Positions 1 through 64,000 of a stretch of DNA of 64,000 nucleotides are shown one piece after another. Position numbers and translations under genes: made by a program. Within the stretch, counting starts at the first letter, position 1, and each line of letters opens with the position of its first letter. The notes under the pieces were generated by a model that was not told where the DNA came from, did no database searches, and saw only the letters and a program-made list of their open reading frames with translations. Source of the stretch: Methylomonas montana (GTDB taxonomy: Bacteria > Pseudomonadota > Gammaproteobacteria > Methylococcales > Methylomonadaceae). The stretch is taken from NCBI RefSeq assembly GCF_030490285.1, contig NZ_CP129884.1, positions 4,154,001-4,218,000 on the forward strand, given 5' to 3'.

Positions 1-1
1 G

Positions 2-1252
2 GCGGTGTATTTCGTGTTTCAGGTACAAACCGATTTCAATCCACTGAATCTGCGCGACCCGCATACCGAATCGGTGGTCGCTTTCAAGGATTTGATGAAG
101 GAGCGAGATACGTCACCGATGACTTTGACGGTTTTGGCCAAGGACGCAGCCGAAGCCAAGGCTGTGCAACAGAAGCTGAAGGGGCTAAAAACCGTCGATA
201 AAACGGTCAGCCTGTTCGATTTCGTGCCGGACGATCAAGAATCCAAGCTGGGCATCATCGATGACATGGTACTGACGCTAGGTCCGCAAAGCCAATTTTT
301 CCCACAGCTAAAAACCGGCACCGACCCACTGCCGGCAATCAAACGGATGATCGCCGCGATCGACAATAATCTGCCGAAAAAAACCAATCCCGCCGATATC
401 AAATCCTTGCAAACCTTTAAGCAGGAATTGCAGGACGTGATGCTGGAATTGGAGGCTAGATTGCAACCCGACCGCGGCGTGTTCATCGAGAAAATTCAGA
501 CCTCCTTGCTCGGCACCTTGCCGACGGTGATGAACCAGTTGCTGATCGGCTTTCATGCCGAGGAAATCGTGCCTGACAGCATCCCGGCGGAAATCAGGGA
601 GCGTTGGTTGAGCAAGGACGGCCTGTATCGCATCCAGATTTTTCCCAAGGAAGACCTGAACGATCTCGGCAATTTACAAACCTTTATTACCGATGTGCAA
701 GCAGTCGCGCCGGACGCCACCGATTTGCCGGTGATGTATTGGGAATCGATGAAAGCCGTGATCGGCGCGTTTCAGGAAGCGATTATCATCGCGCTGGTGG
801 CGATTGCGCTGCTGTTGATGTTCATCCGCCGCAGCATAGTCGACACCTTGTTGGTGATGACACCCTTGGTACTGGCCGGTTTGTTCACGATGGCGACCAC
901 AGTATTTACCGGCACGCCGATCAATTTTGCCAATATCATCGCGCTGCCATTATTGATGGGGCTGGGTGTCGATAACGGCATACACATGGTCGAAAAACTG
1001 CATCATTCCTTGTCGGAAGAGCAAAATATTTACCAGTCCAGTACCGCGCGCGGCATGTTCTATGGCGCTTTGACCACCATTTCCAGCTTCGTCGGCCTGG
1101 CTTTTTCGCCTCACCAAGGCATCTCCAGCATGGGCTTGGTGATCACCATCGGCATTTTTTGGATCATGACCTGCACCTTCGTAGTGCTGCCGGCCATCAG
1201 CAAGCTGGTTTTAAAAAAGACGGACCAGCCGCATGTCGTGACAAGCATTTGA
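2..1252 (+). CDS. HpnN-like RND/MMPL family transporter (C-terminal part)
   Basis: This is the C-terminal part of an inner-membrane RND-superfamily exporter. The reading frame is open at the left edge, so the true start lies outside the window. The visible 416 residues hold a large periplasmic domain (about 1-245), then a cluster of hydrophobic helices (about 255-400) typical of the second RND membrane domain. The stretch around VQTDFNPLNLRDP resembles HpnN, the transporter that moves hopanoids to the outer membrane in hopanoid producers. Family membership in RND/MMPL is fairly certain. The hopanoid assignment is an inference, since no hpn genes are visible here. The gene ends 74 bases before motA with no obvious coupling to it. 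Confidence 0.75.
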   Translation, partial: AVYFVFQVQTDFNPLNLRDPHTESVVAFKDLMKERDTSPMTLTVLAKDAAEAKAVQQKLKGLKTVDKTVSLFDFVPDDQESKLGIIDDMVLTLGPQSQFFPQLKTGTDPLPAIKRMIAAIDNNLPKKTNPADIKSLQTFKQELQDVMLELEARLQPDRGVFIEKIQTSLLGTLPTVMNQLLIGFHAEEIVPDSIPAEIRERWLSKDGLYRIQIFPKEDLNDLGNLQTFITDVQAVAPDATDLPVMYWESMKAVIGAFQEAIIIALVAIALLLMFIRRSIVDTLLVMTPLVLAGLFTMATTVFTGTPINFANIIALPLLMGLGVDNGIHMVEKLHHSLSEEQNIYQSSTARGMFYGALTTISSFVGLAFSPHQGISSMGLVITIGIFWIMTCTFVVLPAISKLVLKKTDQPHVVTSI

Positions 1253-1326
1253 TCCAGCCTTAATAAATGCGACAATCCGCCCATATTTGAATTTCTAACA
1301 TCACCTTTTAGCTTTAAGGGGCAACC

Positions 1327-2175
1327 ATGTTTGTGATCATTGGTTATGTAGTCATTTTGGGCGCCGTGTTGGGCGGCTTCCTGATGGCCGGCGGACATTT
1401 GGGCGTACTGATGCAGCCCGTCGAGTTTGTCATCATCATGGGTGCTGCCCTCGGTTCGTTTGCCGCCAGTAACTCGATGAACACGATCAAGGCTTCGATT
1501 GCCGGCGGCATCGGCACCCTGAAAAGCAGCCGTTACACCAAGGATTATTACCTGGAATTATTGATGAGTTTTAACGCCTTGAGCCAGAAGGCGCGTAAGG
1601 AAGGTTTGTTGTCGCTGGAAAAAGTCGTCGATGATCCGGAAGGCAGCGCCATTTTCGGTGAAAAAATCGTCCAAGATCACCATTTGATGGAATTTATCTG
1701 CGACAAGTTGCGTTTGATCCTGACCGGCGTCGATGTCAACCAATTGGAAGACATCATGGATGCCGAGATCGAAGTGCATCATGAAGAAGGCCACGCACCG
1801 ATCAAGGCAGTACAGCGGATTGCCGACGGTATGCCGGCATTCGGTATCGTCGCGGCGGTGATGGGGGTGGTGCATACCATGGAGTCGGTGGGTATTCCGC
1901 CGGCGGAGCTGGGTAAATTGATTGCTGCGGCGTTGGTCGGTACTTTCTTGGGTATTCTGGTGTCCTACGGCTTCGTCGCGCCGGTGGCGGCGGTGATGGA
2001 GGATAGACTGGAAGAAGAAGCCGGTTCCTACCGCTGCGCGCAGAAAGGCTTGCTGAATTGCGCCAAAGGCACCTCGCCGGTGATGACGGTTGAATTCATG
2101 CGGACCACGATTCCGCATCATATCCGCCCCGGCTTTACCGAGTTGGAGGAACAGTTGAAGGCCGCTAAAGGATAA
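1327..2175 (+). CDS. motA: Flagellar motor stator protein MotA
   Basis: MotA forms the proton channel of the flagellar stator with MotB in the inner membrane and transmits torque to the rotor. The 282-residue length fits the E. coli-type MotA. It has two hydrophobic segments at the start, a cytoplasmic loop (about 60-165) rich in charged residues, and a second hydrophobic pair (about 170-230) containing the VMGVVHTMES stretch with the conserved glycine/proline-rich channel region. The start at ATG 1327 follows a purine-rich GGGGCAACC. It lies 6 bases upstream of motB, so the two are co-transcribed. No other flagellar genes are seen nearby. Confidence 0.96.
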   Translation: MFVIIGYVVILGAVLGGFLMAGGHLGVLMQPVEFVIIMGAALGSFAASNSMNTIKASIAGGIGTLKSSRYTKDYYLELLMSFNALSQKARKEGLLSLEKVVDDPEGSAIFGEKIVQDHHLMEFICDKLRLILTGVDVNQLEDIMDAEIEVHHEEGHAPIKAVQRIADGMPAFGIVAAVMGVVHTMESVGIPPAELGKLIAAALVGTFLGILVSYGFVAPVAAVMEDRLEEEAGSYRCAQKGLLNCAKGTSPVMTVEFMRTTIPHHIRPGFTELEEQLKAAKG

Positions 2176-2181
2176 TCAGAG

Positions 2182-3144
2182 ATGGCCGAACAACCGATAA
2201 TCATCAAGAAGATCAAAAAGAAGGCCGGGCACGGTCATCATGGCGGCGCCTGGAAAATCGCTTATGCCGACTTCGTGACCGCGATGATGGCGTTCTTTTT
2301 GTTGATGTGGTTGCTCAGTTCCACCGATGAAAAAACCAAAAAAGGTATTTCCGAATATTTTCAAAATCCGTTCGGGGTCTCGATCACGCCTGGCGGCGGC
2401 GAGGGTACCGGCGACAGAGTCAGTATCATCCAGGGCGGCGGCACCGACCTGAAGTCTCAAGACGAAGGCCAGGTTCATCAAGGCGAAACACCGCCTGCCG
2501 AACAGACGCCGGAAGACATCGAAAAACTGGCCGAGGAACAGGAAAAACTGAAGTTGGAACAACTTCAGGAAAAAATTGAATCGATGCTCGACGCCAACGC
2601 CAAGCTGGCTGAATACAAAGACCAGATCAAGCTGGAAACCACGCCGGAAGGCTTGAAAATCCAGATTATCGATGCACAAAACCGGCCGATGTTCAAACTG
2701 GCCAGTTCCGGGATCGAAACTTATGCGCAGGCCATCCTCCGGGAACTGGCACCGGTCATCAACGAACTGCCGAATAAACTCAGTATCAACGGCCATACCG
2801 ACTCCTTACCGTTTCCAAGTAACCGGACCGGTTATTCCAACTGGGAATTATCCAGCGACCGGGCCAACGTGGCGCGCCGCGAGCTGACCTTGGGCGGGCT
2901 CAGCGAAGCAAAAGTGCTGCGCGTGGTCGGTCTGGCCTCCAGTATTCCCTATAATAAGCAAAGCCCGGACGATCCGATGAATCGGCGGATTTCGATTATC
3001 GTGATGAATAAAAAAACCGAGAATCAGGTATTACACGAGGGCGCGGAAGACAAACCCAATGACGGCAGCACTGCAACCCCGAGTCTTCCGCCTATCTCGC
3101 CCACGATACAGCAAAATACTAAAATTTCCGGGACTGGGCAGTAA
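2182..3144 (+). CDS. motB: Flagellar motor stator protein MotB
   Basis: MotB is the peptidoglycan-anchored stator partner of MotA. The short basic N-terminus is followed by one membrane helix (about 26-48). The helix contains Asp30 in the AYADFVTAMMAF context, which corresponds to the proton-binding aspartate of the family. The region 100-165 is acidic and probably coiled (plug/linker). The OmpA-like peptidoglycan-binding domain (about 175-285) carries the INGHTDSLPF and SSDRANVARREL motifs. At 320 residues the length is normal. A tail of about 35 residues rich in Pro, Ser and Thr follows the OmpA domain. Confidence 0.96.
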   Translation: MAEQPIIIKKIKKKAGHGHHGGAWKIAYADFVTAMMAFFLLMWLLSSTDEKTKKGISEYFQNPFGVSITPGGGEGTGDRVSIIQGGGTDLKSQDEGQVHQGETPPAEQTPEDIEKLAEEQEKLKLEQLQEKIESMLDANAKLAEYKDQIKLETTPEGLKIQIIDAQNRPMFKLASSGIETYAQAILRELAPVINELPNKLSINGHTDSLPFPSNRTGYSNWELSSDRANVARRELTLGGLSEAKVLRVVGLASSIPYNKQSPDDPMNRRISIIVMNKKTENQVLHEGAEDKPNDGSTATPSLPPISPTIQQNTKISGTGQ

Positions 3145-3180
3145 GCGACTGATACCTGCGGCCATCTTGCCCATTCCGCA

Positions 3181-3918
3181 ATGCGTTTAGTCAAGGCTCT
3201 GCTCTGTCAGCTATTGGCTTTGGCCGTAGTGTTGGCACTTCGTTTATGGGCACCGGCGCCGATCACGCCTTGGCCAGCCGTGATCTTGCAGGCTCTATTG
3301 GCAGGGTTATTTTCGCGTTGGATCGGCCAACCGCTCTGGTGGCTGCCCATGCATTTGCTGTTCATGCCGGCAGTGTTGCTGAGCCAGACATTTCATTTGC
3401 CTGCTGGCTGGTATCTGCTGGGATTGCTGGGATTGGTCCTGGTATTTTGGGGGACGGTCAAAGGCGACGTGCCTTTATTTTTATCCTCCAACGCCGTCAG
3501 CGAGGCGCTGATAGCCATCGTTCGACGCGAACAGGCCCGCTCTTTTGCCGATATCGGCGCCGGCCTCGGTACCATAGTCGCGCCATTGGCGACTGCTTGC
3601 CCGGATGTGCGCATCCTGGCCTTGGAACGCGCACCGCTGCCGTGGCTATTTTCAGCTTGTCGTTGCCGTCGCCACCCGAATGTCCGTGCCAAACTCGCCA
3701 GTTTCTGGGATCTCGATTTGGGACAATTCGATGTGGTGTTTGCCTTTTTATCCCCCTTGGTCATGGCGAGGGTCGGCGCGAAGATTCGTCGGGAAATGCG
3801 GGGGGGCAGCTTGTTTGTGTCGTCCTCGTTTCCGATTCCGGAAGGTAACCCCGAGTCGGTATTGGATCTGGCGGATAGCCGTAAGACCAAGCTGTACTGC
3901 TATCGGATAGCGCCTTGA
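3181..3918 (+). CDS. Membrane-anchored class I SAM-dependent methyltransferase
   Basis: A 245-residue protein with about four hydrophobic segments in the first 95 residues and a Rossmann-type SAM-binding motif, FADIGAGLGT, at residues 122-131. An FDVVFAFLSP stretch follows where motif IV would be. The substrate is not predictable; similar membrane-tethered methyltransferases are annotated only as methyltransferase-domain proteins. It begins 36 bases after motB and may be read from the same transcript. Its last 19 bases overlap the 3' end of the convergent dehydratase gene. Confidence 0.7.
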   Translation: MRLVKALLCQLLALAVVLALRLWAPAPITPWPAVILQALLAGLFSRWIGQPLWWLPMHLLFMPAVLLSQTFHLPAGWYLLGLLGLVLVFWGTVKGDVPLFLSSNAVSEALIAIVRREQARSFADIGAGLGTIVAPLATACPDVRILALERAPLPWLFSACRCRRHPNVRAKLASFWDLDLGQFDVVFAFLSPLVMARVGAKIRREMRGGSLFVSSSFPIPEGNPESVLDLADSRKTKLYCYRIAP

Positions 3919-5741
3919 CCGTTGTCGAATTCGGGCACCAGCAGTTTCAATCCCGCCAATAGCTGCTGGCTATCTTGTTGCCCGCAGGCGGCCTGCAAAT
4001 TTTCGATCTGTTTAGCCCATTCCACCGAGTCATAGAGTCGGGCCTTGGCCAAACGCAATTTTTCATGGCTGGTGGCCATCAATTGCTCCTGATCGTGAAA
4101 CAACTCTTCATACAGTTTTTCGCCGGGCCGTAGACCGACAAAGCTGATCTGAATATCTTTATTGGGCAATTTGCCGCTCAGGCGAATCATTTGTTCGGCC
4201 AGATAAGTAATCTTCACCGGCTCGCCCATGTCCAGCACGAATACCTCCCCGCCTTGACCTATGGTTTCCGCTTGCATGATCAACTGGCAGGCTTCCGGGA
4301 TGGTCATAAAGTAGCGAGTAATCTCCGGATGGGTGACGGTGACCGGGCCGCCGGCTTTGATTTGTTCTCGAAACAACGGCACCACGCTGCCGGCCGAATC
4401 CAGAACGTTGCCGAAACGTACCGTGGTAAAGCGAGTGACGCTGGTCTGATCCAGGTTTTGGCAGAGAATTTCCGCCGCGCGCTTGGTCGCCCCCATCACA
4501 TTGGTCGGATTGACGGCCTTGTCGGTGGAAATCAATACGAAGCGCGCCACGCCAGCGGCGATTGCGGTTTCGGCCAGGATTTTAGTACCGATCAGATTGT
4601 TATGCACCGCCTCGCGAATCTGACCTTCCAGCAAAGGTACGTGCTTATAAGCAGCGGCGTGAAACACGATTTCCGGTTGCTGCCCGGCGATTAAATGTTG
4701 CACCGCAATCGGGTCGGCGACATCGCCTAGCACCGCTTGATGTGATAAGTTCGGGAACAAGCGGGTCAAATCCGCATCGATTTTGTACAAATTGAATTCG
4801 CATTGATCAAACACAATCAATTTGCGCGGTTGGGCACGGGCGAGCTGTTTGCATAGTTCGGAGCCTATCGAACCGCCGCCGCCGGTGACTAGAATCGTCT
4901 TGTCATGCAAATGGGCCTTGATACCTTGCCAGTCCAGCTTGACCGGCGCCCGGCCCAGAATATCTTCAATGGAAACGCTTCTGAGGTTGGCTTTGGTGAC
5001 CGCGCCGCTCAGCAGTTCCTTAACCGAGGGCAGCGTTTGAAAGTCGATATTACAGCCTTCGCAGATTTCCACGATACGGCGCATTTGGCTGTCGCTGGCG
5101 GACGGCACCGCGATCAGCACTGTTTCGATATCCCATTGCTCGACCAATGCCGGTATTTGCTCGACATTGCCGGCGACACGGATACCGCGAATTTCGCGCT
5201 TGAATTTGCCGTGATTGTCGTCCGCAAAAATCACCGGGATGTAACCGCTGTCTATGTTCGCCAATAAATCCCTGACCAGCATTTCACCCGCAGAACCCGC
5301 GCCGATAATCAGTGCGCGCCGGCCAATACGCTCGACAAATACTCGCTCCTTCCAGAAGCGGTACACCAGGCGCGGTATACTCAACAGGGAAAACAGGATC
5401 AATACATAAAGCGGGACCACCGAACGCGGTACACCGTGTAACCGGTCGTATAAAAATAGACTGGCGGCAATAATGAAGATACCGGTGAACACGGCTTTGC
5501 CGATCCGGATCAGATCAGGCAGCGAGGAAAACCGCCAAACGCCGCGATATAAACCAAACGTCCAAAACAAACTGACTTGGATGGCGATAACAAACGGTAA
5601 AAATAACAAGGCCGAATAAAAAAATTCATCGGGAATTTCATGCAGATTAAAGCGTAGCCAATACGCGCCGAACCAGGCCAGCGGGATCATGCACAAGTCG
5701 TGCAGAAGAATGGTAGTGCGGGAGCGAAATCGTAAGGTCAC
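3900..5741 (-). CDS. Nucleotide-sugar 4,6-dehydratase, CapD/WbpM family
   Basis: Membrane-bound dehydratase acting on UDP-N-acetyl-hexosamines in O-antigen or exopolysaccharide synthesis (WbpM/FlaA1/CapD family). The N-terminal quarter holds four hydrophobic segments. A CoA-binding-like nucleotide domain follows (IIGAGSAGEML). The catalytic extended SDR domain has a GGGGSIGSEL cofactor loop and a Ser-Met-Lys style triad (LISTDKA, then MGATKRA). The open frame extends about 100 residues upstream, but GTG 5741 is preferred: it overlaps the stop of the upstream gene by GTGA, and homologues start just before the first membrane helix. This gives 613 residues, normal for the family. It is last of a three-gene minus-strand module. 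Confidence 0.92.
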   Translation of the reverse strand: MTLRFRSRTTILLHDLCMIPLAWFGAYWLRFNLHEIPDEFFYSALLFLPFVIAIQVSLFWTFGLYRGVWRFSSLPDLIRIGKAVFTGIFIIAASLFLYDRLHGVPRSVVPLYVLILFSLLSIPRLVYRFWKERVFVERIGRRALIIGAGSAGEMLVRDLLANIDSGYIPVIFADDNHGKFKREIRGIRVAGNVEQIPALVEQWDIETVLIAVPSASDSQMRRIVEICEGCNIDFQTLPSVKELLSGAVTKANLRSVSIEDILGRAPVKLDWQGIKAHLHDKTILVTGGGGSIGSELCKQLARAQPRKLIVFDQCEFNLYKIDADLTRLFPNLSHQAVLGDVADPIAVQHLIAGQQPEIVFHAAAYKHVPLLEGQIREAVHNNLIGTKILAETAIAAGVARFVLISTDKAVNPTNVMGATKRAAEILCQNLDQTSVTRFTTVRFGNVLDSAGSVVPLFREQIKAGGPVTVTHPEITRYFMTIPEACQLIMQAETIGQGGEVFVLDMGEPVKITYLAEQMIRLSGKLPNKDIQISFVGLRPGEKLYEELFHDQEQLMATSHEKLRLAKARLYDSVEWAKQIENLQAACGQQDSQQLLAGLKLLVPEFDNGQGAIR

Positions 5742-6769
5742 GGAACAATAAACTCGGTGTGGCCGGCCTTGAACCGGTAAGCCAGATAAATTAACGGCAG
5801 GTAGGCTAGCACCAGGCCGGCCAGCGCATGGCTGGGATGGATGAATATCCACAACGACAGCGGCAATAGCCAGCCCAGATTGATCACCCAACAAGTCAGC
5901 AATACCGCAAGATGACCATAACGTTTGGCGGCGAGCTGATAGGTGTGCGAGCAATGCGCGGCATACCATTTTTGGCCGCTGAACAACCGGTAACTTAGCG
6001 TATAGCTGGCATCCACCACGAACACGCCAAATAAAATCAAGCCGCAATACAACAACACAGCCGCTTGTTGGGCTGCCAGCAAAATCAATATGCCCAGCAG
6101 CAAGCCGAGAAAGCCGCTACCGACATCGCCCATGAAAATCTTAGCTTTCGGCCAATTCCAGATTACAAAACCGCCGCAAGCCGCAGCCAGGCTCAAGGCG
6201 ATAGTACACAAGGATCGATCGATATAAAACAGATAAGCGGCCAAGGCCGAGGAAACGAACAGCGCTTCCGAGGCCGCTATGCCGTCGGTGCCGTCCATGA
6301 AATTGAACAGGTTTAAGGTCCAGACTAAAAACAAAATGCCGAGCGGATAAGCCAGCCAGCCCGGATTCAAGGTCAGCCGGCCGAGCATGGCGTCGAAAGG
6401 CGCCGGTATCAACAAAAGCGGTATACCGTTCATCAATAGTAGCGCGACGGCTGCCGCCAGCAAATGCGTGAAAAATCGCCAGCGGGCGGCGACCTCGCCG
6501 TGGTCGTCGCAAAAACCGATGGCGGCTACCAATAACGTGGAAGCGAATAGGGCGAGCGTGGTGCCGGCTAATTGACGATTGAAAAACAGCCAAAGTGTGG
6601 CGGCGCAAAACGCCAGCACGATCGCCAGTCCGCCGCCGCGCGGAGTCGGAACGCTGTGCGAACTACGATGATTGGGGATGTCCAGCACCTTGTTGTTTAA
6701 GGCGTAGCGGCGAATCAGACCGGTCAGAATGACGGCAAGCAGCAAAATAACGGTGAAAAGCAGTAGCAC
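5738..6769 (-). CDS. Undecaprenyl-phosphate sugar-1-phosphate transferase, WecA/WbpL/MraY family
   Basis: Integral membrane enzyme that transfers an amino-sugar 1-phosphate from a UDP-sugar to undecaprenyl phosphate, starting a lipid-linked glycan. The 343 residues are almost entirely hydrophobic helices. Family signatures are visible: PTPRGGG near the N-terminus, the catalytic NFMDGTDGIA loop near the middle and the FMGDVGSGFLG motif. It lies between an epimerase and a WbpM-type dehydratase, the arrangement of the wbpV-wbpL-wbpM end of Pseudomonas O-antigen clusters, so a WbpL-like role on a QuiNAc- or FucNAc-type sugar is plausible. The neighbour downstream overlaps it by four bases. Confidence 0.92.
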   Translation of the reverse strand: MLLLFTVILLLAVILTGLIRRYALNNKVLDIPNHRSSHSVPTPRGGGLAIVLAFCAATLWLFFNRQLAGTTLALFASTLLVAAIGFCDDHGEVAARWRFFTHLLAAAVALLLMNGIPLLLIPAPFDAMLGRLTLNPGWLAYPLGILFLVWTLNLFNFMDGTDGIAASEALFVSSALAAYLFYIDRSLCTIALSLAAACGGFVIWNWPKAKIFMGDVGSGFLGLLLGILILLAAQQAAVLLYCGLILFGVFVVDASYTLSYRLFSGQKWYAAHCSHTYQLAAKRYGHLAVLLTCWVINLGWLLPLSLWIFIHPSHALAGLVLAYLPLIYLAYRFKAGHTEFIVP

Positions 6770-6775
6770 GCTGGA

Positions 6776-7735
6776 TTAACTGAGAAAGCGAATAATGTCA
6801 GGCAGGGCTTCGGAAAGCGTATGTCGGGGCCGAAAGCCCAGCTCGCGGCAGATTTTATCAGACGAATACCAGGCCGAATCGGTTAATTTTTTCAGGCTGT
6901 CGCTGTCGATCGGCATTCGCCTTCCCAGCAGCCGGCCGAAACCGTCGCCCAATTTGGCCAAGGCATTTAATAACGGCATCGGCACTGACCAATCGATGCG
7001 CGGCCTGCCCAGCTCCGCTCTGATCTGATCGAAAATCTGTCGGGTGGAATAGTCATGGCTATCGGTGACGATGTAGATTTGGCCGGCCGCCGAGGATTTT
7101 TCCGCGGCTAGCATTGCCGCAGCTACTAGATCTTTGACATGCACCATCGACCGCCGGTTTGCCAATTCCGGTAACGGTGGGAAAAAACCTCGACGCACGG
7201 CCCTGATCATGCGCGGCAAATTGCCTTTCTCGGTATTGCCGTAGACCATGCTGGGCCGCAACACGACCGGATGAGGCACATAGCCGCCGTGCAAGACCAG
7301 TTGTTCGGCATCGTACTTGGATGCGCCATACGGGTCGTTGGCTGGTTCGATAACAGTTTCGTCCTGTGGTGGCCGGCCGCTAGCGCCGACCGCTTTAACG
7401 CTGCTGAAAAATACAAAAACTTTTACCCCGGCATCGCGAGCGGCTTCCAGTAATTTACGCGTGCCTTCGGCGTTGATTTGCCGATATTCCGATTCATCCT
7501 GCCTGTTTTCCGCCAAGGCGTGGGCCTTGCCGGCCAGATGGAACACCACCTCGATTCCAGCGCACAGGGCTGGCGGATAAGTGTCGGGCTTAGCCATATC
7601 CAAGACTATGCTGGCGCCATCGGAGCGGCCGGTCGTTCTGACCGCGCATCCCCGGTTCCGCAAGGCCAAGCAAAGCTCGGCGCCGATAAAACCGCTGGCA
7701 CCGCTGACGAGGACTTGGCTTCCCTGCGTTAACAT
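6776..7735 (-). CDS. NAD-dependent epimerase/dehydratase (WbpV-like)
   Basis: Extended short-chain dehydrogenase/reductase that probably epimerises or reduces a nucleotide sugar for the adjacent lipid-linked glycan. It shows the GASGFIGAEL dinucleotide-binding loop at the N-terminus, an FFSSVKAVG strand and the YGASK catalytic Tyr-x3-Lys. The open frame begins at 7777, but ATG 7735 puts the Rossmann glycine loop about 13 residues from the N-terminus, as usual, and has a GAG upstream, so I chose it. Six bases separate it from the phosphotransferase, indicating an operon. The exact sugar cannot be told from sequence. Confidence 0.88.
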   Translation of the reverse strand: MLTQGSQVLVSGASGFIGAELCLALRNRGCAVRTTGRSDGASIVLDMAKPDTYPPALCAGIEVVFHLAGKAHALAENRQDESEYRQINAEGTRKLLEAARDAGVKVFVFFSSVKAVGASGRPPQDETVIEPANDPYGASKYDAEQLVLHGGYVPHPVVLRPSMVYGNTEKGNLPRMIRAVRRGFFPPLPELANRRSMVHVKDLVAAAMLAAEKSSAAGQIYIVTDSHDYSTRQIFDQIRAELGRPRIDWSVPMPLLNALAKLGDGFGRLLGRRMPIDSDSLKKLTDSAWYSSDKICRELGFRPRHTLSEALPDIIRFLS

Positions 7736-7986
7736 ATTCTCGATGTCTTTTAATGGAGAGGGATTGATGAACCGCATTCAAAAATGCGGACGATTATAAA
7801 GCCGCCATCTGAAAATATTTGAAATAAAACGATTTCAGGCAGAGTGACAGGAAAATGGCTGTCCGGCATTGATTTAGCTTAGTGGGCAGGAGGTCCTTGC
7901 CTGTTGGCGGCGGTGATGCCGAGCGAAACGCTTTTCGGCGTTGCTTGGCTCAGGACCGGATAAAACCGCTCCCGAGCCAATAACCT

Positions 7987-8008
7987 CCGACCTATAAATC
8001 AGTCGGCT
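7987..8008 (-). terminator. Possible terminator hairpin after the DUF411 gene
   Basis: An inverted repeat CCGAC/GTCGG with a ten-base spacer lies directly next to the stop codon of the DUF411 gene. No clear T-run follows in the direction of transcription, so it is only a weak candidate. The rest of 7736-8008 is non-coding, and I see no gene in it. Confidence 0.3.
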
Positions 8009-8470
8009 TTAATTGGCATTGCCATGGCTGGCAAACACCTCAAACTTGCCCTCTTTATCGAAGGAAACCACTTTATACGCGTCCTGTTGACCGCCCATTT
8101 CCATGCCAGGGCTGCCCATCGGCATGCCGGGCGCGGCGATGCCGGCGACTTTTGCCTTACTTTGCAATAATTTTTGAATGTCGGCGGCCGGCACATGGCC
8201 TTCGACAACGTAGCCGTCTACCACGGCAGTATGGCAGGAGGCCAATTTCTCGGGGATACCAAAGCGGGCTTTGATGGCATCCATGTCCTCGCTAATCACA
8301 TCGTTGATCTTAAAGCCGCTTTGCTTGGCATGTTCCAGCCACTTGCCGCAACAGCCGCAAGTTGGGCTGCGGTAAACGGTCATTTCCATCGGTTTGCCGG
8401 TTTCTTCTGCGGCCAGCTCCAGGCTGAAGCTGGCACACAGCAACAGGCCCATTAATTGCAACGATTTCAT
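8009..8470 (-). CDS. DUF411 domain protein, putative periplasmic metal-binding
   Basis: Small exported protein of the DUF411 family, often found with copper-handling genes. Residues 1-21 form a signal peptide. The mature part has TVYRSPTCGCCGKW, a CxCC cluster resembling a thioredoxin-like metal site, and a conserved SCHTAVVDGYVVEGHVPA segment. A methionine/glycine-rich stretch (GMPMGSPGMEMGG) near the C-terminus could bind Cu(I). ATG 8470 is chosen over the in-frame GTG six bases earlier because an AGAGG ribosome site sits correctly for it. Metal binding is a family inference. No copper transporter gene lies beside it. Confidence 0.85.
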   Translation of the reverse strand: MKSLQLMGLLLCASFSLELAAEETGKPMEMTVYRSPTCGCCGKWLEHAKQSGFKINDVISEDMDAIKARFGIPEKLASCHTAVVDGYVVEGHVPAADIQKLLQSKAKVAGIAAPGMPMGSPGMEMGGQQDAYKVVSFDKEGKFEVFASHGNAN

Positions 8471-8480
8471 AAACACCTCT

Positions 8481-8900
8481 TTATTCGCCGTGTAACGTAA
8501 CGATGATAGTGCGACTGCCCGCGTGATTGCGATGCTCGCATAGATAGACGCCTTGCCAGACTCCCAGCGCCAGCTGGCCGTCGCTGATCGGAATAGTCAG
8601 CGAACTGCCCAGCATAACAGTCTTAATATGGGCCGGCATGTCGTCCGGTCCTTCGAACGTATGCCGGTAATATGGTTCATTTTCCGCGACCAATCGGGAA
8701 AAATAGCTTTCCAGGTCGCGGCGCACATCGGCATCGGCGTTCTCATTGATGGCTAGCGATGCCGAGGTGTGTTGTAAAAACAGATGCGCCAGGCCGATTT
8801 CAATGCTGTCGAGTTCGGGCAGCTGAGCGATAATCTCGCGGCTTATCAGATGAAAGCCACGCGGTTTAGCAGGCAGTTGGATGCGCTTTTGGACCCACAT
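8481..8900 (-). CDS. YjbQ-family protein (secondary thiamine-phosphate synthase type)
   Basis: A 139-residue single-domain protein of the UPF0047/YjbQ family. The conserved stretch LFLQHTSASLAINENAD and the C-terminal GVWQGVYLCEHR with a histidine-rich end are typical. Members have been described with weak thiamine-phosphate synthase activity; the real cellular role is not settled. It lies four bases after hemE on the same strand and ten bases before the DUF411 gene, so all three may share a transcript. Confidence 0.88.
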   Translation of the reverse strand: MWVQKRIQLPAKPRGFHLISREIIAQLPELDSIEIGLAHLFLQHTSASLAINENADADVRRDLESYFSRLVAENEPYYRHTFEGPDDMPAHIKTVMLGSSLTIPISDGQLALGVWQGVYLCEHRNHAGSRTIIVTLHGE

Positions 8901-8904
8901 CGAT

Positions 8905-9969
8905 TCATTCGTGATATTGCGGACTCAATTCCCGTACCGCATCGACCATCGCCTTGACGTGTTCCGGATTAATATCCGGCAAAATACCGTGTCCCAGGTT
9001 GAATACATGTCCCGAGCCGGCACCGAAACCATGTAGTACCTTGCCAACTTTTTCGCGTATCACTTCGGGTTGCGCATAGAGCGTGATCGGGTCCATATTG
9101 CCTTGCAAAGCCACCCGGTCGCCGACTCGGGCGCGGGCTTGGCCGATGTCGGTTTGCCAGTCCAGGCCCAGCGCCTCGTAGCCGGCGTCGGCCATTGCTT
9201 CCAGCCACAATCCGCCGCCCTTGGTGAATAGAATGGTCGGAATCTGCCGGCCGTCGTGCCGAGTGTTCAGCAACTCGCGCACTTGCCGCGCATAACGCAA
9301 GGAAAACTCCAGGTAATCATCATGGCTAAGTATGCCGCCCCAGGTATCGAAGACCATCACCGCATCGGCACCGGCGGCGATTTGCGCATTCAGATAAGAT
9401 GCGACCGATTGCGCCAGTTTATCCAGCATTTGATGCAACAGTTGCGGCTGTTCGAACATCAGGCTTTTAACTTTTTGAAAGCTTTTGCTACTTTTACCTT
9501 CCACCATGTAGGTAGCCAGTGTCCACGGGCTGCCGGAAAAGCCGATCAACGGCACTCGGCCATGCAGATTGGTTTTGATCAAACGCACCGCATCGATCAC
9601 ATAGCGTAATTCGGTTTCCGGATCGGGAATCGGTAGCCTGGCGATGTCGGCGGCGGTTCTGACCGGATGCGCGAATTGCGGACCCTCGCCCTCGGCAAAC
9701 GACAAGCCCAAACCCATCGCGTCGGGAATGGTCAGGATGTCGGAAAACAGAATCGCCGCATCGAAGCCGAATCGGTCTACGGGTTGCAAGGTCACTTCGC
9801 AAGCCAGTTCCGGATTGGTACAGAGCTGCATGAAACTGCCGGCCTTGGCACGTACTTCGCGATATTCGGGCAGATAACGCCCGGCTTGGCGCATCATCCA
9901 GACTGGGGTGCGCTCGACGGGCTGTCTTAACAAGGCTTTTAAGAATAAGTCGTTTTGTAAGTTAGTCAT
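8905..9969 (-). CDS. hemE: Uroporphyrinogen decarboxylase
   Basis: Cytoplasmic haem-pathway enzyme that decarboxylates the four acetate chains of uroporphyrinogen III to give coproporphyrinogen III. The 354 residues match the family length. The N-terminal substrate-binding signature [17 protein letters not shown] is intact, followed by the conserved AAILFSDIL and [10 protein letters not shown] segments. The ATG at 9969 gives the standard N-terminus. It sits downstream of aroK-aroB-damX, an order seen in several gammaproteobacteria. Confidence 0.98.
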
Positions 9970-9990
9970 TCGTTTCAGTTAGGTGGGTAA

Positions 9991-11532
9991 TCAGCGGCGG
10001 CTTTCTTTTTGCACGGCACTGAAGCGCTTTTCCAGCGCCTGTTTAAACTCGTCGGGCATTACTGCCTTAAACGCCTGGGCTTCGGCGACGGTTTGGAAAG
10101 AGCCGTAAATTACCACGTATTTCTCCTGATCGCCTTTGTTGATGGGGTAATATTTCAAGCCGCTCCTGTAATCGGCGTATTTTTTCTGGAACCGGATTGC
10201 AGCATCCTTATTGGAAAGCACCATCACTTGCAAGGTGTAGTTGCCGGGCGGTTGCGCCATGATCCAATCGCGTTCGCTGCCTTCCGGCAAAGGCTTGACC
10301 GGTTTTCGTTCGATTGGTTTCTCGACAGCTTGTTGGGGCAGTGGCTCGGCAGCCGGTAATGGGTCGGCGTTGGCCGCTTCCGGTTTGTTAACTACCGGTT
10401 CCGTTGGTGCCGGGGTTGTGGTGGCACTTATTGGAGTGGCCCCGGTTTCGCTTGATGCGGGTTGGCTTGCCGGCTGGATATTCACTGTTTCCGGCAGATG
10501 CTCGGGCTTGGATTCCGGTATGGCCGGGACAGAAACAACCGTTGGCGACGGGGCCGGCGCCGACAGCGCAGGTTCCGAAGTCGGTGTAGAAACTTGAGTT
10601 TGTTCGGCAGCGGGCTCGTTTACCGGTTGCGGTGTTGGTACTGGCAAGACCGGCAAAGATGCGATGTTTTCGGTCGTGGCATTGTCGATGCTGCTAGCTT
10701 GGCCGGCAACGGGCATGTTGCCCGCGATTTGTTGAGCGAACTCCGGCGGCAACAAAGATTTGACCACAAATCCAGCGCCGGCCAGGATGGCCACAATCGC
10801 GAGCCACAACCCCAATCTGCTGCTTTTACGGTTTTGGTAATCGGCCAGTTTGGGTAGTTCCGCCAGAATCTTACCGGGGATGCCGTGGGTATCGCGGTAT
10901 AAGTCATCGACCAACGCGTCGCCGATGGCATTAAATGAGATGACCGCACCGGGTTGCGCCGACAGGTTTTGCAAATATTCGCCGCACTGTTTTTTATTGA
11001 GTGGCGGCAGTTCGATGAAATGGCAATCTTCCACCGCCTTGTCGGTGCCGCTTTTGATGTGAAACTGGTCGTGGCTCATCGCAAACACCAGCCGCAGGCC
11101 CGGCAGCGAATCGGCAAACTCCATCAGGGTTGAGATCAGGCCCGGCACCAGGGTGCCGGCATCGTCGACTAACAAGACCACTTTTTGTTTCGCGCAGAAT
11201 TCGCGCAAGGCACTTAAATCAAACGCGGAAGCCTTGGTGATATTCAGACTGCGCAACAGATCGGTGATCAGGCTCTCGAAACTGGAGCTGGGCGATGCCG
11301 ATAGCAAGGCAATCTCCCAGAGATCCTTGCGATTTTGGCGGACCGTCTCTAGCAGGGTGGTTTTACCGATGCCTTCCGGGCCGCAGACGATCAGCGATTG
11401 TTGCAGATTGGCCAGTAAATGCAGCAATAAATCCAGCTTTTGCGAGCGTTCCAAGGTAATCAAAGCCCGTTCGGCGTTATTGACTACCGATCTGCGCTGG
11501 TAACTGTAGGTCAGGTTGTCGTTATCCAGCAT
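9991..11532 (-). CDS. DamX-like SPOR-domain protein with N-terminal AAA ATPase domain
   Basis: Cell-division-associated membrane protein of the DamX/ExeA-like type. The N-terminal 215 residues are an AAA domain with Walker [10 protein letters not shown] and a Walker B-like VVLLVDDAG. One membrane helix follows (about 240-262). Then comes a proline/alanine/threonine-rich periplasmic linker (about 280-425) and a SPOR domain (about 430-505, beginning near [10 protein letters not shown]) that binds denuded septal peptidoglycan. Its position after aroB is that of damX in enterobacteria. Its start overlaps the end of aroB by 11 bases. No dam gene follows. Confidence 0.85.
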
Positions 11533-12604
11533 AAGCCTTCAAGCTTGCTTGTAACTGCGCCAGATCGACGTTGATCGGCAGCGAGGCTTTGCCGACCGCT
11601 TCCAGCAGAATCACCCGGATTTTGCCGTCGACATTTTTCTTATCGACTGCCATCAAATCGACATATTGCTCGGTGGTCATTTCCTTAGGTGGCGTCACCG
11701 GTAAGTGGGCGGCTTTGAAAATGGCGATAATCCGTTCGACGTCGGCATCGTTTAGCCAACCCAAGCGCCGCGACAAATCGGCGGCAAAGCAGGTGCCGAT
11801 GGCGACCGCTTCGCCGTGCAAATAATGGCCGTAGCCGCAGCCGGTTTCGATGGCGTGGCCGAAGGTATGGCCGAGATTCAGCGTGGCGCGCACACCGGAC
11901 TCGAATTCGTCTTCGCCGACCACCTCGGCTTTATTGATGCAGGAACGCTCGATGGCGTAAGCCAACGCGGCTTTCTCGCGCGCCAGCAACTTGCCCATAT
12001 TGGCTTCCAGCCATTCTAAAAACGCGACGTCGCGAATCAGGCCGTATTTAATCACTTCCGCCAAGCCGGCCGATAGCTGCCTGTCGTCCAAGGTATCCAG
12101 CACATCGGCGTCGGCGATCACGCATTGCGGTTGATAAAACGCACCGATCATATTCTTGCCCAGCGGATGATTGACGCCGGTCTTGCCGCCGACCGAAGAA
12201 TCGACCTGGGCCAGCAAGGTGGTGGGAATTTGAATAAAGGCGATGCCGCGCTGATAGCAAGCCGCCGCGAAGCCGCCCATATCGCCAATCACGCCGCCGC
12301 CCAAGGCAATCAAGGTGGCATTACGGCTAAATTTTTTAGCCAGCAACTGGTCGAAGATTTTTTCCAGATACTGCAAGGTCTTGAATTGCTCGCCATCCGG
12401 CAGAATCGCCGTTTGGACTTGATACGCCGTCAATGTGGCTTGCAACTTGGCCAGATACAAGGGTGCAATGGTGTCGTTAGTGACGATCAGCACCTGTTTG
12501 GAACGGATGTGTTGGCTCAACAATTCCGGTTGAGCCAACAAGCCGGAGCCAATGTAAATCGGGTAACTTCTATTGTTATCTAATGCAACTTGCAATTCTT
12601 TCAT
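11522..12604 (-). CDS. aroB: 3-dehydroquinate synthase
   Basis: Second enzyme of the shikimate pathway; converts DAHP to 3-dehydroquinate with NAD and a divalent metal. The 360 residues are normal. Seen in the sequence: the NAD-binding [14 protein letters not shown] loop, the [19 protein letters not shown] signature, and metal-ligand regions around [11 protein letters not shown] and GEAVAIGT. The start overlaps the end of aroK by 29 bases, so the two are translationally linked; aroB in turn overlaps the damX-like gene. Confidence 0.98.
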
Positions 12605-13130
12605 GATTTTCTAAAGCAGCTTGATATTGCTGCAAAATGGTTTTGACCACGGTTTTAGTGGGCAGCACGCCGGAATCGATCTTGAAATCGGCGCATTCGC
12701 TGTACAGCGGGTCGCGTTGCGCCAACAAGGTTTGCAGACGCTGCCTGGGGTTGTCGGTGCGTAATAGCGGCCGCTGGGTATCGTGCTTGGTGCGATGCAA
12801 AATCTTGTCGATCGAACAGTGCAGATACACCACAAAACCGTTTTCCTTCAGCGCTTGGCGATTTTCCGGCAGTAAAACGGCGCCGCCGCCGGTGGCCATC
12901 ACAACCCCTTGCAACGCCGATAAATGATGAATCACGGTCTGTTCGCGCATCCTAAATCCTTCTTCGCCCTCGTAGGAAAAGATGGTCGGAATATCGACGC
13001 CGGTGCATTCCTCGATCACTTTATCGCTGTCGTAAAAAGGCCATTGCAAGGCTTTGGCAAGCTGTTTGCCGATGGTGGTTTTACCCACGCCCATCAGACC
13101 GATCAGATAGATATTTGCCGCTGGTTTCAT
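12576..13130 (-). CDS. aroK: Shikimate kinase
   Basis: Phosphorylates shikimate at the 3-hydroxyl with ATP. The Walker A loop [13 protein letters not shown] is at residues 11-23, the shikimate-binding DSDKVIE follows at about 34, and the GGGAVL motif is near residue 80. The 184 residues match AroK. It is the first gene of the aroK-aroB-damX-hemE group. The region upstream (13131-13289) is non-coding. Confidence 0.97.
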
Positions 13131-13289
13131 TGCATTGGCTGATTTCGCGCATTAAAAAAACGCGAGCATTATGCCCACTTTTAACGGGGAGTGAAATTTT
13201 ATGTGGTATTCGCCACCCACGAAACACACCGAGGCCGAACAGCCATCCAGGACTTTTTCACCTTTACTCCTGTGCCTTTCGCCTAATCC

Positions 13290-14018
13290 CTACTTACTAA
13301 ACTGCGCCGCGATTTGCCCCTGGATTTTTTCCGCCATGGCTTTGCGGTCGGCGGCGTCGCGGATCGGTCGGCCGACCACGATGTAATCGGCGCCGTTTTG
13401 GATGGCTTGTTCTACGCTGACCGCACGCTTTTGATCGTCGTCCTCGCGGTTATCCACCGGCCTAATGCCGGGTGTAATCACCAGCAGTTTCTCGCCGAGC
13501 TGTTCGCGGATCATGGCGACTTCCAGACCTGATGAAACGATGCCATCACAGCCGATTTGCAGCGCTCGCTTGGCGCGCGACAGCACTAAATCCTTAACAT
13601 CGCATTGAAAACCCAGATCGTCCAAATCGCCGCGGTCCAAACTGGTTAATGCGGTGACCGCCAACACTTTTAAGTCGCCCTTGGCTTGGGCCGCGGCTTC
13701 CATGATCGAATCGTTGCCGTGAATGGTGGCCAAATCGACGCCTTTATTGCTCAAGGCCTTGATGGCGCGGCCCACCGTGGCGGGAATATCGAAGAATTTC
13801 AGGTCGACGAAGACTTTTTTGTCGCGGGCCTTAAGCCACTCGATAAAACCGAAATAATCGCCGGACATGAACAACTCCATGCCCACTTTATAAAAAATCA
13901 CCGCATCGCCCAGTTCTTCGACCAAGGCTTGTGCTTCGGCGATGCTGGAAACATCCAGCGCCATGATCAGGCGTTCGCGGACAGGAATGGCTTTGTTTGA
14001 GATGAATGAAGCTGTCAT
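13290..14018 (-). CDS. pyrF: Orotidine 5'-phosphate decarboxylase
   Basis: Last step of de novo UMP synthesis. The TIM-barrel active-site signature VFVDLKFFDIPATV, with the Asp-x-Lys-x2-Asp core, is intact. The C-terminal phosphate-binding segment NGADYIVVGRPIRDA is also present. The 242 residues are typical of the bacterial group I enzyme. An in-frame ATG at 14018 starts the protein; the alternative MALDVSS start would be about 18 residues later and also fits many homologues. Confidence 0.96.
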   Translation of the reverse strand: MTASFISNKAIPVRERLIMALDVSSIAEAQALVEELGDAVIFYKVGMELFMSGDYFGFIEWLKARDKKVFVDLKFFDIPATVGRAIKALSNKGVDLATIHGNDSIMEAAAQAKGDLKVLAVTALTSLDRGDLDDLGFQCDVKDLVLSRAKRALQIGCDGIVSSGLEVAMIREQLGEKLLVITPGIRPVDNREDDDQKRAVSVEQAIQNGADYIVVGRPIRDAADRKAMAEKIQGQIAAQFSK

Positions 14019-14336
14019 ATGGATTCCGTAATTCTTTATTTGTACTTTTCAGCGCGAAGCAAAAACTTGTTCCTCTGATGAACATCGCAAAAACCCAACA
14101 GGGTTTACCGGCAAGCGCTTAACCCCACAAAATAAAACTATTGGGCTTGCGTTCGGCCCAACTTTTGCGGCATTCCACTTAATGCAAGCTGTATAAAAGT
14201 GACGCCCAACGATTACCGTTTGCCTAACCGTACGTCCGGAAGCGGCTTCGACTTTACTCGAAGCGTTGCCAGCGAGCGTGTCATAAAACGCATTGAAATT
14301 CGGTCCGCCTTTTTGACCTGCCGCACCGCATGCCGC
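14019..14336. other. Non-coding spacer upstream of the exopolysaccharide locus
   Basis: About 320 bases with no convincing gene between divergent pyrF and the exopolysaccharide operon. The only structure noted is a short inverted repeat, GCTTCG at 14245-14250 and CGAAGC at 14259-14264, with an eight-base spacer. The repeated operator-like sequence next to the promoter is listed separately. Confidence 0.5.
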
Positions 14337-14416
14337 TCATTAAGCTTTCATTAAGCTGCAATAAACTTGTTATATAGTTCTATAATCAAACAAACAGGGG
14401 ATGTTCTCATTAAGCT
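14337..14416 (+). promoter_or_regulatory. Candidate promoter and operator with three TCATTAAGCT copies
   Basis: The decamer TCATTAAGCT occurs at 14337-14346, 14348-14357 and 14407-14416, all in the same orientation. The first two are spaced 11 bases start to start, about one helical turn. A perfect TATAAT at 14381-14386 lies between the second and third copy, with only a weak -35 region (about 14357-14363). The copies therefore flank the presumed start of transcription of the exopolysaccharide locus. A regulator that binds the pair and loops to the third site is an inference. The repeats themselves are directly visible. Confidence 0.55.
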
Positions 14417-14432
14417 AATCAGTATATTTGAT

Positions 14433-15854
14433 ATGACTCAGTTTCGCCCAAAAGGATTTATTCGACCGCTACAGCCTGAACTGCAAAGTATAAAGTGGGC
14501 CATGGACACAGCCTTGATTTTTATCACGCTGTATGTGTCTTTAAATATTTATGGCGAGCCATTCGGTCGCGAGTACTTGGGTCTGTTCGTGGTCTGTACC
14601 TTGCTGTTCGGCATTTTTGCCGAGCACCAGGCAATTTATCAGGGCTGGCGCGGCGACCCAATGTTTGACGATGCCGTACGCATCCTAATGTCATGGATGA
14701 TCGCTTTTGCAATAATAGCCAGTAGTTTTTTCGTATTCGACCTGGGATTCGAATACTCCAGGCAAGTCCTGGAATTGTGGCTACCGTTAGCACCGTTAAG
14801 CGTCATCACGCTGCATGCTCTGCGGCGCACCGCGTTGTCGTATCTGCGGATACAGGGCTTGAATACACGCACCTACGCCATTTTGGGCGGCAACGCGCTG
14901 GGCAAGCATTTAAACAATGCACTAACCGAAATGCCTTGGCTGGGCTATCGATTTGCCGGATTTTTCGACGACCGTATCGAGAACACACAACGCCGCCAGG
15001 AAGAAGAGATGGTCGAAACCATCGTCGGAGATTTCAAAACCTTGCTGGAAAAGTCCAAGAGTGGAGAAATCGATCATATCTACATCACTCTGCCACTACG
15101 CGCAGAAAAACGGATTAACCAACTTATCCGCGAATTGGCCGACAGCACCGTGTCGGTTAACATCGTGCCGGATTTTTTTACTTTTAACCTGATGCAGTCT
15201 AAACTCAGCAGCGTCAAAGGCATCCCGGTCGTCAGCATTTTCGATACGCCATTAAACTCCTCGCTGGACGGCGCCTCCAAGCGCCTTTTGGACTTGCTGT
15301 TGTGCCTGGTCATCTTGCCGCTTATCGCCCTGCCGATGCTGATCATCGCTATCGCCATTAAACTGACCTCGCCGGGACCGGTTATATTTAAGCAACTGCG
15401 TTACGGCGTTAAAGGCGAGCCTATCGAGGTTTGGAAATTCCGGTCGATGACGGTATGCGAGAACGGCGACAGCATCAAGCAGGCGACTGCCAACGACAGC
15501 CGGGTGACGCCCTTGGGCGGCTTTTTGCGGCGCACCTCGCTGGACGAACTGCCCCAGTTTCTGAATGTATTGAGCGGCACCATGTCGGTGGTCGGCCCCC
15601 GCCCGCACGCCGTCGCTCACAACGAGTACTACCGCAAACATATCCAAGGCTACATGCTGCGGCACAAAATGAAGCCAGGCATCACCGGCTTAGCCCAGAT
15701 TAGCGGCTGCCGAGGCGAAACCGACACTATCGACAAAATGGAACGGCGGATTCACCACGATTTGGAATACATTCGGCAATGGTCCATTATTCTGGATTTA
15801 AAAATCGTCATCTTGACGGTTTTTAAAGGCTTTATCGGGCAGCAAGCTTATTAG
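14433..15854 (+). CDS. Undecaprenyl-phosphate hexose-1-phosphate transferase (WcaJ-like)
   Basis: Initiating enzyme of the exopolysaccharide pathway; transfers a hexose 1-phosphate, usually glucose, to undecaprenyl phosphate. The N-terminal half has about four membrane helices and a CoA-binding-like domain. A further helix (about 265-290) precedes the catalytic PglC-like domain with KFRSM, RRTSLDELPQ, VGPRPH and the KPGITGLAQI end. The open frame reaches back to a TTG at 14367, but that is upstream of the TATAAT box. ATG 14433 is chosen, giving 473 residues, although it has no clear Shine-Dalgarno sequence. An AGGGG directly before an out-of-frame ATG at 14401 begins a five-codon reading frame. 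Confidence 0.93.
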   Translation: MTQFRPKGFIRPLQPELQSIKWAMDTALIFITLYVSLNIYGEPFGREYLGLFVVCTLLFGIFAEHQAIYQGWRGDPMFDDAVRILMSWMIAFAIIASSFFVFDLGFEYSRQVLELWLPLAPLSVITLHALRRTALSYLRIQGLNTRTYAILGGNALGKHLNNALTEMPWLGYRFAGFFDDRIENTQRRQEEEMVETIVGDFKTLLEKSKSGEIDHIYITLPLRAEKRINQLIRELADSTVSVNIVPDFFTFNLMQSKLSSVKGIPVVSIFDTPLNSSLDGASKRLLDLLLCLVILPLIALPMLIIAIAIKLTSPGPVIFKQLRYGVKGEPIEVWKFRSMTVCENGDSIKQATANDSRVTPLGGFLRRTSLDELPQFLNVLSGTMSVVGPRPHAVAHNEYYRKHIQGYMLRHKMKPGITGLAQISGCRGETDTIDKMERRIHHDLEYIRQWSIILDLKIVILTVFKGFIGQQAY

Positions 15855-15969
15855 AAGCCTGAAGCATGTTCGTAGCGCCTAATCTGGACCGTTTGTTGCC
15901 AGAAATGCAGAAACAAACTCGTCCAGGCGTGACCGCTCAACATCCGGATTATCACTATCGACATCATTA

Positions 15970-16362
15970 ATGGCTAAATTCAAAGGCAATCGCAAACTGG
16001 CAATGTTGTTCATCCTGCTGAGTATCGGCTGGATAGGCATTCTGTTCGCAGAATCGTCACAACCACCGGCTAAAATTATGGGCGAAGTTTCCGGGCTGGA
16101 TAAACTGGCTCACTTTGTGGCATTTGGAGTTTTAGCGTTTTTCTTGTGCGCCGTAGCTTTTTGTGTAAACGATAAGCCGGCCGTGCCGCTATTTTCCATG
16201 CCCTTATTGGTGTCGGCCTTATCGGGTATCCTTGAAGAAGGCTATCAAATGACCGTACCCGGTCGCGCAGGAAGCTTGTTGGATTTAACAGCGGATTTAT
16301 CCGGTGCAGCGTTTGTCATTTTGTTGGTTAATCGCTACTGTATAAAACGCTCCTGCCATTAG
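15970..16362 (+). CDS. VanZ family protein
   Basis: Small integral membrane protein of 130 residues with about four hydrophobic helices. It has the VanZ pattern: KLAHFVAFGVLAFFL in the middle and a LSGILEEGYQMTVPGRAGSLLDLTADLSGA stretch, where the acidic pair and the DLTADLSGA segment are typical. VanZ-like proteins recur in exopolysaccharide loci of methanotrophs and other proteobacteria; their function there is not known. The 115 bases upstream are non-coding. Confidence 0.8.
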   Translation: MAKFKGNRKLAMLFILLSIGWIGILFAESSQPPAKIMGEVSGLDKLAHFVAFGVLAFFLCAVAFCVNDKPAVPLFSMPLLVSALSGILEEGYQMTVPGRAGSLLDLTADLSGAAFVILLVNRYCIKRSCH

Positions 16363-16411
16363 CAATTGCTTGCATATTTTAATAAAACTCTCATAACTTC
16401 GAAATAAAATA

Positions 16412-17947
16412 ATGCAAGCATCAAAAAGAGTGGTTAAGAATACCAGCATTCTATATGCCCGCATGCTGCTTACAGTCTTCATTTCTTTATATACCACACG
16501 CCTAACCTTAGCCAATTTAGGAGCCGACAATTTCGGTTTATTTGGCTTGGTCGGTGGCGTTATTGCGATGCTTGGTTTTTTAAGTACCACTATGTCAAGC
16601 GCAACACAGCGCTTTATATCAATCGCTCAAGGGGCGGGCGAGTTCGATAAATTAAGGCGCATATTTAACATAAGCCTGGTATTGCACTGGGTGACAGCTT
16701 TTCTTGTTCTATTAATATTAGAGATTGCCGGTTATTTTTTTTTTAACGGAACCCTAAATATTTCTGAAGGCCGCATAGAAGTAGCCAAGCTGATATATCA
16801 ATTTATGGTGATGAGCGCATTATTCACCATCATTTCGGTGCCTTATGAAGCTGTTATTACCTCCCATGAAAACATGCTGGTTTATGCGATTTTGGGTTTT
16901 ATAGAGTCGCTTCTAAAGTTAGGAATTGCTTACTTTATTGTTTATAGCACTTATGATCGGCTGCTTACGTATGGATTTTTAATGGCTTTACTATCGGTAT
17001 TCTTGTTATTCATTAAACAAGTTTACTGCCGTTGTAAGTATCAAGAATGTTCGGTGGATGTTTTTCAAAACTTCGATAAAAAAATATTCCGACAAATGAC
17101 AAGTTTTGCTAGCTGGTCTTTTTTAGGCTCTACGACTTCGCTTGTCGCTAATTACGGACAAGGCGTCGTTCTGAATATGTTTTTTGGAACCACGGTGAAT
17201 GCCGCTCAAAACATTGCAAATCAGCTAAATGGACAATTAGGCGCATTTTCTGTCAATATGTTGAAGGCATTAACCCCTTTAATAAACAAAAGTGAAGGAT
17301 CTGGAAATAGGGAGTTAATGTTAAAAGCAACCATGATGGGCAGCAAGGTTTCGTTCTTTTTGGTTATGGCTTTCCATATTCCCGTACTAATTGAAATGCC
17401 ACTTATATTGAAACTATGGCTGGCTGATGTGCCCGATTTTACGGTTATATTTTGTCGCCTGTTATTAATAAGAATCCTAATTGAGCATTTATTCCATCCC
17501 GTGGTTTCTGCGATAGTAGCAGTGGGAAATATCAAGTCATATCAGATAGCGAGCTCTTTGTTGCTACTACTGCCTCTGCCTGTGTCTTATTTTCTATATA
17601 CTGCACAGCAACCTGCTTACGCCATTTATGTGGTGTTTATAATTTATACAATTATTTCGTCGGCTATAATCGTTTTTTATGCTATAAAACATTGCGATTT
17701 ATCGCCATCGGCTTTTATGTTGAACGTGATATTGCGCTGTAGCCTGACATTTATACTTGTTTTTGGAGCTTCGTTTGTTCCGCATTATTTTATTGATCTT
17801 GATCCGATTCGCTTGACCTCTACAATTTTAACAAGTGCAACTGCTTACCTGTTGGTAGTTTTTTTTATAGGCTTTTCAAGAGAAGAAAGATCTCATATCA
17901 AGAAACTCGTATCATCAATGTTTAAAAAACCTTCGGTAATAAAATGA
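16412..17947 (+). CDS. Oligosaccharide flippase, Wzx-type (MOP superfamily)
   Basis: A 511-residue protein with about 12-14 membrane helices, most likely the flippase that turns the lipid-linked repeat unit to the periplasmic side. The N-terminal region (TRLTLANLGADNFGLFGLVGG) and the SATQRFI segment fit the polysaccharide synthase/flippase family. Base composition becomes clearly AT-richer here than in the flanking housekeeping genes, as is common in transferred polysaccharide clusters. The last codon and stop overlap the start of the next gene (ATGA). Confidence 0.85.
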   Translation: MQASKRVVKNTSILYARMLLTVFISLYTTRLTLANLGADNFGLFGLVGGVIAMLGFLSTTMSSATQRFISIAQGAGEFDKLRRIFNISLVLHWVTAFLVLLILEIAGYFFFNGTLNISEGRIEVAKLIYQFMVMSALFTIISVPYEAVITSHENMLVYAILGFIESLLKLGIAYFIVYSTYDRLLTYGFLMALLSVFLLFIKQVYCRCKYQECSVDVFQNFDKKIFRQMTSFASWSFLGSTTSLVANYGQGVVLNMFFGTTVNAAQNIANQLNGQLGAFSVNMLKALTPLINKSEGSGNRELMLKATMMGSKVSFFLVMAFHIPVLIEMPLILKLWLADVPDFTVIFCRLLLIRILIEHLFHPVVSAIVAVGNIKSYQIASSLLLLLPLPVSYFLYTAQQPAYAIYVVFIIYTIISSAIIVFYAIKHCDLSPSAFMLNVILRCSLTFILVFGASFVPHYFIDLDPIRLTSTILTSATAYLLVVFFIGFSREERSHIKKLVSSMFKKPSVIK

Positions 17948-18927
17948 TCACAGTAGTCATTCCTCTTTACAATAAAGCCCATATGATAATGCGGACTTTA
18001 GCCTCCGTACTGACTCAGACTTATAAAGATTTTGAAGTTATTATAGTTAATGATGGTTCCACAGATGACGGCGTTGATGTAATAAATAGCTTCACTTCGG
18101 ACCCACGAGTAAAAATAGTCGAGCAAAAAAATCAAGGCGTCAGCGTCGCACGCAATACCGGGGTAGCCCGCGCCAAATACAATTATATTGCTTTTTTAGA
18201 TGCCGATGACGAATGGCTGCCAGGGTATTTAGATAAATTGAAAGAAGCTATTGAGTTATTTCCAGACGCAAGCATGTATGGATTCCCAAGCTGGCATAGA
18301 AATATATTGACTGGGCAAGCAGGCAATACCACTTTGAATAGATACAAAAGTAAAATTCAGATAGTTGAGTACTTTGAAAACCCGCACACCATGCCACATA
18401 CAAGCGCCATGACTATTTCAAAGCGCTTTTTCAACATGCTCGATAACGGACATGGCTTTCCAGTCGGTAAGAAATTATGCGAAGACTGGAGTTGTTTTAA
18501 TCGTATCGCGTTCCTGGGAGAATTCGTATATATAGGCTTTCCGCTAGGAATTAGAAATAATGGCGTATCTGGACAAATCACAGGCATAAAAAAAGAAGGA
18601 AATAGTGAGCTGATGCAGGATGTGGTTGATTTTTTTAACTTAACACATGAGTTTGCTCTAAATCATCCAGATAAAATCAGACTATTCAAGATTTTCTTTA
18701 GGTATGACCTCAGAAACAGGATGTTGGTCGCGCTTAGAGATAACGACTATGTAACACTTAAATTTTACTTTGACCGCCTAAACAAAGAATGCTTGAGCGA
18801 ATTAAATAGTTTAGAAATAAAGCTTTACTCGATCAGATTTCTTAATTTTTTTGCAAAACTATATGTGTATTTTACAAAGCTTATGTGGCGCACACATGGC
18901 TTCCCGATAGTTGGAAAACCAGATTGA
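17944..18927 (+). CDS. Glycosyltransferase family 2
   Basis: GT-A fold transferase of 327 residues, cytoplasmic or membrane-associated. The N-terminal nucleotide-sugar part has TVVIPLYNKAHMI, EVIIVNDGSTDDG and AFLDADDEW, the last being the DxD metal site. The rest is unlike any specific subfamily I know, so donor and acceptor are unknown. It is translationally coupled to the flippase by a four-base overlap and has the same low GC. Confidence 0.88.
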   Translation: MITVVIPLYNKAHMIMRTLASVLTQTYKDFEVIIVNDGSTDDGVDVINSFTSDPRVKIVEQKNQGVSVARNTGVARAKYNYIAFLDADDEWLPGYLDKLKEAIELFPDASMYGFPSWHRNILTGQAGNTTLNRYKSKIQIVEYFENPHTMPHTSAMTISKRFFNMLDNGHGFPVGKKLCEDWSCFNRIAFLGEFVYIGFPLGIRNNGVSGQITGIKKEGNSELMQDVVDFFNLTHEFALNHPDKIRLFKIFFRYDLRNRMLVALRDNDYVTLKFYFDRLNKECLSELNSLEIKLYSIRFLNFFAKLYVYFTKLMWRTHGFPIVGKPD

Positions 18928-18957
18928 GTAATGCTTTTAATATCTGAAGGAGTCTGA

Positions 18958-20031
18958 ATGCGTTGGTTTTACATACCAAATGAAAACACGGAAGGTGACC
19001 AAATTGGTCCGCGCATGGCGTTTGAAAAACTGTATCGCGAAGGCGTTTTTTCCGCGTACACCGCCTATTCTTATTTAGTGCGGCAAAATGCCTTAGGGAA
19101 CCATCATGACGCATTGAATGAACTCTTGGAGTCTGCCCGCGCTTTTGCGCCGAATGTCATATTTATTCAGCATCCCAGTAATCGCTATCCAATGGACAAG
19201 GGATTTTTGCAACAACTCAAGAGCATACCAAGCCAACCTAAATTGGTTTTATATGAAGAAGACCCTTATGGTTATTTGGTCAAACGCATGGATGCCACCG
19301 TGATAGCTGTTCTCTCTCAATCCGATATTTGTTTTTTGGGAGGAACAGGATATTTAGCGGATATGGCCCATAGTGCCGGAGCCAAAAAAATTCGATTTGC
19401 CTTGCATTCTTACGACAGTCATCGGTTTGGAACGCCGTGGCAACCAACGACAACCCGTCGCTATGACGCCATCATGATTGCCAATCTCCCTTGTCTAAAA
19501 CGGATACCCTGGCTACACGTTCCCGGTGGGCGAAGCAGGAAAAACACCGCACGCGGGCTATACAAATTTCTGGGCGATCGATTTGCGGTGTATGGTGGCG
19601 ACCTAGGTTGGCAGGGCGAGCCTTATTGCAAAGGAAAAATCCGATATGACGAGCAGGGAACCGCGATTCGTGATGCTTGGATGAGCGTTAACTGGGGACA
19701 GTACGATGGGATTGCCATGTACACTTCCGACCGCTTTCCGATTAGCCTGGCATGCGGAGTGCCACATATCACCAATTACCAACCCGGCTATGAACATGTG
19801 TTTGCCAATATTCCCGGCTTATTCGTCATTAAAAGCCCACGGGAGGCAGTAGATGTTGCACTGTACATCCTGAGCCTGACCGTCGAACAACGTAATGAAT
19901 TGGGTTTTCAGGCGGCCGAATACGCCCGCCAACACCTGGAAGTCACCGTAGTTTATGCCAATATGGTTTCTGTGATTCATGAGCAGCTGTTTGGTTGTCA
20001 CGCGCCTTCGGCCCAAGGCGAATCGCTGTGA
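18958..20031 (+). CDS. Putative glycosyltransferase, GT-B/CgeB-like
   Basis: A 357-residue protein starting at ATG 18958, which has a strong GAAGGAG ribosome site. It lacks GT-A motifs. The C-terminal half carries a GT-B-like segment: MYTSDRFPISLACGVPHITNYQPG, followed by SPREAVDVALYIL and a terminal YARQHLEVTVVYANMV. This resembles the end of glycosyltransferase family 1/CgeB-type proteins. The N-terminal half (FIQHPSNRYPMDKG, LVLYEEDPYGY) would bind the acceptor. The assignment is by weak pattern only. It is coupled to the next gene by a four-base overlap. Confidence 0.6.
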   Translation: MRWFYIPNENTEGDQIGPRMAFEKLYREGVFSAYTAYSYLVRQNALGNHHDALNELLESARAFAPNVIFIQHPSNRYPMDKGFLQQLKSIPSQPKLVLYEEDPYGYLVKRMDATVIAVLSQSDICFLGGTGYLADMAHSAGAKKIRFALHSYDSHRFGTPWQPTTTRRYDAIMIANLPCLKRIPWLHVPGGRSRKNTARGLYKFLGDRFAVYGGDLGWQGEPYCKGKIRYDEQGTAIRDAWMSVNWGQYDGIAMYTSDRFPISLACGVPHITNYQPGYEHVFANIPGLFVIKSPREAVDVALYILSLTVEQRNELGFQAAEYARQHLEVTVVYANMVSVIHEQLFGCHAPSAQGESL

Positions 20032-21260
20032 CATTACACATTGGCATTGCCGGGCCCATTGCCACAGAATACATTGCAGACTTGCTGACCGAAGGCGCTA
20101 GCGACCTACCGGTTGGTTATCCAGGTGCACCGCTCACAGGTGTTTTGATTACTGAATTATTAAGGCTAGGGTACAAAGTATCCGCTTTCACCACAGATCC
20201 TTCGCTCTATCCGCATTCAGGGCCAGTTAAAGCCAGCGGGGTAAATTTCGATTTCTACATTTGCCCCGCTCGCCCACGAGCCTGGCGCTTTAATAAGAAC
20301 CATGTCGGTCGTGCAATCGATGGTTTTGCTTATGAAAGACAGCAATTGTTTAATGCTATGAAATTAGCAAACCCCAACATTATTCATGCTCACTGGACCT
20401 ACGAATTTGCTCTGGCCGCCATCAAAACCGGACTGCCACATCTAATCACCTGCCATGATGCTCCGGCGGCAGTGCTTCGCCATACGCGCAGCCCCTATCG
20501 GGCCATTCGCTACCTAATGGCCCGCCAAGTGTTTTGGAAAGGACAGCATTTCTCCGCTGTTTCTAACTATATGTCCGAGGCTGTACAACATTACACAAGC
20601 CAAGCTATTAACGTTATTCCCAATCCATTAGCCAATTACGTAATATCTAACGGACGAATACGAACTAGGCCGCCAGTAAAACATATCGGTATGGTTTGTA
20701 ATGGCTGGGATGATCTTAAAAATCCCAAAGCGGCATTAATGGCTTTCGCCAAAATACATCGTAACGAGCCAATGTCGGAATTGCATCTCTTTGGCCGCGA
20801 GTTCGGTGCAGGGGAATCCGCGCAACAATGGTGTCAGCAGCAGGGGATCGCAGCCGGCATGATATTTCATGGTGCCACTCCGCATAAGCAGTTGATTGAA
20901 CGCCTTAATAGGCTGGACTTGCTGCTGCATCCCTCCCTGGAAGAATCCTTTGGCGTTGTAATTGCGGAGGCCATGGCGCTAGGCCTGCCGATAGTCGCCG
21001 GTAGCCGTAGCGGCGCGGTGCCCTGGGTAGTCGGTATCGACGAGACGACTGACAACCGCTGCTGCGCGGTACTGACAGATGTATCCGATCTGGCCAATAT
21101 TGCTTCAGCCATAGAAGAAGCATTTGATGAATATTATAGCGAGCGCTCATCATCAGGCCATACCCGAGCACTAAGGATGTTCGCACCCAAAGCGATAAGC
21201 GAATCGTACTTAGCAATGTACCGGCAGGCGTTGCTTACTGACACCATACCAAAAATCTAA
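20028..21260 (+). CDS. Glycosyltransferase family 4
   Basis: GT-B retaining transferase of about 410 residues. The N-terminal acceptor domain has an IIHAHWTYEFALAA strand-turn; the C-terminal donor domain holds HPSLEESFGVVIAEAMALGLPIVAG with the E-x7-E signature. The open frame begins earlier at 19995, but GTG 20028 overlaps the previous stop as GTGA and begins just before the first beta strand (TLHIGIAGP), so it is preferred. The sugar is unknown. Confidence 0.88.
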   Translation: MTLHIGIAGPIATEYIADLLTEGASDLPVGYPGAPLTGVLITELLRLGYKVSAFTTDPSLYPHSGPVKASGVNFDFYICPARPRAWRFNKNHVGRAIDGFAYERQQLFNAMKLANPNIIHAHWTYEFALAAIKTGLPHLITCHDAPAAVLRHTRSPYRAIRYLMARQVFWKGQHFSAVSNYMSEAVQHYTSQAINVIPNPLANYVISNGRIRTRPPVKHIGMVCNGWDDLKNPKAALMAFAKIHRNEPMSELHLFGREFGAGESAQQWCQQQGIAAGMIFHGATPHKQLIERLNRLDLLLHPSLEESFGVVIAEAMALGLPIVAGSRSGAVPWVVGIDETTDNRCCAVLTDVSDLANIASAIEEAFDEYYSERSSSGHTRALRMFAPKAISESYLAMYRQALLTDTIPKI

Positions 21261-21274
21261 TAGCCAAGACATAT

Positions 21275-21892
21275 ATGGCCGCGAAAATAATGTTTTATAC
21301 AGTTCTGCGTCTGCGTGACGCTGTCTTGAAAAGATGGTGGAATTTTAGTGGTCGATTACTGTTACGCGCATCTGGCGTTGACACTCAATATCGGACAATT
21401 CTTTACGGTTATCCCATCGTCACACTGTGTCCAGATAGTAAAGTGATATTTGGAGATGGAGTTATGCTTTGTTCGGACTCGCGCTTCACCGCCTTAGGCA
21501 GCTCCAGACCGGTAATAATTCGAACACTGAGGCCTAAATCGCAGATTACTATCGGTGCAAATACCGGGCTAAGTGGAACGGTCATTTGTTCGGCAGTTTC
21601 CGTAGAAATTGGCTCCGAATGTTTGCTAGGTGCTGATGTGCAAATATTTGACACCGATTTTCATAAAATAGAGCCTAAAAATAGGAGATTCGACAAGTCT
21701 CCCGATAAAGTCCGATGTGCGCCGGTGGTAATAGAAGACAACGTATTTATCGGCGCCGGCAGCAAAGTCATGAAAGGGGTCAAAATCGGTCGCAATAGTG
21801 TGATTGGCGCCGGGTCGATTGTGACAAAAGATATTCCTTGCAATTCTATTGCTGTCGGTAATCCCGCGAAAGTTATAGGGTCGGTGCTTTAA
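21275..21892 (+). CDS. Acyltransferase, left-handed beta-helix (hexapeptide repeat) family
   Basis: A 205-residue cytoplasmic O-acetyltransferase of the WcaF/maltose-acetyltransferase type, which would acetylate a sugar of the repeat unit. The first about 50 residues are helical. From about 55 on there are hexapeptide repeats, ending in NVFIGAGSKVMKGVKIG, SVIGAGSIVTKDIP and the terminal AVGNPAKVIG, typical of the family. The catalytic histidine is probably in the DTDFHKIE region. It is 14 bases after the glycosyltransferase. Confidence 0.86.
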   Translation: MAAKIMFYTVLRLRDAVLKRWWNFSGRLLLRASGVDTQYRTILYGYPIVTLCPDSKVIFGDGVMLCSDSRFTALGSSRPVIIRTLRPKSQITIGANTGLSGTVICSAVSVEIGSECLLGADVQIFDTDFHKIEPKNRRFDKSPDKVRCAPVVIEDNVFIGAGSKVMKGVKIGRNSVIGAGSIVTKDIPCNSIAVGNPAKVIGSVL

Positions 21893-21940
21893 AAGTTGTG
21901 GCCGAAAACCAATCCTGTTTTATATTAATTAAGCTTTGAC

Positions 21941-23218
21941 ATGATAGAAGTAATCGTTGCCTTATTTTTTTGCATTTTTATTATATTGCGGCCAACCGCC
22001 ATACCCTACTTAGCCTTGATCTATTTATTCATAAACGGCCTGGCTAGCCGAGCATTTATGAGTCACTTAAAAGTAACTTTGGGCAGCGTCAATGCATTCC
22101 CTTTAGACTTGCTTTATGCGCTTGCAGCAATATTTGCGTTGGTTTATTTTATAAAGTATTTTTATAGAAACACTAAAAGACCTAACGCATCGGAAACCAA
22201 GACAACAGCCATATTTGTTTTATTATTTATCTTTTTATTTGTCGGCAAATTAATGATCGGCTTTCTTAATAACCTACCATTCGATAGTTTGTTAAGAATG
22301 TTTATGACCGACACGCCGGCAATCTATTTTTTTCTACCGCTAGCGATCTATAAAGACGTTAGCCAGCTAAAGCGTTTAATTAAATTTGCTGTCTTTCTTT
22401 CGTTAGTGTTTCCACTCTATCAGCCCTTTTTACTAAATTCGGATGATACAAAACTGGCGTTGAACGCCCAAGATACGTTAAGACTTGGCTTTGGCGACGG
22501 CAACATCCTGCTGGGACTTGGCGCCATTGCTCTGCTTTGCTGGGAATATAAGAAATATCTTACCTTTCTTCCTCTCTCCGGCGTGATGATGCTTGGACAC
22601 CGATCGTCCTTCATAGCCATAGGTCTTGCATTTATGGCCTTATCTTTTTTTAAAGGAAAAAAAATTAAAACTCTCATTCTGATGGGGGTGGCAGGAGCGC
22701 TAGTTATTGTCATGCTTTCGATTCTCCAGGCGTTTGCCAATGTTAATATGCTGGACAAACTCCTAAGCCGTGTGGAACAAACCTTTGACCCCACTAAAAC
22801 CACTATTGTCCGCGCAAGAGTCATTACAACGGTAATCGAGGAGTTAGAAAAACGACCTTTTACCGGACTGGAATATAAAGAGCTTCAAGAAGTCATCAAA
22901 CGCTCAGAGTTTAGTCCGCGCGACTTCAATATTTATCACCCCCATAATTTTGTTTATTCTTCGTTAATGAATACCGGCATTATTGGCACTCTTTTACTGT
23001 TTACCATAATTTTCAGGTCAATGAAAACAGCTTATAAACTCGCGCGTACTGAAGTTTTTAAATTACAAGGCGCTTATTTATATAGTTATATTTTATTCTT
23101 TTTAATTTTTTCGGCGATGAATACCTCCATGACAACATGTGGATATGTCTTCTGGTTTTTATGCGGTGTTACTTTCTGGTTTTTTAATCAATATAAGGCC
23201 GCTAGGCAATCGTCATGA
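21941..23218 (+). CDS. O-antigen polymerase/ligase-like membrane protein (Wzy-type)
   Basis: A 425-residue protein of about 10-12 membrane helices with a long loop (about 280-335) ending in the YHPHNFVYSSLMNTGIIG motif. That histidine/asparagine motif before a C-terminal helix pair is typical of the Wzy/WaaL superfamily. In this locus, with a flippase and no ligase context, it is best read as the repeat-unit polymerase. It shares a four-base overlap with the next gene. Confidence 0.82.
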   Translation: MIEVIVALFFCIFIILRPTAIPYLALIYLFINGLASRAFMSHLKVTLGSVNAFPLDLLYALAAIFALVYFIKYFYRNTKRPNASETKTTAIFVLLFIFLFVGKLMIGFLNNLPFDSLLRMFMTDTPAIYFFLPLAIYKDVSQLKRLIKFAVFLSLVFPLYQPFLLNSDDTKLALNAQDTLRLGFGDGNILLGLGAIALLCWEYKKYLTFLPLSGVMMLGHRSSFIAIGLAFMALSFFKGKKIKTLILMGVAGALVIVMLSILQAFANVNMLDKLLSRVEQTFDPTKTTIVRARVITTVIEELEKRPFTGLEYKELQEVIKRSEFSPRDFNIYHPHNFVYSSLMNTGIIGTLLLFTIIFRSMKTAYKLARTEVFKLQGAYLYSYILFFLIFSAMNTSMTTCGYVFWFLCGVTFWFFNQYKAARQSS

Positions 23219-24099
23219 AAATCTGGATTTGCATACCCGTTTTTAACCGCATTGAATTTACTCTGAAATGTTTGGCAACCCTTAAAACGCAAACCTTTCA
23301 AAATTTCGGCGTGGTTATTTGCGATCACGGTTCCACGGATGGCAGCACGCAGCGCATCAACCGGGACTTTCCGGACGTGGTTGTGCTCAACGCCGACGAC
23401 AGTTTGTGGTGGACGGGGGCGATGAATCGCTGCGTTGAATACGTATTGCAACACGCCGCCGAGCAAGACTATCTATTGACCTTGAACAACGATACCGAGC
23501 TGCCGCCCGACTATCTGGCCGAATTAGCCGTCCAAAGCACTCAATACCCGCATGCGGTTTTAACCTCGGTGGTCCATGACGTCGCCACCGGCGAGCGTGT
23601 CAGCGACGGTTACCGTCAAAGTTGGCTGGCCGCAAAAGACCGGGCAGTGTCGTTTGAAAAACATCATCTGCCGGGCGACGACAACGTGATGGCCGTGACG
23701 CTGGCGTCCGGGCGGGGCACATTGTTTCCCATGGAGGTATTTCGGATTGTGGGTTTGTACGACGAGCGTCATTTGCCGCACTACGCCGCCGATTACGATT
23801 TCAGCCATAAAGCCCAACGGGCAGGCTTCCCGGCTTATGTGTGCAAGAGCTGTCGGGTTTTTTCCCATGTGGCCGCCACCGGCATGACGACGGTGCGTGA
23901 TACTTTGTCGTTAAAAGGCTTTATCACTTTTTTAACCAGTATTAAATCGCCCGCCAATCTGAAAACGCGTTGGTGGTATGGCTGGAATAATTGCCCGAAA
24001 GCGCTTTTTCCAAGTTATATCGTTTTGGATGTGATACGACTGGTTGGCGGTTATTTCAGGCATTTTTTGTTGATTAATGCCGAACTCAATAAAGTGTAA
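23215..24099 (+). CDS. Glycosyltransferase family 2 (rhamnosyltransferase-like)
   Basis: GT-A enzyme of 294 residues. Visible: IWICIPVFNRIEFTLKCL, VVICDHGSTDGSTQ, a DDSLWWTGAMN segment, and LLTLNNDTELPPDY with the metal-binding acidic pair. The C-terminal ADYDFSHKAQRAGFPAYV fits the YxDxDL-type acceptor region of GT2 enzymes adding deoxyhexoses, but the sugar is an inference. The composition returns to higher GC than the polymerase before it, so the locus is mosaic. Confidence 0.87.
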   Translation: MKIWICIPVFNRIEFTLKCLATLKTQTFQNFGVVICDHGSTDGSTQRINRDFPDVVVLNADDSLWWTGAMNRCVEYVLQHAAEQDYLLTLNNDTELPPDYLAELAVQSTQYPHAVLTSVVHDVATGERVSDGYRQSWLAAKDRAVSFEKHHLPGDDNVMAVTLASGRGTLFPMEVFRIVGLYDERHLPHYAADYDFSHKAQRAGFPAYVCKSCRVFSHVAATGMTTVRDTLSLKGFITFLTSIKSPANLKTRWWYGWNNCPKALFPSYIVLDVIRLVGGYFRHFLLINAELNKV

Positions 24100-24190
24100 A
24101 CCAACGTTCAAGGCCAATAGGCTGGGCCAAGGCTAACGCCTACCCAAGCTGGCCACCATGCAATTTCTAAAATTCAAATAGGAAACGTCT

Positions 24191-24886
24191 ATGTCATTTT
24201 ATGGCTACTACGCATCGCGCGATAGGAATAAATTTGGAGAAATCATAAAAAAGAAATTTGCTCAAATAGTATTTGATCTCACTGCAAAACATGGAACGAC
24301 AGACTCTATTTTAGAAATCGGTCCTGGCGACGGCTATGTGGCAGATATTGCATTGGCACAGGGAATCACTTATTCGGCGATTGAAGGTAGTTCAAAAATT
24401 GCCGAAAAATTGGCGGAAAGAAATATTAACGTGCACTGTTCTTTTGTTCCGCCACTACCAAACATCGGCAATGAAGTAAGCTGTTGCATACTGCTGCATG
24501 TGTTGGAACATATGGATAATCATGCAAAAGCGTCTGAATTACTCGGCAACATCCATGCAATATTGAAAGAAGACGGACTTATTATTGTGGCTGTGCCTGA
24601 TTATTTAAGCTGGGGAAAGCTGTTTTTTGATTGCGATTACACCCACTCTTATCCATTAACAAAAAGGCGTTTAAATAGATTATTTGAGGATAATGGATTT
24701 AGCATTATTTTGAATGAGCACTACTCAGGGTGTTATGTAGGAAAAATACCTTTTATTTTTGCAAAAATACTGAGTATTTTTTATTCGGATACGCTCAATT
24801 CAATTTTCTTTGGAAAAAGCGACTTGCTTTACCGGGGCGTTCTCACCTTCATGCCAAACTTATTGGTTGTCGCCAGAAAGTCCTGA
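24191..24886 (+). CDS. Class I SAM-dependent methyltransferase
   Basis: A 231-residue methyltransferase with the SAM-binding ILEIGPGDGYVADIAL motif at about 43-58 and the later CCILLHVLEHMDNH and LKEDGLIIVAVPDY segments seen in small-molecule and sugar O-methyltransferases of the UbiE/COQ5-like fold. A role in O-methylating the exopolysaccharide or its lipid-linked precursor fits the context. The start has a GGAAAC seven bases upstream. AT-rich compared with both neighbours. Confidence 0.82.
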   Translation: MSFYGYYASRDRNKFGEIIKKKFAQIVFDLTAKHGTTDSILEIGPGDGYVADIALAQGITYSAIEGSSKIAEKLAERNINVHCSFVPPLPNIGNEVSCCILLHVLEHMDNHAKASELLGNIHAILKEDGLIIVAVPDYLSWGKLFFDCDYTHSYPLTKRRLNRLFEDNGFSIILNEHYSGCYVGKIPFIFAKILSIFYSDTLNSIFFGKSDLLYRGVLTFMPNLLVVARKS

Positions 24887-24940
24887 TTGAAAATTCAGTA
24901 TTTATATTAAAAAAACGCTCACTAGTTCAGATTATCGCTG

Positions 24941-26083
24941 ATGAAAAAAGTAGTTTTGCTCAACTATAGATTGTTCCATTACCGCATGGAATTACTCAAC
25001 CGATTACGCAAGGTTTGCGCCGATCGAGGCATTGATATTCACCTTGTGCACGGCCAAGCAACAAAACGTGAAGAACAAAAGAAGGACTGCGGTTTTTTGC
25101 CCTGGGCCGACGTGGTGGTAAATCGCTATGTCTCCATCGGCAATAAAGACATCCTTTGGCAGCCTTTTCCAGCCAAACATCGCGATGCCGACTTGGTGGT
25201 GTTGATGCAGGAGAACCGGCTAATGTCCAATTACCCTTGGTTATTCCTGCGTGGCTTGCATCGATCAAAAGTGGCTTATTGGGGACATGGCCGCAATTTT
25301 CAGTCGACGCGTCCAACCGGCCTGTTCGAAAGGTGGAAGCAACTTCTAGTGGGCCGCGTCGACTGGTGGTTTGCTTATACCGACCTGACCAAGGCTATTC
25401 TGCTAGCCGACGGTTATCCGAGCGAGCGGATTACGGTGTTGGACAATGCCATCGATAACGAAAGCTTTGTGGCCGATTTGGCCGCGGTTTCCGATGCCCG
25501 CCTGGCAGACTTGCGCCATCAGCTTGATGTACCCGCAGACGCCCAAGTCGGTTTGTATTGCGGCTCGCTGTATCCCGACAAACGCCTGGATTACATGGTG
25601 GCGGCGGCCGACAAAATTCGGGCGGCATTGCCTAATTTTCATTTGCTGATTATCGGCGACGGCCCCAGTGCGGGTGACATTAAAGCGGCGGCGGCATCGC
25701 GGCCTTGGCTGCATTGGTTGGGCGTCCGCAAAGGCATCGAAAAAGCCGAATATTTTCGCTTGGCTCATCTGGTGTTAAATCCCGGATTGGTGGGCTTGCA
25801 TGTGCTGGATTCGTTTTGCGCCGGTGTGCCGATGGTCACCACCACCGATGCTCGTCACAGCCCGGAAATTGCTTACCTTAAAGATGGCGAGAACGGCTTG
25901 GTGGTGGCTGGCGATGCCGAAGTTTATGCCAATGCCATCATCGATTTATTCCAAAACCCGCCGCGCTACGCGCAGTTACAAACAAGAGCCCTTGCCGACG
26001 CGCAACGCTACACCTTGCAGAATATGGTGGAGCATTTTGCCGATGGGATTGAGCGTTGTCTGAATATGGAACGGAAGTTCTAG
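24941..26083 (+). CDS. Glycosyltransferase family 4
   Basis: A 380-residue GT-B enzyme. The donor half has AQVGLYCGSLYPDKRLDYMV, FHLLIIGDGPSAGDIKAAA and the VLNPGLVGLHVLDSFCAGVPMVTT signature region, in which the usual first Glu of E-x7-E is replaced. The N-terminus (VVLLNYRLFHYRMELLNRL) resembles mannosyl- or glucosyltransferases of exopolysaccharide loci. It starts 54 bases after the methyltransferase. Confidence 0.86.
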   Translation: MKKVVLLNYRLFHYRMELLNRLRKVCADRGIDIHLVHGQATKREEQKKDCGFLPWADVVVNRYVSIGNKDILWQPFPAKHRDADLVVLMQENRLMSNYPWLFLRGLHRSKVAYWGHGRNFQSTRPTGLFERWKQLLVGRVDWWFAYTDLTKAILLADGYPSERITVLDNAIDNESFVADLAAVSDARLADLRHQLDVPADAQVGLYCGSLYPDKRLDYMVAAADKIRAALPNFHLLIIGDGPSAGDIKAAAASRPWLHWLGVRKGIEKAEYFRLAHLVLNPGLVGLHVLDSFCAGVPMVTTTDARHSPEIAYLKDGENGLVVAGDAEVYANAIIDLFQNPPRYAQLQTRALADAQRYTLQNMVEHFADGIERCLNMERKF

Positions 26084-26142
26084 CAGTTAGCAGTGCTGAC
26101 GGATAAGTTTTTTAAAAATTGAAGACGAATGAGGAAACAATC

Positions 26143-26916
26143 GTGACGATGTCAGTTAATCGGATTATGGATATCCCTGTCTATTCAGGCCCGCCATCCG
26201 TGGTGTTGGAAGAGATGGATAGAGTAATCTCCGCTCGCAAAATGGGGGCTTATATTTCCATTACCAATACCGAGTCGATGTACCACGCTTTAAGGCGTCC
26301 AGATCATCTTAAATTTATTCAAGAAGCCAATTTTTCTTTATGCGATGGGGTGGGCGTGATTGCCGCCGGGTATTTTTGGGGGCTAAAGATCAACCGCTAC
26401 AACGGCCCCATCCTGCAGCTGGATTGCAGCGAATATGGCCAGTCCAGGGGATGGCGTCACTTCTTCTATGGCGGCAAGGAGGGCGTCGCAGAATTAATGT
26501 CCGAAAAACTTAAAGAACAGTTTCCGCAGTTGCAAGTGGTGGGCACTTATTGTCCGCCATTTCGCGAACTGACCGAGCAGGAAGACGAAGACGTGGTCAG
26601 GATGATCAACGAATGCCAGCCGGATATTGTCTGGGTCGGCCTGGGGTTAGTTAAGCAAGAGGCGTGGATTGCCAAGCATCTACACCGGGTGAAAGCGCCC
26701 TGGATGGTTGGCGTTGGCGCGTCATTCGACTATCACTCGGGCGCCGTGCCCTGGGCACCGCTCTGGATTCGGGCGCTGGGGCTGGAATGGGTTTTTAGAT
26801 TGATTATCCAGCCCAAGTTGCGTGCCAAGCGCTATTGGTGGTCGTTTGTGTTTGTTGCCGAGGCGGCATTGGCCGGGATGATGCAGCGGTTTCAAGGTGT
26901 AAAAGTTAATTCTTAA
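26143..26916 (+). CDS. WecG/TagA/CpsF family glycosyltransferase
   Basis: Family 26 transferase that adds a sugar, in known members often ManNAc or ManNAcA, to a lipid-linked intermediate. Clear motifs: NFSLCDGVGVIAAGYF, a GWRHFFYGGKEGVAE nucleotide loop, WVGLGLVKQE, and VGVGASFDYHSG with the C-terminal PLWIRALGLEWVFRL. The frame opens with TTG at 26119, but GTG 26143 is chosen because GAGGAA sits six bases before it; ATG 26149 is a near alternative. The protein is 257 residues long, usual for the family. Confidence 0.92.
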   Translation: MTMSVNRIMDIPVYSGPPSVVLEEMDRVISARKMGAYISITNTESMYHALRRPDHLKFIQEANFSLCDGVGVIAAGYFWGLKINRYNGPILQLDCSEYGQSRGWRHFFYGGKEGVAELMSEKLKEQFPQLQVVGTYCPPFRELTEQEDEDVVRMINECQPDIVWVGLGLVKQEAWIAKHLHRVKAPWMVGVGASFDYHSGAVPWAPLWIRALGLEWVFRLIIQPKLRAKRYWWSFVFVAEAALAGMMQRFQGVKVNS

Positions 26917-26927
26917 GGAGTGGTATT

Positions 26928-28022
26928 GTGGTTCGTGTAGCGGTTGTAGGTTTAGGAAAAATGGGCTTGTCGCATCTCGCCATTATCAAAGCACATCCGA
27001 ACGTGGAAGTTGCAGCGGTCTGCGATGCCGCAGGTTATGTTTTGGACGTGCTGAATAAATATACCGGCGTGCGCACTTTTACGGATTACGACGCCATGCT
27101 GCGCGACGCCGAACTGGATGCTGTCATTATCGCCACGCCATCCAGCATGCATGGCCCCATGGTGCGCAAGGCACTCGACCAGGGTTTGCACGTATTCTGC
27201 GAAAAGCCGTTCAGTGTGGATAGTCAAGAGGCGGATGAATTGGCGGCGTTGGCGGTCGAAAAAGGCGTCGTCAACCAGGTGGGCTATCACTACCGTTTTG
27301 TTGGGGCTTTCCAGGAAGTAAAGCGCCTTCTCGAGTTAGGCGCCATTGGCGAGGTATCGCATGTGCTCGCCGAAGCTTACGGCCCCGTGGTGATGCGGCC
27401 GAAGGGCAGTTCATGGCGCACCCAGCGCACGGCTGGCGGCGGCTGTCTCTATGACTACGCCGCGCACCCGCTCAACTTATTGAATTGGTATCTGGGCATG
27501 CCTCACGGTGTTGGCGGCAGCATATTGAACAGCATTTTTTCAAAAGAAACCGACGACGAAGTATTCGGCACACTGTATTTCGATGGTGGTAAGAGCGCGC
27601 AAATATCAGTCAACTGGAGCGACGAATCTTATCGGAAGATGAGCACGAAGATTAGTATTTGGGGCACAACCGGCCGGATTATTGCCGATCGGCAGGAAAT
27701 ACAGGTTTATCTGCGAGATACCGCAAGGATACCCGATGGTTATCAATTGGGTTGGAATGTTCGCAATACCACCGAATTGACCGATGAAGTTTGGTTCTAC
27801 GTCAGAGGCGAAGAATATTCGGCGCAACTCGATTATTTCGTTAACTGTATTGCGGAAAAACGCTTGGAAAACGTCAATTCATTTACCAGCGCCGCAGAAA
27901 CCGACAAGGTCATCGCCATGATGATTGCCGATGCACAAAAAGGCGCGTCGGTCGGTAATGACCAGGTTTTGTCGGTCGCTCCCACCAAGAAACGCGGCAT
28001 CTTTTCTTTTTTGCAATCTTGA
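26928..28022 (+). CDS. Gfo/Idh/MocA family oxidoreductase
   Basis: NAD(P)-dependent sugar dehydrogenase of 364 residues. The Rossmann loop VAVVGLGKMGLSHLAII opens the protein, followed by the EKPFSVDSQEA segment with the family EKP motif and the NQVGYHYRF substrate strand. It starts 11 bases after the WecG-type gene, with AAGGAG upstream. It probably makes or modifies a nucleotide sugar for this polymer. The specific substrate is unknown. Confidence 0.9.
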   Translation: MVRVAVVGLGKMGLSHLAIIKAHPNVEVAAVCDAAGYVLDVLNKYTGVRTFTDYDAMLRDAELDAVIIATPSSMHGPMVRKALDQGLHVFCEKPFSVDSQEADELAALAVEKGVVNQVGYHYRFVGAFQEVKRLLELGAIGEVSHVLAEAYGPVVMRPKGSSWRTQRTAGGGCLYDYAAHPLNLLNWYLGMPHGVGGSILNSIFSKETDDEVFGTLYFDGGKSAQISVNWSDESYRKMSTKISIWGTTGRIIADRQEIQVYLRDTARIPDGYQLGWNVRNTTELTDEVWFYVRGEEYSAQLDYFVNCIAEKRLENVNSFTSAAETDKVIAMMIADAQKGASVGNDQVLSVAPTKKRGIFSFLQS

Positions 28023-28106
28023 TAGCTCAAGTTCAGCGGACGAACAGACTCCGCTTTTGCAATGTTAAATAATATGGCAACCCTTTGAGGTTTGGAGTTT
28101 TTTTGA

Positions 28107-28979
28107 ATGGATAAACTACTTTTTGGCGACAATCAATTCTTCGGCGTTAATCATATGTCGGAAGAAAAAGCTCGCAGCCAGGCGATGCGATTTCAAGATA
28201 TTAACACCGTCATTGAAGTGCTGGACAACGCCTATGATGAAGGAATCAAGACTTTCATGTGCACCACACACGAACGGATTGCGCTGGTGTGTGATCATAT
28301 GCGCGCGAACCCTGAACGCTATGCGGACTACCAATTTTTCCCCTGCATGCCTTATGCGCACAAATACGCAAATGCCATGACCGACCACGGCTTATTGGGG
28401 GCGATTAAGCATTTTCTGCCGGATGAGGGCTTTATTGACTCCGCGGTGCGCGGCGGCATGTCCTTAGCGAAGAAAGATATCGAGGGCATTACCACGCTGT
28501 TGATCGATGCGGAAATGAAGATGTTTTCCGGACTGCAAACGCCGGTGATTTTTCTGCAAAACGTCGTCGTGGATTTTCTGTTGGGATTGGGCTTTAACGA
28601 GGCTTTTCGCATCTTCGCCAACCATGTCAAAACCCGTTATGGTGCGGAACCGGGATTTATCACCATGAACATGCCCAAATTATTGGACGTTTTGGAAAGC
28701 CTTGGAATAGATAATCCAATCGTTTGCGCCAATATCAATAAAGTGGGCTTTCGTATGTCCGGCGGCTTCGAGGCTTACGAGAGGGTGTTGAAGGAAAAGA
28801 AATTTCGGGCGATCGCCATGTCGGTATTTGCCTCGGGCGCTATCCCGCCTAAAGAAGCCATCGAATGGGTTTGCCAGCAACCGAATATCGAATCGATTGT
28901 GTTCGGCGCATCAAGCCGAGGTAATATTCATTCAACGCGGGAATTGGTCGACAGCTACTGGCCAAAGAAACCCGTATAA
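28107..28979 (+). CDS. Conserved protein of unknown function, distant aldo-keto-reductase-like TIM barrel
   Basis: I do not recognise this 290-residue protein as a named family. It opens with LLFGDNQFFGVNH and alternates hydrophobic strands with helices. The end, NIESIVFGASSRGNIHST, resembles the cofactor-binding C-terminal strand and turn of aldo-keto reductases; the early DEGIKTFMCTTHER also fits the first barrel turns. The catalytic tyrosine of that family is not obvious. It follows the Gfo/Idh gene by 84 bases on the same strand, so a joint role in sugar modification is plausible but unproven. No signal peptide. Confidence 0.6.
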   Translation: MDKLLFGDNQFFGVNHMSEEKARSQAMRFQDINTVIEVLDNAYDEGIKTFMCTTHERIALVCDHMRANPERYADYQFFPCMPYAHKYANAMTDHGLLGAIKHFLPDEGFIDSAVRGGMSLAKKDIEGITTLLIDAEMKMFSGLQTPVIFLQNVVVDFLLGLGFNEAFRIFANHVKTRYGAEPGFITMNMPKLLDVLESLGIDNPIVCANINKVGFRMSGGFEAYERVLKEKKFRAIAMSVFASGAIPPKEAIEWVCQQPNIESIVFGASSRGNIHSTRELVDSYWPKKPV

Positions 28980-29029
28980 GTTGTGGTCATCTCCTCGACT
29001 ACCGTTAAGTGAAGCGGTCGGTCTCTTCT

Positions 29030-29157
29030 CCCTTCGGCGGGGACTATCGTAAAAGTCAAGAGTAGGTTGGGCAGAGCATAGCGAAGCCCAACAAAATCGA
29101 AATGTTGGGTTTCATCGTATTCAGACCAACCTACCTTTTACGACAACTTCCGAAGGG
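29030..29157. repeat. Nested palindromic intergenic element
   Basis: Three inverted repeats nest around one centre: CCCTTCGG at 29030-29037 with CCGAAGGG at 29150-29157; TCGTAAAAG at 29047-29055 with CTTTTACGA at 29135-29143; GTAGGTTGG at 29062-29070 with CCAACCTAC at 29126-29134. The centre carries smaller GCCCAAC/GTTGGG motifs. This looks like a MITE or REP-type palindrome, lying between the convergent exopolysaccharide operon and the beta-helix gene. It could end transcription from both sides. Whether it is repeated elsewhere in the genome cannot be seen. Confidence 0.7.
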
Positions 29158-29231
29158 ATGAGGTTGGGGTGAGTGCGTCCAAATTCTCTGGTATTAATTT
29201 CCCTCTCCCTCTTGCACATTTGCGAGCATTT

Positions 29232-31316
29232 TTATTGAATGAGGCCTATATCGCTTGGTAAGGGTTGAAAACCGATGTCTTTAATAGGCGACCCGGCACA
29301 GGTGATCATTTTTTTGTTAACGATGGTCACGCACGGGTCGGCAATAATGCCGTTTTTGTCTATGCCTTGCGCCACCCATTCCGACCAAGGTGCTCCGCCG
29401 ACTTTATGGTTCAATTCAAGCACGTTATAGTCGACCGCCAGTTTGCCTGTAGTGGACCAAATTATATTATCGGCAATAACCGTAGAATCCCTCGGTAAAA
29501 AATATCGAAATGAATAACCACCCGGTTTGCTGGTAACAAATATATTGCGCTCTATCCGGTTTCCTTCGGGCCAGGCTTTATTATGCATGGGAGTAGCCAA
29601 TTCCGGATATTTTTGCTTCCAAATTTCTGTCATATAGGGCGACGTATCCAGTGTTTTTTGAATTTGATCCAAAAAAACAGGCGGGATCAGAGAAACCCAT
29701 ATCGTAAAATCATTGGTTTTAAAATAGTTATTGTAAATTTTATTGTCTCTCCCGCCATGAATATGGAGCGACATAGCGACGTTTTCAAAAATATTACCAC
29801 TGACATCAAAGCCGCTGGCACCGTCATCCAAATATACCCCTATAGCATAATTTGGCGATTGGTAAACCACTTGATTTGTTGCCACATCCACACTCTTCAT
29901 GCCGAAGCCAATAACATCATGAATATAATTATTCCGAATGACATTACCCCGTGTAGACCAATCTCGCCCGCTGTAAATTGCGCCACAATCTGCGGCTTGT
30001 AAACAGAAATGATGAACTTCGTTTTTTTCGATCAAGTGATCGTTACCTAGAAAAATAATTCCGGTAATCGGACCATATTCCAATAGATTATGCGTTACTT
30101 TGCCACCTACTCCTTCCAAACGAATACTTGGTGAATAGGCCAGCAATATCGTACCATTATGATGAATATGATTGTTATGAATAACATTGCCGGACGATTG
30201 CAGGCTTTTTTTATCTCCGCCAGCAATGGCTATGCCCTCTGCGCCTGTATGATGAATATTGTTATTGATTAGTTGTATGTTTTTTCCATTTTTTACAATT
30301 ACCCCTTTGCCTCCAACATTACTAATATCCAATCTATCCAATACAACGTTGTTGGCATTTTTTATAAAAACCGGTGCGCTGGCGCTATATTGAAAACTGA
30401 GATTTTTAAAAGTTAAATAGCTAATATCGTCAGCTAGCACTATATTCGGTAGAGACGACACTACAACCGTATCTGGGTTAATACCATCCGGCGCGATAAA
30501 GCTGATGGTTTTAGTATTGTTGTCGAAAAACCATTCGCCGGGCGCATTCAGCAATGACGGTAGGTTTTGAATGTAAAACCGCCTGCCGCTATCTAACGGA
30601 TAAACAGTTGGTGTTGTCATTTTAATAGTATTGTCTGTTTGATTAACTGCCTCAATACCAATAATTTGATCAAACCAGTCATTGCCAGGGAATATATGTA
30701 CCTGGGCAGCGCTTATCTCTCCGCTCAGTGGCGGCATAGTTTCCATTACCGAAAACTGGGTTTTCTGATCTAGTGGAATTTTAATATGCGCCCAATCTTG
30801 ATCCGGCCAGCGGGCCAATTCCAGTTTTTGATTATTGACATACAGTTCAAATTTCGGTGCATTACCTTTTATGCGCCCGGTATCGAAAAAATCTTTATTC
30901 TCCGGCAATTGGGTAAGCGGACAGTCCCAAATTAGCGCGTCGCGCTTTTTACAGGTAATGGGTAGCCCGCCGCTAATTATTACTTCCGCATCAGGCTCGC
31001 CTTGCCAAACGATTTCTCGACCTGCAAAGCCGGAATCCATTAAATTAAAACTGAGCGGCCGATTTAAATAATAAATACCCCCCGCTATATTAACGGTAAC
31101 CTTGTCGTTAAAGGCGTGTGTTTGCTTCAAACTCCTGATGGCTTGTTTGGCTTTTTCAAGGGTTTTAAACGGTCCATCGTTAAGCTGCGAACTGGGCGTT
31201 TTGAGACTGCCAGACCATGAGTCGTCGCCATTGGGATTAACATAATAATCGACAGCTATTGCCTGAACACCCCAGCAAAGGTTTATCACTATCCAAAGAT
31301 TAATTAGGTGCTTCAT
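29232..31316 (-). CDS. Secreted right-handed parallel beta-helix protein (DUF1565-like N-terminus)
   Basis: A 694-residue exported protein. Residues 1-22 are a signal peptide ending in VQAIA. The DUF1565-like opening, DYYVNPNGDDSWSG, then KTLEKAKQAI, leads into a beta-helix. Many short turns of the type NNNIHHTGAEGIAI, NVIHNNHIHHNG and NVIRNNYIHDV occur between about 315 and 560. Such proteins include polysaccharide lyases, epimerases and hydrolases. Placed convergent to the exopolysaccharide operon, it may cut or modify the polymer. No catalytic residues can be named with confidence. Confidence 0.82.
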   Translation of the reverse strand: MKHLINLWIVINLCWGVQAIAVDYYVNPNGDDSWSGSLKTPSSQLNDGPFKTLEKAKQAIRSLKQTHAFNDKVTVNIAGGIYYLNRPLSFNLMDSGFAGREIVWQGEPDAEVIISGGLPITCKKRDALIWDCPLTQLPENKDFFDTGRIKGNAPKFELYVNNQKLELARWPDQDWAHIKIPLDQKTQFSVMETMPPLSGEISAAQVHIFPGNDWFDQIIGIEAVNQTDNTIKMTTPTVYPLDSGRRFYIQNLPSLLNAPGEWFFDNNTKTISFIAPDGINPDTVVVSSLPNIVLADDISYLTFKNLSFQYSASAPVFIKNANNVVLDRLDISNVGGKGVIVKNGKNIQLINNNIHHTGAEGIAIAGGDKKSLQSSGNVIHNNHIHHNGTILLAYSPSIRLEGVGGKVTHNLLEYGPITGIIFLGNDHLIEKNEVHHFCLQAADCGAIYSGRDWSTRGNVIRNNYIHDVIGFGMKSVDVATNQVVYQSPNYAIGVYLDDGASGFDVSGNIFENVAMSLHIHGGRDNKIYNNYFKTNDFTIWVSLIPPVFLDQIQKTLDTSPYMTEIWKQKYPELATPMHNKAWPEGNRIERNIFVTSKPGGYSFRYFLPRDSTVIADNIIWSTTGKLAVDYNVLELNHKVGGAPWSEWVAQGIDKNGIIADPCVTIVNKKMITCAGSPIKDIGFQPLPSDIGLIQ

Positions 31317-31732
31317 AAAATGCCTCTGTTCTCGAAGAATTTAAGGCCGGGTACCGGCCAAAATTCTAGGCGCTATTTAGCTTGCTTATAAAAAGAAAGA
31401 TGGCGATTTATACGGTGAGCCACCTAATTTAAGATTACGATTTAGAGGTTTACTTCAGTTAATATTGAAGGTGTAATGTCCTATTCCTTGGCCACGAAGA
31501 TGCGTTGAAATTGTTGCAGAAAATGTCAAAAGCGGACTAATCCGTAATAGCCTGTATACCAGCTGCCTTTGAATAACGGCTTTTAAGCATAAATGAACTG
31601 CGCTTGGTTTGACAAGTCAATTCGACGCATTGACCTAACATTAAGCCTGAGCGCCAACATGGGAAACTGGATAGCTTCCCATCATTTTATCGACTCGGCA
31701 CGAACGAATAGTTTGATCCACCGTCCGCGCCA
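31317..31732. other. Non-coding region with palindromes upstream of the beta-helix gene
   Basis: About 415 bases without a convincing gene. A strong palindrome at 31336-31367 (arms AGAATTT/AAATTCT enclosing GGCCGG-GTA-CCGGCC) lies 20 bases before the beta-helix start codon and would be in its leader or promoter. A second inverted repeat, ATGGGAA at 31659-31665 and TTCCCAT at 31676-31682, and a small TTGAC-AA-GTCAA at 31609-31620 are also visible. No promoter can be assigned firmly. Confidence 0.5.
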
Positions 31733-31768
31733 AAACTAACAAAATAGCCGGCATTTTGAATACCGGCT
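31733..31768 (-). terminator. Rho-independent terminator of the FKBP gene
   Basis: Read on the minus strand, AGCCGGTATT and AATGCCGGCT form a ten-pair stem with one G-U pair and a three-base loop, followed by ATTTTGTTAGTTTT. It lies 13 bases after the FKBP stop codon. Confidence 0.8.
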
Positions 31769-31780
31769 GCAAGTCAAATC

Positions 31781-32260
31781 TTAGTTGACCTTGATCAATT
31801 CCACATCAAAAATCAGCGCGGCATTAGGACCGATGTCACGGCCAGCGCCACGCTCGCCATACGCCAGATTGGATGGGATGAAAAAGCGGTATTTGGCGCC
31901 TTCTTTCATCAATTGCAATCCTTCGGTCCAACCGGCAATCACCCGATTCAATGGAAAAGTCGCCGGCGCGCCGCGGCCATAGGAGCTATCGAATTCCTTG
32001 CCGTCGATGGTGGTGCCTTTGTAATGCACGGTGACATTGTCGGTGGCTTTAGGTGCGGCGCCTGTACCTTCGTTGAAGACCAGGTATTGCAGACCGCTGG
32101 CGGTAGCGATCACGCCGGCGTTTTTGGCGTTATCCGCCAGAAATTTTTCGCCTGCGGCTTTGTTTTCGGCTGGGGTATTGGCATTGGCCATTGAGAACAT
32201 AACGAATCCTGTAATAAAAGCGATTAAAATAGCAATAACACGTTGTTTCGTGGATTTCAT
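31781..32260 (-). CDS. FKBP-type peptidyl-prolyl cis-trans isomerase
   Basis: Exported folding helper of 159 residues. A signal peptide (about 1-28, ending near SMANA) precedes a short helical linker and a complete FKBP domain. Seen: VTVHYKGTTIDGKEFDSSYGRG, PLNRVIAGWTEGLQLM, AKYRFFIPSNLAYGERG and the terminal ALIFDVELIKV. It is shorter than FkpA or Mip, lacking the long dimerisation helix region. An ATG start with GGGAG upstream. Confidence 0.94.
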   Translation of the reverse strand: MKSTKQRVIAILIAFITGFVMFSMANANTPAENKAAGEKFLADNAKNAGVIATASGLQYLVFNEGTGAAPKATDNVTVHYKGTTIDGKEFDSSYGRGAPATFPLNRVIAGWTEGLQLMKEGAKYRFFIPSNLAYGERGAGRDIGPNAALIFDVELIKVN

Positions 32261-32296
32261 GAAGACTCCCGATAAATGGTTGGGGGCGCTAGTTTA

Positions 32297-32887
32297 TCAG
32301 TTTTTAGTGTCCAGCTCTTGCCGGCAGGTCGCCAGTTGCGCATCGTAACGTAACGCGCGTTGATGGACTTTTTGTGCGGTATTCAGCAGCCATTGCTTGG
32401 ATAAATAGCTGTTGCGCTGAAAGCCGCCGAGACCTTCGTGATAGGTTAGATACAATTTATTGGTGTCCGAAGTCGGGATGCCGAGTTTGCGATTGCTGGT
32501 CGCGCAATACCAGGCCACAAAGTCGCAGCTGTCGGAAAAGTCTTCGCGATCCGCCCACCAATTGCCGGCTTTTTGCTGATAGTCTGCCCAGGTTTCGTCC
32601 TTGGCTTGCGGATAACCGTAAGCGCTGCTGGAGCGAAACCAGGGGATGAAGCCTAGGATCAACGGCCGGGGCGGCTGGGCGTCGGCGACAAAGCTGGATT
32701 CTTGATGGATGATGGCCATTTGCACCGCAATAGGCACACCCCAGCGTCGCGCTGAACTTAATGTCGCTTGATACCAATCGTCTTTTTCACGAAAAATCTG
32801 GCAAATATTTTCGGTGTTTTTCGGTGGCATGGTTGCACAGGCCGATAAAACGACTAGACTTGCGAGAAAAATTATTCTGCGTTTCAT
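32297..32887 (-). CDS. Lipoprotein with lytic transglycosylase (SLT)-like domain
   Basis: A 196-residue outer-membrane-type lipoprotein. The lipobox VLSAC puts the lipidated cysteine at residue 16. The IAVQMAIIHQESSFVADA stretch carries the Glu-Ser pair typical of the catalytic start of SLT transglycosylases, followed by SSAYGYPQAKDETWADYQ and the LYLTYHEGLGGFQRNSY end. It probably cleaves peptidoglycan between MurNAc and GlcNAc. The gene is 36 bases from the FKBP gene on the same strand. Confidence 0.85.
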   Translation of the reverse strand: MKRRIIFLASLVVLSACATMPPKNTENICQIFREKDDWYQATLSSARRWGVPIAVQMAIIHQESSFVADAQPPRPLILGFIPWFRSSSAYGYPQAKDETWADYQQKAGNWWADREDFSDSCDFVAWYCATSNRKLGIPTSDTNKLYLTYHEGLGGFQRNSYLSKQWLLNTAQKVHQRALRYDAQLATCRQELDTKN

Positions 32888-33095
32888 ATCCTAGCGAATC
32901 AGATTGTAATAAAGAACTTACTTTAGGAAAGCGCTAACTAAATCGTCGCCCGCGAAAGCAGGGATTCAGATTTTTACTTTGGGTTCCCGTTCCTGCCCTT
33001 GATGGTATTTTCAAGAACAATGGCATTGATTTAATTAACACCTTAGTATTTTATCGACAATCACATAGGAAGCCCTACCGAACAGAAGGACAACA

Positions 33096-33728
33096 ATGCC
33101 AACGACTGAAAACCGCGCCTACCGCAAAAACCTCACCAGCCACGGCCTGCTCTACATGGGCTACGAAGAACACGAAATTTGGGTCGTGAATCTTTCGCTG
33201 TCCGGGTTGCTGGCGGTGTTAAAGGTCAAACCGCAGATTAACGACATTAAGGACATTTTTACCGCACTGCAAGTTTCGCCTATTGTCGATTTTTACCTCC
33301 CTGAAATACGCTTGGCGGGGGAAGCGGAAGTCGCTCGAGCCGAAGCAACCGAAGACGGTTTTCAGATAGCGATAGAATTTCGCAATTTGTCCTACGATAC
33401 CGACAATTTGCTTTATAGCCGCCGCGCTTATCGCAAAAACATGACGGCTCCCGGCCACATCATTTTCAACGATACCGATTATGCCTTCAATACCGAAAAC
33501 GTTTCAGTGGATGGTTTAATGATACGCATGCTCGGCAGGATAGATGTTGCGGAAGGCACGGTGACCGGGTTTGAATACCATCATCTTGGCCTGAGCGGAG
33601 AGGCGACAGTGATCTGGAGCGAACATGACGACATTTCGACGCTGATGGGCTTGCAATACCTACATATGGAACGAGACAGCATCAAAGGCATCCCGATTTT
33701 TCGCTACCCACCTTTGACTTCAGATTGA
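33096..33728 (+). CDS. Tandem PilZ-domain protein
   Basis: A 210-residue soluble protein built from two similar halves: RAYRKNLTSHGLLYM with VVNLSLSGLLAVL near the N-terminus, and RAYRKNMTAPGHIIF with TENVSVDGLMIRM from about residue 110. The spacing of R-x3-R-like basic residues and the (D/N)xSxxG motif are those of PilZ, the cyclic-di-GMP receptor domain, though the first arginine motif is degenerate (AYRKN). Internal duplication is clear; ligand binding is uncertain. Its last nine bases overlap the convergent next gene. Confidence 0.75.
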   Translation: MPTTENRAYRKNLTSHGLLYMGYEEHEIWVVNLSLSGLLAVLKVKPQINDIKDIFTALQVSPIVDFYLPEIRLAGEAEVARAEATEDGFQIAIEFRNLSYDTDNLLYSRRAYRKNMTAPGHIIFNDTDYAFNTENVSVDGLMIRMLGRIDVAEGTVTGFEYHHLGLSGEATVIWSEHDDISTLMGLQYLHMERDSIKGIPIFRYPPLTSD

Positions 33729-34724
33729 AAAACGCTGCCGATTGCGGGTTGTCCAAAACTGCATCGCCAATTGCTGAGCTTGTTGCTGGCTATCGGCCTT
33801 GCCGAGCAGTTTCAAGGCTATCGCCGCAGTACCAATCACCGTTGCTTCGCCAAACTCGTCGCTAAGCTCGCCTTGCCAGAATTGCGCTAGCAATTGAGGA
33901 TCTAAATCTTCGGCTTTCATATGTCGGCGTTCGAATAGGGCTGGCCAGGTTTCGTCCTCAAGCTCACCGTCGCTCACGCTCTGTACCAGGCATTCCACAT
34001 CCGGGTTGCGCTCGGTTTCACCGCCTTCGCCTTTTAATACCGCCATGTTTTTTTGATCCAGCAACAGTGCGGCCTTTTGATGAACCTGCCGATAGCTGGG
34101 ATGGAAGATGCCCTGAATGCTATGGCTGGCGTCGAACGGATTTAATAATCTAACCAGCGTATGAACCGGCGAGCGTAAACCCATCACCGGCCGCAGATTG
34201 ATCATGTCGTACAGTTTCGGACAGATATATTCCAGCGATAGATAACTGAAATTGTCCCGCTCCAATTGCTGGCCGGCTTCGGCTATCGAGGTTGCGGCCT
34301 TAATCCCCAAGGCTTGCAGCGCATTCTCGGTATACAAACGGCCCTCGGTATGGCCGCCGGCGCCGTGCATGAAAACCCTAATGCCGTTTTCCGCCAGCAG
34401 TAGCGTGGACAATAAAAACCAGGGTAAATGACGGCGTTTGCCGGCGTAGGACGACCAGTCCAGATCGACCGACACTTTGGCTTCGAATGCAAAGCTTTCC
34501 CGCGCGGCTTGCACGAAGCCGGCCAGCTCTTCGCAGGTTTCTTCCTTGACTCGCATCAACATCAAAAATGCGCCAAGTTGAATCGGCTCGACCTGGCCGT
34601 CGGCCAAGATCATTTGCATCGCCCGATAGGCTTCGTCTTGCGTCAGCGGCCGGGCGCCTTTTTTGCCCTTGCCGAGTATCTTGATAAATTCCGCGAACGG
34701 ATGTTCCTGGGTCAACAAGCTCAT
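33720..34724 (-). CDS. ybiB: YbiB-like glycosyl transferase family protein (TrpD-like fold)
   Basis: A 334-residue homologue of anthranilate phosphoribosyltransferase that belongs to the YbiB group, described as nucleic-acid binding and not as tryptophan biosynthetic. The N-terminal helical domain ([32 protein letters not shown]) and the later [20 protein letters not shown] loop show the TrpD-like fold. The GTGG phosphoribosyl-pyrophosphate loop of true TrpD appears altered to GAGG. It overlaps the start of cyoE's end by four bases and is therefore likely co-transcribed with it. Confidence 0.85.
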
Positions 34725-35611
34725 GAGAATGACAGTGGGAAGTAATGATCGATCAGCAATGCCGCGAAAATCAGCATCAAATAAACAATGGAATAACCGA
34801 AGGTGCGCATCGCGGTTTTGTTGTCCTTCTTGCGCATCATTTGAATCGCGTAATAGATAAAGCCCAACCCCAGCAACACCGCCGCCACTAAATAAATCAA
34901 GCCGCTCATGCCGGTCAGATAGGGCAGCAGGGTGGAGATCAGCAACAGGATGGTGTACAACAAAATTTGCAGACGGGTGAATTCCACGCCATGCGTCACC
35001 GGCAACATCGGGATGGAAACCTTGGCGTATTCTTCGCGTTTGGCGATGGCCAGCGCCCAGAAATGCGGCGGGGTCCAGACGAAGATAATCAAAAACAGCA
35101 ACAACGCATACGGATGCACTTCACCGGTAATCGCCGCCCACCCCAATACCGGTGGTGCCGCGCCGGCCGCGCCGCCGATCACGATATTCTGCGGCGTCAT
35201 TTTTTTGAGGTATACCGTATAAATCAGCGCATAGCCGATCAGCGACAAAAAGGTCAGGAAGGCGGTCAACACATTGATCTTGATGGTTAGTATTGCCATG
35301 GCTACAAAACCGATCAAGCTGGCAAACACCAAGACTTGATGAGAGTTCAAATGACCGGTAGGCAGCGGACGGTTTTTGGTGCGGCCCATTTCCGCATCGG
35401 CTTTTTGATCGATGAAATGATTGATCGCCGCTGCCGAGGATGCCGCTAGGGCGATGCCTATGCTGCCGTAGAAAAACTTGTCCAGTGGCGGCATGCCCGG
35501 CACGGCCAGCAACATGCCGACGATGGCGGTAAACACGATCAATGCCACCACTCTGGGCTTACAGAGCTCTAAGTAGTCTTTCCAGGATAGCGCGGAAGTT
35601 GTGTCGGTCAT
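34721..35611 (-). CDS. cyoE: Protohaem IX farnesyltransferase
   Basis: Converts haem B to haem O for terminal oxidases; a polytopic inner-membrane prenyltransferase of the UbiA superfamily. Eight or nine hydrophobic helices are present. The polyprenyl-diphosphate site [21 protein letters not shown] is intact, with the second conserved stretch near [21 protein letters not shown]. The frame opens at 35665, but ATG 35611 ([10 protein letters not shown]) fits the family start; it gives 296 residues. Also called ctaB. Confidence 0.96.
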
Positions 35612-35718
35612 CAAGTACCAAATGGATTTGCAGGTCTTTAAACATATAGAATAACAGTGAACCATTGATTATTAAAATAATCACAGGCGCTCACCATCTT
35701 TTAGTTAACGAGGGATTT

Positions 35719-37089
35719 ATGAACTATAGGCTCGCGGCGTTAGCGCTGCTTTGTCCTGCTGTGTTGGCGCACGCCGAGAATAGCAAGGTACACGAACATG
35801 TTTTTAGCAACGGCTTGAAACTATTGGTAAAGGAGGATCATCGTTCGCCGGTGGTAGTATCGCAGGTTTGGTACAAGGTTGGGTCCAGTTACGAGCCCGG
35901 CGGCATCACCGGCATCTCGCACATGCTGGAACACATGATGTTCAAGGGTACCGAAAAATATCCAGCCGGCGAGTTTTCCCGGATCATCGCCGAAAACGGC
36001 GGCAACGAGAATGCCTTTACCGGCCAGGATTACACCGCTTATTTTCAAACCCTGGAAAAGTCGCGCCTGGAGATCAGTTTTAAACTGGAAAGCGACCGGA
36101 TGCGCAACCTCAATCTGCAAGCCGAGGAATTGAAAAGAGAATTGGAAGTCGTCACCGAGGAACGGCGGATGCGCACCGACGATCAGCCTCGCTCCAAAGT
36201 TCACGAGCAATTCATGGCCACCGCGTTTACTAACAGTCCTTACAAGAATCCGGTAATCGGCTGGCCGTCCGACATCGCCAATTACAAAGTCGAAGACCTG
36301 CAAGCCTGGTATCAGCAATGGTACGCCCCGAATAATGCCACGCTGGTAGTGGTGGGCGACGTCGATGCCCAGCAAGTGGAAAAACTCGCCGAGCAGTATT
36401 TCGCGCCGCTGCAACCCAGCGTGCTGAAACCGGTAAAACCGCAGGACGAAAGTGAGCAGCGCGGCGTGCGGCGCATTACCGTCAAAGCACCCGCCAAACT
36501 GCCCTACCTGATGATGGGGTACAAAGTGCCGGTGTTGAAAACCGCCAAGCCGGAATGGGAAGCCTACGCGCTGGAAGTGTTGGCTGGCGTGCTGGACGGC
36601 GGCGATAGCGCCCGTTTGTCTTCGCGCTTGATCAGAGGCAAGCAGATCGCGGTAGCGGCCGGTGCCGGTTACGACCTGACCTCACGCTTGCCCGAGATGT
36701 TCTTGCTGGAAGCGACCCCGGCGGAAGGCAAAACCGTTTTCGATCTGGAATATGCCTTGTTGGACGAGGTCTATCAATTGAAAAACGAACTGATCGACAA
36801 GGACGAATTACAACGCATCAAGGCCCAGGTACTGGCCAGCGCGGTGTATCAAAAAGACTCCAACTTCTATCAGGCCATGCAATTAGGCACGCTGGAAACG
36901 GTTGGTATCGGTTGGCAAAAAGCCGACGAGTATGTGAACAAGGTCAATCAAGTCACCGCCGAGCAGGTTAGGGAAGTGGCGCGTAAATACTTGATCGAAG
37001 ATACGCTGACCGTCGCTTATCTCGATCCGCAACCGATTACCCAAGCCAGCAAACCTGCAAAAGCCATAGGAGCCCATCATGCGTTTTAA
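35719..37089 (+). CDS. M16 family zinc metallopeptidase (catalytic subunit)
   Basis: Exported M16B-type peptidase of about 456 residues. ATG 35719, following an AGGGATTT, gives a signal peptide ending LAHA. The inverted zinc motif HMLEH in ISHMLEHMMFKGTEKYP is intact, with the distal glutamate expected in the ELEVVTEERRMR segment. It overlaps the second M16 gene by 11 bases. The pair is the common arrangement of an active and an inactive subunit in the periplasm. Confidence 0.93.
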   Translation: MNYRLAALALLCPAVLAHAENSKVHEHVFSNGLKLLVKEDHRSPVVVSQVWYKVGSSYEPGGITGISHMLEHMMFKGTEKYPAGEFSRIIAENGGNENAFTGQDYTAYFQTLEKSRLEISFKLESDRMRNLNLQAEELKRELEVVTEERRMRTDDQPRSKVHEQFMATAFTNSPYKNPVIGWPSDIANYKVEDLQAWYQQWYAPNNATLVVVGDVDAQQVEKLAEQYFAPLQPSVLKPVKPQDESEQRGVRRITVKAPAKLPYLMMGYKVPVLKTAKPEWEAYALEVLAGVLDGGDSARLSSRLIRGKQIAVAAGAGYDLTSRLPEMFLLEATPAEGKTVFDLEYALLDEVYQLKNELIDKDELQRIKAQVLASAVYQKDSNFYQAMQLGTLETVGIGWQKADEYVNKVNQVTAEQVREVARKYLIEDTLTVAYLDPQPITQASKPAKAIGAHHAF

Positions 37090-38374
37090 TTTAATCGGCT
37101 TGGCACTTTTGCTGTTGAGCCAAACTGTCTGGTCCGCCGCCAAAATCGAAAACTGGCAAACGCCGCAAGGCAGCCGTATTTATTACGTGCGCACCGCCGG
37201 CTTGCCGATGGTCGATGTACGGGTGGTATTCGATGCCGGCAGCGCCCGCGATGAAGCGCAATTCGGCGTCGCCGCGCTGACCTCCGCGTTACTGGACAGC
37301 GGCGCCGGTAATTTGAACGCCGACGACATCGCCCAGCGTTTCGAATCGGTCGGCGCGCAATACTCGGCTGGCGTCAGCGAAGACATGGCCTGGCTAGCGG
37401 TACGGACGCTGACCGAGAAAGCCTTGTTCGATAAAGCGCTGGCCACTTTCGAAACCGTGTTGACGCAGCCGGCCTTTAACGAAGCCGACTTTCAACGCGA
37501 GAAAGCCCGCACCTTGGCCGGTTTGAAACATCGCGAAGAATCGCCTGGCGAGCTGGCTGGCATTGCCTTCAACAAAGCGCTTTACGGCGATCATCCCTAC
37601 GCCCATCCGGAGGCCGGTATCGTCGAAACCGTGGCCGGTTTTAGCGCCGCCGATCTGAAAAACTTTTATCAAAAACACTATGTGGCTGCCAACGCAATGG
37701 TGGTGATCGTCGGCGACGTCAGCCGCGAGCAAGCCGAGCGCACCGCGAACGAACTGCTGAGCAAATTACCGGTTGGCAGCAAACCCGCCGAGATTCCAGC
37801 GGTGACGATGCCAAGCAAAGCCAGCAAACAACATATCGAGTTCCCTTCCACGCAAACCCATGTCTTGGTGGGCTTGCCGGGCACCTACCGTAAAGACCCG
37901 GATTATTTTGCCTTGTATGTTGGCAATCATATCCTAGGCGGTGCCAGCATGGTTTCCAGATTGTTTGACGAAGTGCGGGAAAAACGTGGCTTGGCTTATA
38001 GCGCCCACAGTATGTTTGCCCCGCTGTACCGGCAAGGCCCGTTCATGATGAGTCTGCAAACCCGTAACGACCAAGCCGAGCAGGCTTTGGACGTGCTACA
38101 CAAGACCTTCGATGAATTTTTGAATAAAGGCCCGACCGATGCAGAGTTGACCGCTGCCAAGCAAAATATCACCGGCGGCTTTGCGATGCGTTTCGATACC
38201 AACAGCAAGCTGACCGACTACGTGGCCATGATCGGTTTTTATCAGCAGCCGCTGGATTATCTGGATACCTTTCAGAGCAATGTCGAAGCCGTCAGCATCG
38301 AGCAAATCAAGGATGCGTTCAAACGCCGGGTAAAACCGGAATTGTTGCAAACCGTGACAGTAGGTCAGAAATAA
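37079..38374 (+). CDS. M16 family peptidase-like protein (non-catalytic partner)
   Basis: A 431-residue exported homologue of the preceding M16 protein with an N-terminal signal peptide (about 1-20). At the position of the zinc motif there is VAALTSALLDSGAGN, with no HxxEH, so it should be inactive and form the partner subunit. The C-terminal half has the usual M16 arginine/tyrosine region (FDEVREKRGLAYSAHS). It starts inside the end of its partner, suggesting coupled translation. Confidence 0.92.
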   Translation: MRFNLIGLALLLLSQTVWSAAKIENWQTPQGSRIYYVRTAGLPMVDVRVVFDAGSARDEAQFGVAALTSALLDSGAGNLNADDIAQRFESVGAQYSAGVSEDMAWLAVRTLTEKALFDKALATFETVLTQPAFNEADFQREKARTLAGLKHREESPGELAGIAFNKALYGDHPYAHPEAGIVETVAGFSAADLKNFYQKHYVAANAMVVIVGDVSREQAERTANELLSKLPVGSKPAEIPAVTMPSKASKQHIEFPSTQTHVLVGLPGTYRKDPDYFALYVGNHILGGASMVSRLFDEVREKRGLAYSAHSMFAPLYRQGPFMMSLQTRNDQAEQALDVLHKTFDEFLNKGPTDAELTAAKQNITGGFAMRFDTNSKLTDYVAMIGFYQQPLDYLDTFQSNVEAVSIEQIKDAFKRRVKPELLQTVTVGQK

Positions 38375-38376
38375 AA

Positions 38377-39717
<1,341 letters not shown>

Positions 39718-39787
39718 TTGGGTTTGTTGCTTTTTAGCAAGCCCCATCTTTCCCGCACGCGGAAATCTAAAACTGGTTGTCCATTAA

Positions 39788-39825
39788 GTGTCGCTAATGT
39801 CTAGCCCGCCTACGATTAGCGACAC
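39788..39825. terminator. Inverted repeat between convergent genes, probable bidirectional terminator
   Basis: Perfect 11-base arms, GTGTCGCTAAT at 39788-39798 and ATTAGCGACAC at 39815-39825, with a 16-base loop. It lies between the ends of yfhL and the convergent permease gene and abuts the permease stop codon. A smaller TTGCT-ttt-AGCAA hairpin follows yfhL at about 39726-39738. No long T-run is present, so termination is inferred from position. Confidence 0.5.
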
Positions 39826-39827
39826 AA

Positions 39828-40928
39828 TCAATCAGCATCATCAGCCGAAATTTCAGAACCAGCACCAGAACCAGACTCAAACCCCTCCTGCTCCTTCCTT
39901 ATCAACCAATCCAACACCAACGCATAACTGGTTGCCAACAAAGTCGGGCCGATAAACACGCCGATGAAACCAAACGCCAACAAGCCACCGAATATCCCGA
40001 ACACGATCAACACAAACGGTAATTCCACTTCCCGGCTGATTAGTATCGGCCGCAACCAGTTGTCGATCGTGCCGACGAAGGCCAGGAACCAGATCGCGAT
40101 GAATATCGCCCAGCCGGTTTCGCCTTCGGCCAACAGCCATAATGAGATCGGCAACCAGATCACGGTTCCGGCCGCCGGGATGATCATCAAGAAGAAAGCC
40201 ACCACCCCCAGCACGAAAGCGTAAGGCACACCGGCAATCACAAAGCCCAGGATAGACGCCAACGCCTGCGCGAGCGCGGTGCCGAGGATACCGTAAACCA
40301 CGGCCCGCAGACTGGAGCGGACGATGTGCAGGATGCGCTGGGTTTGCTCGCCGGCCAGGCGTTCGACGGCGATGACGACGTGCTGGGCGACGTGTTCGCC
40401 GTCGCGATAGAAGAAAAACAGCACCAGGATACTCAGGCCCATATGCATCAATTCCGCAGCCAGATTGATGCTTTGTTGCAACACCCAAGTGCTGGCGCCC
40501 AAGGCATATTGCCGGGCCAGATTGACGAGGCGGCTGGAATCTTCACCGAAGCTTTGCCAGGCAGTAACGGCCTTATCGCCGACCAAGGGCAAAGATTGCA
40601 GCCAGGTCGGCGCCGCCGGCCAGACATGGGCGCTTTGGTTCAGCCATTGCAGCATCCGGTTGATGTCGTCCGTAAAGGTAAATCCTGCCGCGACAAACGG
40701 GGTCAGCAGCAAAATGCCGATCGGCAAGACCATCGCCGCCGCCGCCCAGTTAGCAGTCAGTTTCCAGTCGCGCAAACGGGCATACAGCGGCCAGGTCACA
40801 AAACAGAGGATGGCCGCCCACAACAGATCGAAAAGAAACGGCCGCAACACCTGATAACAGGCAAACAGCAGCAGGCACAAGGCCGCAAGACTAGCGATTT
40901 TTTCGTAACGGGAAATTTGGATAGGCAT
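39828..40928 (-). CDS. AI-2E family transporter
   Basis: A polytopic membrane protein of about 366 residues with seven or eight helices and the central duplicated hydrophobic region of the AI-2E/PerM/TqsA family (ILVLFFFYRDGE, then GVPYAFVLGVVAFFLMIIPAAGTVIWLP, then FVGTIDNWLRPILIS). ATG 40928 is preferred to the TTG two codons earlier. Family members export small molecules or ions; the name does not prove autoinducer transport here. The C-terminal tail is acidic. Confidence 0.9.
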   Translation of the reverse strand: MPIQISRYEKIASLAALCLLLFACYQVLRPFLFDLLWAAILCFVTWPLYARLRDWKLTANWAAAAMVLPIGILLLTPFVAAGFTFTDDINRMLQWLNQSAHVWPAAPTWLQSLPLVGDKAVTAWQSFGEDSSRLVNLARQYALGASTWVLQQSINLAAELMHMGLSILVLFFFYRDGEHVAQHVVIAVERLAGEQTQRILHIVRSSLRAVVYGILGTALAQALASILGFVIAGVPYAFVLGVVAFFLMIIPAAGTVIWLPISLWLLAEGETGWAIFIAIWFLAFVGTIDNWLRPILISREVELPFVLIVFGIFGGLLAFGFIGVFIGPTLLATSYALVLDWLIRKEQEGFESGSGAGSEISADDAD

Positions 40929-41081
40929 AATCAAGGACGCAGCAGCTAACGGAATTTAAATCAGGCTCCGAGTTTACGGCATTCTCGGTTAAGCCGGTAT
41001 GACAGCCGGCGATTTAATCAGCGCTTGCTTGTCCGGCGGCGCTTTACATAGAATGCTTAAGTCTTTAACTGGAGTCTTGCC

Positions 41082-41603
41082 GTGAGCGAAGCCCGAGAGT
41101 TTATCCCGATCAATATCGCCGTGTTGACGATATCCGATACCCGTACCGAAGCGGACGACATATCCGGGCAAACCCTGGCGACCGGTTTGACCGATGCCGG
41201 GCATCAATTGATCGACAAGAAAATCGTCCCCGACGATATTTACCAAATTCGTGCAGCCGTCAGCCATTGGATCGCCGATCCGGCGGTCAACGCCATCATC
41301 ACCACCGGCGGCACCGGTGTGACCGGCCGCGACGGTACGCCTGAAGCCATCCTGCCCTTATTGGATAAAGTGTTGGATGGCTTCGGCGAAGTGTTTCGGA
41401 TGCTTTCTTATCAAGACATCAAAAGTTCGACGATGCAATCGCGGGCCATCGCCGGCGTCGCCAACGCCACCTATATATTCTGTGTGCCGGGCTCGTCCGG
41501 CGCTTGCCGCACGGCTTGGGAATCCTTGATCAAAGATCAATTGGATTACCGCACCCGGCCGTGTAATCTGGTACAACTGATGCCTAGGCTGTTGGAGAAA
41601 TAA
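41082..41603 (+). CDS. moaB: Molybdenum cofactor biosynthesis protein B
   Basis: Molybdopterin adenylyltransferase-type protein of the MoaB/Mog fold, 173 residues. The signature [17 protein letters not shown] and the [15 protein letters not shown] nucleotide-binding region are intact. GTG 41082 is the start, preceded by a GGAGTC. It overlaps the next gene by one base (TAATG). Confidence 0.95.
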
Positions 41604-41971
41604 TGCGTTCGCCTTTTCTATTTTTGGCTGCCGTCGGCGGCTTTACCGGTGTCGCGATGGGAGCCTTCGGCGCCCACGGCTTGAAGCATTTGCTGCCCGA
41701 TCACCTGTTGGAGGTTTATAAAACCGCGGTAAGCTACCAGATGTGGCATGTGTTGGCCTTGGCTTTGATCGCAGTGTTGCCGGAACATAAATTATTGCGC
41801 TGGGCCGGCTGGTTATTTGCGGCGGGCATCGTGCTGTTTTCCGGCAGTCTATACTTATTGGCGATATTCAATATCGGCTGGCTGGGCATGATTACCCCGT
41901 TCGGCGGCTTGGCCTTTTTAGCGGCTTGGGGATTATTGGCCTTTGTCGCTTTGCAAAAAAATCAGGAGTAA
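41603..41971 (+). CDS. DUF423 (YgdD-type) membrane protein
   Basis: A 122-residue inner-membrane protein with four hydrophobic helices. The N-terminal AVGGFTGVAMGAFGAHGLKHLLP and the YQMWHVLALALIAV stretch are the DUF423 signature. Function unknown. It is translationally coupled to moaB by a TAATG junction and followed three bases later by the PsiE-like gene. Confidence 0.92.
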   Translation: MRSPFLFLAAVGGFTGVAMGAFGAHGLKHLLPDHLLEVYKTAVSYQMWHVLALALIAVLPEHKLLRWAGWLFAAGIVLFSGSLYLLAIFNIGWLGMITPFGGLAFLAAWGLLAFVALQKNQE

Positions 41972-41974
41972 TCG

Positions 41975-42520
41975 ATGGAATCCAAACCACCCGCCAGACC
42001 CGCTCCGCCGCCTTCGTCAGCCTCCCGGCCCGGAGCGAACCGCAATTTGCGCGACGACCCTCAAGAGGTAAAACTGCCGCCGGTCGCGGAAGATGGCATG
42101 CTCAAAGTGCTGCATGCGGTGATTCATTTCGCGGTCAGAGTATTGGCGGTGCTGATGGTATTGGTGATTTTATGGGCTGTGGCCGATGTCGGCTATGTGA
42201 TGTACCAACGCCTGGTCGAACCGCCGTTTTTGATGCTGACGGTATCCGACATTCTGGTGATTTTTGGTTCGTTCATGGCAGTGCTGATCGCGATAGAAAT
42301 TTTCATCAACATCACGCTGTACATCAAGCACGATACCCTGCCGATTAAAATGGTGATCGCCACCGCCTTGATGGCCGTGGCCCGGAAAGTCATCATGCTG
42401 GATTTCAAGGACCTGGATCCCGCTTACATTACGGCCATTGCCGCAGTCATCGTGGCATTGGGCCTGACTTACTGGCTGATTTCGTATAAGCCGCAACCCG
42501 TTAAACAAGAAGAGCGATAA
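41975..42520 (+). CDS. PsiE-family (phosphate-starvation-inducible) membrane protein
   Basis: A 181-residue protein with a proline-rich cytoplasmic N-terminus (about 1-45) and four hydrophobic helices. The middle LIAIEIFINITLYIKHDTLPIKMVIATALMAVARKVIMLDF matches the PsiE family core. Function unknown; induction by phosphate limitation is known only for the E. coli member. It starts three bases after the DUF423 gene and ends three bases before pepN. Confidence 0.88.
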   Translation: MESKPPARPAPPPSSASRPGANRNLRDDPQEVKLPPVAEDGMLKVLHAVIHFAVRVLAVLMVLVILWAVADVGYVMYQRLVEPPFLMLTVSDILVIFGSFMAVLIAIEIFINITLYIKHDTLPIKMVIATALMAVARKVIMLDFKDLDPAYITAIAAVIVALGLTYWLISYKPQPVKQEER

Positions 42521-42523
42521 ATA

Positions 42524-45166
42524 ATGCGCGACGCAACCCCGCAAACCGTTTACCTGAAAGACTACACCCCGCCCGAATACCTGATCGACAACGTCGAACT
42601 GAATTTCGATCTGGACGAACAACGTACCCACGTGCGCGCGACCTTGAGCTTGCGCCGCAATCCACAGAGCTTAGCCGAGAGTGTCGCACTAAAACTGCTA
42701 GGCGAGGAATTGCAACTGGTTAGCGTCGCGATCGACGGTGCACCGTTGGAACCAAGCCAATATCTGCTCGGCGAGGAAGCCTTGATCGTGCATGAGGTGC
42801 CGCAGGACAGGCCGTTTCAGATCATCATGGAGAACATCATCAATCCCGAGGCCAACACAGCGCTGGAAGGCTTGTATTTGTCCAACGGCATGCTCTGCAC
42901 CCAGTGCGAGGCACAGGGCTTTCGGAAAATCACCTGGTTTCTGGATCGGCCGGATGTGATGAGCCGCTTTAAGACCACGCTGGTCGCGGACAAAACCAAA
43001 TATCCGGTACTGTTATCCAATGGCAACAAAACCGGCAGTGGCGAGTTGGAAAACAATCGGCATTGGGTCAGTTGGGAAGACCCGTTTGCCAAACCTTGCT
43101 ACCTGTTCGCGCTGGTGGCCGGTCAACTGGAATGTGTGGCAGACGAATTTGTCACGATGAGCGGTCGCCATATTGCGCTGGAAATTTTCGTCGAACAGCA
43201 CAACGTCGATAAATGCGCGCATGCGATGCAGTCCCTAAAAAATGCGATGCGCTGGGACGAAGAGACCTACGGCCTGGAATACGACCTGGATTTGTACATG
43301 ATCGTTGCGGTGGACCATTTCAATATGGGGGCGATGGAAAACAAAGGTTTGAACGTGTTCAACACCAAGTTTGTGCTGGCCCGACCCGATACCGCCACCG
43401 ACAGCGATTACGAGCATATCGAAGGCGTGATCGGCCACGAGTATTTTCATAACTGGTCCGGCAACCGCGTTACCTGCCGCGACTGGTTTCAGCTGAGTTT
43501 GAAGGAAGGCTTTACCGTATTCCGCGACCAACAATTCAGCGGCGACATGACTTCGCCGGCCGTGAAGCGGATTGAAGACGTCAACGCATTACGGACTCGC
43601 CAGTTTGCCGAGGATGCCGGCCCGTTGGCGCATCCGGTGCGCCCGGAAGCTTATATCGAAATCAATAATTTCTATACGCTGACCGTTTACGAAAAAGGCG
43701 CGGAAGTGGTGCGGATGCTGCACACCTTGCTGGGCGCGGAGGGTTTTCGTAAAGGCTGCGATTTATATTTCCAACGTCACGATGGCCAGGCGGTCACTTG
43801 CGAAGATTTCATCAAAGCACTGGAAGAGGTCAACGGCGTGGAGATGAATCAATTCCGTCGCTGGTATGCGCAAGCCGGCACGCCGGTGTTGACGGTGAGC
43901 CAGCATTACGATGCCGCCACGCAACAGCTACATTTGACCATCCAGCAAAATTGTCCGCCGACGCCGAATCAACCGGTGAAAGCGCCGCTGCATATTCCGG
44001 TGAAACTGGGCTTGCTGGCAGCGGACGGCTCGGCCATGCCGATTCATTTCAACGGCACCAACCAAGCGGAAATCACCTTGGATGTCACCGAAGCCGAGCA
44101 AACCTTCAACTTCGAGAATCTGCCCCAGCCGCCGGTAGTATCACTATTAAGAGGTTTCTCGGCGCCGGTCACCTTGAAAATGCCACGCAGCCTGGACGAA
44201 CTGGCATTCTTGCTGCGGCACGACAGCGACACCTTCAATCGCTGGGAAGCCGGCCAGCAATTGGCGGTGCAGGCCATCTTCAAGCTGATCGAGGCGATAG
44301 AATCGGACAAACCTCTGCATTTGGAGCCGGTCATCGTCGAGGCCTATCGCAGCGTATTGACCGACCCTGTTGGGGATTTGTCTTATCAAGCCTTGCTGCT
44401 GGCGCTGCCGGAAGAGAGCTATTTGTCCGGGCAAATGGCTATCATCAATGTCGATGCGATTCATCAAGCCCGCGAATTTGTGAAAAAGACCCTGGCGGAA
44501 GCCTTGCAAGCCGAGCTTACACAGTTGTATATCCAACATCACCGCGACGAATCGGGCTGTTTCGATGCCGGCGCGGTCGGTCGGCGGCGCATGAAAAATA
44601 CCTGCCTGAGTTATTTGATTACGCTGGAATCCGAAGACAGCTACCAAATGGCCGAGAAACAATTCTATAGCGCCCGCAATATGACCGACCAACTGGCGGC
44701 GCTGGCGGCCATCGTCAACAGCCATCACCCCGCCAAGGCCAGAAGTCTGGACAGTTTTTACGTGCAATGGCGCAAGGAAGCACTGGTCGTCGATAAATGG
44801 TTTACCTTACAGGCTACCAGCAGCATGCCCAATACCTTTGCCACCGTGCAGGCCTTGATGCGGCATCCGGCTTTTGACATGAAAACACCGAATCGGGTGC
44901 GCTCGCTGATCGGTGCCTTCAGCCAAGCCAACCCGTTGCATTTCCATGCTAAAAACGGCGATGGCTACCGCTTCCTGGCCGATCAGGTATTGGCGCTGAA
45001 TACGCTCAATCCGCAAATCGCTTCCCGGATGGTAACCGGTCTGGCGCAATGGCGGCGTTATGACGCGGACCGTCAGGGCTTGATGAAACAGCAATTACAG
45101 CGTATTGTCGCTACCGAGCATCTGTCCAAGGATGTTTATGAGATCGCCAGCAAGAGTTTGGCGTAG
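42524..45166 (+). CDS. pepN: Aminopeptidase N
   Basis: Broad-specificity M1 zinc aminopeptidase of 880 residues, cytoplasmic. The substrate-recognition GAMENKGLN motif and the zinc motif HEYFHNW with the downstream glutamate in LSLKEGFTVFRDQQF are intact. The C-terminal helical domain with the SMPNTFATVQALMRHPAF and NRVRSLIGAF stretches is full length, as in E. coli PepN. It directly follows the PsiE-like gene. Confidence 0.98.
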   Translation: MRDATPQTVYLKDYTPPEYLIDNVELNFDLDEQRTHVRATLSLRRNPQSLAESVALKLLGEELQLVSVAIDGAPLEPSQYLLGEEALIVHEVPQDRPFQIIMENIINPEANTALEGLYLSNGMLCTQCEAQGFRKITWFLDRPDVMSRFKTTLVADKTKYPVLLSNGNKTGSGELENNRHWVSWEDPFAKPCYLFALVAGQLECVADEFVTMSGRHIALEIFVEQHNVDKCAHAMQSLKNAMRWDEETYGLEYDLDLYMIVAVDHFNMGAMENKGLNVFNTKFVLARPDTATDSDYEHIEGVIGHEYFHNWSGNRVTCRDWFQLSLKEGFTVFRDQQFSGDMTSPAVKRIEDVNALRTRQFAEDAGPLAHPVRPEAYIEINNFYTLTVYEKGAEVVRMLHTLLGAEGFRKGCDLYFQRHDGQAVTCEDFIKALEEVNGVEMNQFRRWYAQAGTPVLTVSQHYDAATQQLHLTIQQNCPPTPNQPVKAPLHIPVKLGLLAADGSAMPIHFNGTNQAEITLDVTEAEQTFNFENLPQPPVVSLLRGFSAPVTLKMPRSLDELAFLLRHDSDTFNRWEAGQQLAVQAIFKLIEAIESDKPLHLEPVIVEAYRSVLTDPVGDLSYQALLLALPEESYLSGQMAIINVDAIHQAREFVKKTLAEALQAELTQLYIQHHRDESGCFDAGAVGRRRMKNTCLSYLITLESEDSYQMAEKQFYSARNMTDQLAALAAIVNSHHPAKARSLDSFYVQWRKEALVVDKWFTLQATSSMPNTFATVQALMRHPAFDMKTPNRVRSLIGAFSQANPLHFHAKNGDGYRFLADQVLALNTLNPQIASRMVTGLAQWRRYDADRQGLMKQQLQRIVATEHLSKDVYEIASKSLA

Positions 45167-45214
45167 CCGTCACAATCACGTAAACTAGCGCCGAAATAAG
45201 CCATTCGCACAAGC

Positions 45215-45808
45215 ATGAACCCACGCACCGCTCAGGTTGAACGCAATACGCTCGAAACCCAGATTAAAGCTTCCATCAATCTCGACGGCAACGGCTCGGC
45301 CGCGTTTACTACCGGCTTGCCGTTTCTGGACCATATGCTGGATCAAGTAGCCAGGCACGGCTTGATAGACATGGAAATAGTCTCGCACGGCGACCTGCAT
45401 ATCGACGCCCACCACAGCGTGGAAGACATCGGCATCACGCTCGGCCAGACCTTTACCAAAGCGCTGGGCGATAAAAAAGGCATCTACCGCTATGGCCACG
45501 CCTACTGCCCGTTGGACGAATCTTTGTCGCGAGTGGTGGTGGATTTTTCCGGCCGTCCGGGCTTGTTTTATAACGTGGAATTCAAGCGCGCTTTTATCGG
45601 CAATTTCGACGTGGATTTGTTCAAGGAGTTTTTCCAGGGTTTCGTCAATCATGCCGGCGTGACCTTGCACATCGACAATCTGAAAGGCGGCAACGCTCAT
45701 CATATCGCCGAAACCGTTTTCAAGGCATTTGGCCGGGCCGTGCGGATGGCGATCAGCCTGGACCCGCGCATGGCGGGCATCATGCCTTCCACCAAAGGCA
45801 GTCTATAA
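45215..45808 (+). CDS. hisB: Imidazoleglycerol-phosphate dehydratase
   Basis: Sixth step of histidine synthesis; manganese enzyme. The 197-residue protein is monofunctional, without the phosphatase domain of enterobacterial HisB. Metal-binding motifs: [25 protein letters not shown] and the later [22 protein letters not shown]. First gene of a hisB-hisH-hisA-hisF-hisI cluster on the plus strand. Confidence 0.98.
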
Positions 45809-45855
45809 TTTCCAAGCATTCCGCCTAGAACCCCTGACCCTGAATCCCTAGTTTT

Positions 45856-46497
45856 ATGTCATCAGTAGCCGTTATCGATTACGGAATGGGCAATCTGCAT
45901 TCCATCGCCAAAGCGCTTCAACATGCCGACAGCAGCGTTAACGTACAAATCAGCGCCGATGCCGCCGTCATCCATGCGGCCGATCGCGTGGTGTTTCCCG
46001 GTGTCGGCGCGATCCGCGACTGCATGCAGGCCTTGACCGATAGCGGTTTGGCCGATGTGATCCGTGATGTATCTTCGAGCAAACCGTTCCTGGGCATCTG
46101 TCTGGGCATGCAGGCCTTGCTGACCGACAACGAGGAAAACGACGGCATTGACTGTCTGAATATAATTCCGGGGCATGTCCGGCGTTTTGCCGACCATATG
46201 CTCGACGGCGCAGGCAACGTCCTGAAAATCCCGCACATGGGCTGGAACCGGGTCAAACAAGTGCCGCACCCGCTTTGGCAAGACATTCCGGACCATAGCC
46301 GCTTCTATTTCGTGCATAGCTATTACGCGGTCCCTGACGATGCGCGGCATACCGCCGCCAGCGCCGATTATCCGCAAGCATTCACCTGCGCACTGGCAAA
46401 AGACAATGTGTTTGCCGTGCAATTTCACCCCGAAAAAAGCCAGGCAGTAGGTTTGCAATTATTGCAAAACTTCTTGCGCTGGAACGGGACGGTGTAA
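45856..46497 (+). CDS. hisH: Imidazole glycerol phosphate synthase, glutamine amidotransferase subunit
   Basis: Supplies ammonia from glutamine to HisF. The class I amidotransferase nucleophile lies in PFLGICLGMQALL. The His and Glu of the triad are in the C-terminal FAVQFHPEKSQAVG. The 213 residues are typical, and VIDYGMGNLHSIAKAL begins the protein. About 47 bases separate it from hisB. Confidence 0.98.
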   Translation: MSSVAVIDYGMGNLHSIAKALQHADSSVNVQISADAAVIHAADRVVFPGVGAIRDCMQALTDSGLADVIRDVSSSKPFLGICLGMQALLTDNEENDGIDCLNIIPGHVRRFADHMLDGAGNVLKIPHMGWNRVKQVPHPLWQDIPDHSRFYFVHSYYAVPDDARHTAASADYPQAFTCALAKDNVFAVQFHPEKSQAVGLQLLQNFLRWNGTV

Positions 46498-46564
46498 CTT
46501 CCAACCCTTAGATGTTGGCTTTACTAACCTTTAGATTTAGTGATTTAACTGTCGAGATTTAGAT

Positions 46565-47311
46565 ATGTTGCTGATACCCGCAATTGACTTGAAAGAAGGG
46601 AAATGTGTCCGTTTGCGCCAGGGCCGTATGGAAGACGACACCGTGTTTTCCGACGATCCGCTAGCCGTCGCCGGTCGCTGGGTGGAAGCGGGAGCGAAGC
46701 GATTGCATCTGGTCGATCTGGATGGCGCATTCGCCGGCAAACCCAAAAATGCCGAAGTGATCAAAGCCATCGCCCAAGCTTATCCGAATGTGCCGGTGCA
46801 AATCGGCGGCGGTATTCGCGACGAGGATACTATCCAAGCCTATCTGGAAGCCGGTGTGCAATATGTAATTATCGGCACCAAGGCGGTCAGCGAGCCGCAC
46901 TTCGTCCGCGACGTATCGATCGAATTTCCAGGCCACATCATCATCGGCTTGGACGCTCGCGACGGCAAGGTGGCTATCGACGGCTGGTCGAAATTGTCCC
47001 GCCACGACGTCATCGATCTGGCGCAAAAATTCGAAGCCAACGGCGTTGCCGCGATTATTTACACCGACATTTCCCGTGATGGCATGATGCAGGGCGTCAA
47101 TGTCGAAGCCACCGCCAATCTGGCGCGGGCGATTCATATCCCGGTCATCGCTTCGGGTGGCATCACCAACCTGGACGACATCAAAGCCCTCGGCGCGGTC
47201 GCTCACGAAGGCATCATGGGCGCCATTACCGGCCGAGCGATTTATGAAGGTACCCTGGATTTTGCCGAAGGGGAAAAATTGGCCGAATCGTTCGGTGAAA
47301 CCGATGCTTAA
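46565..47311 (+). CDS. hisA: Phosphoribosylformimino-5-aminoimidazole carboxamide ribotide isomerase
   Basis: TIM-barrel isomerase, fourth step of histidine synthesis. Two-fold barrel symmetry with the first catalytic Asp in [18 protein letters not shown] and the second in [14 protein letters not shown]. Phosphate-binding loops IGGGIRDE and [10 protein letters not shown] are present. The 248 residues match. It lies between hisH and hisF as usual. Confidence 0.98.
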
Positions 47312-47338
47312 GCTATAACCCGGTCTATCGTCAGTACA

Positions 47339-48112
47339 ATGAGCCTAGCCAAACGTATTATTCCTTGCCTGGATGTCGATAACGGCCGCGTCGTCAAAGG
47401 CGTCAAGTTCGTCGATATTCGCGATGCCGGCGATCCAGTGGAGATCGCCCGCCGCTACGATCGCGAAGGCGCCGATGAAATTACCTTTCTCGACATCACC
47501 GCCACTCACGATAACCGCGACACCATCGTCCATGTCGTCGAACAAGTGGCCAGCGAAGTTTTCATTCCGCTGACAGTCGGCGGCGGTATCAGAACTTTGG
47601 AGGATATCCGCACCATGCTCAATGCCGGCGCGGACAAAGTCGGCATCAATAGCGCAGCGGTGTTTCGGCCCGAATTCGTTAAAGAAGCAGCGGAAAAATT
47701 CGGCTCGCAATGCATCGTGGTCGCCATCGACGCCAAAAAAATCAGCCAGGACGGCGAGGAAGACCGCTGGGAAATCTTCACCCACGGCGGCCGCAAACCA
47801 ACCGGCATTAACGCCGTCGAATGGGCCGTCAGAATGAGGGATTACGGCGCCGGCGAAATCTTGCTGACCAGCATGGATAGAGACGGCACCAAGTCCGGCT
47901 TCGATTTGGCGCTGACGCGGGCCGTCAGCGAAGCGGTCAGCATCCCGGTGATCGCTTCCGGCGGCGTCGGCAACCTCGACCATCTAGCCGACGGCATCCT
48001 CGAAGGCAAAGCCGATGCGGTATTGGCCGCCAGCATTTTCCACTTTGCCGAATACACAATCGAACAGGCCAAAAAACACATGCAAGCTCGCGGTATAGAG
48101 GTGCGGCTATGA
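47339..48112 (+). CDS. hisF: Imidazole glycerol phosphate synthase, cyclase subunit
   Basis: TIM-barrel partner of HisH that closes the imidazole ring. Catalytic aspartates lie in [18 protein letters not shown] and [15 protein letters not shown]; phosphate loops [10 protein letters not shown] and [10 protein letters not shown] are present. The 257 residues are normal. The ATG of hisI overlaps its stop (ATGA), so hisF and hisI are translationally coupled. Confidence 0.98.
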
Positions 48113-48495
48113 GCCTAGCCTGGCTGGACGAAATCGAATGGACCGAGGACGGCCTGGTGCCGGTTATCGCTCAAGATAGCATCGGCGGCCGTGTGATGAT
48201 GTTTGCCTGGATGAACCGCGAGGCGCTGGCGCTCACGGCCGCAGACGGTTATGCGGTATACTGGTCGCGTTCTCGCCAGCGCCTGTGGCGCAAAGGCGAG
48301 GAATCGGGGCACCGACAAAAAGTCATCGACATGCAACTGGATTGCGATGCTGATGTAATTTTGCTTAAAATTGAACAAGAAGGCGGCATCGCCTGCCATA
48401 CCGGCCGAGAAAGTTGCTTTTTCCGCAGCCTGCACGATGGTGCCTGGCAAACCACCGAGCCGGTCTTGAAAGACCCCAAAACCATCTACAAATAG
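48109..48495 (+). CDS. hisI: Phosphoribosyl-AMP cyclohydrolase
   Basis: Zinc- and magnesium-dependent third step of histidine synthesis. The 128-residue monofunctional protein has the [12 protein letters not shown] opening, the [18 protein letters not shown] active-site segment, the DCDADVILL metal site and CHTGRESCF, containing two of the zinc cysteines. No hisE domain is attached, and no hisE gene follows before the tRNA. Confidence 0.98.
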
Positions 48496-48506
48496 CCCCC
48501 TCACAC

Positions 48507-48582
48507 GCCGGCATAGCTCAGCAGGTAGAGCAGCGCACTCGTAACGCGAAGGTCGTAGGTTCGATTCCTATTGCCGGCACCA
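48507..48582 (+). tRNA. tRNA-Thr (anticodon CGT)
   Basis: A 76-base cloverleaf with the acceptor GCCGGCA at 48507-48513 paired to TGCCGGC at 48572-48578, discriminator A and an encoded CCA. The D stem is GCTC/GAGC; the T arm holds GGTTCGATTCC. The anticodon loop CTCGTAA reads CGT. By simple alignment to E. coli tRNA-Thr(CGT), positions 31 and 39 would be an A-C mismatch. The gene lies 11 bases after hisI, and an integrase gene lies immediately beyond it, so this tRNA is the insertion site of the mobile element. Confidence 0.95.
48561..48582 (+). other. Candidate left attachment site (attL core in tRNA 3' end)
   Basis: The T arm and acceptor 3' part of tRNA-Thr, including CCA, is the expected crossover segment for integrases of this type. 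The tRNA is intact, so the element would carry the 3' part as its own att core. The matching copy at the right end is not visible. Confidence 0.5.
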
Positions 48583-48640
48583 TTTTTATGCTAAAAAATC
48601 AATTGGTTATGGCTTTGTGGTAAACCAGTCGATTTTTGCT

Positions 48641-48661
48641 GATTTACCCACTGGGTAAATC
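48641..48661. repeat. Palindrome at the end of the integrase gene
   Basis: GATTTACCC at 48641-48649 and GGGTAAATC at 48653-48661 form a perfect nine-base inverted repeat with a three-base centre. It overlaps the integrase stop codon. No T-run follows in either direction, so it may be an integrase or accessory protein site and not a terminator. Confidence 0.45.
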
Positions 48662-49739
48662 ACGATGCCAATCGCAACATAGTTACCCCTTCAACCTTAG
48701 TCAGCATCTCGACTGCCGTTATCAATTCACCAACTTCTGCTGGCGAATAATGCACCGTGATGTCTCCATCAATGTGATGCATCAACGCTTTTCTGGTTTC
48801 CAATGGCACACCCGCAAGTCGTAACCTCCTTGCAAAGGTATGTCTGAGGTTGTGAGGTCCTGATAAAACCTCTTTGCCTACAGGTAACTCCGCTCTTACC
48901 CAAGCTTTTTTCCAGGCGGAGTTATACATTCGAACGACCGGTTTCCCCCTGTAACCAAAAACATGCGTGGCAATTTTCCCACGCCGGCTTTCAATTATGT
49001 TTCTCGCCGTACTGTTTAGTACCAACAAGCACGGTGTACCATTTTTAGTGAAATCTCCCGGCACTAGGAAGACAGACGTTCCGATTTCAGGAATTTTGAT
49101 TTCCCATTCCCAACGTAATTCACCAACTACTTTATCCCTAGCACCAGTATTCAAAGCAAACATGGCCATTTCAGCCAAATGCGAAGGCAACTCTTTAAAA
49201 AAACGCCGTTGCTCTTCAATGTTCAGTGGATAAGGATGCGCAGTGTCTCCCCAATTTGGGGACCGTAATAGCGGAGCTGTCGGTAACCATGGATTATTGT
49301 CCATGTCTCGCCATACCCGAGAGGCAAGAGACAATATCCTTCTTACAACAGATAACTCCCTATTAACAGTACCGCTTTTAATTCCAAGTTTCTGGCGATG
49401 CTCAATGTAGGGCTGTAAGGTGCCTTGATGCACTTGATCAATTCTAAGATGCCCAATCCACGGATCCAAATTTTCCAAGCACTTGGCATCTCGACTCAAG
49501 CTAGGTTTGACCTCCTCGTTTAGAAATTTTGTTGCAGCTTCTCGAAACGTCCGCAGTTTCGGCGCTGCCGCTTCCGTTTTAGCTGCAGCTATCGCTCTAT
49601 GGTATTCCGCCTCTGCTTCGATTTGTGAGCTCGCTGTAAAGCGGTGGCGAACTCTTCCGATCCCGTCGATCCGTTTGTCGACGGAACCTTTCCCTGTTTT
49701 CTTGTCCCAGTACAACCCTGGGAGTTTGTTTCTTGCCAT
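48660..49739 (-). CDS. int: Tyrosine-type integrase
   Basis: A 359-residue site-specific recombinase that would join and excise the element at the tRNA-Thr site. An N-terminal DNA-binding region (about 1-150) precedes the catalytic domain. Catalytic residues visible: Arg in ALNTGARDKVVGELRW, His-x2-Arg in HNLRHTFARRL, and the nucleophile Tyr in ITVHYSPAEVG. The ATG at 49739 has AAGGAG eight bases upstream. The gene faces the tRNA, the normal layout for such islands. Confidence 0.95.
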   Translation of the reverse strand: MARNKLPGLYWDKKTGKGSVDKRIDGIGRVRHRFTASSQIEAEAEYHRAIAAAKTEAAAPKLRTFREAATKFLNEEVKPSLSRDAKCLENLDPWIGHLRIDQVHQGTLQPYIEHRQKLGIKSGTVNRELSVVRRILSLASRVWRDMDNNPWLPTAPLLRSPNWGDTAHPYPLNIEEQRRFFKELPSHLAEMAMFALNTGARDKVVGELRWEWEIKIPEIGTSVFLVPGDFTKNGTPCLLVLNSTARNIIESRRGKIATHVFGYRGKPVVRMYNSAWKKAWVRAELPVGKEVLSGPHNLRHTFARRLRLAGVPLETRKALMHHIDGDITVHYSPAEVGELITAVEMLTKVEGVTMLRLAS

Positions 49740-49948
49740 GATGGTTGCTCCTTAACCCTCACGTTGCGGGTTTTATATTCATCTAAAGCGTGATCCAGGT
49801 CAAGTCGATCAAAGCCAATACCTTGGTTTCCCATTTGAATTTCGGGAAGATTGGGACGAATCTCACGATCAAACAAGGTTCGCCCCATACCAGAGTAATA
49901 CTGTGCTTCTGGCAGCCTTAAGATTCTTGGTGGGTAATTATTCGTCAT
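49589..49948 (-). CDS. AlpA-like excisionase/DNA-binding protein overlapping int
   Basis: A 119-residue frame whose first about 60 residues look like an AlpA/MerR-type winged helix: RILRLPEAQYYSGMGRTLFDREIRPNLPE, then GFDRLDLDHALDEY. The C-terminal half runs about 150 bases into int in another frame and is basic and unstructured, so it may be partly or wholly dispensable. Small AlpA-type proteins beside integrases act as excision factors. The N-terminal half is well supported; the length of the C-terminus is what the frame gives. Confidence 0.65.
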   Translation of the reverse strand: MTNNYPPRILRLPEAQYYSGMGRTLFDREIRPNLPEIQMGNQGIGFDRLDLDHALDEYKTRNVRVKEQPSWQETNSQGCTGTRKQGKVPSTNGSTGSEEFATALQRAHKSKQRRNTIER

Positions 49949-50045
49949 GTTTTAAATTCCGCCAATCAGGCAAAAATAGGCTGTAACTTCCTGGATTCTT
50001 ACTGCCAACTTGAAAATTAAAAAACCGCCATGCACCTGCTCAATC

Positions 50046-50519
50046 TCATTTTTTCAAACGTGCCTTGCAAACCCCACACCGCTCAATATGATTCATGCGG
50101 GCGCGCAGCAAATTCCAGCAATTACAAACAGGACATCGCGTCAGTTCAATTGTGTTGGCTAATAGTTCTTCAATAATCACACTGGTTTCGGAGAAATCCA
50201 GTTTGCTGGCCGGGTGCATTTTCTTAAAAGCATCAAAAGCATTGATGACTTGGTAAATACTGCGTTGGTCGATGATGAACTGAGCCTGTCTATAACAAGC
50301 AGCAAAGGCTGCAGCCTCTTTATATTGTTGGTTAGAGCGGGTGAGCGCGTGAATGGATTGTTTATTATCACCGGAACGCGCAGAAAACCCATGATATTGA
50401 CGATAAGCTTTTCGCAGCCATTTAATTGAAATGGCTGTTTCTTGATGAATCGTGCCAATACGGGCTTTGCGTTTGATGAGTTCAAGGGCCAGTGTTTGTT
50501 GCTTGTAGTTATCTAACAT
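50046..50519 (-). CDS. FlhC-like transcriptional activator (pair 1)
   Basis: A 157-residue protein with the FlhC pattern: helix LALELIKRKARIGTI, a helix-turn-helix-like stretch (TAISIKWLRKAYRQYHG), and a C-terminal four-cysteine zinc site C129-x2-C132 and C148-x2-C151. FlhC joins FlhD in the master flagellar activator; homologues SetC and AcaC activate ICE and plasmid transfer genes. ATG 50519 is chosen over GTG 50525 because GGAG sits correctly for it. It is 11 bases after the FlhD-like partner gene. Confidence 0.8.
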   Translation of the reverse strand: MLDNYKQQTLALELIKRKARIGTIHQETAISIKWLRKAYRQYHGFSARSGDNKQSIHALTRSNQQYKEAAAFAACYRQAQFIIDQRSIYQVINAFDAFKKMHPASKLDFSETSVIIEELLANTIELTRCPVCNCWNLLRARMNHIERCGVCKARLKK

Positions 50520-50530
50520 GACCACTCCAC

Positions 50531-51118
50531 CTAACCCGCAGTGAAAGCCAACAACAAATCAACCAGATCATGGTGACGCTGTCCAAAGCCCTGAATAAAT
50601 TGCGATGTAAAGCGGGGTGCAAAACATAAACAACCAGATCGGGCGAGAGCCTGCATTTCGTCCATAGACAACTTTGCCACTGCTAATCGCAACTCTTCAT
50701 CGGCAATTCCCATGATCAAAAGCGCTTGTAGGGCATTTTCTCGGGCGACGGTACGCACCTTTACTAGCCACGCCAGATTCAGATCATATAGCTCTTGGTC
50801 AACGGTTTCTTGGTGTAGGGTCATCAATCGATCAACATACCCATCCACACGGATCACTGCATCCTGCATGATCGCTTCTACAGCCGGGCTCATATTGACT
50901 ACCTGCAACTTGCATTTGAGGAAGTCAGCTCCAAACTCGTTCACCAGCGTGAGGATGGCTTCCTGGAAAAAACCTATAGAGATGGATTCGACCCCTTCAA
51001 AGTCCAGTGTCAGGCATTCGTTGAGCAAAAAACATTCTCTCGCTCGTTGTACCAGTTGCTTACCATGACAGGTCTGGGGTGTTTTCAGTTTGGTGAGGTG
51101 CTTGATGACGACATACAT
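50531..51118 (-). CDS. STAS-like (DUF4325-type) domain fused to an FlhD-like domain (pair 1)
   Basis: A 195-residue two-domain protein. Residues about 1-95 look like a DUF4325/STAS-like domain (ECLTLDFEGVESISIGFFQEAI). Residues about 107-172 align by eye with FlhD: LYDLNLAWLVKVRTVARENALQ, then IMGIADEELRLAVAKLSMDEMQALA. E. coli FlhD is only about 116 residues and has no such N-terminal domain. ATG 51118 is chosen for the AAGGAG seven bases upstream; the frame extends 25 residues further. FlhD assignment is strong; the N-terminal domain is by pattern. Confidence 0.72.
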   Translation of the reverse strand: MYVVIKHLTKLKTPQTCHGKQLVQRARECFLLNECLTLDFEGVESISIGFFQEAILTLVNEFGADFLKCKLQVVNMSPAVEAIMQDAVIRVDGYVDRLMTLHQETVDQELYDLNLAWLVKVRTVARENALQALLIMGIADEELRLAVAKLSMDEMQALARSGCLCFAPRFTSQFIQGFGQRHHDLVDLLLAFTAG

Positions 51119-51138
51119 AACAATCTCCTTGTCGGTGG

Positions 51139-51765
51139 TTAAGTCGTCGACAACCGTGCATCCCGAGCTTGATCGACTTGCCTGCCAAGACAAGCCGCCT
51201 TGTAGCGACGTATGTTTTTTTCAGCCCAAACCTCACAAATTGGGCAGCGTTGGTAAAATTTTGGCACTGTGTTCAGTACGATATGCCGGGATTGACAGGT
51301 TTCGCATAAAACGAGCCGACTTTCCCGGCTATTTAATTGTTGAATAAGATGCCAAGCACGGTTAATAACCAATAAGTTACCGCGATCAGCGCTAACGCCC
51401 AAACCATTGAGATTATTGGCTCGCCGAAACACTTCGCTGTACAGCGCGTACGCAGCCAAGAATCTCCTAGCGTTGATAGAATTCTGACTGTGGAGTTGAG
51501 AGATATCCGCAAAAATGCCCAGAAAAGTCGAAGCATGCAGCGCATTCAGTGATGAACGGGCAATCCAATAAGAATCGTACGGCAACATGCCTGATTTTGA
51601 TGGGCTGTGATGGGCGTCCTTGTGCAGACGAATCGCCACCTTGCGACCGATGCCACAGAGATGCTGAACGACTGGTGGCCTTGCCCCTAACCGAATGAGT
51701 TTGTTCGCCATGGACATCGTTTCCAAAAATTCCGGCAAAGCTATTTCGCTGGGTATCCGATACAT
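51139..51765 (-). CDS. FlhC-like transcriptional activator (pair 2)
   Basis: A 208-residue protein matching FlhC: MANKLIRLGARPPVVQHLCGIGRKVAIRLHK at about 19-49, the family PSKSGMLPYDSYWIARSSLNALHAS stretch at about 55-79, and a C-terminal zinc site C154-x2-C157 and C174-x2-C177. Its ATG directly follows the stop of the FlhD-like gene, TGAATG. This is the more canonical of the two FlhC-like proteins. A basic tail (RRYKAACLGRQVDQARDAR) ends it. Confidence 0.85.
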   Translation of the reverse strand: MYRIPSEIALPEFLETMSMANKLIRLGARPPVVQHLCGIGRKVAIRLHKDAHHSPSKSGMLPYDSYWIARSSLNALHASTFLGIFADISQLHSQNSINARRFLAAYALYSEVFRRANNLNGLGVSADRGNLLVINRAWHLIQQLNSRESRLVLCETCQSRHIVLNTVPKFYQRCPICEVWAEKNIRRYKAACLGRQVDQARDARLSTT

Positions 51766-52047
51766 TCAGACATCCTCCTCGTTATCAAGCTCGGACATCA
51801 GCAATGCGCTATGCACAGACGGTGCCATATGCTGTGGAGTCTTTAGCGGTAATAAACGAATGATGGCCCGACTGTTACCCGCCAATGCCCGCATCTTTTC
51901 CACTGTCAATGTTTCCATGACACTGAGCTGTTTCTGATTCAGGCCAAAACGCCAGGCGGCTTCCAGCGCGTTGCTACGGACAGATTCACGAGCCAGCATC
52001 AGATATTCAAAATTGAGTTGCGATAGATCTTCTTCCAGTGTCGACAT
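51766..52047 (-). CDS. FlhD-like transcriptional activator (pair 2)
   Basis: A 93-residue protein closely patterned on FlhD: LSQLNFEYLMLARESVRSNALEAAWRFGLN at about 8-37, then LSVMETLTVEKMRALA. ATG 52047 is chosen because GGGAAG lies seven bases upstream and homologues begin near this point. It is the first of four regulator genes (flhD-flhC-STAS/flhD-flhC order) that run toward the excisionase and integrase, consistent with a master-activator operon as in SetCD and AcaCD elements. Confidence 0.83.
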   Translation of the reverse strand: MSTLEEDLSQLNFEYLMLARESVRSNALEAAWRFGLNQKQLSVMETLTVEKMRALAGNSRAIIRLLPLKTPQHMAPSVHSALLMSELDNEEDV

Positions 52048-52252
52048 TACTTGTCTTCCCGTGTTCGGCAAATTCGTTAGGCGTTATGCTAGGCCCACGC
52101 ACTGGAAAAATCTCACACGGAAAGTGGTCTGATTTGGGGTACTTTCCTCGCAAGACTTTGCGGGACGTTGACTGGGAGACGGTGAAAAAACAGGATAAAA
52201 CGGAAGATGCTGGCAATAATTGTGAAGCATTTAACAAAAATGCATCATGATG
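52048..52252 (-). promoter_or_regulatory. Leader/promoter region of the FlhD/FlhC-like operon
   Basis: About 200 bases ahead of the first regulator gene. GGAAAGT at 52119-52125 and ACTTTCC at 52141-52147 form an inverted repeat with a 15-base loop. On the transcript the 3' arm could instead pair with the ribosome site at 52055-52060 (six pairs, one G-U). This resembles the other leaders of the element but lacks the central CCC/GGG hairpin. A short CGCAA-gact-TTGCG hairpin (52149-52162) lies just before it. No promoter boxes are clear. Confidence 0.45.
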
Positions 52253-52285
52253 GAAAAATGCGCCACCGTCTGAAGGACGGGGCGC
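52253..52285 (-). terminator. Rho-independent terminator after radC
   Basis: On the minus strand GCGCC-CCGTC and GACGG-T-GGCGC form a ten-pair stem with one bulged base and a five-base loop, followed directly by ATTTTTCC. It separates the radC transcript from the regulator operon. Confidence 0.75.
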
Positions 52286-52375
52286 TGTTATCACATTTTT
52301 TTCTTGAAATAGCCTATTGGATCAATCTCCACGCTCTGTGATGCGTTGGTCTGCCTCGGTAGCCCAAGAGCAAGC

Positions 52376-52849
52376 TCACAACAAGCCATGCTCCGCAAAG
52401 GAATATACGGTCTCGCCAATGATGAAATGATCAAGTACGCGTACGTCAATCAAGGCCAAGGCCTCTTTGAGTTTCTCTGTAATCACGCGGTCCGCCTGAC
52501 TGGGCTCGCTAATCCCGGATGGGTGGTTGTGCGCCATGATTAGCGCCGCAGCATTATAGTGCAACGAGGCCTTGACCACTTCGCGCGGATACACGCTAGC
52601 GCCATCAATCGTCCCCCGGAACAATTCATCGCAAGCGATGACGCGGTGTTGATTGTCCAAGAACAGACACACAAATACTTCGTGCTCATACGGCGCCAAT
52701 TTTAACTTGATACAGTCCTTCGCCTTGTCCGGACTGGTCAAGGCTTCGCCTCGACTGAAAGTGCGGTTGTAAATCTGAATGGCCTCTAAGATGACATCCT
52801 GTTCATCGGCCATACGGTAACGATTATTGGTTCCTCGAATGAATAACAT
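52376..52849 (-). CDS. RadC family protein (JAB/MPN domain)
   Basis: A 157-residue RadC-type protein. The JAMM-like metal site is present in [22 protein letters not shown] (H-x-H-P-x7-S-x2-D). It lacks the helix-hairpin-helix N-terminus of chromosomal RadC, as is usual for copies carried by mobile elements and prophages. Function unknown despite the name; family members are not needed for DNA repair in E. coli. Its mRNA has a leader with a ten-pair helix that can close the ribosome site. Confidence 0.9.
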
Positions 52850-52920
52850 GGGCTTTCTCCCGTAATCTTAAAATTTGGAGAAAGCCGCTCCCTTCCGGGG
52901 TGGACTTTCTCCGGAAGGGT
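52850..52920 (-). promoter_or_regulatory. Structured leader of radC (leader family copy 1)
   Basis: Plus-strand CTTTCTCC occurs at 52853-52860, covering the ribosome site, and again at 52905-52912; its complement GGAGAAAG lies between them at 52877-52884. The middle arm can pair with the 5' arm (eight pairs) or with the ribosome site (ten pairs, GGAGAAAGCC with GGCTTTCTCC). A further hairpin, CCCTTCC at 52890-52896 with GGAAGGG at 52913-52919, encloses the 5' arm in its loop. Confidence 0.65.
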
Positions 52921-53122
52921 TGTCAAAAATATTCAAAGCCTCGTCAGCGATGTCTGCAGACGTTGACCGTCGGCAGAACACATTTCGCTAAAGACGCTTA
53001 AGCTGACGCCATTACTGCGTCAGGTGTTTTGGAATGATGCTTGTTAAGTGGTCGTTCGCCAGAAATCCAGCCAAAAGCCACGGGCTAACACAGCCGCGGC
53101 CATCGGCCCGATTGGGTTTCGA
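52921..53122. other. Non-coding spacer between the GHKL ATPase gene and radC
   Basis: About 200 bases downstream of the ATPase stop. CTGACGC at 53003-53009 and GCGTCAG at 53017-53023 form a perfect seven-base hairpin; a TCTGCAGACG/CCGTCGGCAGA-like repeat is at about 52949-52976. These may mark the end of the ATPase transcript. No gene is seen; a plus-strand open frame there is a shadow of the ATPase gene. Confidence 0.4.
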
Positions 53123-54718
53123 CTACACTTCCGCAACGGTGACGACATCGCCACTATTGCCGAGCACGATTTGAAAGGTCCTGGAAAACAGCGCCGGACA
53201 ACTGCCAAATTTCGGCAGCAGTCGTTGCAATGCATCCGCCGGTTTGTCAGCCGTATTGGCCACCACGAAGTTATGAAAATCCCATTCATCGGCTTCCTTG
53301 GCGGATTCCATGAACGTATCCCATTCGTCGTAGTAGGACGATGCCTGGCAAACCACCAATCCGGATGTCTCCCGACTTGGTACGATGAAGCGATCCTGGT
53401 CCTCGTCATATACGGCATCGTTATCGATGTCGACAGACTCGCCATTAAGGGTTAACCGGTACTGTTCACAAAATACCGCCTGACCACTTACCCATTGCCC
53501 CGCAAAATAAGCGCGGTGCGATTCATTGACTATGTCCAAAGTGACTTCCGGCCCATTCAAATCGACCAGGTACGAACATAGCCAATGCCCGGCATCCAGC
53601 CCCGGTCGAAATATTCGATAATCCCGGCGCCAAGCGAACATCCAGCGTAGCGCACCGACCTCATCGAGATCATCCAGGTCGGCAACTTTGACAAGGCCGT
53701 TTTCCACATCGCTTCGACTGACCGGTTGCGAAACCACTGCCAAATTGACGCTGCTGCAACCTTCCTTGATCGGATAATCCTGAATGATGGCCAATACCTG
53801 TTTCGGCAATAACGGCACGTCATTCAGTAAATCCAGGCAGCGGTAAGTTTTCAAGGTGTCGTAGCCAAGGACAAACTCCTCAGCAGACAATTCGCGTTTG
53901 ATCATTTCCATTCGTTGCCTGGCTTCCCGTTGCAGAACGTGCTTAACCTCAGCAATCACCTGTGCTTCATCGATCAATTTATCCCGGTCGGGCAACCGAG
54001 CGAAAAACCGGCTTGAATCCAAGTGGATGACATGACCGGGGTCTCGTTCGTGGTGACTGTGATAGACCGGTAAACCTTGCAGATACAGATGAAAATACTC
54101 CGACTGTCGCAACCAGTCTTCGCCCTGGGACAAGCCATACAAGTACAGATCGCCCAGTTCGATCTCGATGAACGGTAATGTTGACGTGACTGCTCGCGGC
54201 CGATCCAGGCTGACACCGTTAAAGCGCACCTCAATCGGAAATCCCCGCGCCAATCGACGCAACTGGGATTCAATCCGATCCGCTTCGGGTTTGAACTGGG
54301 TCAGCGTCAAACGAGTGATGCCTTGCCAGTCAGCAGGTTCGATCGCAATTGGTTGGAAGGCCAATAGCTCGGCCGTATCCACCGAAAATCGACCGCCTTT
54401 GCTGTCGACGCTGATGGCATCGCAGGCAAAGATTGCCGACAAAAATCCCAGGCCAAATGGGCATTCCCGTTCGATGACGTCAACATCCCAGCCCGACTCG
54501 GCCACGGTCAGCAACGTTTTCAAACAGGCGATGCCGCAGCCATCGTCACACACCGTCAAGGTTCGAGTGTCTTCCGAATACTCGAAACTGACGAACGTGG
54601 CGCCGGCGCGGCGGGCATTTTGCATCAATTCGCCCAGTACCGTGGTGGACTGGGTAAAGCTGAAACGCAGGTTGTTAATCAATTTTTCGGGGTTTACCGA
54701 TAATTGTGTGGTGTTCAT
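53123..54718 (-). CDS. GHKL/Hsp90-like ATPase domain protein
   Basis: A 531-residue protein with a Bergerat-fold ATP site at the N-terminus: ELMQNARRAGATFVS (N box), CDDGCGIACL (DxGxG) and a GLGFLSAIFACD lid region. The rest has no domain I recognise; it is acidic toward the C-terminus. ATG 54718 is chosen for the GAGGAA ribosome site. GHKL proteins of this size appear in mobile elements, sometimes in defence or DNA-maintenance modules, but no function can be assigned. Preceded by a structured leader. Confidence 0.75.
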   Translation of the reverse strand: MNTTQLSVNPEKLINNLRFSFTQSTTVLGELMQNARRAGATFVSFEYSEDTRTLTVCDDGCGIACLKTLLTVAESGWDVDVIERECPFGLGFLSAIFACDAISVDSKGGRFSVDTAELLAFQPIAIEPADWQGITRLTLTQFKPEADRIESQLRRLARGFPIEVRFNGVSLDRPRAVTSTLPFIEIELGDLYLYGLSQGEDWLRQSEYFHLYLQGLPVYHSHHERDPGHVIHLDSSRFFARLPDRDKLIDEAQVIAEVKHVLQREARQRMEMIKRELSAEEFVLGYDTLKTYRCLDLLNDVPLLPKQVLAIIQDYPIKEGCSSVNLAVVSQPVSRSDVENGLVKVADLDDLDEVGALRWMFAWRRDYRIFRPGLDAGHWLCSYLVDLNGPEVTLDIVNESHRAYFAGQWVSGQAVFCEQYRLTLNGESVDIDNDAVYDEDQDRFIVPSRETSGLVVCQASSYYDEWDTFMESAKEADEWDFHNFVVANTADKPADALQRLLPKFGSCPALFSRTFQIVLGNSGDVVTVAEV

Positions 54719-54800
54719 GTGAGTTCCTCGAATAAAAAGCCCTGAGGAAGCGACACAGTCCAACCCCGACGGGGAGAACGGATCATCTCCCCGAAGCGGG
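54719..54800 (-). promoter_or_regulatory. Structured leader of the GHKL ATPase gene (leader family copy 2)
   Basis: A hairpin with eight-base arms (CGGGGAGA at 54770-54777, TCTCCCCG at 54786-54793) is extended by CCCC at 54764-54767 with GGG at 54798-54800. Closer to the gene, GAGGAA at 54744-54749 is the exact complement of the TTCCTC at 54724-54729 that encodes the ribosome site, so six pairs could close it. Confidence 0.6.
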
Positions 54801-54849
54801 TGATACTGGCTAGGCCAGTGGTTAAGTTAAGTCCCGGTCTAACACCGAA

Positions 54850-56613
54850 TTACGATGCCAAAGCCAGGTCGGTAGCCGATGGTAGAGAACCCGTCCATTC
54901 CAACAAGCTGGATTGTTCGTTTTCCAACACCGCATCGGGATCGATGCCTCGGCTGGCCAACACGCTGCTCATCGCCTGGGTTAACAGACGATGACCTTTT
55001 TCCCGTTCCGACTCGCCGCCGTGCTTGATCGCCCAAAACGGATCGAAATGGACATGCCGGCTACTGCGTGGACACTGCTTGTTCACTTCGGTGTGAAACA
55101 CCCTGTCGAACGCTTCCGCCTGTTCGAACTGTTGCCAGAAACCTTGTCCGGCTTGGCTTTCCACGGGCGGCAACCAGCGACGCTGGCGACCGACCCAACG
55201 GTTCATCCGGTCGATCAGGGTTTTACTTTTCGGAAAAAAGTGAATGGTGCCAACGCCCGGATAATAGCGAACGTCAAAGTAACTGCCACCGATCCGCTTG
55301 CCAACCCGAAGCGCGTGAAAATGCTGCCGAAACACCGACACCAAACTCACTTCCGCTTCGGTCTTACCATCGAGCAAGGCAAACACCTTGTCGAAATCCG
55401 CTAATAGCCGTTCTGACTCCCAATTCAGGCCGTTCTGGTAAGCACTCGAGCCATGACCCGGCAGAATGAATCGCGTGGTTTTGATCCGCATCCCCAGCGT
55501 GCGATGTTTGTCATTGCTTTTCCAGCCCATGTAAAACACCGCGTTATCGCTGTAATAGCGGGTGATCAGATCGAACACATCGCACACCATGCTCAGTTGA
55601 ATTTCACCTTGCTGATCGATGATGCCTTGCAGAAAGCCATAGATATTCGGCACGGTAAATTCCAAGGACTTGACCGTTTCGAAATCCGACTCCAAGCGTT
55701 TCTGCGCCGCCGATGACAAGCGCGAAGTGACCTGAGTCGAGCGTAAAATGCTGGCCCAGGCCCGATTCTTCAGATCGTGATAGCGTTTAAACAGCGTCCG
55801 CTTCACCGCATCCGAAGACGACTCGTCTTCACTGCTGATACCGCCACCGCTCAGTTCGCCGAGCGTTTTGCCCAGCATAGCCCGATAACGGCTGGCACGG
55901 GCTTCACTGACCACGGCCTGTCGCGCTGCTTCGACCGCGGCATTGAACATCAACACCGCGTTATCGATGAAGGCATTCGGCAAGGCCAGCTCATGGGGCA
56001 AATGAAACTCGCCCGCTAAATCGTCGGCCTCTCGACGATCCTGGCGCAAATCGTCCAGAATACTGCCGAGGATGTCCTGTTCGAACGTCGAAGTTTTTTT
56101 CAACCAGACCAGAGCCACGTCGACCGGCGTTTTGCGTTCGGCATCCTCGCCGGCGAACATTTCTTGCAGAAACTCGACCTCGCCGTGCTGCTCGATCAAC
56201 CGTAATAACAACTGGCGTTCTTTCGAAAACGGATTGCGCACAGTTTCGGCATTGAGAATGGCGACGATTTCACCGTCAAACAAGATCTCCCAAGCCTTCA
56301 ACACGTGTTTGGCGCCTTCGGCAAACGGCGGATTCATGATGATGTGAGAATAGACACTGCCGCTTTGAAACTGCAGAAAATCCATTCCCACCACAGCAAA
56401 TCCGTCATCGCGCAGAGCCGCGTGTTTGCGGATATCGATTTCAATGCAATCGATCGGCAAACGTTTACCGTACTGGTATGGCCCTGGACGAAGCAAATGT
56501 CCTTCGCCTGCTGAGGGCTCTAATACCCGAGCGAATTGTTGGTTCTTGAACATCGCCCAAGCTTTACGACTCAGTGCTTCTGGCGTGGGGTAATATTGAT
56601 AAGGGTCTGTCAT
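54850..56613 (-). CDS. DUF4942 protein with N-terminal class I methyltransferase domain
   Basis: A 587-residue protein. The N-terminal about 190 residues form an adenine-N6-type SAM methyltransferase: QYYPTPEALSRKAW, VLEPSAGEGHLL (motif I) and the catalytic IIMNPPFAEG (N-P-P-F). The remainder is a DUF4942 region (about 330-510) with DNAVFYMGWKSNDKHRT and YFDVRYYPGVGTIHFFP. Such fusions are common on ICEs and plasmids; DNA modification is plausible, but no recognition sequence is known. ATG 56613 is chosen for GGAG six bases upstream; it shares 16 identical bases of start region with the VWA gene. Confidence 0.85.
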   Translation of the reverse strand: MTDPYQYYPTPEALSRKAWAMFKNQQFARVLEPSAGEGHLLRPGPYQYGKRLPIDCIEIDIRKHAALRDDGFAVVGMDFLQFQSGSVYSHIIMNPPFAEGAKHVLKAWEILFDGEIVAILNAETVRNPFSKERQLLLRLIEQHGEVEFLQEMFAGEDAERKTPVDVALVWLKKTSTFEQDILGSILDDLRQDRREADDLAGEFHLPHELALPNAFIDNAVLMFNAAVEAARQAVVSEARASRYRAMLGKTLGELSGGGISSEDESSSDAVKRTLFKRYHDLKNRAWASILRSTQVTSRLSSAAQKRLESDFETVKSLEFTVPNIYGFLQGIIDQQGEIQLSMVCDVFDLITRYYSDNAVFYMGWKSNDKHRTLGMRIKTTRFILPGHGSSAYQNGLNWESERLLADFDKVFALLDGKTEAEVSLVSVFRQHFHALRVGKRIGGSYFDVRYYPGVGTIHFFPKSKTLIDRMNRWVGRQRRWLPPVESQAGQGFWQQFEQAEAFDRVFHTEVNKQCPRSSRHVHFDPFWAIKHGGESEREKGHRLLTQAMSSVLASRGIDPDAVLENEQSSLLEWTGSLPSATDLALAS

Positions 56614-56685
56614 GGTGTACTCCAAAGAATCCCCTGACGACCGATTTATCCCTGGCGGGATAGAATCATCCCGCAGGGGTAAAAT
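56614..56685 (-). promoter_or_regulatory. Structured leader of the DUF4942 gene (leader family copy 3)
   Basis: Hairpin CCCTG-g-CGGGAT (56650-56661) with ATCCCG-CAGGG (56668-56678). The same CAGGGG arm (56674-56679) is also complementary to CCCCTG at 56631-56636, giving an alternative, mutually exclusive stem nearer the start codon. Confidence 0.6.
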
Positions 56686-56728
56686 AAAAAAATCTCGGCT
56701 TAACCGAGTGTCGAAATCAAACGGCGCG

Positions 56729-57226
56729 TCAGATCAACGCAAACCGCTTACCTTGAATGAAGTCCTGATACTGCCGGGCTTCGGTTTTTGCCTTGAACCG
56801 GGCTTGCACGCTGCCGTCGATCCAGATTTCCCAGGGCAAGCGTTTAAGCTCACCTCTCACCAGTTCCACCTCGCCGACGCGAAAGTCTTCGTGTTGGTAA
56901 AGCACCTGGCGCGGGCTATCGACACGAACGATGCAATGATCCATTAATGCCGGACCGCCGATGTCACCGGGTTCTATCAACAACGGCACTTTGATCGTGC
57001 CCATCGAGCGACCAATCCAGCCGATGACATCGTGTTCATCGAGCCAGGATTGGCCGGTTTGGATATCGCCGTAATACAGCCGGATTTTGCGTCGGCTGTA
57101 CCGCAACTGTTCCAGCAACTCGACCACCGGTTCCGGTGTGTCGGCGTGATAACAGGTGCCGGACGGTAATCGCTGATACTGGATGCAATGACCCGTGCCG
57201 AACGTGTGTTCAAAGACTTGATTCAT
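56729..57226 (-). CDS. Hypothetical protein of the integrative element
   Basis: A 165-residue cytoplasmic protein I do not recognise. It has no signal peptide or membrane helix. Visible features: VVELLEQLRYSRRKIRLYYGDIQTGQSW, then DEHDVIGWIGRSMGTIKVPLLIE and a C-terminal RFKAKTEARQYQDFIQGKRFAL. The ATG at 57226 has a GAGGA upstream and is preceded by a structured leader of the repeated type, which supports it as a real gene. Its 3' end is about 115 bases from the DUF4942 gene. Confidence 0.7.
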   Translation of the reverse strand: MNQVFEHTFGTGHCIQYQRLPSGTCYHADTPEPVVELLEQLRYSRRKIRLYYGDIQTGQSWLDEHDVIGWIGRSMGTIKVPLLIEPGDIGGPALMDHCIVRVDSPRQVLYQHEDFRVGEVELVRGELKRLPWEIWIDGSVQARFKAKTEARQYQDFIQGKRFALI

Positions 57227-57298
57227 GATGTTGTCCTCAATGAAAAAACGGAAACATCACGAATCCCCAGCGGGAATAGGACATTCCCGTGTGGGTGG
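57227..57298 (-). promoter_or_regulatory. Structured leader of the 165-residue protein gene (leader family copy 4)
   Basis: Hairpin CGGGAAT (57271-57277) and ATTCCCG (57283-57289) with a five-base loop, enclosed by CCCC at 57265-57268 and GGG at 57293-57295. Alternative stem: ACGGAAA (57249-57255) with TTCCCGT (57284-57290), seven pairs with one G-U. Confidence 0.6.
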
Positions 57299-57374
57299 AT
57301 AAAAATGAGTGCCGAATCGGATGATTTGGCTAACTCAGGCTTTTACAAATAGCGCGTCACAACGGGCGCATTTT

Positions 57375-58037
57375 TTAGGATTGGATGCCCAGTGCAGGTT
57401 TTCCCAAGGCTTGCACTGCCAGAGGTATTAACTGATCCAAATCGTCCCAATCAATACTGCCGCCGTTGGTTTCGCCTTGTTGATAGGCTTCAATCAAACC
57501 CCGACAAACCCGCATGGCTGCTTGTTCCTGCTTCAATTGCCGTACCGAATAATCCGGTTCCGGCAGTTGTTCAACAGCCACGCATTCCCATACCAGGCTT
57601 TCATCGCCCGACTCAAGGTATTCATCCGACAATAACGGTATGGCGGCGGTGTCATCCCAAATGGTGGCGTCATTGAATGCCTGTTCGGCAATTTGTTGTG
57701 CCGCTTCGGGACTATCCGCGGTGATACCCACCGACACCCGGTGCACATAGTCGATCTCGTAGGACACTACGAATAGTCGATTCATGCCTTCCGGCGTGGC
57801 ATTGGCTAAGGCTGGTTCTTGGACTGGAGATTCGGTTTCCACCGATTCACCCTCGATCAATGCGATTTCATAAGGCTCGATCTCCTTGTTACAGTCCGGG
57901 CAGCGATCGTTACAGCCGCTATCCCATACATCCGCCCATTCGGTTTTGCAGTAAGGGCAGCGGTACTGATTCAAATACCAAACACCTTCAATTTCAGAAT
58001 GCGAATGGCTAACGCCATTTTCTAATGTTGATGACAT
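57375..58037 (-). CDS. Zinc-ribbon hypothetical protein of the integrative element
   Basis: A 220-residue protein. Residues about 25-50 form a zinc ribbon: CPYCKTEWADVW and CNDRCPDCNKEIEPYE. An acidic linker follows. The middle domain (about 85-150) begins NRLFVVSYEIDYVHRVSVGI and resembles no family I can name. The acidic C-terminus ends in QALGKPALGIQ. ATG 58037 lies eight bases after GGAGG; ATG 58043 is an alternative two codons earlier. Preceded by a structured leader. Confidence 0.72.
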   Translation of the reverse strand: MSSTLENGVSHSHSEIEGVWYLNQYRCPYCKTEWADVWDSGCNDRCPDCNKEIEPYEIALIEGESVETESPVQEPALANATPEGMNRLFVVSYEIDYVHRVSVGITADSPEAAQQIAEQAFNDATIWDDTAAIPLLSDEYLESGDESLVWECVAVEQLPEPDYSVRQLKQEQAAMRVCRGLIEAYQQGETNGGSIDWDDLDQLIPLAVQALGKPALGIQS

Positions 58038-58100
58038 GGTCATTGCCTCCAAAAAATCGCAGGAACGATCACCCGGCAGGATGACGTTCCTGCAGGTAAA
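58038..58100 (-). promoter_or_regulatory. Structured leader of the zinc-ribbon protein gene (leader family copy 5)
   Basis: GCAGGAACG (58059-58067) and CGTTCCTGC (58085-58093) form a perfect nine-pair stem. Inside it, CAGGA (58077-58081) and TCCTG (58088-58092) form a competing hairpin, so only one of the two can exist at a time. The ribosome site CCTCC (58046-58050) lies just downstream of the stem in the transcript. Confidence 0.6.
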
Positions 58101-58202
58101 TAACGCTGATTAAAGCCGAAAAACGGCTCGTTCAGCGGGGTTGAATTCGCGTAAAAATCGGTATATGGTGGCTAAAACTCATTAAAAAGCAGAGAAAAAG
58201 CC

Positions 58203-58580
58203 ATGATTGACGATATTTTGCGCATTTTTGACTTCCTCAGTCCGAAGCGGACAGAGGAGCTGATTCCAACGAAAAAGCCGATGGCTATTCCTGTCGACGA
58301 ACCACTAAAAGTCGTTCGACATTGCCAACAAATTTTCCAAAAATTGGATGTTTTGGAAGCCGACGTGCTCAATCGGGTTGACGATCCTGAACAAGCCTGG
58401 CCGTTTCTAAACAAAATTCGCCAAATACGTCGGGAAACCCAGAACGACCTGTTGTCGTTATTGCCCGAAGGTAGCTGGGTGTTTGCTGATGAATCCAACC
58501 AACGCGAGATTCCGGTTCGCAGCATCAATACAGGAACCGGAATCACGCTACGAGTATTCAATGGCGGGCTTGCTGATTAG
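58203..58580 (+). CDS. Small hypothetical protein on the opposite strand
   Basis: A 125-residue frame on the plus strand, against the direction of all other element genes in view. It starts with an AGAG eight or so bases upstream. The sequence is balanced and soluble (MIDDILRIFDFLSPKRTEEL, then VVRHCQQIFQKLDVLEADVLN, EGSWVFADESNQREIPV), with no known domain. Its last 23 bases overlap the 3' end of the convergent gene. It looks like a real protein by composition, but no family supports it. Confidence 0.5.
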   Translation: MIDDILRIFDFLSPKRTEELIPTKKPMAIPVDEPLKVVRHCQQIFQKLDVLEADVLNRVDDPEQAWPFLNKIRQIRRETQNDLLSLLPEGSWVFADESNQREIPVRSINTGTGITLRVFNGGLAD

Positions 58581-59091
58581 CCGGTGCGTTGGCATTACCT
58601 TTCAGCGCTTCCCTCAATTGAAATACCTGTTGGGCAGTCTTAGCGGATTTGTCGTCCACCAGGGCTGAATCGCCCACTTTTTTAGACCGCCGACGGGGTT
58701 TAGCCTCGGTTTCCGCCGAGACGATAGTCGGTTTGATTTTCAATAAATCCCGCTCTAGTTTGGCGATTTCAATATCCGCCTCGTAGAGTTTGATCGTTTT
58801 CTGTTTGGCTTGATATTGGAGTTCCAAGCGATCCAGCTCGCGATTCGTTTCACGATTGCGACTATGAATTTCCTGACGCACCGAATCTGACATCGCCAAC
58901 CAATCCACTTCATGACGGATTTGGGGCAAGATCACCGGTAATCGGTTTCGAGCTAGGCGCTTTGCACGATAGCTGTGAAACGTTTGAGACGCATGTTTCA
59001 ATGCGCCCAGCAGTTGCAATGCTGTTGCCCAAATCACCCGCAAGGCGAGGATAAACATAGCCAGTAGGATGATGCCGAAAATAAAGTTCAT
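58558..59091 (-). CDS. Membrane-anchored hypothetical protein with coiled coil
   Basis: A 177-residue protein. Residues about 1-25 are a single membrane helix (FIFGIILLAMFILALRVIWATALQLL). A long charged helical region (about 60-120) contains QEIHSRNRETNRELDRLELQ and is probably a coiled coil. A basic segment with KPRRRSKKVG and a low-complexity end follow. ATG 59091 is chosen because a strong AAAGGAG precedes it; the frame extends 35 residues further. No function is known. Confidence 0.7.
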   Translation of the reverse strand: MNFIFGIILLAMFILALRVIWATALQLLGALKHASQTFHSYRAKRLARNRLPVILPQIRHEVDWLAMSDSVRQEIHSRNRETNRELDRLELQYQAKQKTIKLYEADIEIAKLERDLLKIKPTIVSAETEAKPRRRSKKVGDSALVDDKSAKTAQQVFQLREALKGNANAPANQQARH

Positions 59092-59170
59092 TGAAGTTCT
59101 CCTTTGAAAATTTAAGAAAACACTTCGAATGAACAGCGCCCAGTCGGGCGATGGTCGCCCGAAGTGGGAT
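59092..59170 (-). promoter_or_regulatory. Structured leader of the membrane-anchored protein gene (leader family copy 6)
   Basis: Hairpin CGGGCG (59145-59150) and CGCCCG (59156-59161) with a five-base loop, enclosed by CCCA (59139-59142) and TGGG (59165-59168). An alternative seven-pair stem joins CACTTCG (59121-59127) and CGAAGTG (59160-59166). The GAAGT at 59093-59097, between ribosome site and start codon, is also complementary to the first arm. Confidence 0.65.
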
Positions 59171-59444
59171 GAATTGCAGACAATTTGCCAGGGCAAACTG
59201 CGATTAACATCGGGCTTAACGTACCCGACACGATCACGGCTTAACGTGCTCGCCGTCTAAAGACGGAACGCCGACCGAAGTCGGATTCACCATTCTTTGA
59301 AAAGAACGCATGAAATGTCTGTTTGTCGAATGGGCTCCAGGAAGTGAGTGCATTCGACAAACTGCGTTTGCAATCAGCTACCCATAGCCACAATCCAAGG
59401 CATTACGCCAAGGATTGGGCTACGGATAATTGACTGGCCGAGAC
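59171..59444. repeat. Palindrome-rich non-coding region downstream of the VWA gene
   Basis: No gene is seen. Structures: GTTTGTCGAATG at 59321-59332 with CATTCGACAAAC at 59351-59362 (perfect 12-base arms, 18-base loop); CCGTCT/AGACGG at 59253-59266; CCGAC/GTCGG at 59271-59284; a direct repeat GGCTTAACGT at 59213-59222 and 59238-59247; and a long imperfect hairpin TAGCC-a-CAATCC with GGATTG-GGCTA at about 59384-59425. These could terminate or process the VWA transcript. Confidence 0.6.
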
Positions 59445-61265
59445 TTAGGCCGCCAACAACACCGCTTTCGAGAGATCGAACAATTGTGCTCTCAGCTCTG
59501 AAAGATCGTTAATGGTGATGGCAATCGGAAACAGATGACTGACATCCAGTCCCAAACCAATGCCCACCGTTTCGATACCGCTATCCCGGCAGCGCTGCAA
59601 AATATCCAGCGTGCTCAGCGTATCGTTGGGTTGACCATCGGTCATCACCATCAATACCTTGCGCGGTTCTCGGCAACGCAGCAGTGACGCCGCACCAAAC
59701 CAAATCGCTTCAGTCATCGGCGTACTGCCGGTGGCTGCCAGCGAGAAGGCACCGGTGCGGACATTCACCCGTTGACCATGCTCCAGCAACTGGAACACCG
59801 AATCATCCTGAAGCCCGGGAAACGCAGTGACGCCAGGATTAACCCCCGGAATACCTTCAAAGGCCAACGCCAGCGCCAAAGTGGCTTCCAACGCAATCGG
59901 CATTCGCGATCCAATCGGTTGCCCTTGGCTATCAGTCACCTGATAACCCATGCTTTCGGATTTATCCAGTAACAGATGAATCGCCGTATTGGGTGCTGCT
60001 TTGACCTGCTTACGCTGAAACACCTTGGTTTCACCGAGCGGCAGGCGGTGTAAGCGCTTGCCATCCATCCGCCGACCACGACAGGCGTGTTGCGAGCGGT
60101 TGAGAGTTTGCGATTGCACCAAGCCTTGCAAAGCGGCGCGGATTTTTCCCGATTCGCATTGCACCTTACGAAGCAAAAATGCACCGGTTCGATCATCCAT
60201 GGGCGGTTCATGGCCGCTAGGCATCAGCAACTCCGATACATTTTCCGCGGCCAACGACAACGCCGATTTCAATGACTCGAATAAATCTTGCTCAATGTCA
60301 CCTTCTCCGGCGGACAACAAGGTCTGCAAGACGTCCATTGGGTCGGCAATCTCCGTATCATCTTCATCATCCCCTTGTTGGTTGGATGTCAAGCTGTCGG
60401 ATGGCATTGCCGGTTCATCGTCAGGATTTTCTGGATCCGACGCACCATTACCCACTGGTTCTGAAAACGATTCGTCATCAGTGTCATTTGCTAACTGTTC
60501 ACCGGGTTCCATGTCATCCTTCGAATCCGGGGCATTCGAATCGTCCGAATCGGCTGATTCACCATCCTGATCCGTATCGCCCGGTTCAGGCGACGATTCC
60601 CTATCGGCCGATATCTGGTTCTGATTACGCTGCTGTTGTTGCTCGAATTCCTGCTCAATCATGGTCAGGATACGATCAGTCAACATCAGGCAATCACTCT
60701 CCGATTGTAAACCCTCCGGGACTTCGGACAGCAAGCCTTTCAACCGCGTCACCGCGCCGATGGGAAACTTCGCCTTCAATGAGGTTTCGGTTTCTTCGAC
60801 CAACGGCCGTAACGCCGCTTGACCCAATACCTTGGCTCGCAAACTTTTCAACACGAAGCCGTACAGAATGTTGGCCGGATGATCGTCGATAAGGCTGGCC
60901 ACAAAGTCGCCTTTAGCAATCATTTTTTCGATCACCGTACCTATCGTCAACCGCGTACCCGGAAAATCTTTCGCCAGTTCATGCTCGATGCGGACGTCTT
61001 CAATCGCATTACATAATCGCCGGCGTAAGACCGAACTGCCGTAATGCAGCGTAAAATCCGAATAGCGAATATGTGCCGCTTCGTGGGCTAACAGGCCCCA
61101 GGCGACATCCTGATAATCCGGATCATCGCCGTCATAGGCTGGCAATTGAATCGATTGTCCATCGGTATAGGCATTATCACCGCCGACACTGACTTTGACG
61201 CCAAAGCGATTGCCAATGGCAGCAGCAACAATGGGGAATGCATTGTGTAGGGTTCTATTTTTCAT
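59445..61265 (-). CDS. VWA domain protein, CobT-like
   Basis: A 606-residue protein. The N-terminal part has a zinc-peptidase-like LLAHEAAHIRYSDF (HExxH). A very acidic, repetitive stretch of Asp, Ser and Glu spans about 220-310. The C-terminal von Willebrand A domain has the MIDAS motif LLLDKSESMGYQ and a conserved VMTDGQPNDT. It resembles the CobT subunit of cobaltochelatases and is the usual partner of a MoxR/CobS ATPase, which ends 2.2 kb upstream on the same strand. No cobalamin role is implied. ATG 61265 follows GGAG; the frame extends four residues earlier. Confidence 0.85.
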   Translation of the reverse strand: MKNRTLHNAFPIVAAAIGNRFGVKVSVGGDNAYTDGQSIQLPAYDGDDPDYQDVAWGLLAHEAAHIRYSDFTLHYGSSVLRRRLCNAIEDVRIEHELAKDFPGTRLTIGTVIEKMIAKGDFVASLIDDHPANILYGFVLKSLRAKVLGQAALRPLVEETETSLKAKFPIGAVTRLKGLLSEVPEGLQSESDCLMLTDRILTMIEQEFEQQQQRNQNQISADRESSPEPGDTDQDGESADSDDSNAPDSKDDMEPGEQLANDTDDESFSEPVGNGASDPENPDDEPAMPSDSLTSNQQGDDEDDTEIADPMDVLQTLLSAGEGDIEQDLFESLKSALSLAAENVSELLMPSGHEPPMDDRTGAFLLRKVQCESGKIRAALQGLVQSQTLNRSQHACRGRRMDGKRLHRLPLGETKVFQRKQVKAAPNTAIHLLLDKSESMGYQVTDSQGQPIGSRMPIALEATLALALAFEGIPGVNPGVTAFPGLQDDSVFQLLEHGQRVNVRTGAFSLAATGSTPMTEAIWFGAASLLRCREPRKVLMVMTDGQPNDTLSTLDILQRCRDSGIETVGIGLGLDVSHLFPIAITINDLSELRAQLFDLSKAVLLAA

Positions 61266-61330
61266 GGTGTACTCCAAAATTTAGGGGCAAACCACGACCC
61301 CAGCGGGACATGATTTTGCCCCAATGGGTT
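61266..61330 (-). promoter_or_regulatory. Structured leader of the VWA gene (leader family copy 7)
   Basis: GGGGCAAA (61284-61291) and TTTGCCCC (61315-61322) form a perfect eight-pair stem enclosing CCCCAGCGGG (61298-61307). The enclosed GGG and the flanking CCCC/GGG runs can form competing short stems. The start-proximal 16 bases are identical to those of the DUF4942 gene. Confidence 0.6.
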
Positions 61331-61350
61331 AAGTGTTAAATGGCGTCTGA

Positions 61351-62559
61351 TCAGAACCAATAGTCCTGATCAGAATCGTCCGCTTCCTCATCGTCTCCCG
61401 CCGTCACCGTTGCCGGTTCTGCTGAGTTTTCCGAATCAGAGGCTTGTTCGGCATCGTGCCCGGTTTCCCGATCGGGCTGACACTTATCCAGCAAGACATC
61501 CAAAGCCCAGTCATCGGTTACCGATTCAGCTTCGGGTTCGTCGTCAAAGATACCGTCAAACAAATCGGTAAAATCCGTTTCGTCTGTAGCGGCATCAGCT
61601 AATACGGGAATGACGAGGGTTGATGATGCGGTCAGTTCAGATGATTCTGACGACGCCTGATCGACGGTTTCTACAACATCAATCTCAACATCAGCATCAG
61701 TCTCGACAACCGGAGCTTGCCCAGCCAACAAACCTTCACCGTGCCGCCGGGTTTTATCCGGATCGGCCAGCAACATCGCCGTAGCGAGGATTTCCTGCAG
61801 CAAACTGCCTTCAATCGATCCCCGATTCGGGATTTTGCCGAGCAAGTCATCGATCGTCGCGACCACCGGTGCCACCCGATGATCCAAAAAACTCAAACCA
61901 TCAAGCTTGTCGCGGATGCGTTTGATCGGCCTGAGCGCGTTGCGGGTGACTTGTTCCTTGCCGAGCAACGAGTGCTCGACCAGCAAGTTGGCGTCCGCCG
62001 CGATTTCATGGAACATCTGCTCGCTTAACGAGCCGATTTTTGATTCCAGGCGTTCCACCTCCTGTTTTGGCAACTGGTCTGGTAAGGCGACCGAGACCAC
62101 CAGGTAGTCAAACGTCAAGCGGGTGGCGACCAATGCCACCGAGTCGATGGCTTTTTCGATAATGCCGGCAAATTCCGGATGTTTAATCATCCAGTCTTGT
62201 ACCGCCGCATCGTAGCCATCCAGAAACTCGGTCCGTGCCTGGGCAAAGTCACCGGCGATGCGATCCAGTTCCGTTGTGACCTGCGCCGCTGCCACGACCG
62301 GTACGACGAATCCACCCAGAAATCGGGTGCCGACGCGTAAACAAATACGTTCGGCTTCCTTTTTCAGGCGGTTGAACACCGATAGCCGATCCGGATCGAG
62401 CAAGCGCTTCGAGCCCAAACTGGCCAAATCCTCCGGCGGCAACTTGCTACCGTCGGCCAATACTAGATCTTCCTTGTTGAGCTTTTTGCGCGCGCCGTAA
62501 ATCGTAGCGTCGACCTTGATCAAGACGACTTGATCCAAAATGAGTTGGGTTTGTGTCAT
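61351..62559 (-). CDS. DUF3150 domain protein
   Basis: A 402-residue cytoplasmic protein. The first about 290 residues match the DUF3150 pattern: LDQVVLIKVDATIYGARKKLNKEDLVL, KEAERICLRVGTRFLGGFVVPV, then mostly helical sequence. From about 300 the sequence is acidic and of low complexity, ending in EEADDSDQDYWF. Members accompany CobS/CobT-like genes on ICEs and phages; function unknown. The ATG has a strong GGAGG upstream. Confidence 0.83.
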   Translation of the reverse strand: MTQTQLILDQVVLIKVDATIYGARKKLNKEDLVLADGSKLPPEDLASLGSKRLLDPDRLSVFNRLKKEAERICLRVGTRFLGGFVVPVVAAAQVTTELDRIAGDFAQARTEFLDGYDAAVQDWMIKHPEFAGIIEKAIDSVALVATRLTFDYLVVSVALPDQLPKQEVERLESKIGSLSEQMFHEIAADANLLVEHSLLGKEQVTRNALRPIKRIRDKLDGLSFLDHRVAPVVATIDDLLGKIPNRGSIEGSLLQEILATAMLLADPDKTRRHGEGLLAGQAPVVETDADVEIDVVETVDQASSESSELTASSTLVIPVLADAATDETDFTDLFDGIFDDEPEAESVTDDWALDVLLDKCQPDRETGHDAEQASDSENSAEPATVTAGDDEEADDSDQDYWF

Positions 62560-62622
62560 GTGAACCTCCTATGGAAGAAGGCTCACTGACCCCGCAGGGG
62601 CGAATGGCCCCTTCCGGGTGAA
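62560..62622 (-). promoter_or_regulatory. Structured leader of the DUF3150 gene (leader family copy 8)
   Basis: Hairpin GGGGC (62597-62601) and GCCCC (62607-62611) with a five-base loop, enclosed by CCCG (62591-62594) and CGGG (62615-62618). Alternative pairing joins GAAGG (62577-62581) with CCTTC (62610-62614). GGAAG at 62573-62577 is also complementary, with one G-U, to the ribosome site CCTCC (62565-62569), giving a three-base-loop hairpin. Confidence 0.62.
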
Positions 62623-62681
62623 TGTTAAAAAATGCCTGTGTCGAACTCGATACAGGAATAAAAGGCTGGGCCTTCAGTAAA

Positions 62682-63434
62682 TCAAAACCAATGATCGGTT
62701 TGATCGGCCATGGCCAACGCCAGATCGAGCCGAGGTTTCAAGAGCCCCAGGCTTTCCGCCAGCGGCCTTATCGCCTCAATGTCGGTATCGAATAATGCCA
62801 ATACCTCGGTTTCGGCTTTCAAGTCCGACGACACATCACGGCCAGTTTCGCTGGCAATGCCGACCAAAACGCCGGGAAATGCCGCATGCTTCAAGGCCAT
62901 CATCCACAGCCAAGGCAACACCCCGTGTTCACGGTGGATTTGCCCGCTGAGATCAAAGGCTTCTTCGCCCAGACTGGCATTGATCAGTCGTTGCCAACCG
63001 GACCAGTTACTTGCGGCAAATCCTTGAGCCTGAGACCAGGCTTCCAGATCGCCCAACCAACGGCGTAGCGCGATACCCATGTCGAGCAAGGTAGCGTGCC
63101 CGGCGCGACAATCGACATGCCAATACAGCTTGTCGACCGCGACTGGTGGCATTTCGATCGACACTGTTACTGGATCGGCTATCGGCGCGGAACGGGGCAA
63201 ACGGATGTTGCCATCGGTATCGATTTCGACTTTGCCGACAAACACATAGCCTTTGGCCTGTTTTTGTCGTTCGATATCGTGCTGGCGTATTCCCGTTCGT
63301 GTGTTGCTGCTCGGCAGACGAGAATCCGTTTTGCCCCAGCGGGTGGTGATACTGCCATCCGAATTACTTCGGACCGCCCAATCTTTGGAACTGCCGTCAG
63401 CATTACGATGCCGGTATAAAGTCCAGACGCTCAT
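62682..63434 (-). CDS. WGR domain protein
   Basis: A 250-residue protein. The N-terminal about 65 residues form a WGR-like domain (VWTLYRHRNADGSSKDWAV, SDGSITTRWGKTDSR), known as a nucleic-acid-binding fold in PARP proteins and MolR. The rest (about 80-250) is helical, with no family I can name. ATG 63434 lies two bases after the stop of the ATPase gene, and the WGR protein and ATPase genes are clearly one operon. No separate leader precedes it. Confidence 0.78.
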   Translation of the reverse strand: MSVWTLYRHRNADGSSKDWAVRSNSDGSITTRWGKTDSRLPSSNTRTGIRQHDIERQKQAKGYVFVGKVEIDTDGNIRLPRSAPIADPVTVSIEMPPVAVDKLYWHVDCRAGHATLLDMGIALRRWLGDLEAWSQAQGFAASNWSGWQRLINASLGEEAFDLSGQIHREHGVLPWLWMMALKHAAFPGVLVGIASETGRDVSSDLKAETEVLALFDTDIEAIRPLAESLGLLKPRLDLALAMADQTDHWF

Positions 63435-63436
63435 GG

Positions 63437-64000
63437 CTAATTCGCCCAATCATCCCCAAACACATCCTTGGCGATGCGATGAATCGCTTCGCGTTCGGCG
63501 GGTTCGGCTCTAAAGGTCAAGGCCCGATCCAGCGAATAAGCCAAGGCATTGGGCGCACTTTTGAAAGTGGCCACCAATGACGCCCAACGCACTAAACCGC
63601 GCGTCGATAAAGTCACCGATAACATGCCACCGCCATCCGCGCCGCCGATGAAGACTTTACGAATCTGATTAGCGACCTTGATCATGCTTTCGCGCACCGT
63701 TTCCGGCATGCTCGGCACCACATCGGCCAACAGTTTCATTTCGTCTTCGGGTTCGGGGTAGCCGACTTCCATCAATCTAAAGCGGTCTAAAAACGCCAGG
63801 TTCTGACGTAACACCCCTTGGTACAAGCCCGACTGATCACCGCTGCCAGCACTATTGCCGGTGGCCACCAAACGAAACTTCGGGTGCGGGACAATTACGT
63901 CGCCGGTTTGCGGAATTGTTAGAGGTTTCCCTTCAACAATTTCATTCAAGCCAATCAGCTCGGCAGGATCAATGGCATCGATCTCGTTGATCAACAATAC
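63437..64000 (-). CDS. MoxR/CobS-like AAA ATPase (C-terminal part)
   Basis: The visible 187 residues are the C-terminal part of an AAA ATPase; the 5' part lies beyond the right edge. Seen: VLLINEIDAIDPAE (Walker B with sensor-type residues), FRLVATGNSAG (sensor 1) and the helical lid with STRGLVRWASLVATFK containing a likely arginine-finger/sensor 2 region. It resembles CobS and MoxR proteins, which act with VWA partners. With the VWA and DUF3150 genes it forms a module of unknown function on this element. Confidence 0.82.
   Translation of the reverse strand, partial: VLLINEIDAIDPAELIGLNEIVEGKPLTIPQTGDVIVPHPKFRLVATGNSAGSGDQSGLYQGVLRQNLAFLDRFRLMEVGYPEPEDEMKLLADVVPSMPETVRESMIKVANQIRKVFIGGADGGGMLSVTLSTRGLVRWASLVATFKSAPNALAYSLDRALTFRAEPAEREAIHRIAKDVFGDDWAN

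Follow-up and report, generated by a model that had tools for sequence, protein, structure and literature searches.

A dispersed family of leader RNAs with three competing helices before the genes of a conjugative-element recombination operon: candidate translational switches

Translational riboswitches and RNA thermometers work by setting anti-Shine-Dalgarno (anti-SD) against anti-anti-SD pairing. IncC and SXT-like elements, which have the same operon as the one described here, are major vehicles of gene transfer. A translational attenuator has been described upstream of bet in SXT and is reported for IncA/C as well (Garriss et al. 2013, as cited in a review passage of PMC4542580). The radC motif, RF01754, appears in a table of PMC2864571 as a candidate cis-regulatory RNA of Proteobacteria named for radC.

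We analysed 64,000 nt of DNA of Methylomonas montana (GCF_030490285.1, contig NZ_CP129884.1, positions 4,154,001-4,218,000), hereafter the window; coordinates are positions in the window unless marked as genome positions. Leaders of a single design front 12 genes of the element's recombination operon. A sequence-only reading of this DNA had claimed eight, all of which are present where it placed them on the minus strand. Its count was too low, as four more leaders lie just past the window end, before the CobS-like AAA gene (leader at genome 4218376-4218450), a 71-aa gene, a gene of about 112 aa and bet.

Each leader comprises five segments, A to E, with the ribosome site and start codon within E. 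Three helices compete: P1, of about 28 nt (A and B with C), P2 (B with D) and P3 (D with E). P3 covers the SD region, and in some leaders it extends over the AUG. The 5' sequence AACCC is conserved (AA before CCC in 86 and 87 of 113 cases).

All features that follow are on the minus strand. The leader of radC (gene 52376..52849, RadC-like JAB domain, PF04002) spans 52847..52919, with P1 at 52890-52919, B at 52902-52913, D at 52876-52887, E (SD region) at 52850-52861 and the start codon at 52847-52849; the energies of P2 and P3 are -16.6 and -19.2 kcal/mol, and the fold z-score is -4.96. The gene that the sequence-only reading called a GHKL ATPase (53123..54718), which has no Pfam match here, is preceded by a leader at 54716..54800 (P1 54764-54800, B 54779-54797, D 54738-54762, E 54717-54730; P2 -15.8 and P3 -11.9 kcal/mol). 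For the DUF4942 methyltransferase gene (54850..56613, PF13708), the leader at 56611..56680 has P1 at 56651-56677, with an outer stem that may reach 56680, B at 56663-56674, D at 56632-56643 and E at 56613-56628; its P2 and P3 are the weakest of the window leaders (-6.9 and -6.3 kcal/mol; z -3.17). The 165-aa gene of unassigned function (56729..57226) has its leader at 57224..57296 (P1 57267-57294, B 57279-57291, D 57247-57262, E 57224-57237 with the AUG paired; P2 -13.3, P3 -13.8 kcal/mol; z -3.93). Next come the leaders of two genes without Pfam matches, the zinc-ribbon-like gene Znr (57375..58037; leader 58035..58098, P1 58072-58096, B 58082-58093, D 58056-58071, E 58036-58053; P2 -18.8, P3 -11.4 kcal/mol; z -3.59) and the membrane coiled-coil gene memb (58558..59091; leader 59089..59168, P1 59140-59167, B 59152-59164, D 59113-59136, E 59089-59105; P2 -8.7, P3 -11.3 kcal/mol; z -3.97). 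The VWA gene (59445..61265; VWA, CobT C-terminal) is fronted by a leader at 61263..61330 (P1 61300-61327, B 61311-61323, D 61284-61297, E 61263-61276 with the AUG paired; P2 -14.0, P3 -11.6 kcal/mol; z -3.46), and the DUF3150 gene (61351..62559, PF11348) by one at 62557..62621 (P1 62590-62618, B 62602-62612, D 62578-62588, E 62559-62569; P2 -8.7, P3 -13.8 kcal/mol; z -5.30). Leader peptides were considered and rejected: in the second copy of the element, B holds an AUG in the reading frame of VWA, but this AUG is not conserved.

Seven of these eight leaders fold better than all of their 200 dinucleotide shuffles; the fold of the GHKL leader is weaker (z -1.73, 9 of 200 shuffles as good). P3 reaches -9.6 kcal/mol or lower in 11 of the 12 leaders, the exception being DUF4942. 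Thus, the complementarity to the ribosome site that had been noticed in copies 1, 2, 6 and 8 is present there, but it is not limited to them.

The matching of the helices is specific to each gene. Because a cross-gene MAFFT alignment (A1; 45 leaders, without memb and GHKL) put the helices out of register, with no structure found by RNAalifold and a scattered excess of paired columns, we turned to pairwise duplex energies and swap tests, in which the energy with a segment's own partner is compared with that obtained with another leader's partner. Across 12 gene families (without exo, WGR and ssb), B:D duplexes averaged -14.79 kcal/mol with their own partner and -8.53 with others, and D:E duplexes -13.31 and -8.85, both at the permutation floor (p 5e-5), while the B:E and C:E controls gave p 0.54 and 0.26. 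DUF4942 fitted poorly (own partner ranked fourth of 12 for both P2 and P3), as did memb (rank 8 for P2). A second set, 118 non-redundant leaders chosen by P1 alone at 25 loci, behaved in the same way: -14.79 versus -9.17 kcal/mol for B:D (z -24.1) and -13.22 versus -8.46 for D:E (z -20.6), against z -1.8 for B:E, slightly better than swapped partners (p 0.04), and -1.4 for C:E. The 13 control-locus leaders gave z -0.7 and -1.2. Gene-specific pairing, seen in two data sets that both had negative controls, thus supports the idea of conserved RNA structure with competing stems, as opposed to simple repeats. That both arms change together is borne out by the swap tests, but within a single gene family the columns covary modestly or, by some measures, not at all. 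Changes on both sides are few in two gene families (2-7 cells of 277-351 per helix), and covariation scores did not exceed those of shuffles for DUF3150 (as high in 306 of 500 for P2 and 474 of 500 for P3) or for P2 of the 112-aa gene (65 of 500). Set A2 leaves out L078 and L079 (2 of 33).

The leaders recur in a second copy in the same genome, in the copies of relatives and, in other genera, on IncC-like plasmids and in islands. The three-helix design is found before 164 of 415 genes, as against 4 of 563 at control loci (37 Bet loci without DUF3150); with P1 and a score threshold, the figures are 186 of 415 and 15 of 563. Regarding homologous elements that carry the same genes without the stems, the counter-example named by the sequence-only reading, 24 of 25 Bet loci with DUF3150 have at least two leaders, and one (L127) has none. 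A permissive finder without score cut, requiring the helix to start at CC and end at GG, detected P1 in 420 of 426 Methylomonas-type leaders, and before bet in all 36 copies, of 42, whose bet start could be set. The bet leaders of IncC (L080 6914) and Shewanella pass the three-helix design. Forty of the 42 DUF3150 places in relatives were included (G005:C2 and G034:C217 were left out). DUF3150 occurs in 10 of 370 genomes sampled from the class, including the genome studied here, and the nine other class loci gave 1/9, 1/13, 1/8, 2/10, 5/16, 1/19, 0/9, 1/16 and 1/13 passes per genes; by eye, the passes of the last two are doubtful. No pass was obtained among non-element genes (0 of 22 in window positions 1-48000, and 0 of 3). 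A scan of IMG/VR, with a reach of close relatives, yielded no DUF3150 relative, and the GenBank phage collection contained one DUF3150 record, AB571791.1. The AUG is paired in 51 of the 164 passing leaders; SD pairing, in 149 of them, was built in by filtering on P3 and does not count as evidence.

A copy precedes nearly every operon gene that starts translation by itself, and abutting genes have none. In three annotated plasmids, 31 of the 44 genes preceded by at least 40 nt (first genes included) have a leader, and the 13 others with room for one do not pass; of the 11 genes with shorter gaps, none has one. In the Methylomonas operon, exo and WGR abut the preceding gene, ssb has a variant leader, and the leaderless 250-aa gene (62682..63434, minus strand) starts 2 nt after the CobS-like AAA gene ends. 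From P1 to the last base of the start codon, 28 of the 31 plasmid leaders measure 33-39 nt; this spacing varies more in the Methylomonas-type families.

Folding predictions point to a default state in which P1 is formed and the ribosome site is mostly paired. The minimum free energy structure has the P1 form in 103 of 118 leaders and pairs a median of 9 of the final 14 nt, and the best SD-free fold has the P2 form in 99 of 118 (only 11 of 33 in the 71-aa family). Little energy separates the two folds (median 4.2 kcal/mol; 2.2 in 420 Methylomonas-type leaders), and the median cost of freeing the SD falls from 6.7 at 20 C to 4.2 at 37 C and 3.1 at 45 C. At least three P1 loop bases join P2 in 90 of 118 leaders.

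With three competing helices, gene-specific matching, the distribution and the predicted folding preferences as the observations, we infer that each leader is probably a cis-acting two-state translational switch before an independently started gene. In the first, default state, the P1 hairpin would tie up B and leave D free for E, burying the SD and, in part of the leaders, the AUG. In the second, B, which imitates the ribosome site and its downstream sequence, would pair with D in a single long hairpin with a small C:C' hairpin at its tip, so that E is open to the ribosome. The former would lower translation and the latter permit it. As the P1 loop belongs to B, D could begin on the loop and displace P1. 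The shared translational control that had been proposed is supported by the anatomy, with P3 over the SD region and no leaders at abutting genes, and by the review passage on the SXT bet attenuator.

A rival reading is translational coupling, in which a ribosome ending on the upstream gene would melt P1, let P2 form and so open the next gene; it seems unlikely to us. In 49 of 115 leaders, no more than 20 nt separate the start of the A arm from the closest predicted-gene stop upstream on the same strand, and many IncC intergenic gaps are leader-sized; but 35 of 115 leaders are over 100 nt away from such a stop, and the leaders of radC, memb and Znr come after gaps of about 200, 280 and 460 nt, the last with an opposite-strand ORF inside it.

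We attach a rather low probability to transcription attenuation, with P2 and a U-rich sequence as intrinsic terminator and P1 as antiterminator. At least five U in the 8 nt after P2 occur in 308 of 420 Methylomonas-type leaders, several of them textbook-like (GHKL, bet, the 112-aa gene), but the U tract is found in only 45 of 164 leaders from 25 other loci. Moreover, P1, the would-be readthrough state, frees D to bury the ribosome site via P3, the gene-specific D:E match is nearly as strong as that of P2, a terminator has no need of the narrow P1-to-start spacing of the plasmid leaders, and some twelve terminators lined up along one operon would probably be very polar. Equally improbable to us are static translational dampers, in which P3, with P1, keeps initiation low or temperature-dependent and P2 has no role of its own. 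A static hairpin would account for P3 without P2, and the mostly paired E of the predicted default and the falling cost of freeing the SD agree with it; but temperature dependence is expected of any helix, and a damper needs no B-D match, whereas each gene has its own B:D match, no weaker than that of D:E. Finally, it is most improbable that the leaders have no function as RNA and are DNA-level repeats, sites for protein binding or members of a dispersed repeat family. The swap tests already speak against this, pairing is matched to each gene's own ribosome site and there are no leaders before abutting genes, even though the AAA and DUF3150 leaders of an IncC plasmid are identical over the first 69 of 90 nt compared, which indicates that leaders are duplicated as units.

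For the two-state switch, our best guess is that a factor recognizing the conserved 5' AACCC...GGGG part would move the balance; the conserved AACCC, the sole pointer to a shared factor, hints at this. Tentatively, the leaders might form a bistable class that gates the whole conjugative-element operon unit by unit through one common trans signal read at AACCC...GGGG, while every B-D-E set is fitted to the gene it precedes, which would make a single operon an RNA regulon. If most operon genes are individually under an RNA switch, transcripts from the known master promoter alone would not imply protein, and post-transcriptional timing, for instance after entry into a new cell, would be directly testable. 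Each element would also supply about twelve natural versions of a single bistable RNA, matched to different ribosome sites, a rich set for co-transcriptional folding studies and for tracing the regulator.

The possible match to a catalogued motif did not materialize: no Rfam family matched at a leader in the sequences scanned. At gathering score, Rfam 15 gave only a tRNA in the whole window; at E up to 10, positions 52800-64000 gave three sub-threshold matches, none in a leader and none to RF01754, and at E up to 5, L080, L082 and L083 gave five, all inside genes. No catalogued riboswitch aptamer was detected in the leaders of these sequences. RF01754, which differs in having 149 model positions, reached its 40-bit cut-off in none of 8 genomes or records (best 23.5 bits); its sub-threshold matches also occur in control genomes, and in the UP202 plasmid operon the two such matches fall within the AAA and bet genes and outside the leaders. 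Neither the dispersed family nor its three-helix switch was found in Rfam or the literature searched. The leaders share the logic of riboswitches and RNA thermometers, but differ in their lack of a recognizable aptamer, their P1 of about 28 nt and their many copies per operon. One member has a reported precedent in the SXT/IncA-C bet attenuator, which, going by its description in the review passage, acts on translation before bet in the ssb-bet-exo operon; it sits at the same place as the IncC bet leader, which matches the P1/P2/P3 design. That passage names a single attenuator, before bet, whereas the leaders described here precede most independently started operon genes in many lineages, with an arm that mimics the ribosome-binding site and a gene-specific alternative helix.

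The operon at the right end of the window lies on the minus strand and is transcribed in the order ssb, bet, a ~112-aa gene, exo, a 71-aa gene, CobS-like AAA, WGR-like (250 aa), DUF3150, VWA, membrane coiled-coil, zinc-ribbon, 165-aa, DUF4942, GHKL-type and radC. The names bet, exo and ssb come from annotated relatives, and the labels WGR, CobS-like and GHKL are assumed ones, in part taken from the sequence-only reading. Much of its gene set recurs in an IncC plasmid's recombination operon; the nearest named plasmid relative is a Methylomonas plasmid, hence our label 'Methylomonas-type'. Structured leaders had been proposed before the eight genes from DUF3150 to radC, and all eight are real. 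Four more, just past the window end, precede the AAA, 71-aa, 112-aa and bet genes. The exo and WGR genes have no leader here, and their starts overlap or abut the preceding gene; exo is set apart in the IncC plasmid and carries a leader there. The Methylomonas-type ssb leader is of a variant form. In the window's element and in three fetched loci (L041, L042 and L055) it has a different sequence, CGCCGCGC with GGGCGCGGC, which may embody the same idea of competing arms.

Other features were seen in and around the operon. Between the zinc-ribbon and membrane genes, the opposite strand carries a 125-aa ORF without a Pfam match (58203-58580, plus strand); it has a 125-aa counterpart in a second element copy. 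Upstream of the DUF4942 leader, at about 56694-56708, a conserved, terminator-like short inverted repeat (CTCGGTTAAGCCGAG) is followed by T runs; most of the distinct copies that are listed carry it ahead of the leader. In two fetched loci (L049 and L076), the sequence directly before the WGR-like gene appears to resemble a group II intron's 3' end.

Each leader comprises five segments: A (ACCC), B (GGGG and an apparent copy of the ribosome site and its downstream sequence), C (CCCC...GGGU), D, and E, from the SD to the AUG. Three helices can form, P1 between A and B with C, P2 between B and D, and P3 between D and E. P1 and P3 can coexist, and P2 is incompatible with both. The AUG can be inside P3, as with CAUGAC:GUCAUG before the 112-aa gene.

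As sequence alignment fails across genes, we compared pairing energies of own and other partners in swap tests. Over 12 gene families, own partners paired better in P1 (-11.52 vs -7.77 kcal/mol), P2 (-14.79 vs -8.53) and P3 (-13.31 vs -8.85), each with p at the floor of 5e-5; the control pairings B:E and C:E gave p 0.54 and 0.26. The own partner ranked first in 8/12 families for P2 and 9/12 for P3, the poorest ranks being those of the membrane gene (8th for P2) and DUF4942 (4th for both). A second set from other loci, selected on P1 only (186/415 genes, 118 non-redundant leaders), gave z -24.1 for P2 and -20.6 for P3; the -17.6 for P1 is owed to the selection. Its control pairings reached z -1.8 (p 0.04) and -1.4, and 13 leaders from Bet loci without DUF3150 gave -0.7 and -1.2.

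Within two gene families, 94% and 93% of cells were paired in P2 (33-69% when slid) and 89% and 79% in P3 (30-70% when slid). Cells changed on both sides numbered 2 and 4 for P2 (reached in 66 and 13 of 500 shuffles) and 7 and 4 for P3 (reached in 6 and in none). The covariation score exceeded shuffles for P3 of the 112-aa gene only (6/500 as high), and not in the other three helix/family cases (65, 306 and 474 of 500). Structure is thus supported mainly between genes, and only modestly within gene families.

Genes elsewhere lack these leaders. The three-helix filter was passed by 8/13 operon genes, by none of the genes with a good SD outside the operon (0/22 in window 1-48000, 0/3 beside the second copy) and by none in the remainder of the two elements (0/8 and 0/7). 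P1 alone was found there in 0/8 and 1/7, and in 1/23 in window 1-48500. In three annotated plasmids, leaders precede 31/44 genes with a gap of at least 40 nt, first genes included, vs 0/11 with a smaller gap, and in 28/31 the end of P1 lies 33-39 nt ahead of the end of the start codon.

The second element copy, near position 1837554 of the same contig (75% identity), has ten leaders fronting the same genes. It is diverged: in G000:C1:1812000-1872000 (L006-L008), DUF4942 matches over only 91 of 587 residues and radC has no match in these 60 kb. DUF3150 occurs in 20/61 genomes, this one included, at 44 places. Among 42 copies (40 of the 42 foreign places and the two in this genome), leaders recur gene by gene (420/426, permissive P1 finder). 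One scan for Bet relatives yielded 62 loci, 25 with DUF3150 and 37 without; three-helix passes among genes with a good SD were 164/415 vs 4/563 (Fisher p 6e-65), with zero passes in one DUF3150 locus, L127. The 25 loci include Providencia, Shewanella, Alcanivorax, Vibrio, Edwardsiella, Azomonas, Methyloversatilis, Methylobacter, Marinobacter, Psychromonas and Halomonas. This structured leader RNA family is genuine and widely distributed. In the IncC plasmid (L080; 4341, 9176 and 17832), the AAA and DUF3150 leaders agree fully in the first 69 of 90 nt, and a close copy precedes a third gene; leaders therefore seem to have been duplicated as modules.

The predicted MFE structure is the P1 form in 103/118 leaders, the median number of paired positions among the last 14 nt being 9. 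The best SD-free fold, with the C:C' mini-hairpin on top of P2 in 97/118, costs a median 4.2 kcal/mol (2.2 in 420 Methylomonas-type leaders). Folding thus predicts leaders that would be off by default with the on state within reach. Among Methylomonas-type leaders, the P2 form is the MFE for 23/31 GHKL, 25/37 membrane and 22/40 112-aa genes, so set-points seem, on these predictions, to differ between genes.

We consider translational switches acting gene by gene the best reading and a rather probable one, with confidence lowered slightly by the covariation scores that fail to beat shuffles. Some leaders could be coupled to the preceding gene, which is hardly likely for those at least 200 nt away from it. 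Of 113 leaders, 86 and 87 have A at the two positions just before CCC, outside the stem required by the finder; a putative shared factor could read these positions.

No leader examined matched Rfam, and in the literature searched, which covered few subscription papers, we recognized no description of a dispersed leader family. As far as this literature and the motifs in Rfam extend, the leaders are new both as a family and in their design. A precedent exists for one member, the translational attenuator reported before bet in SXT and also in IncA/C (PMC4542580).
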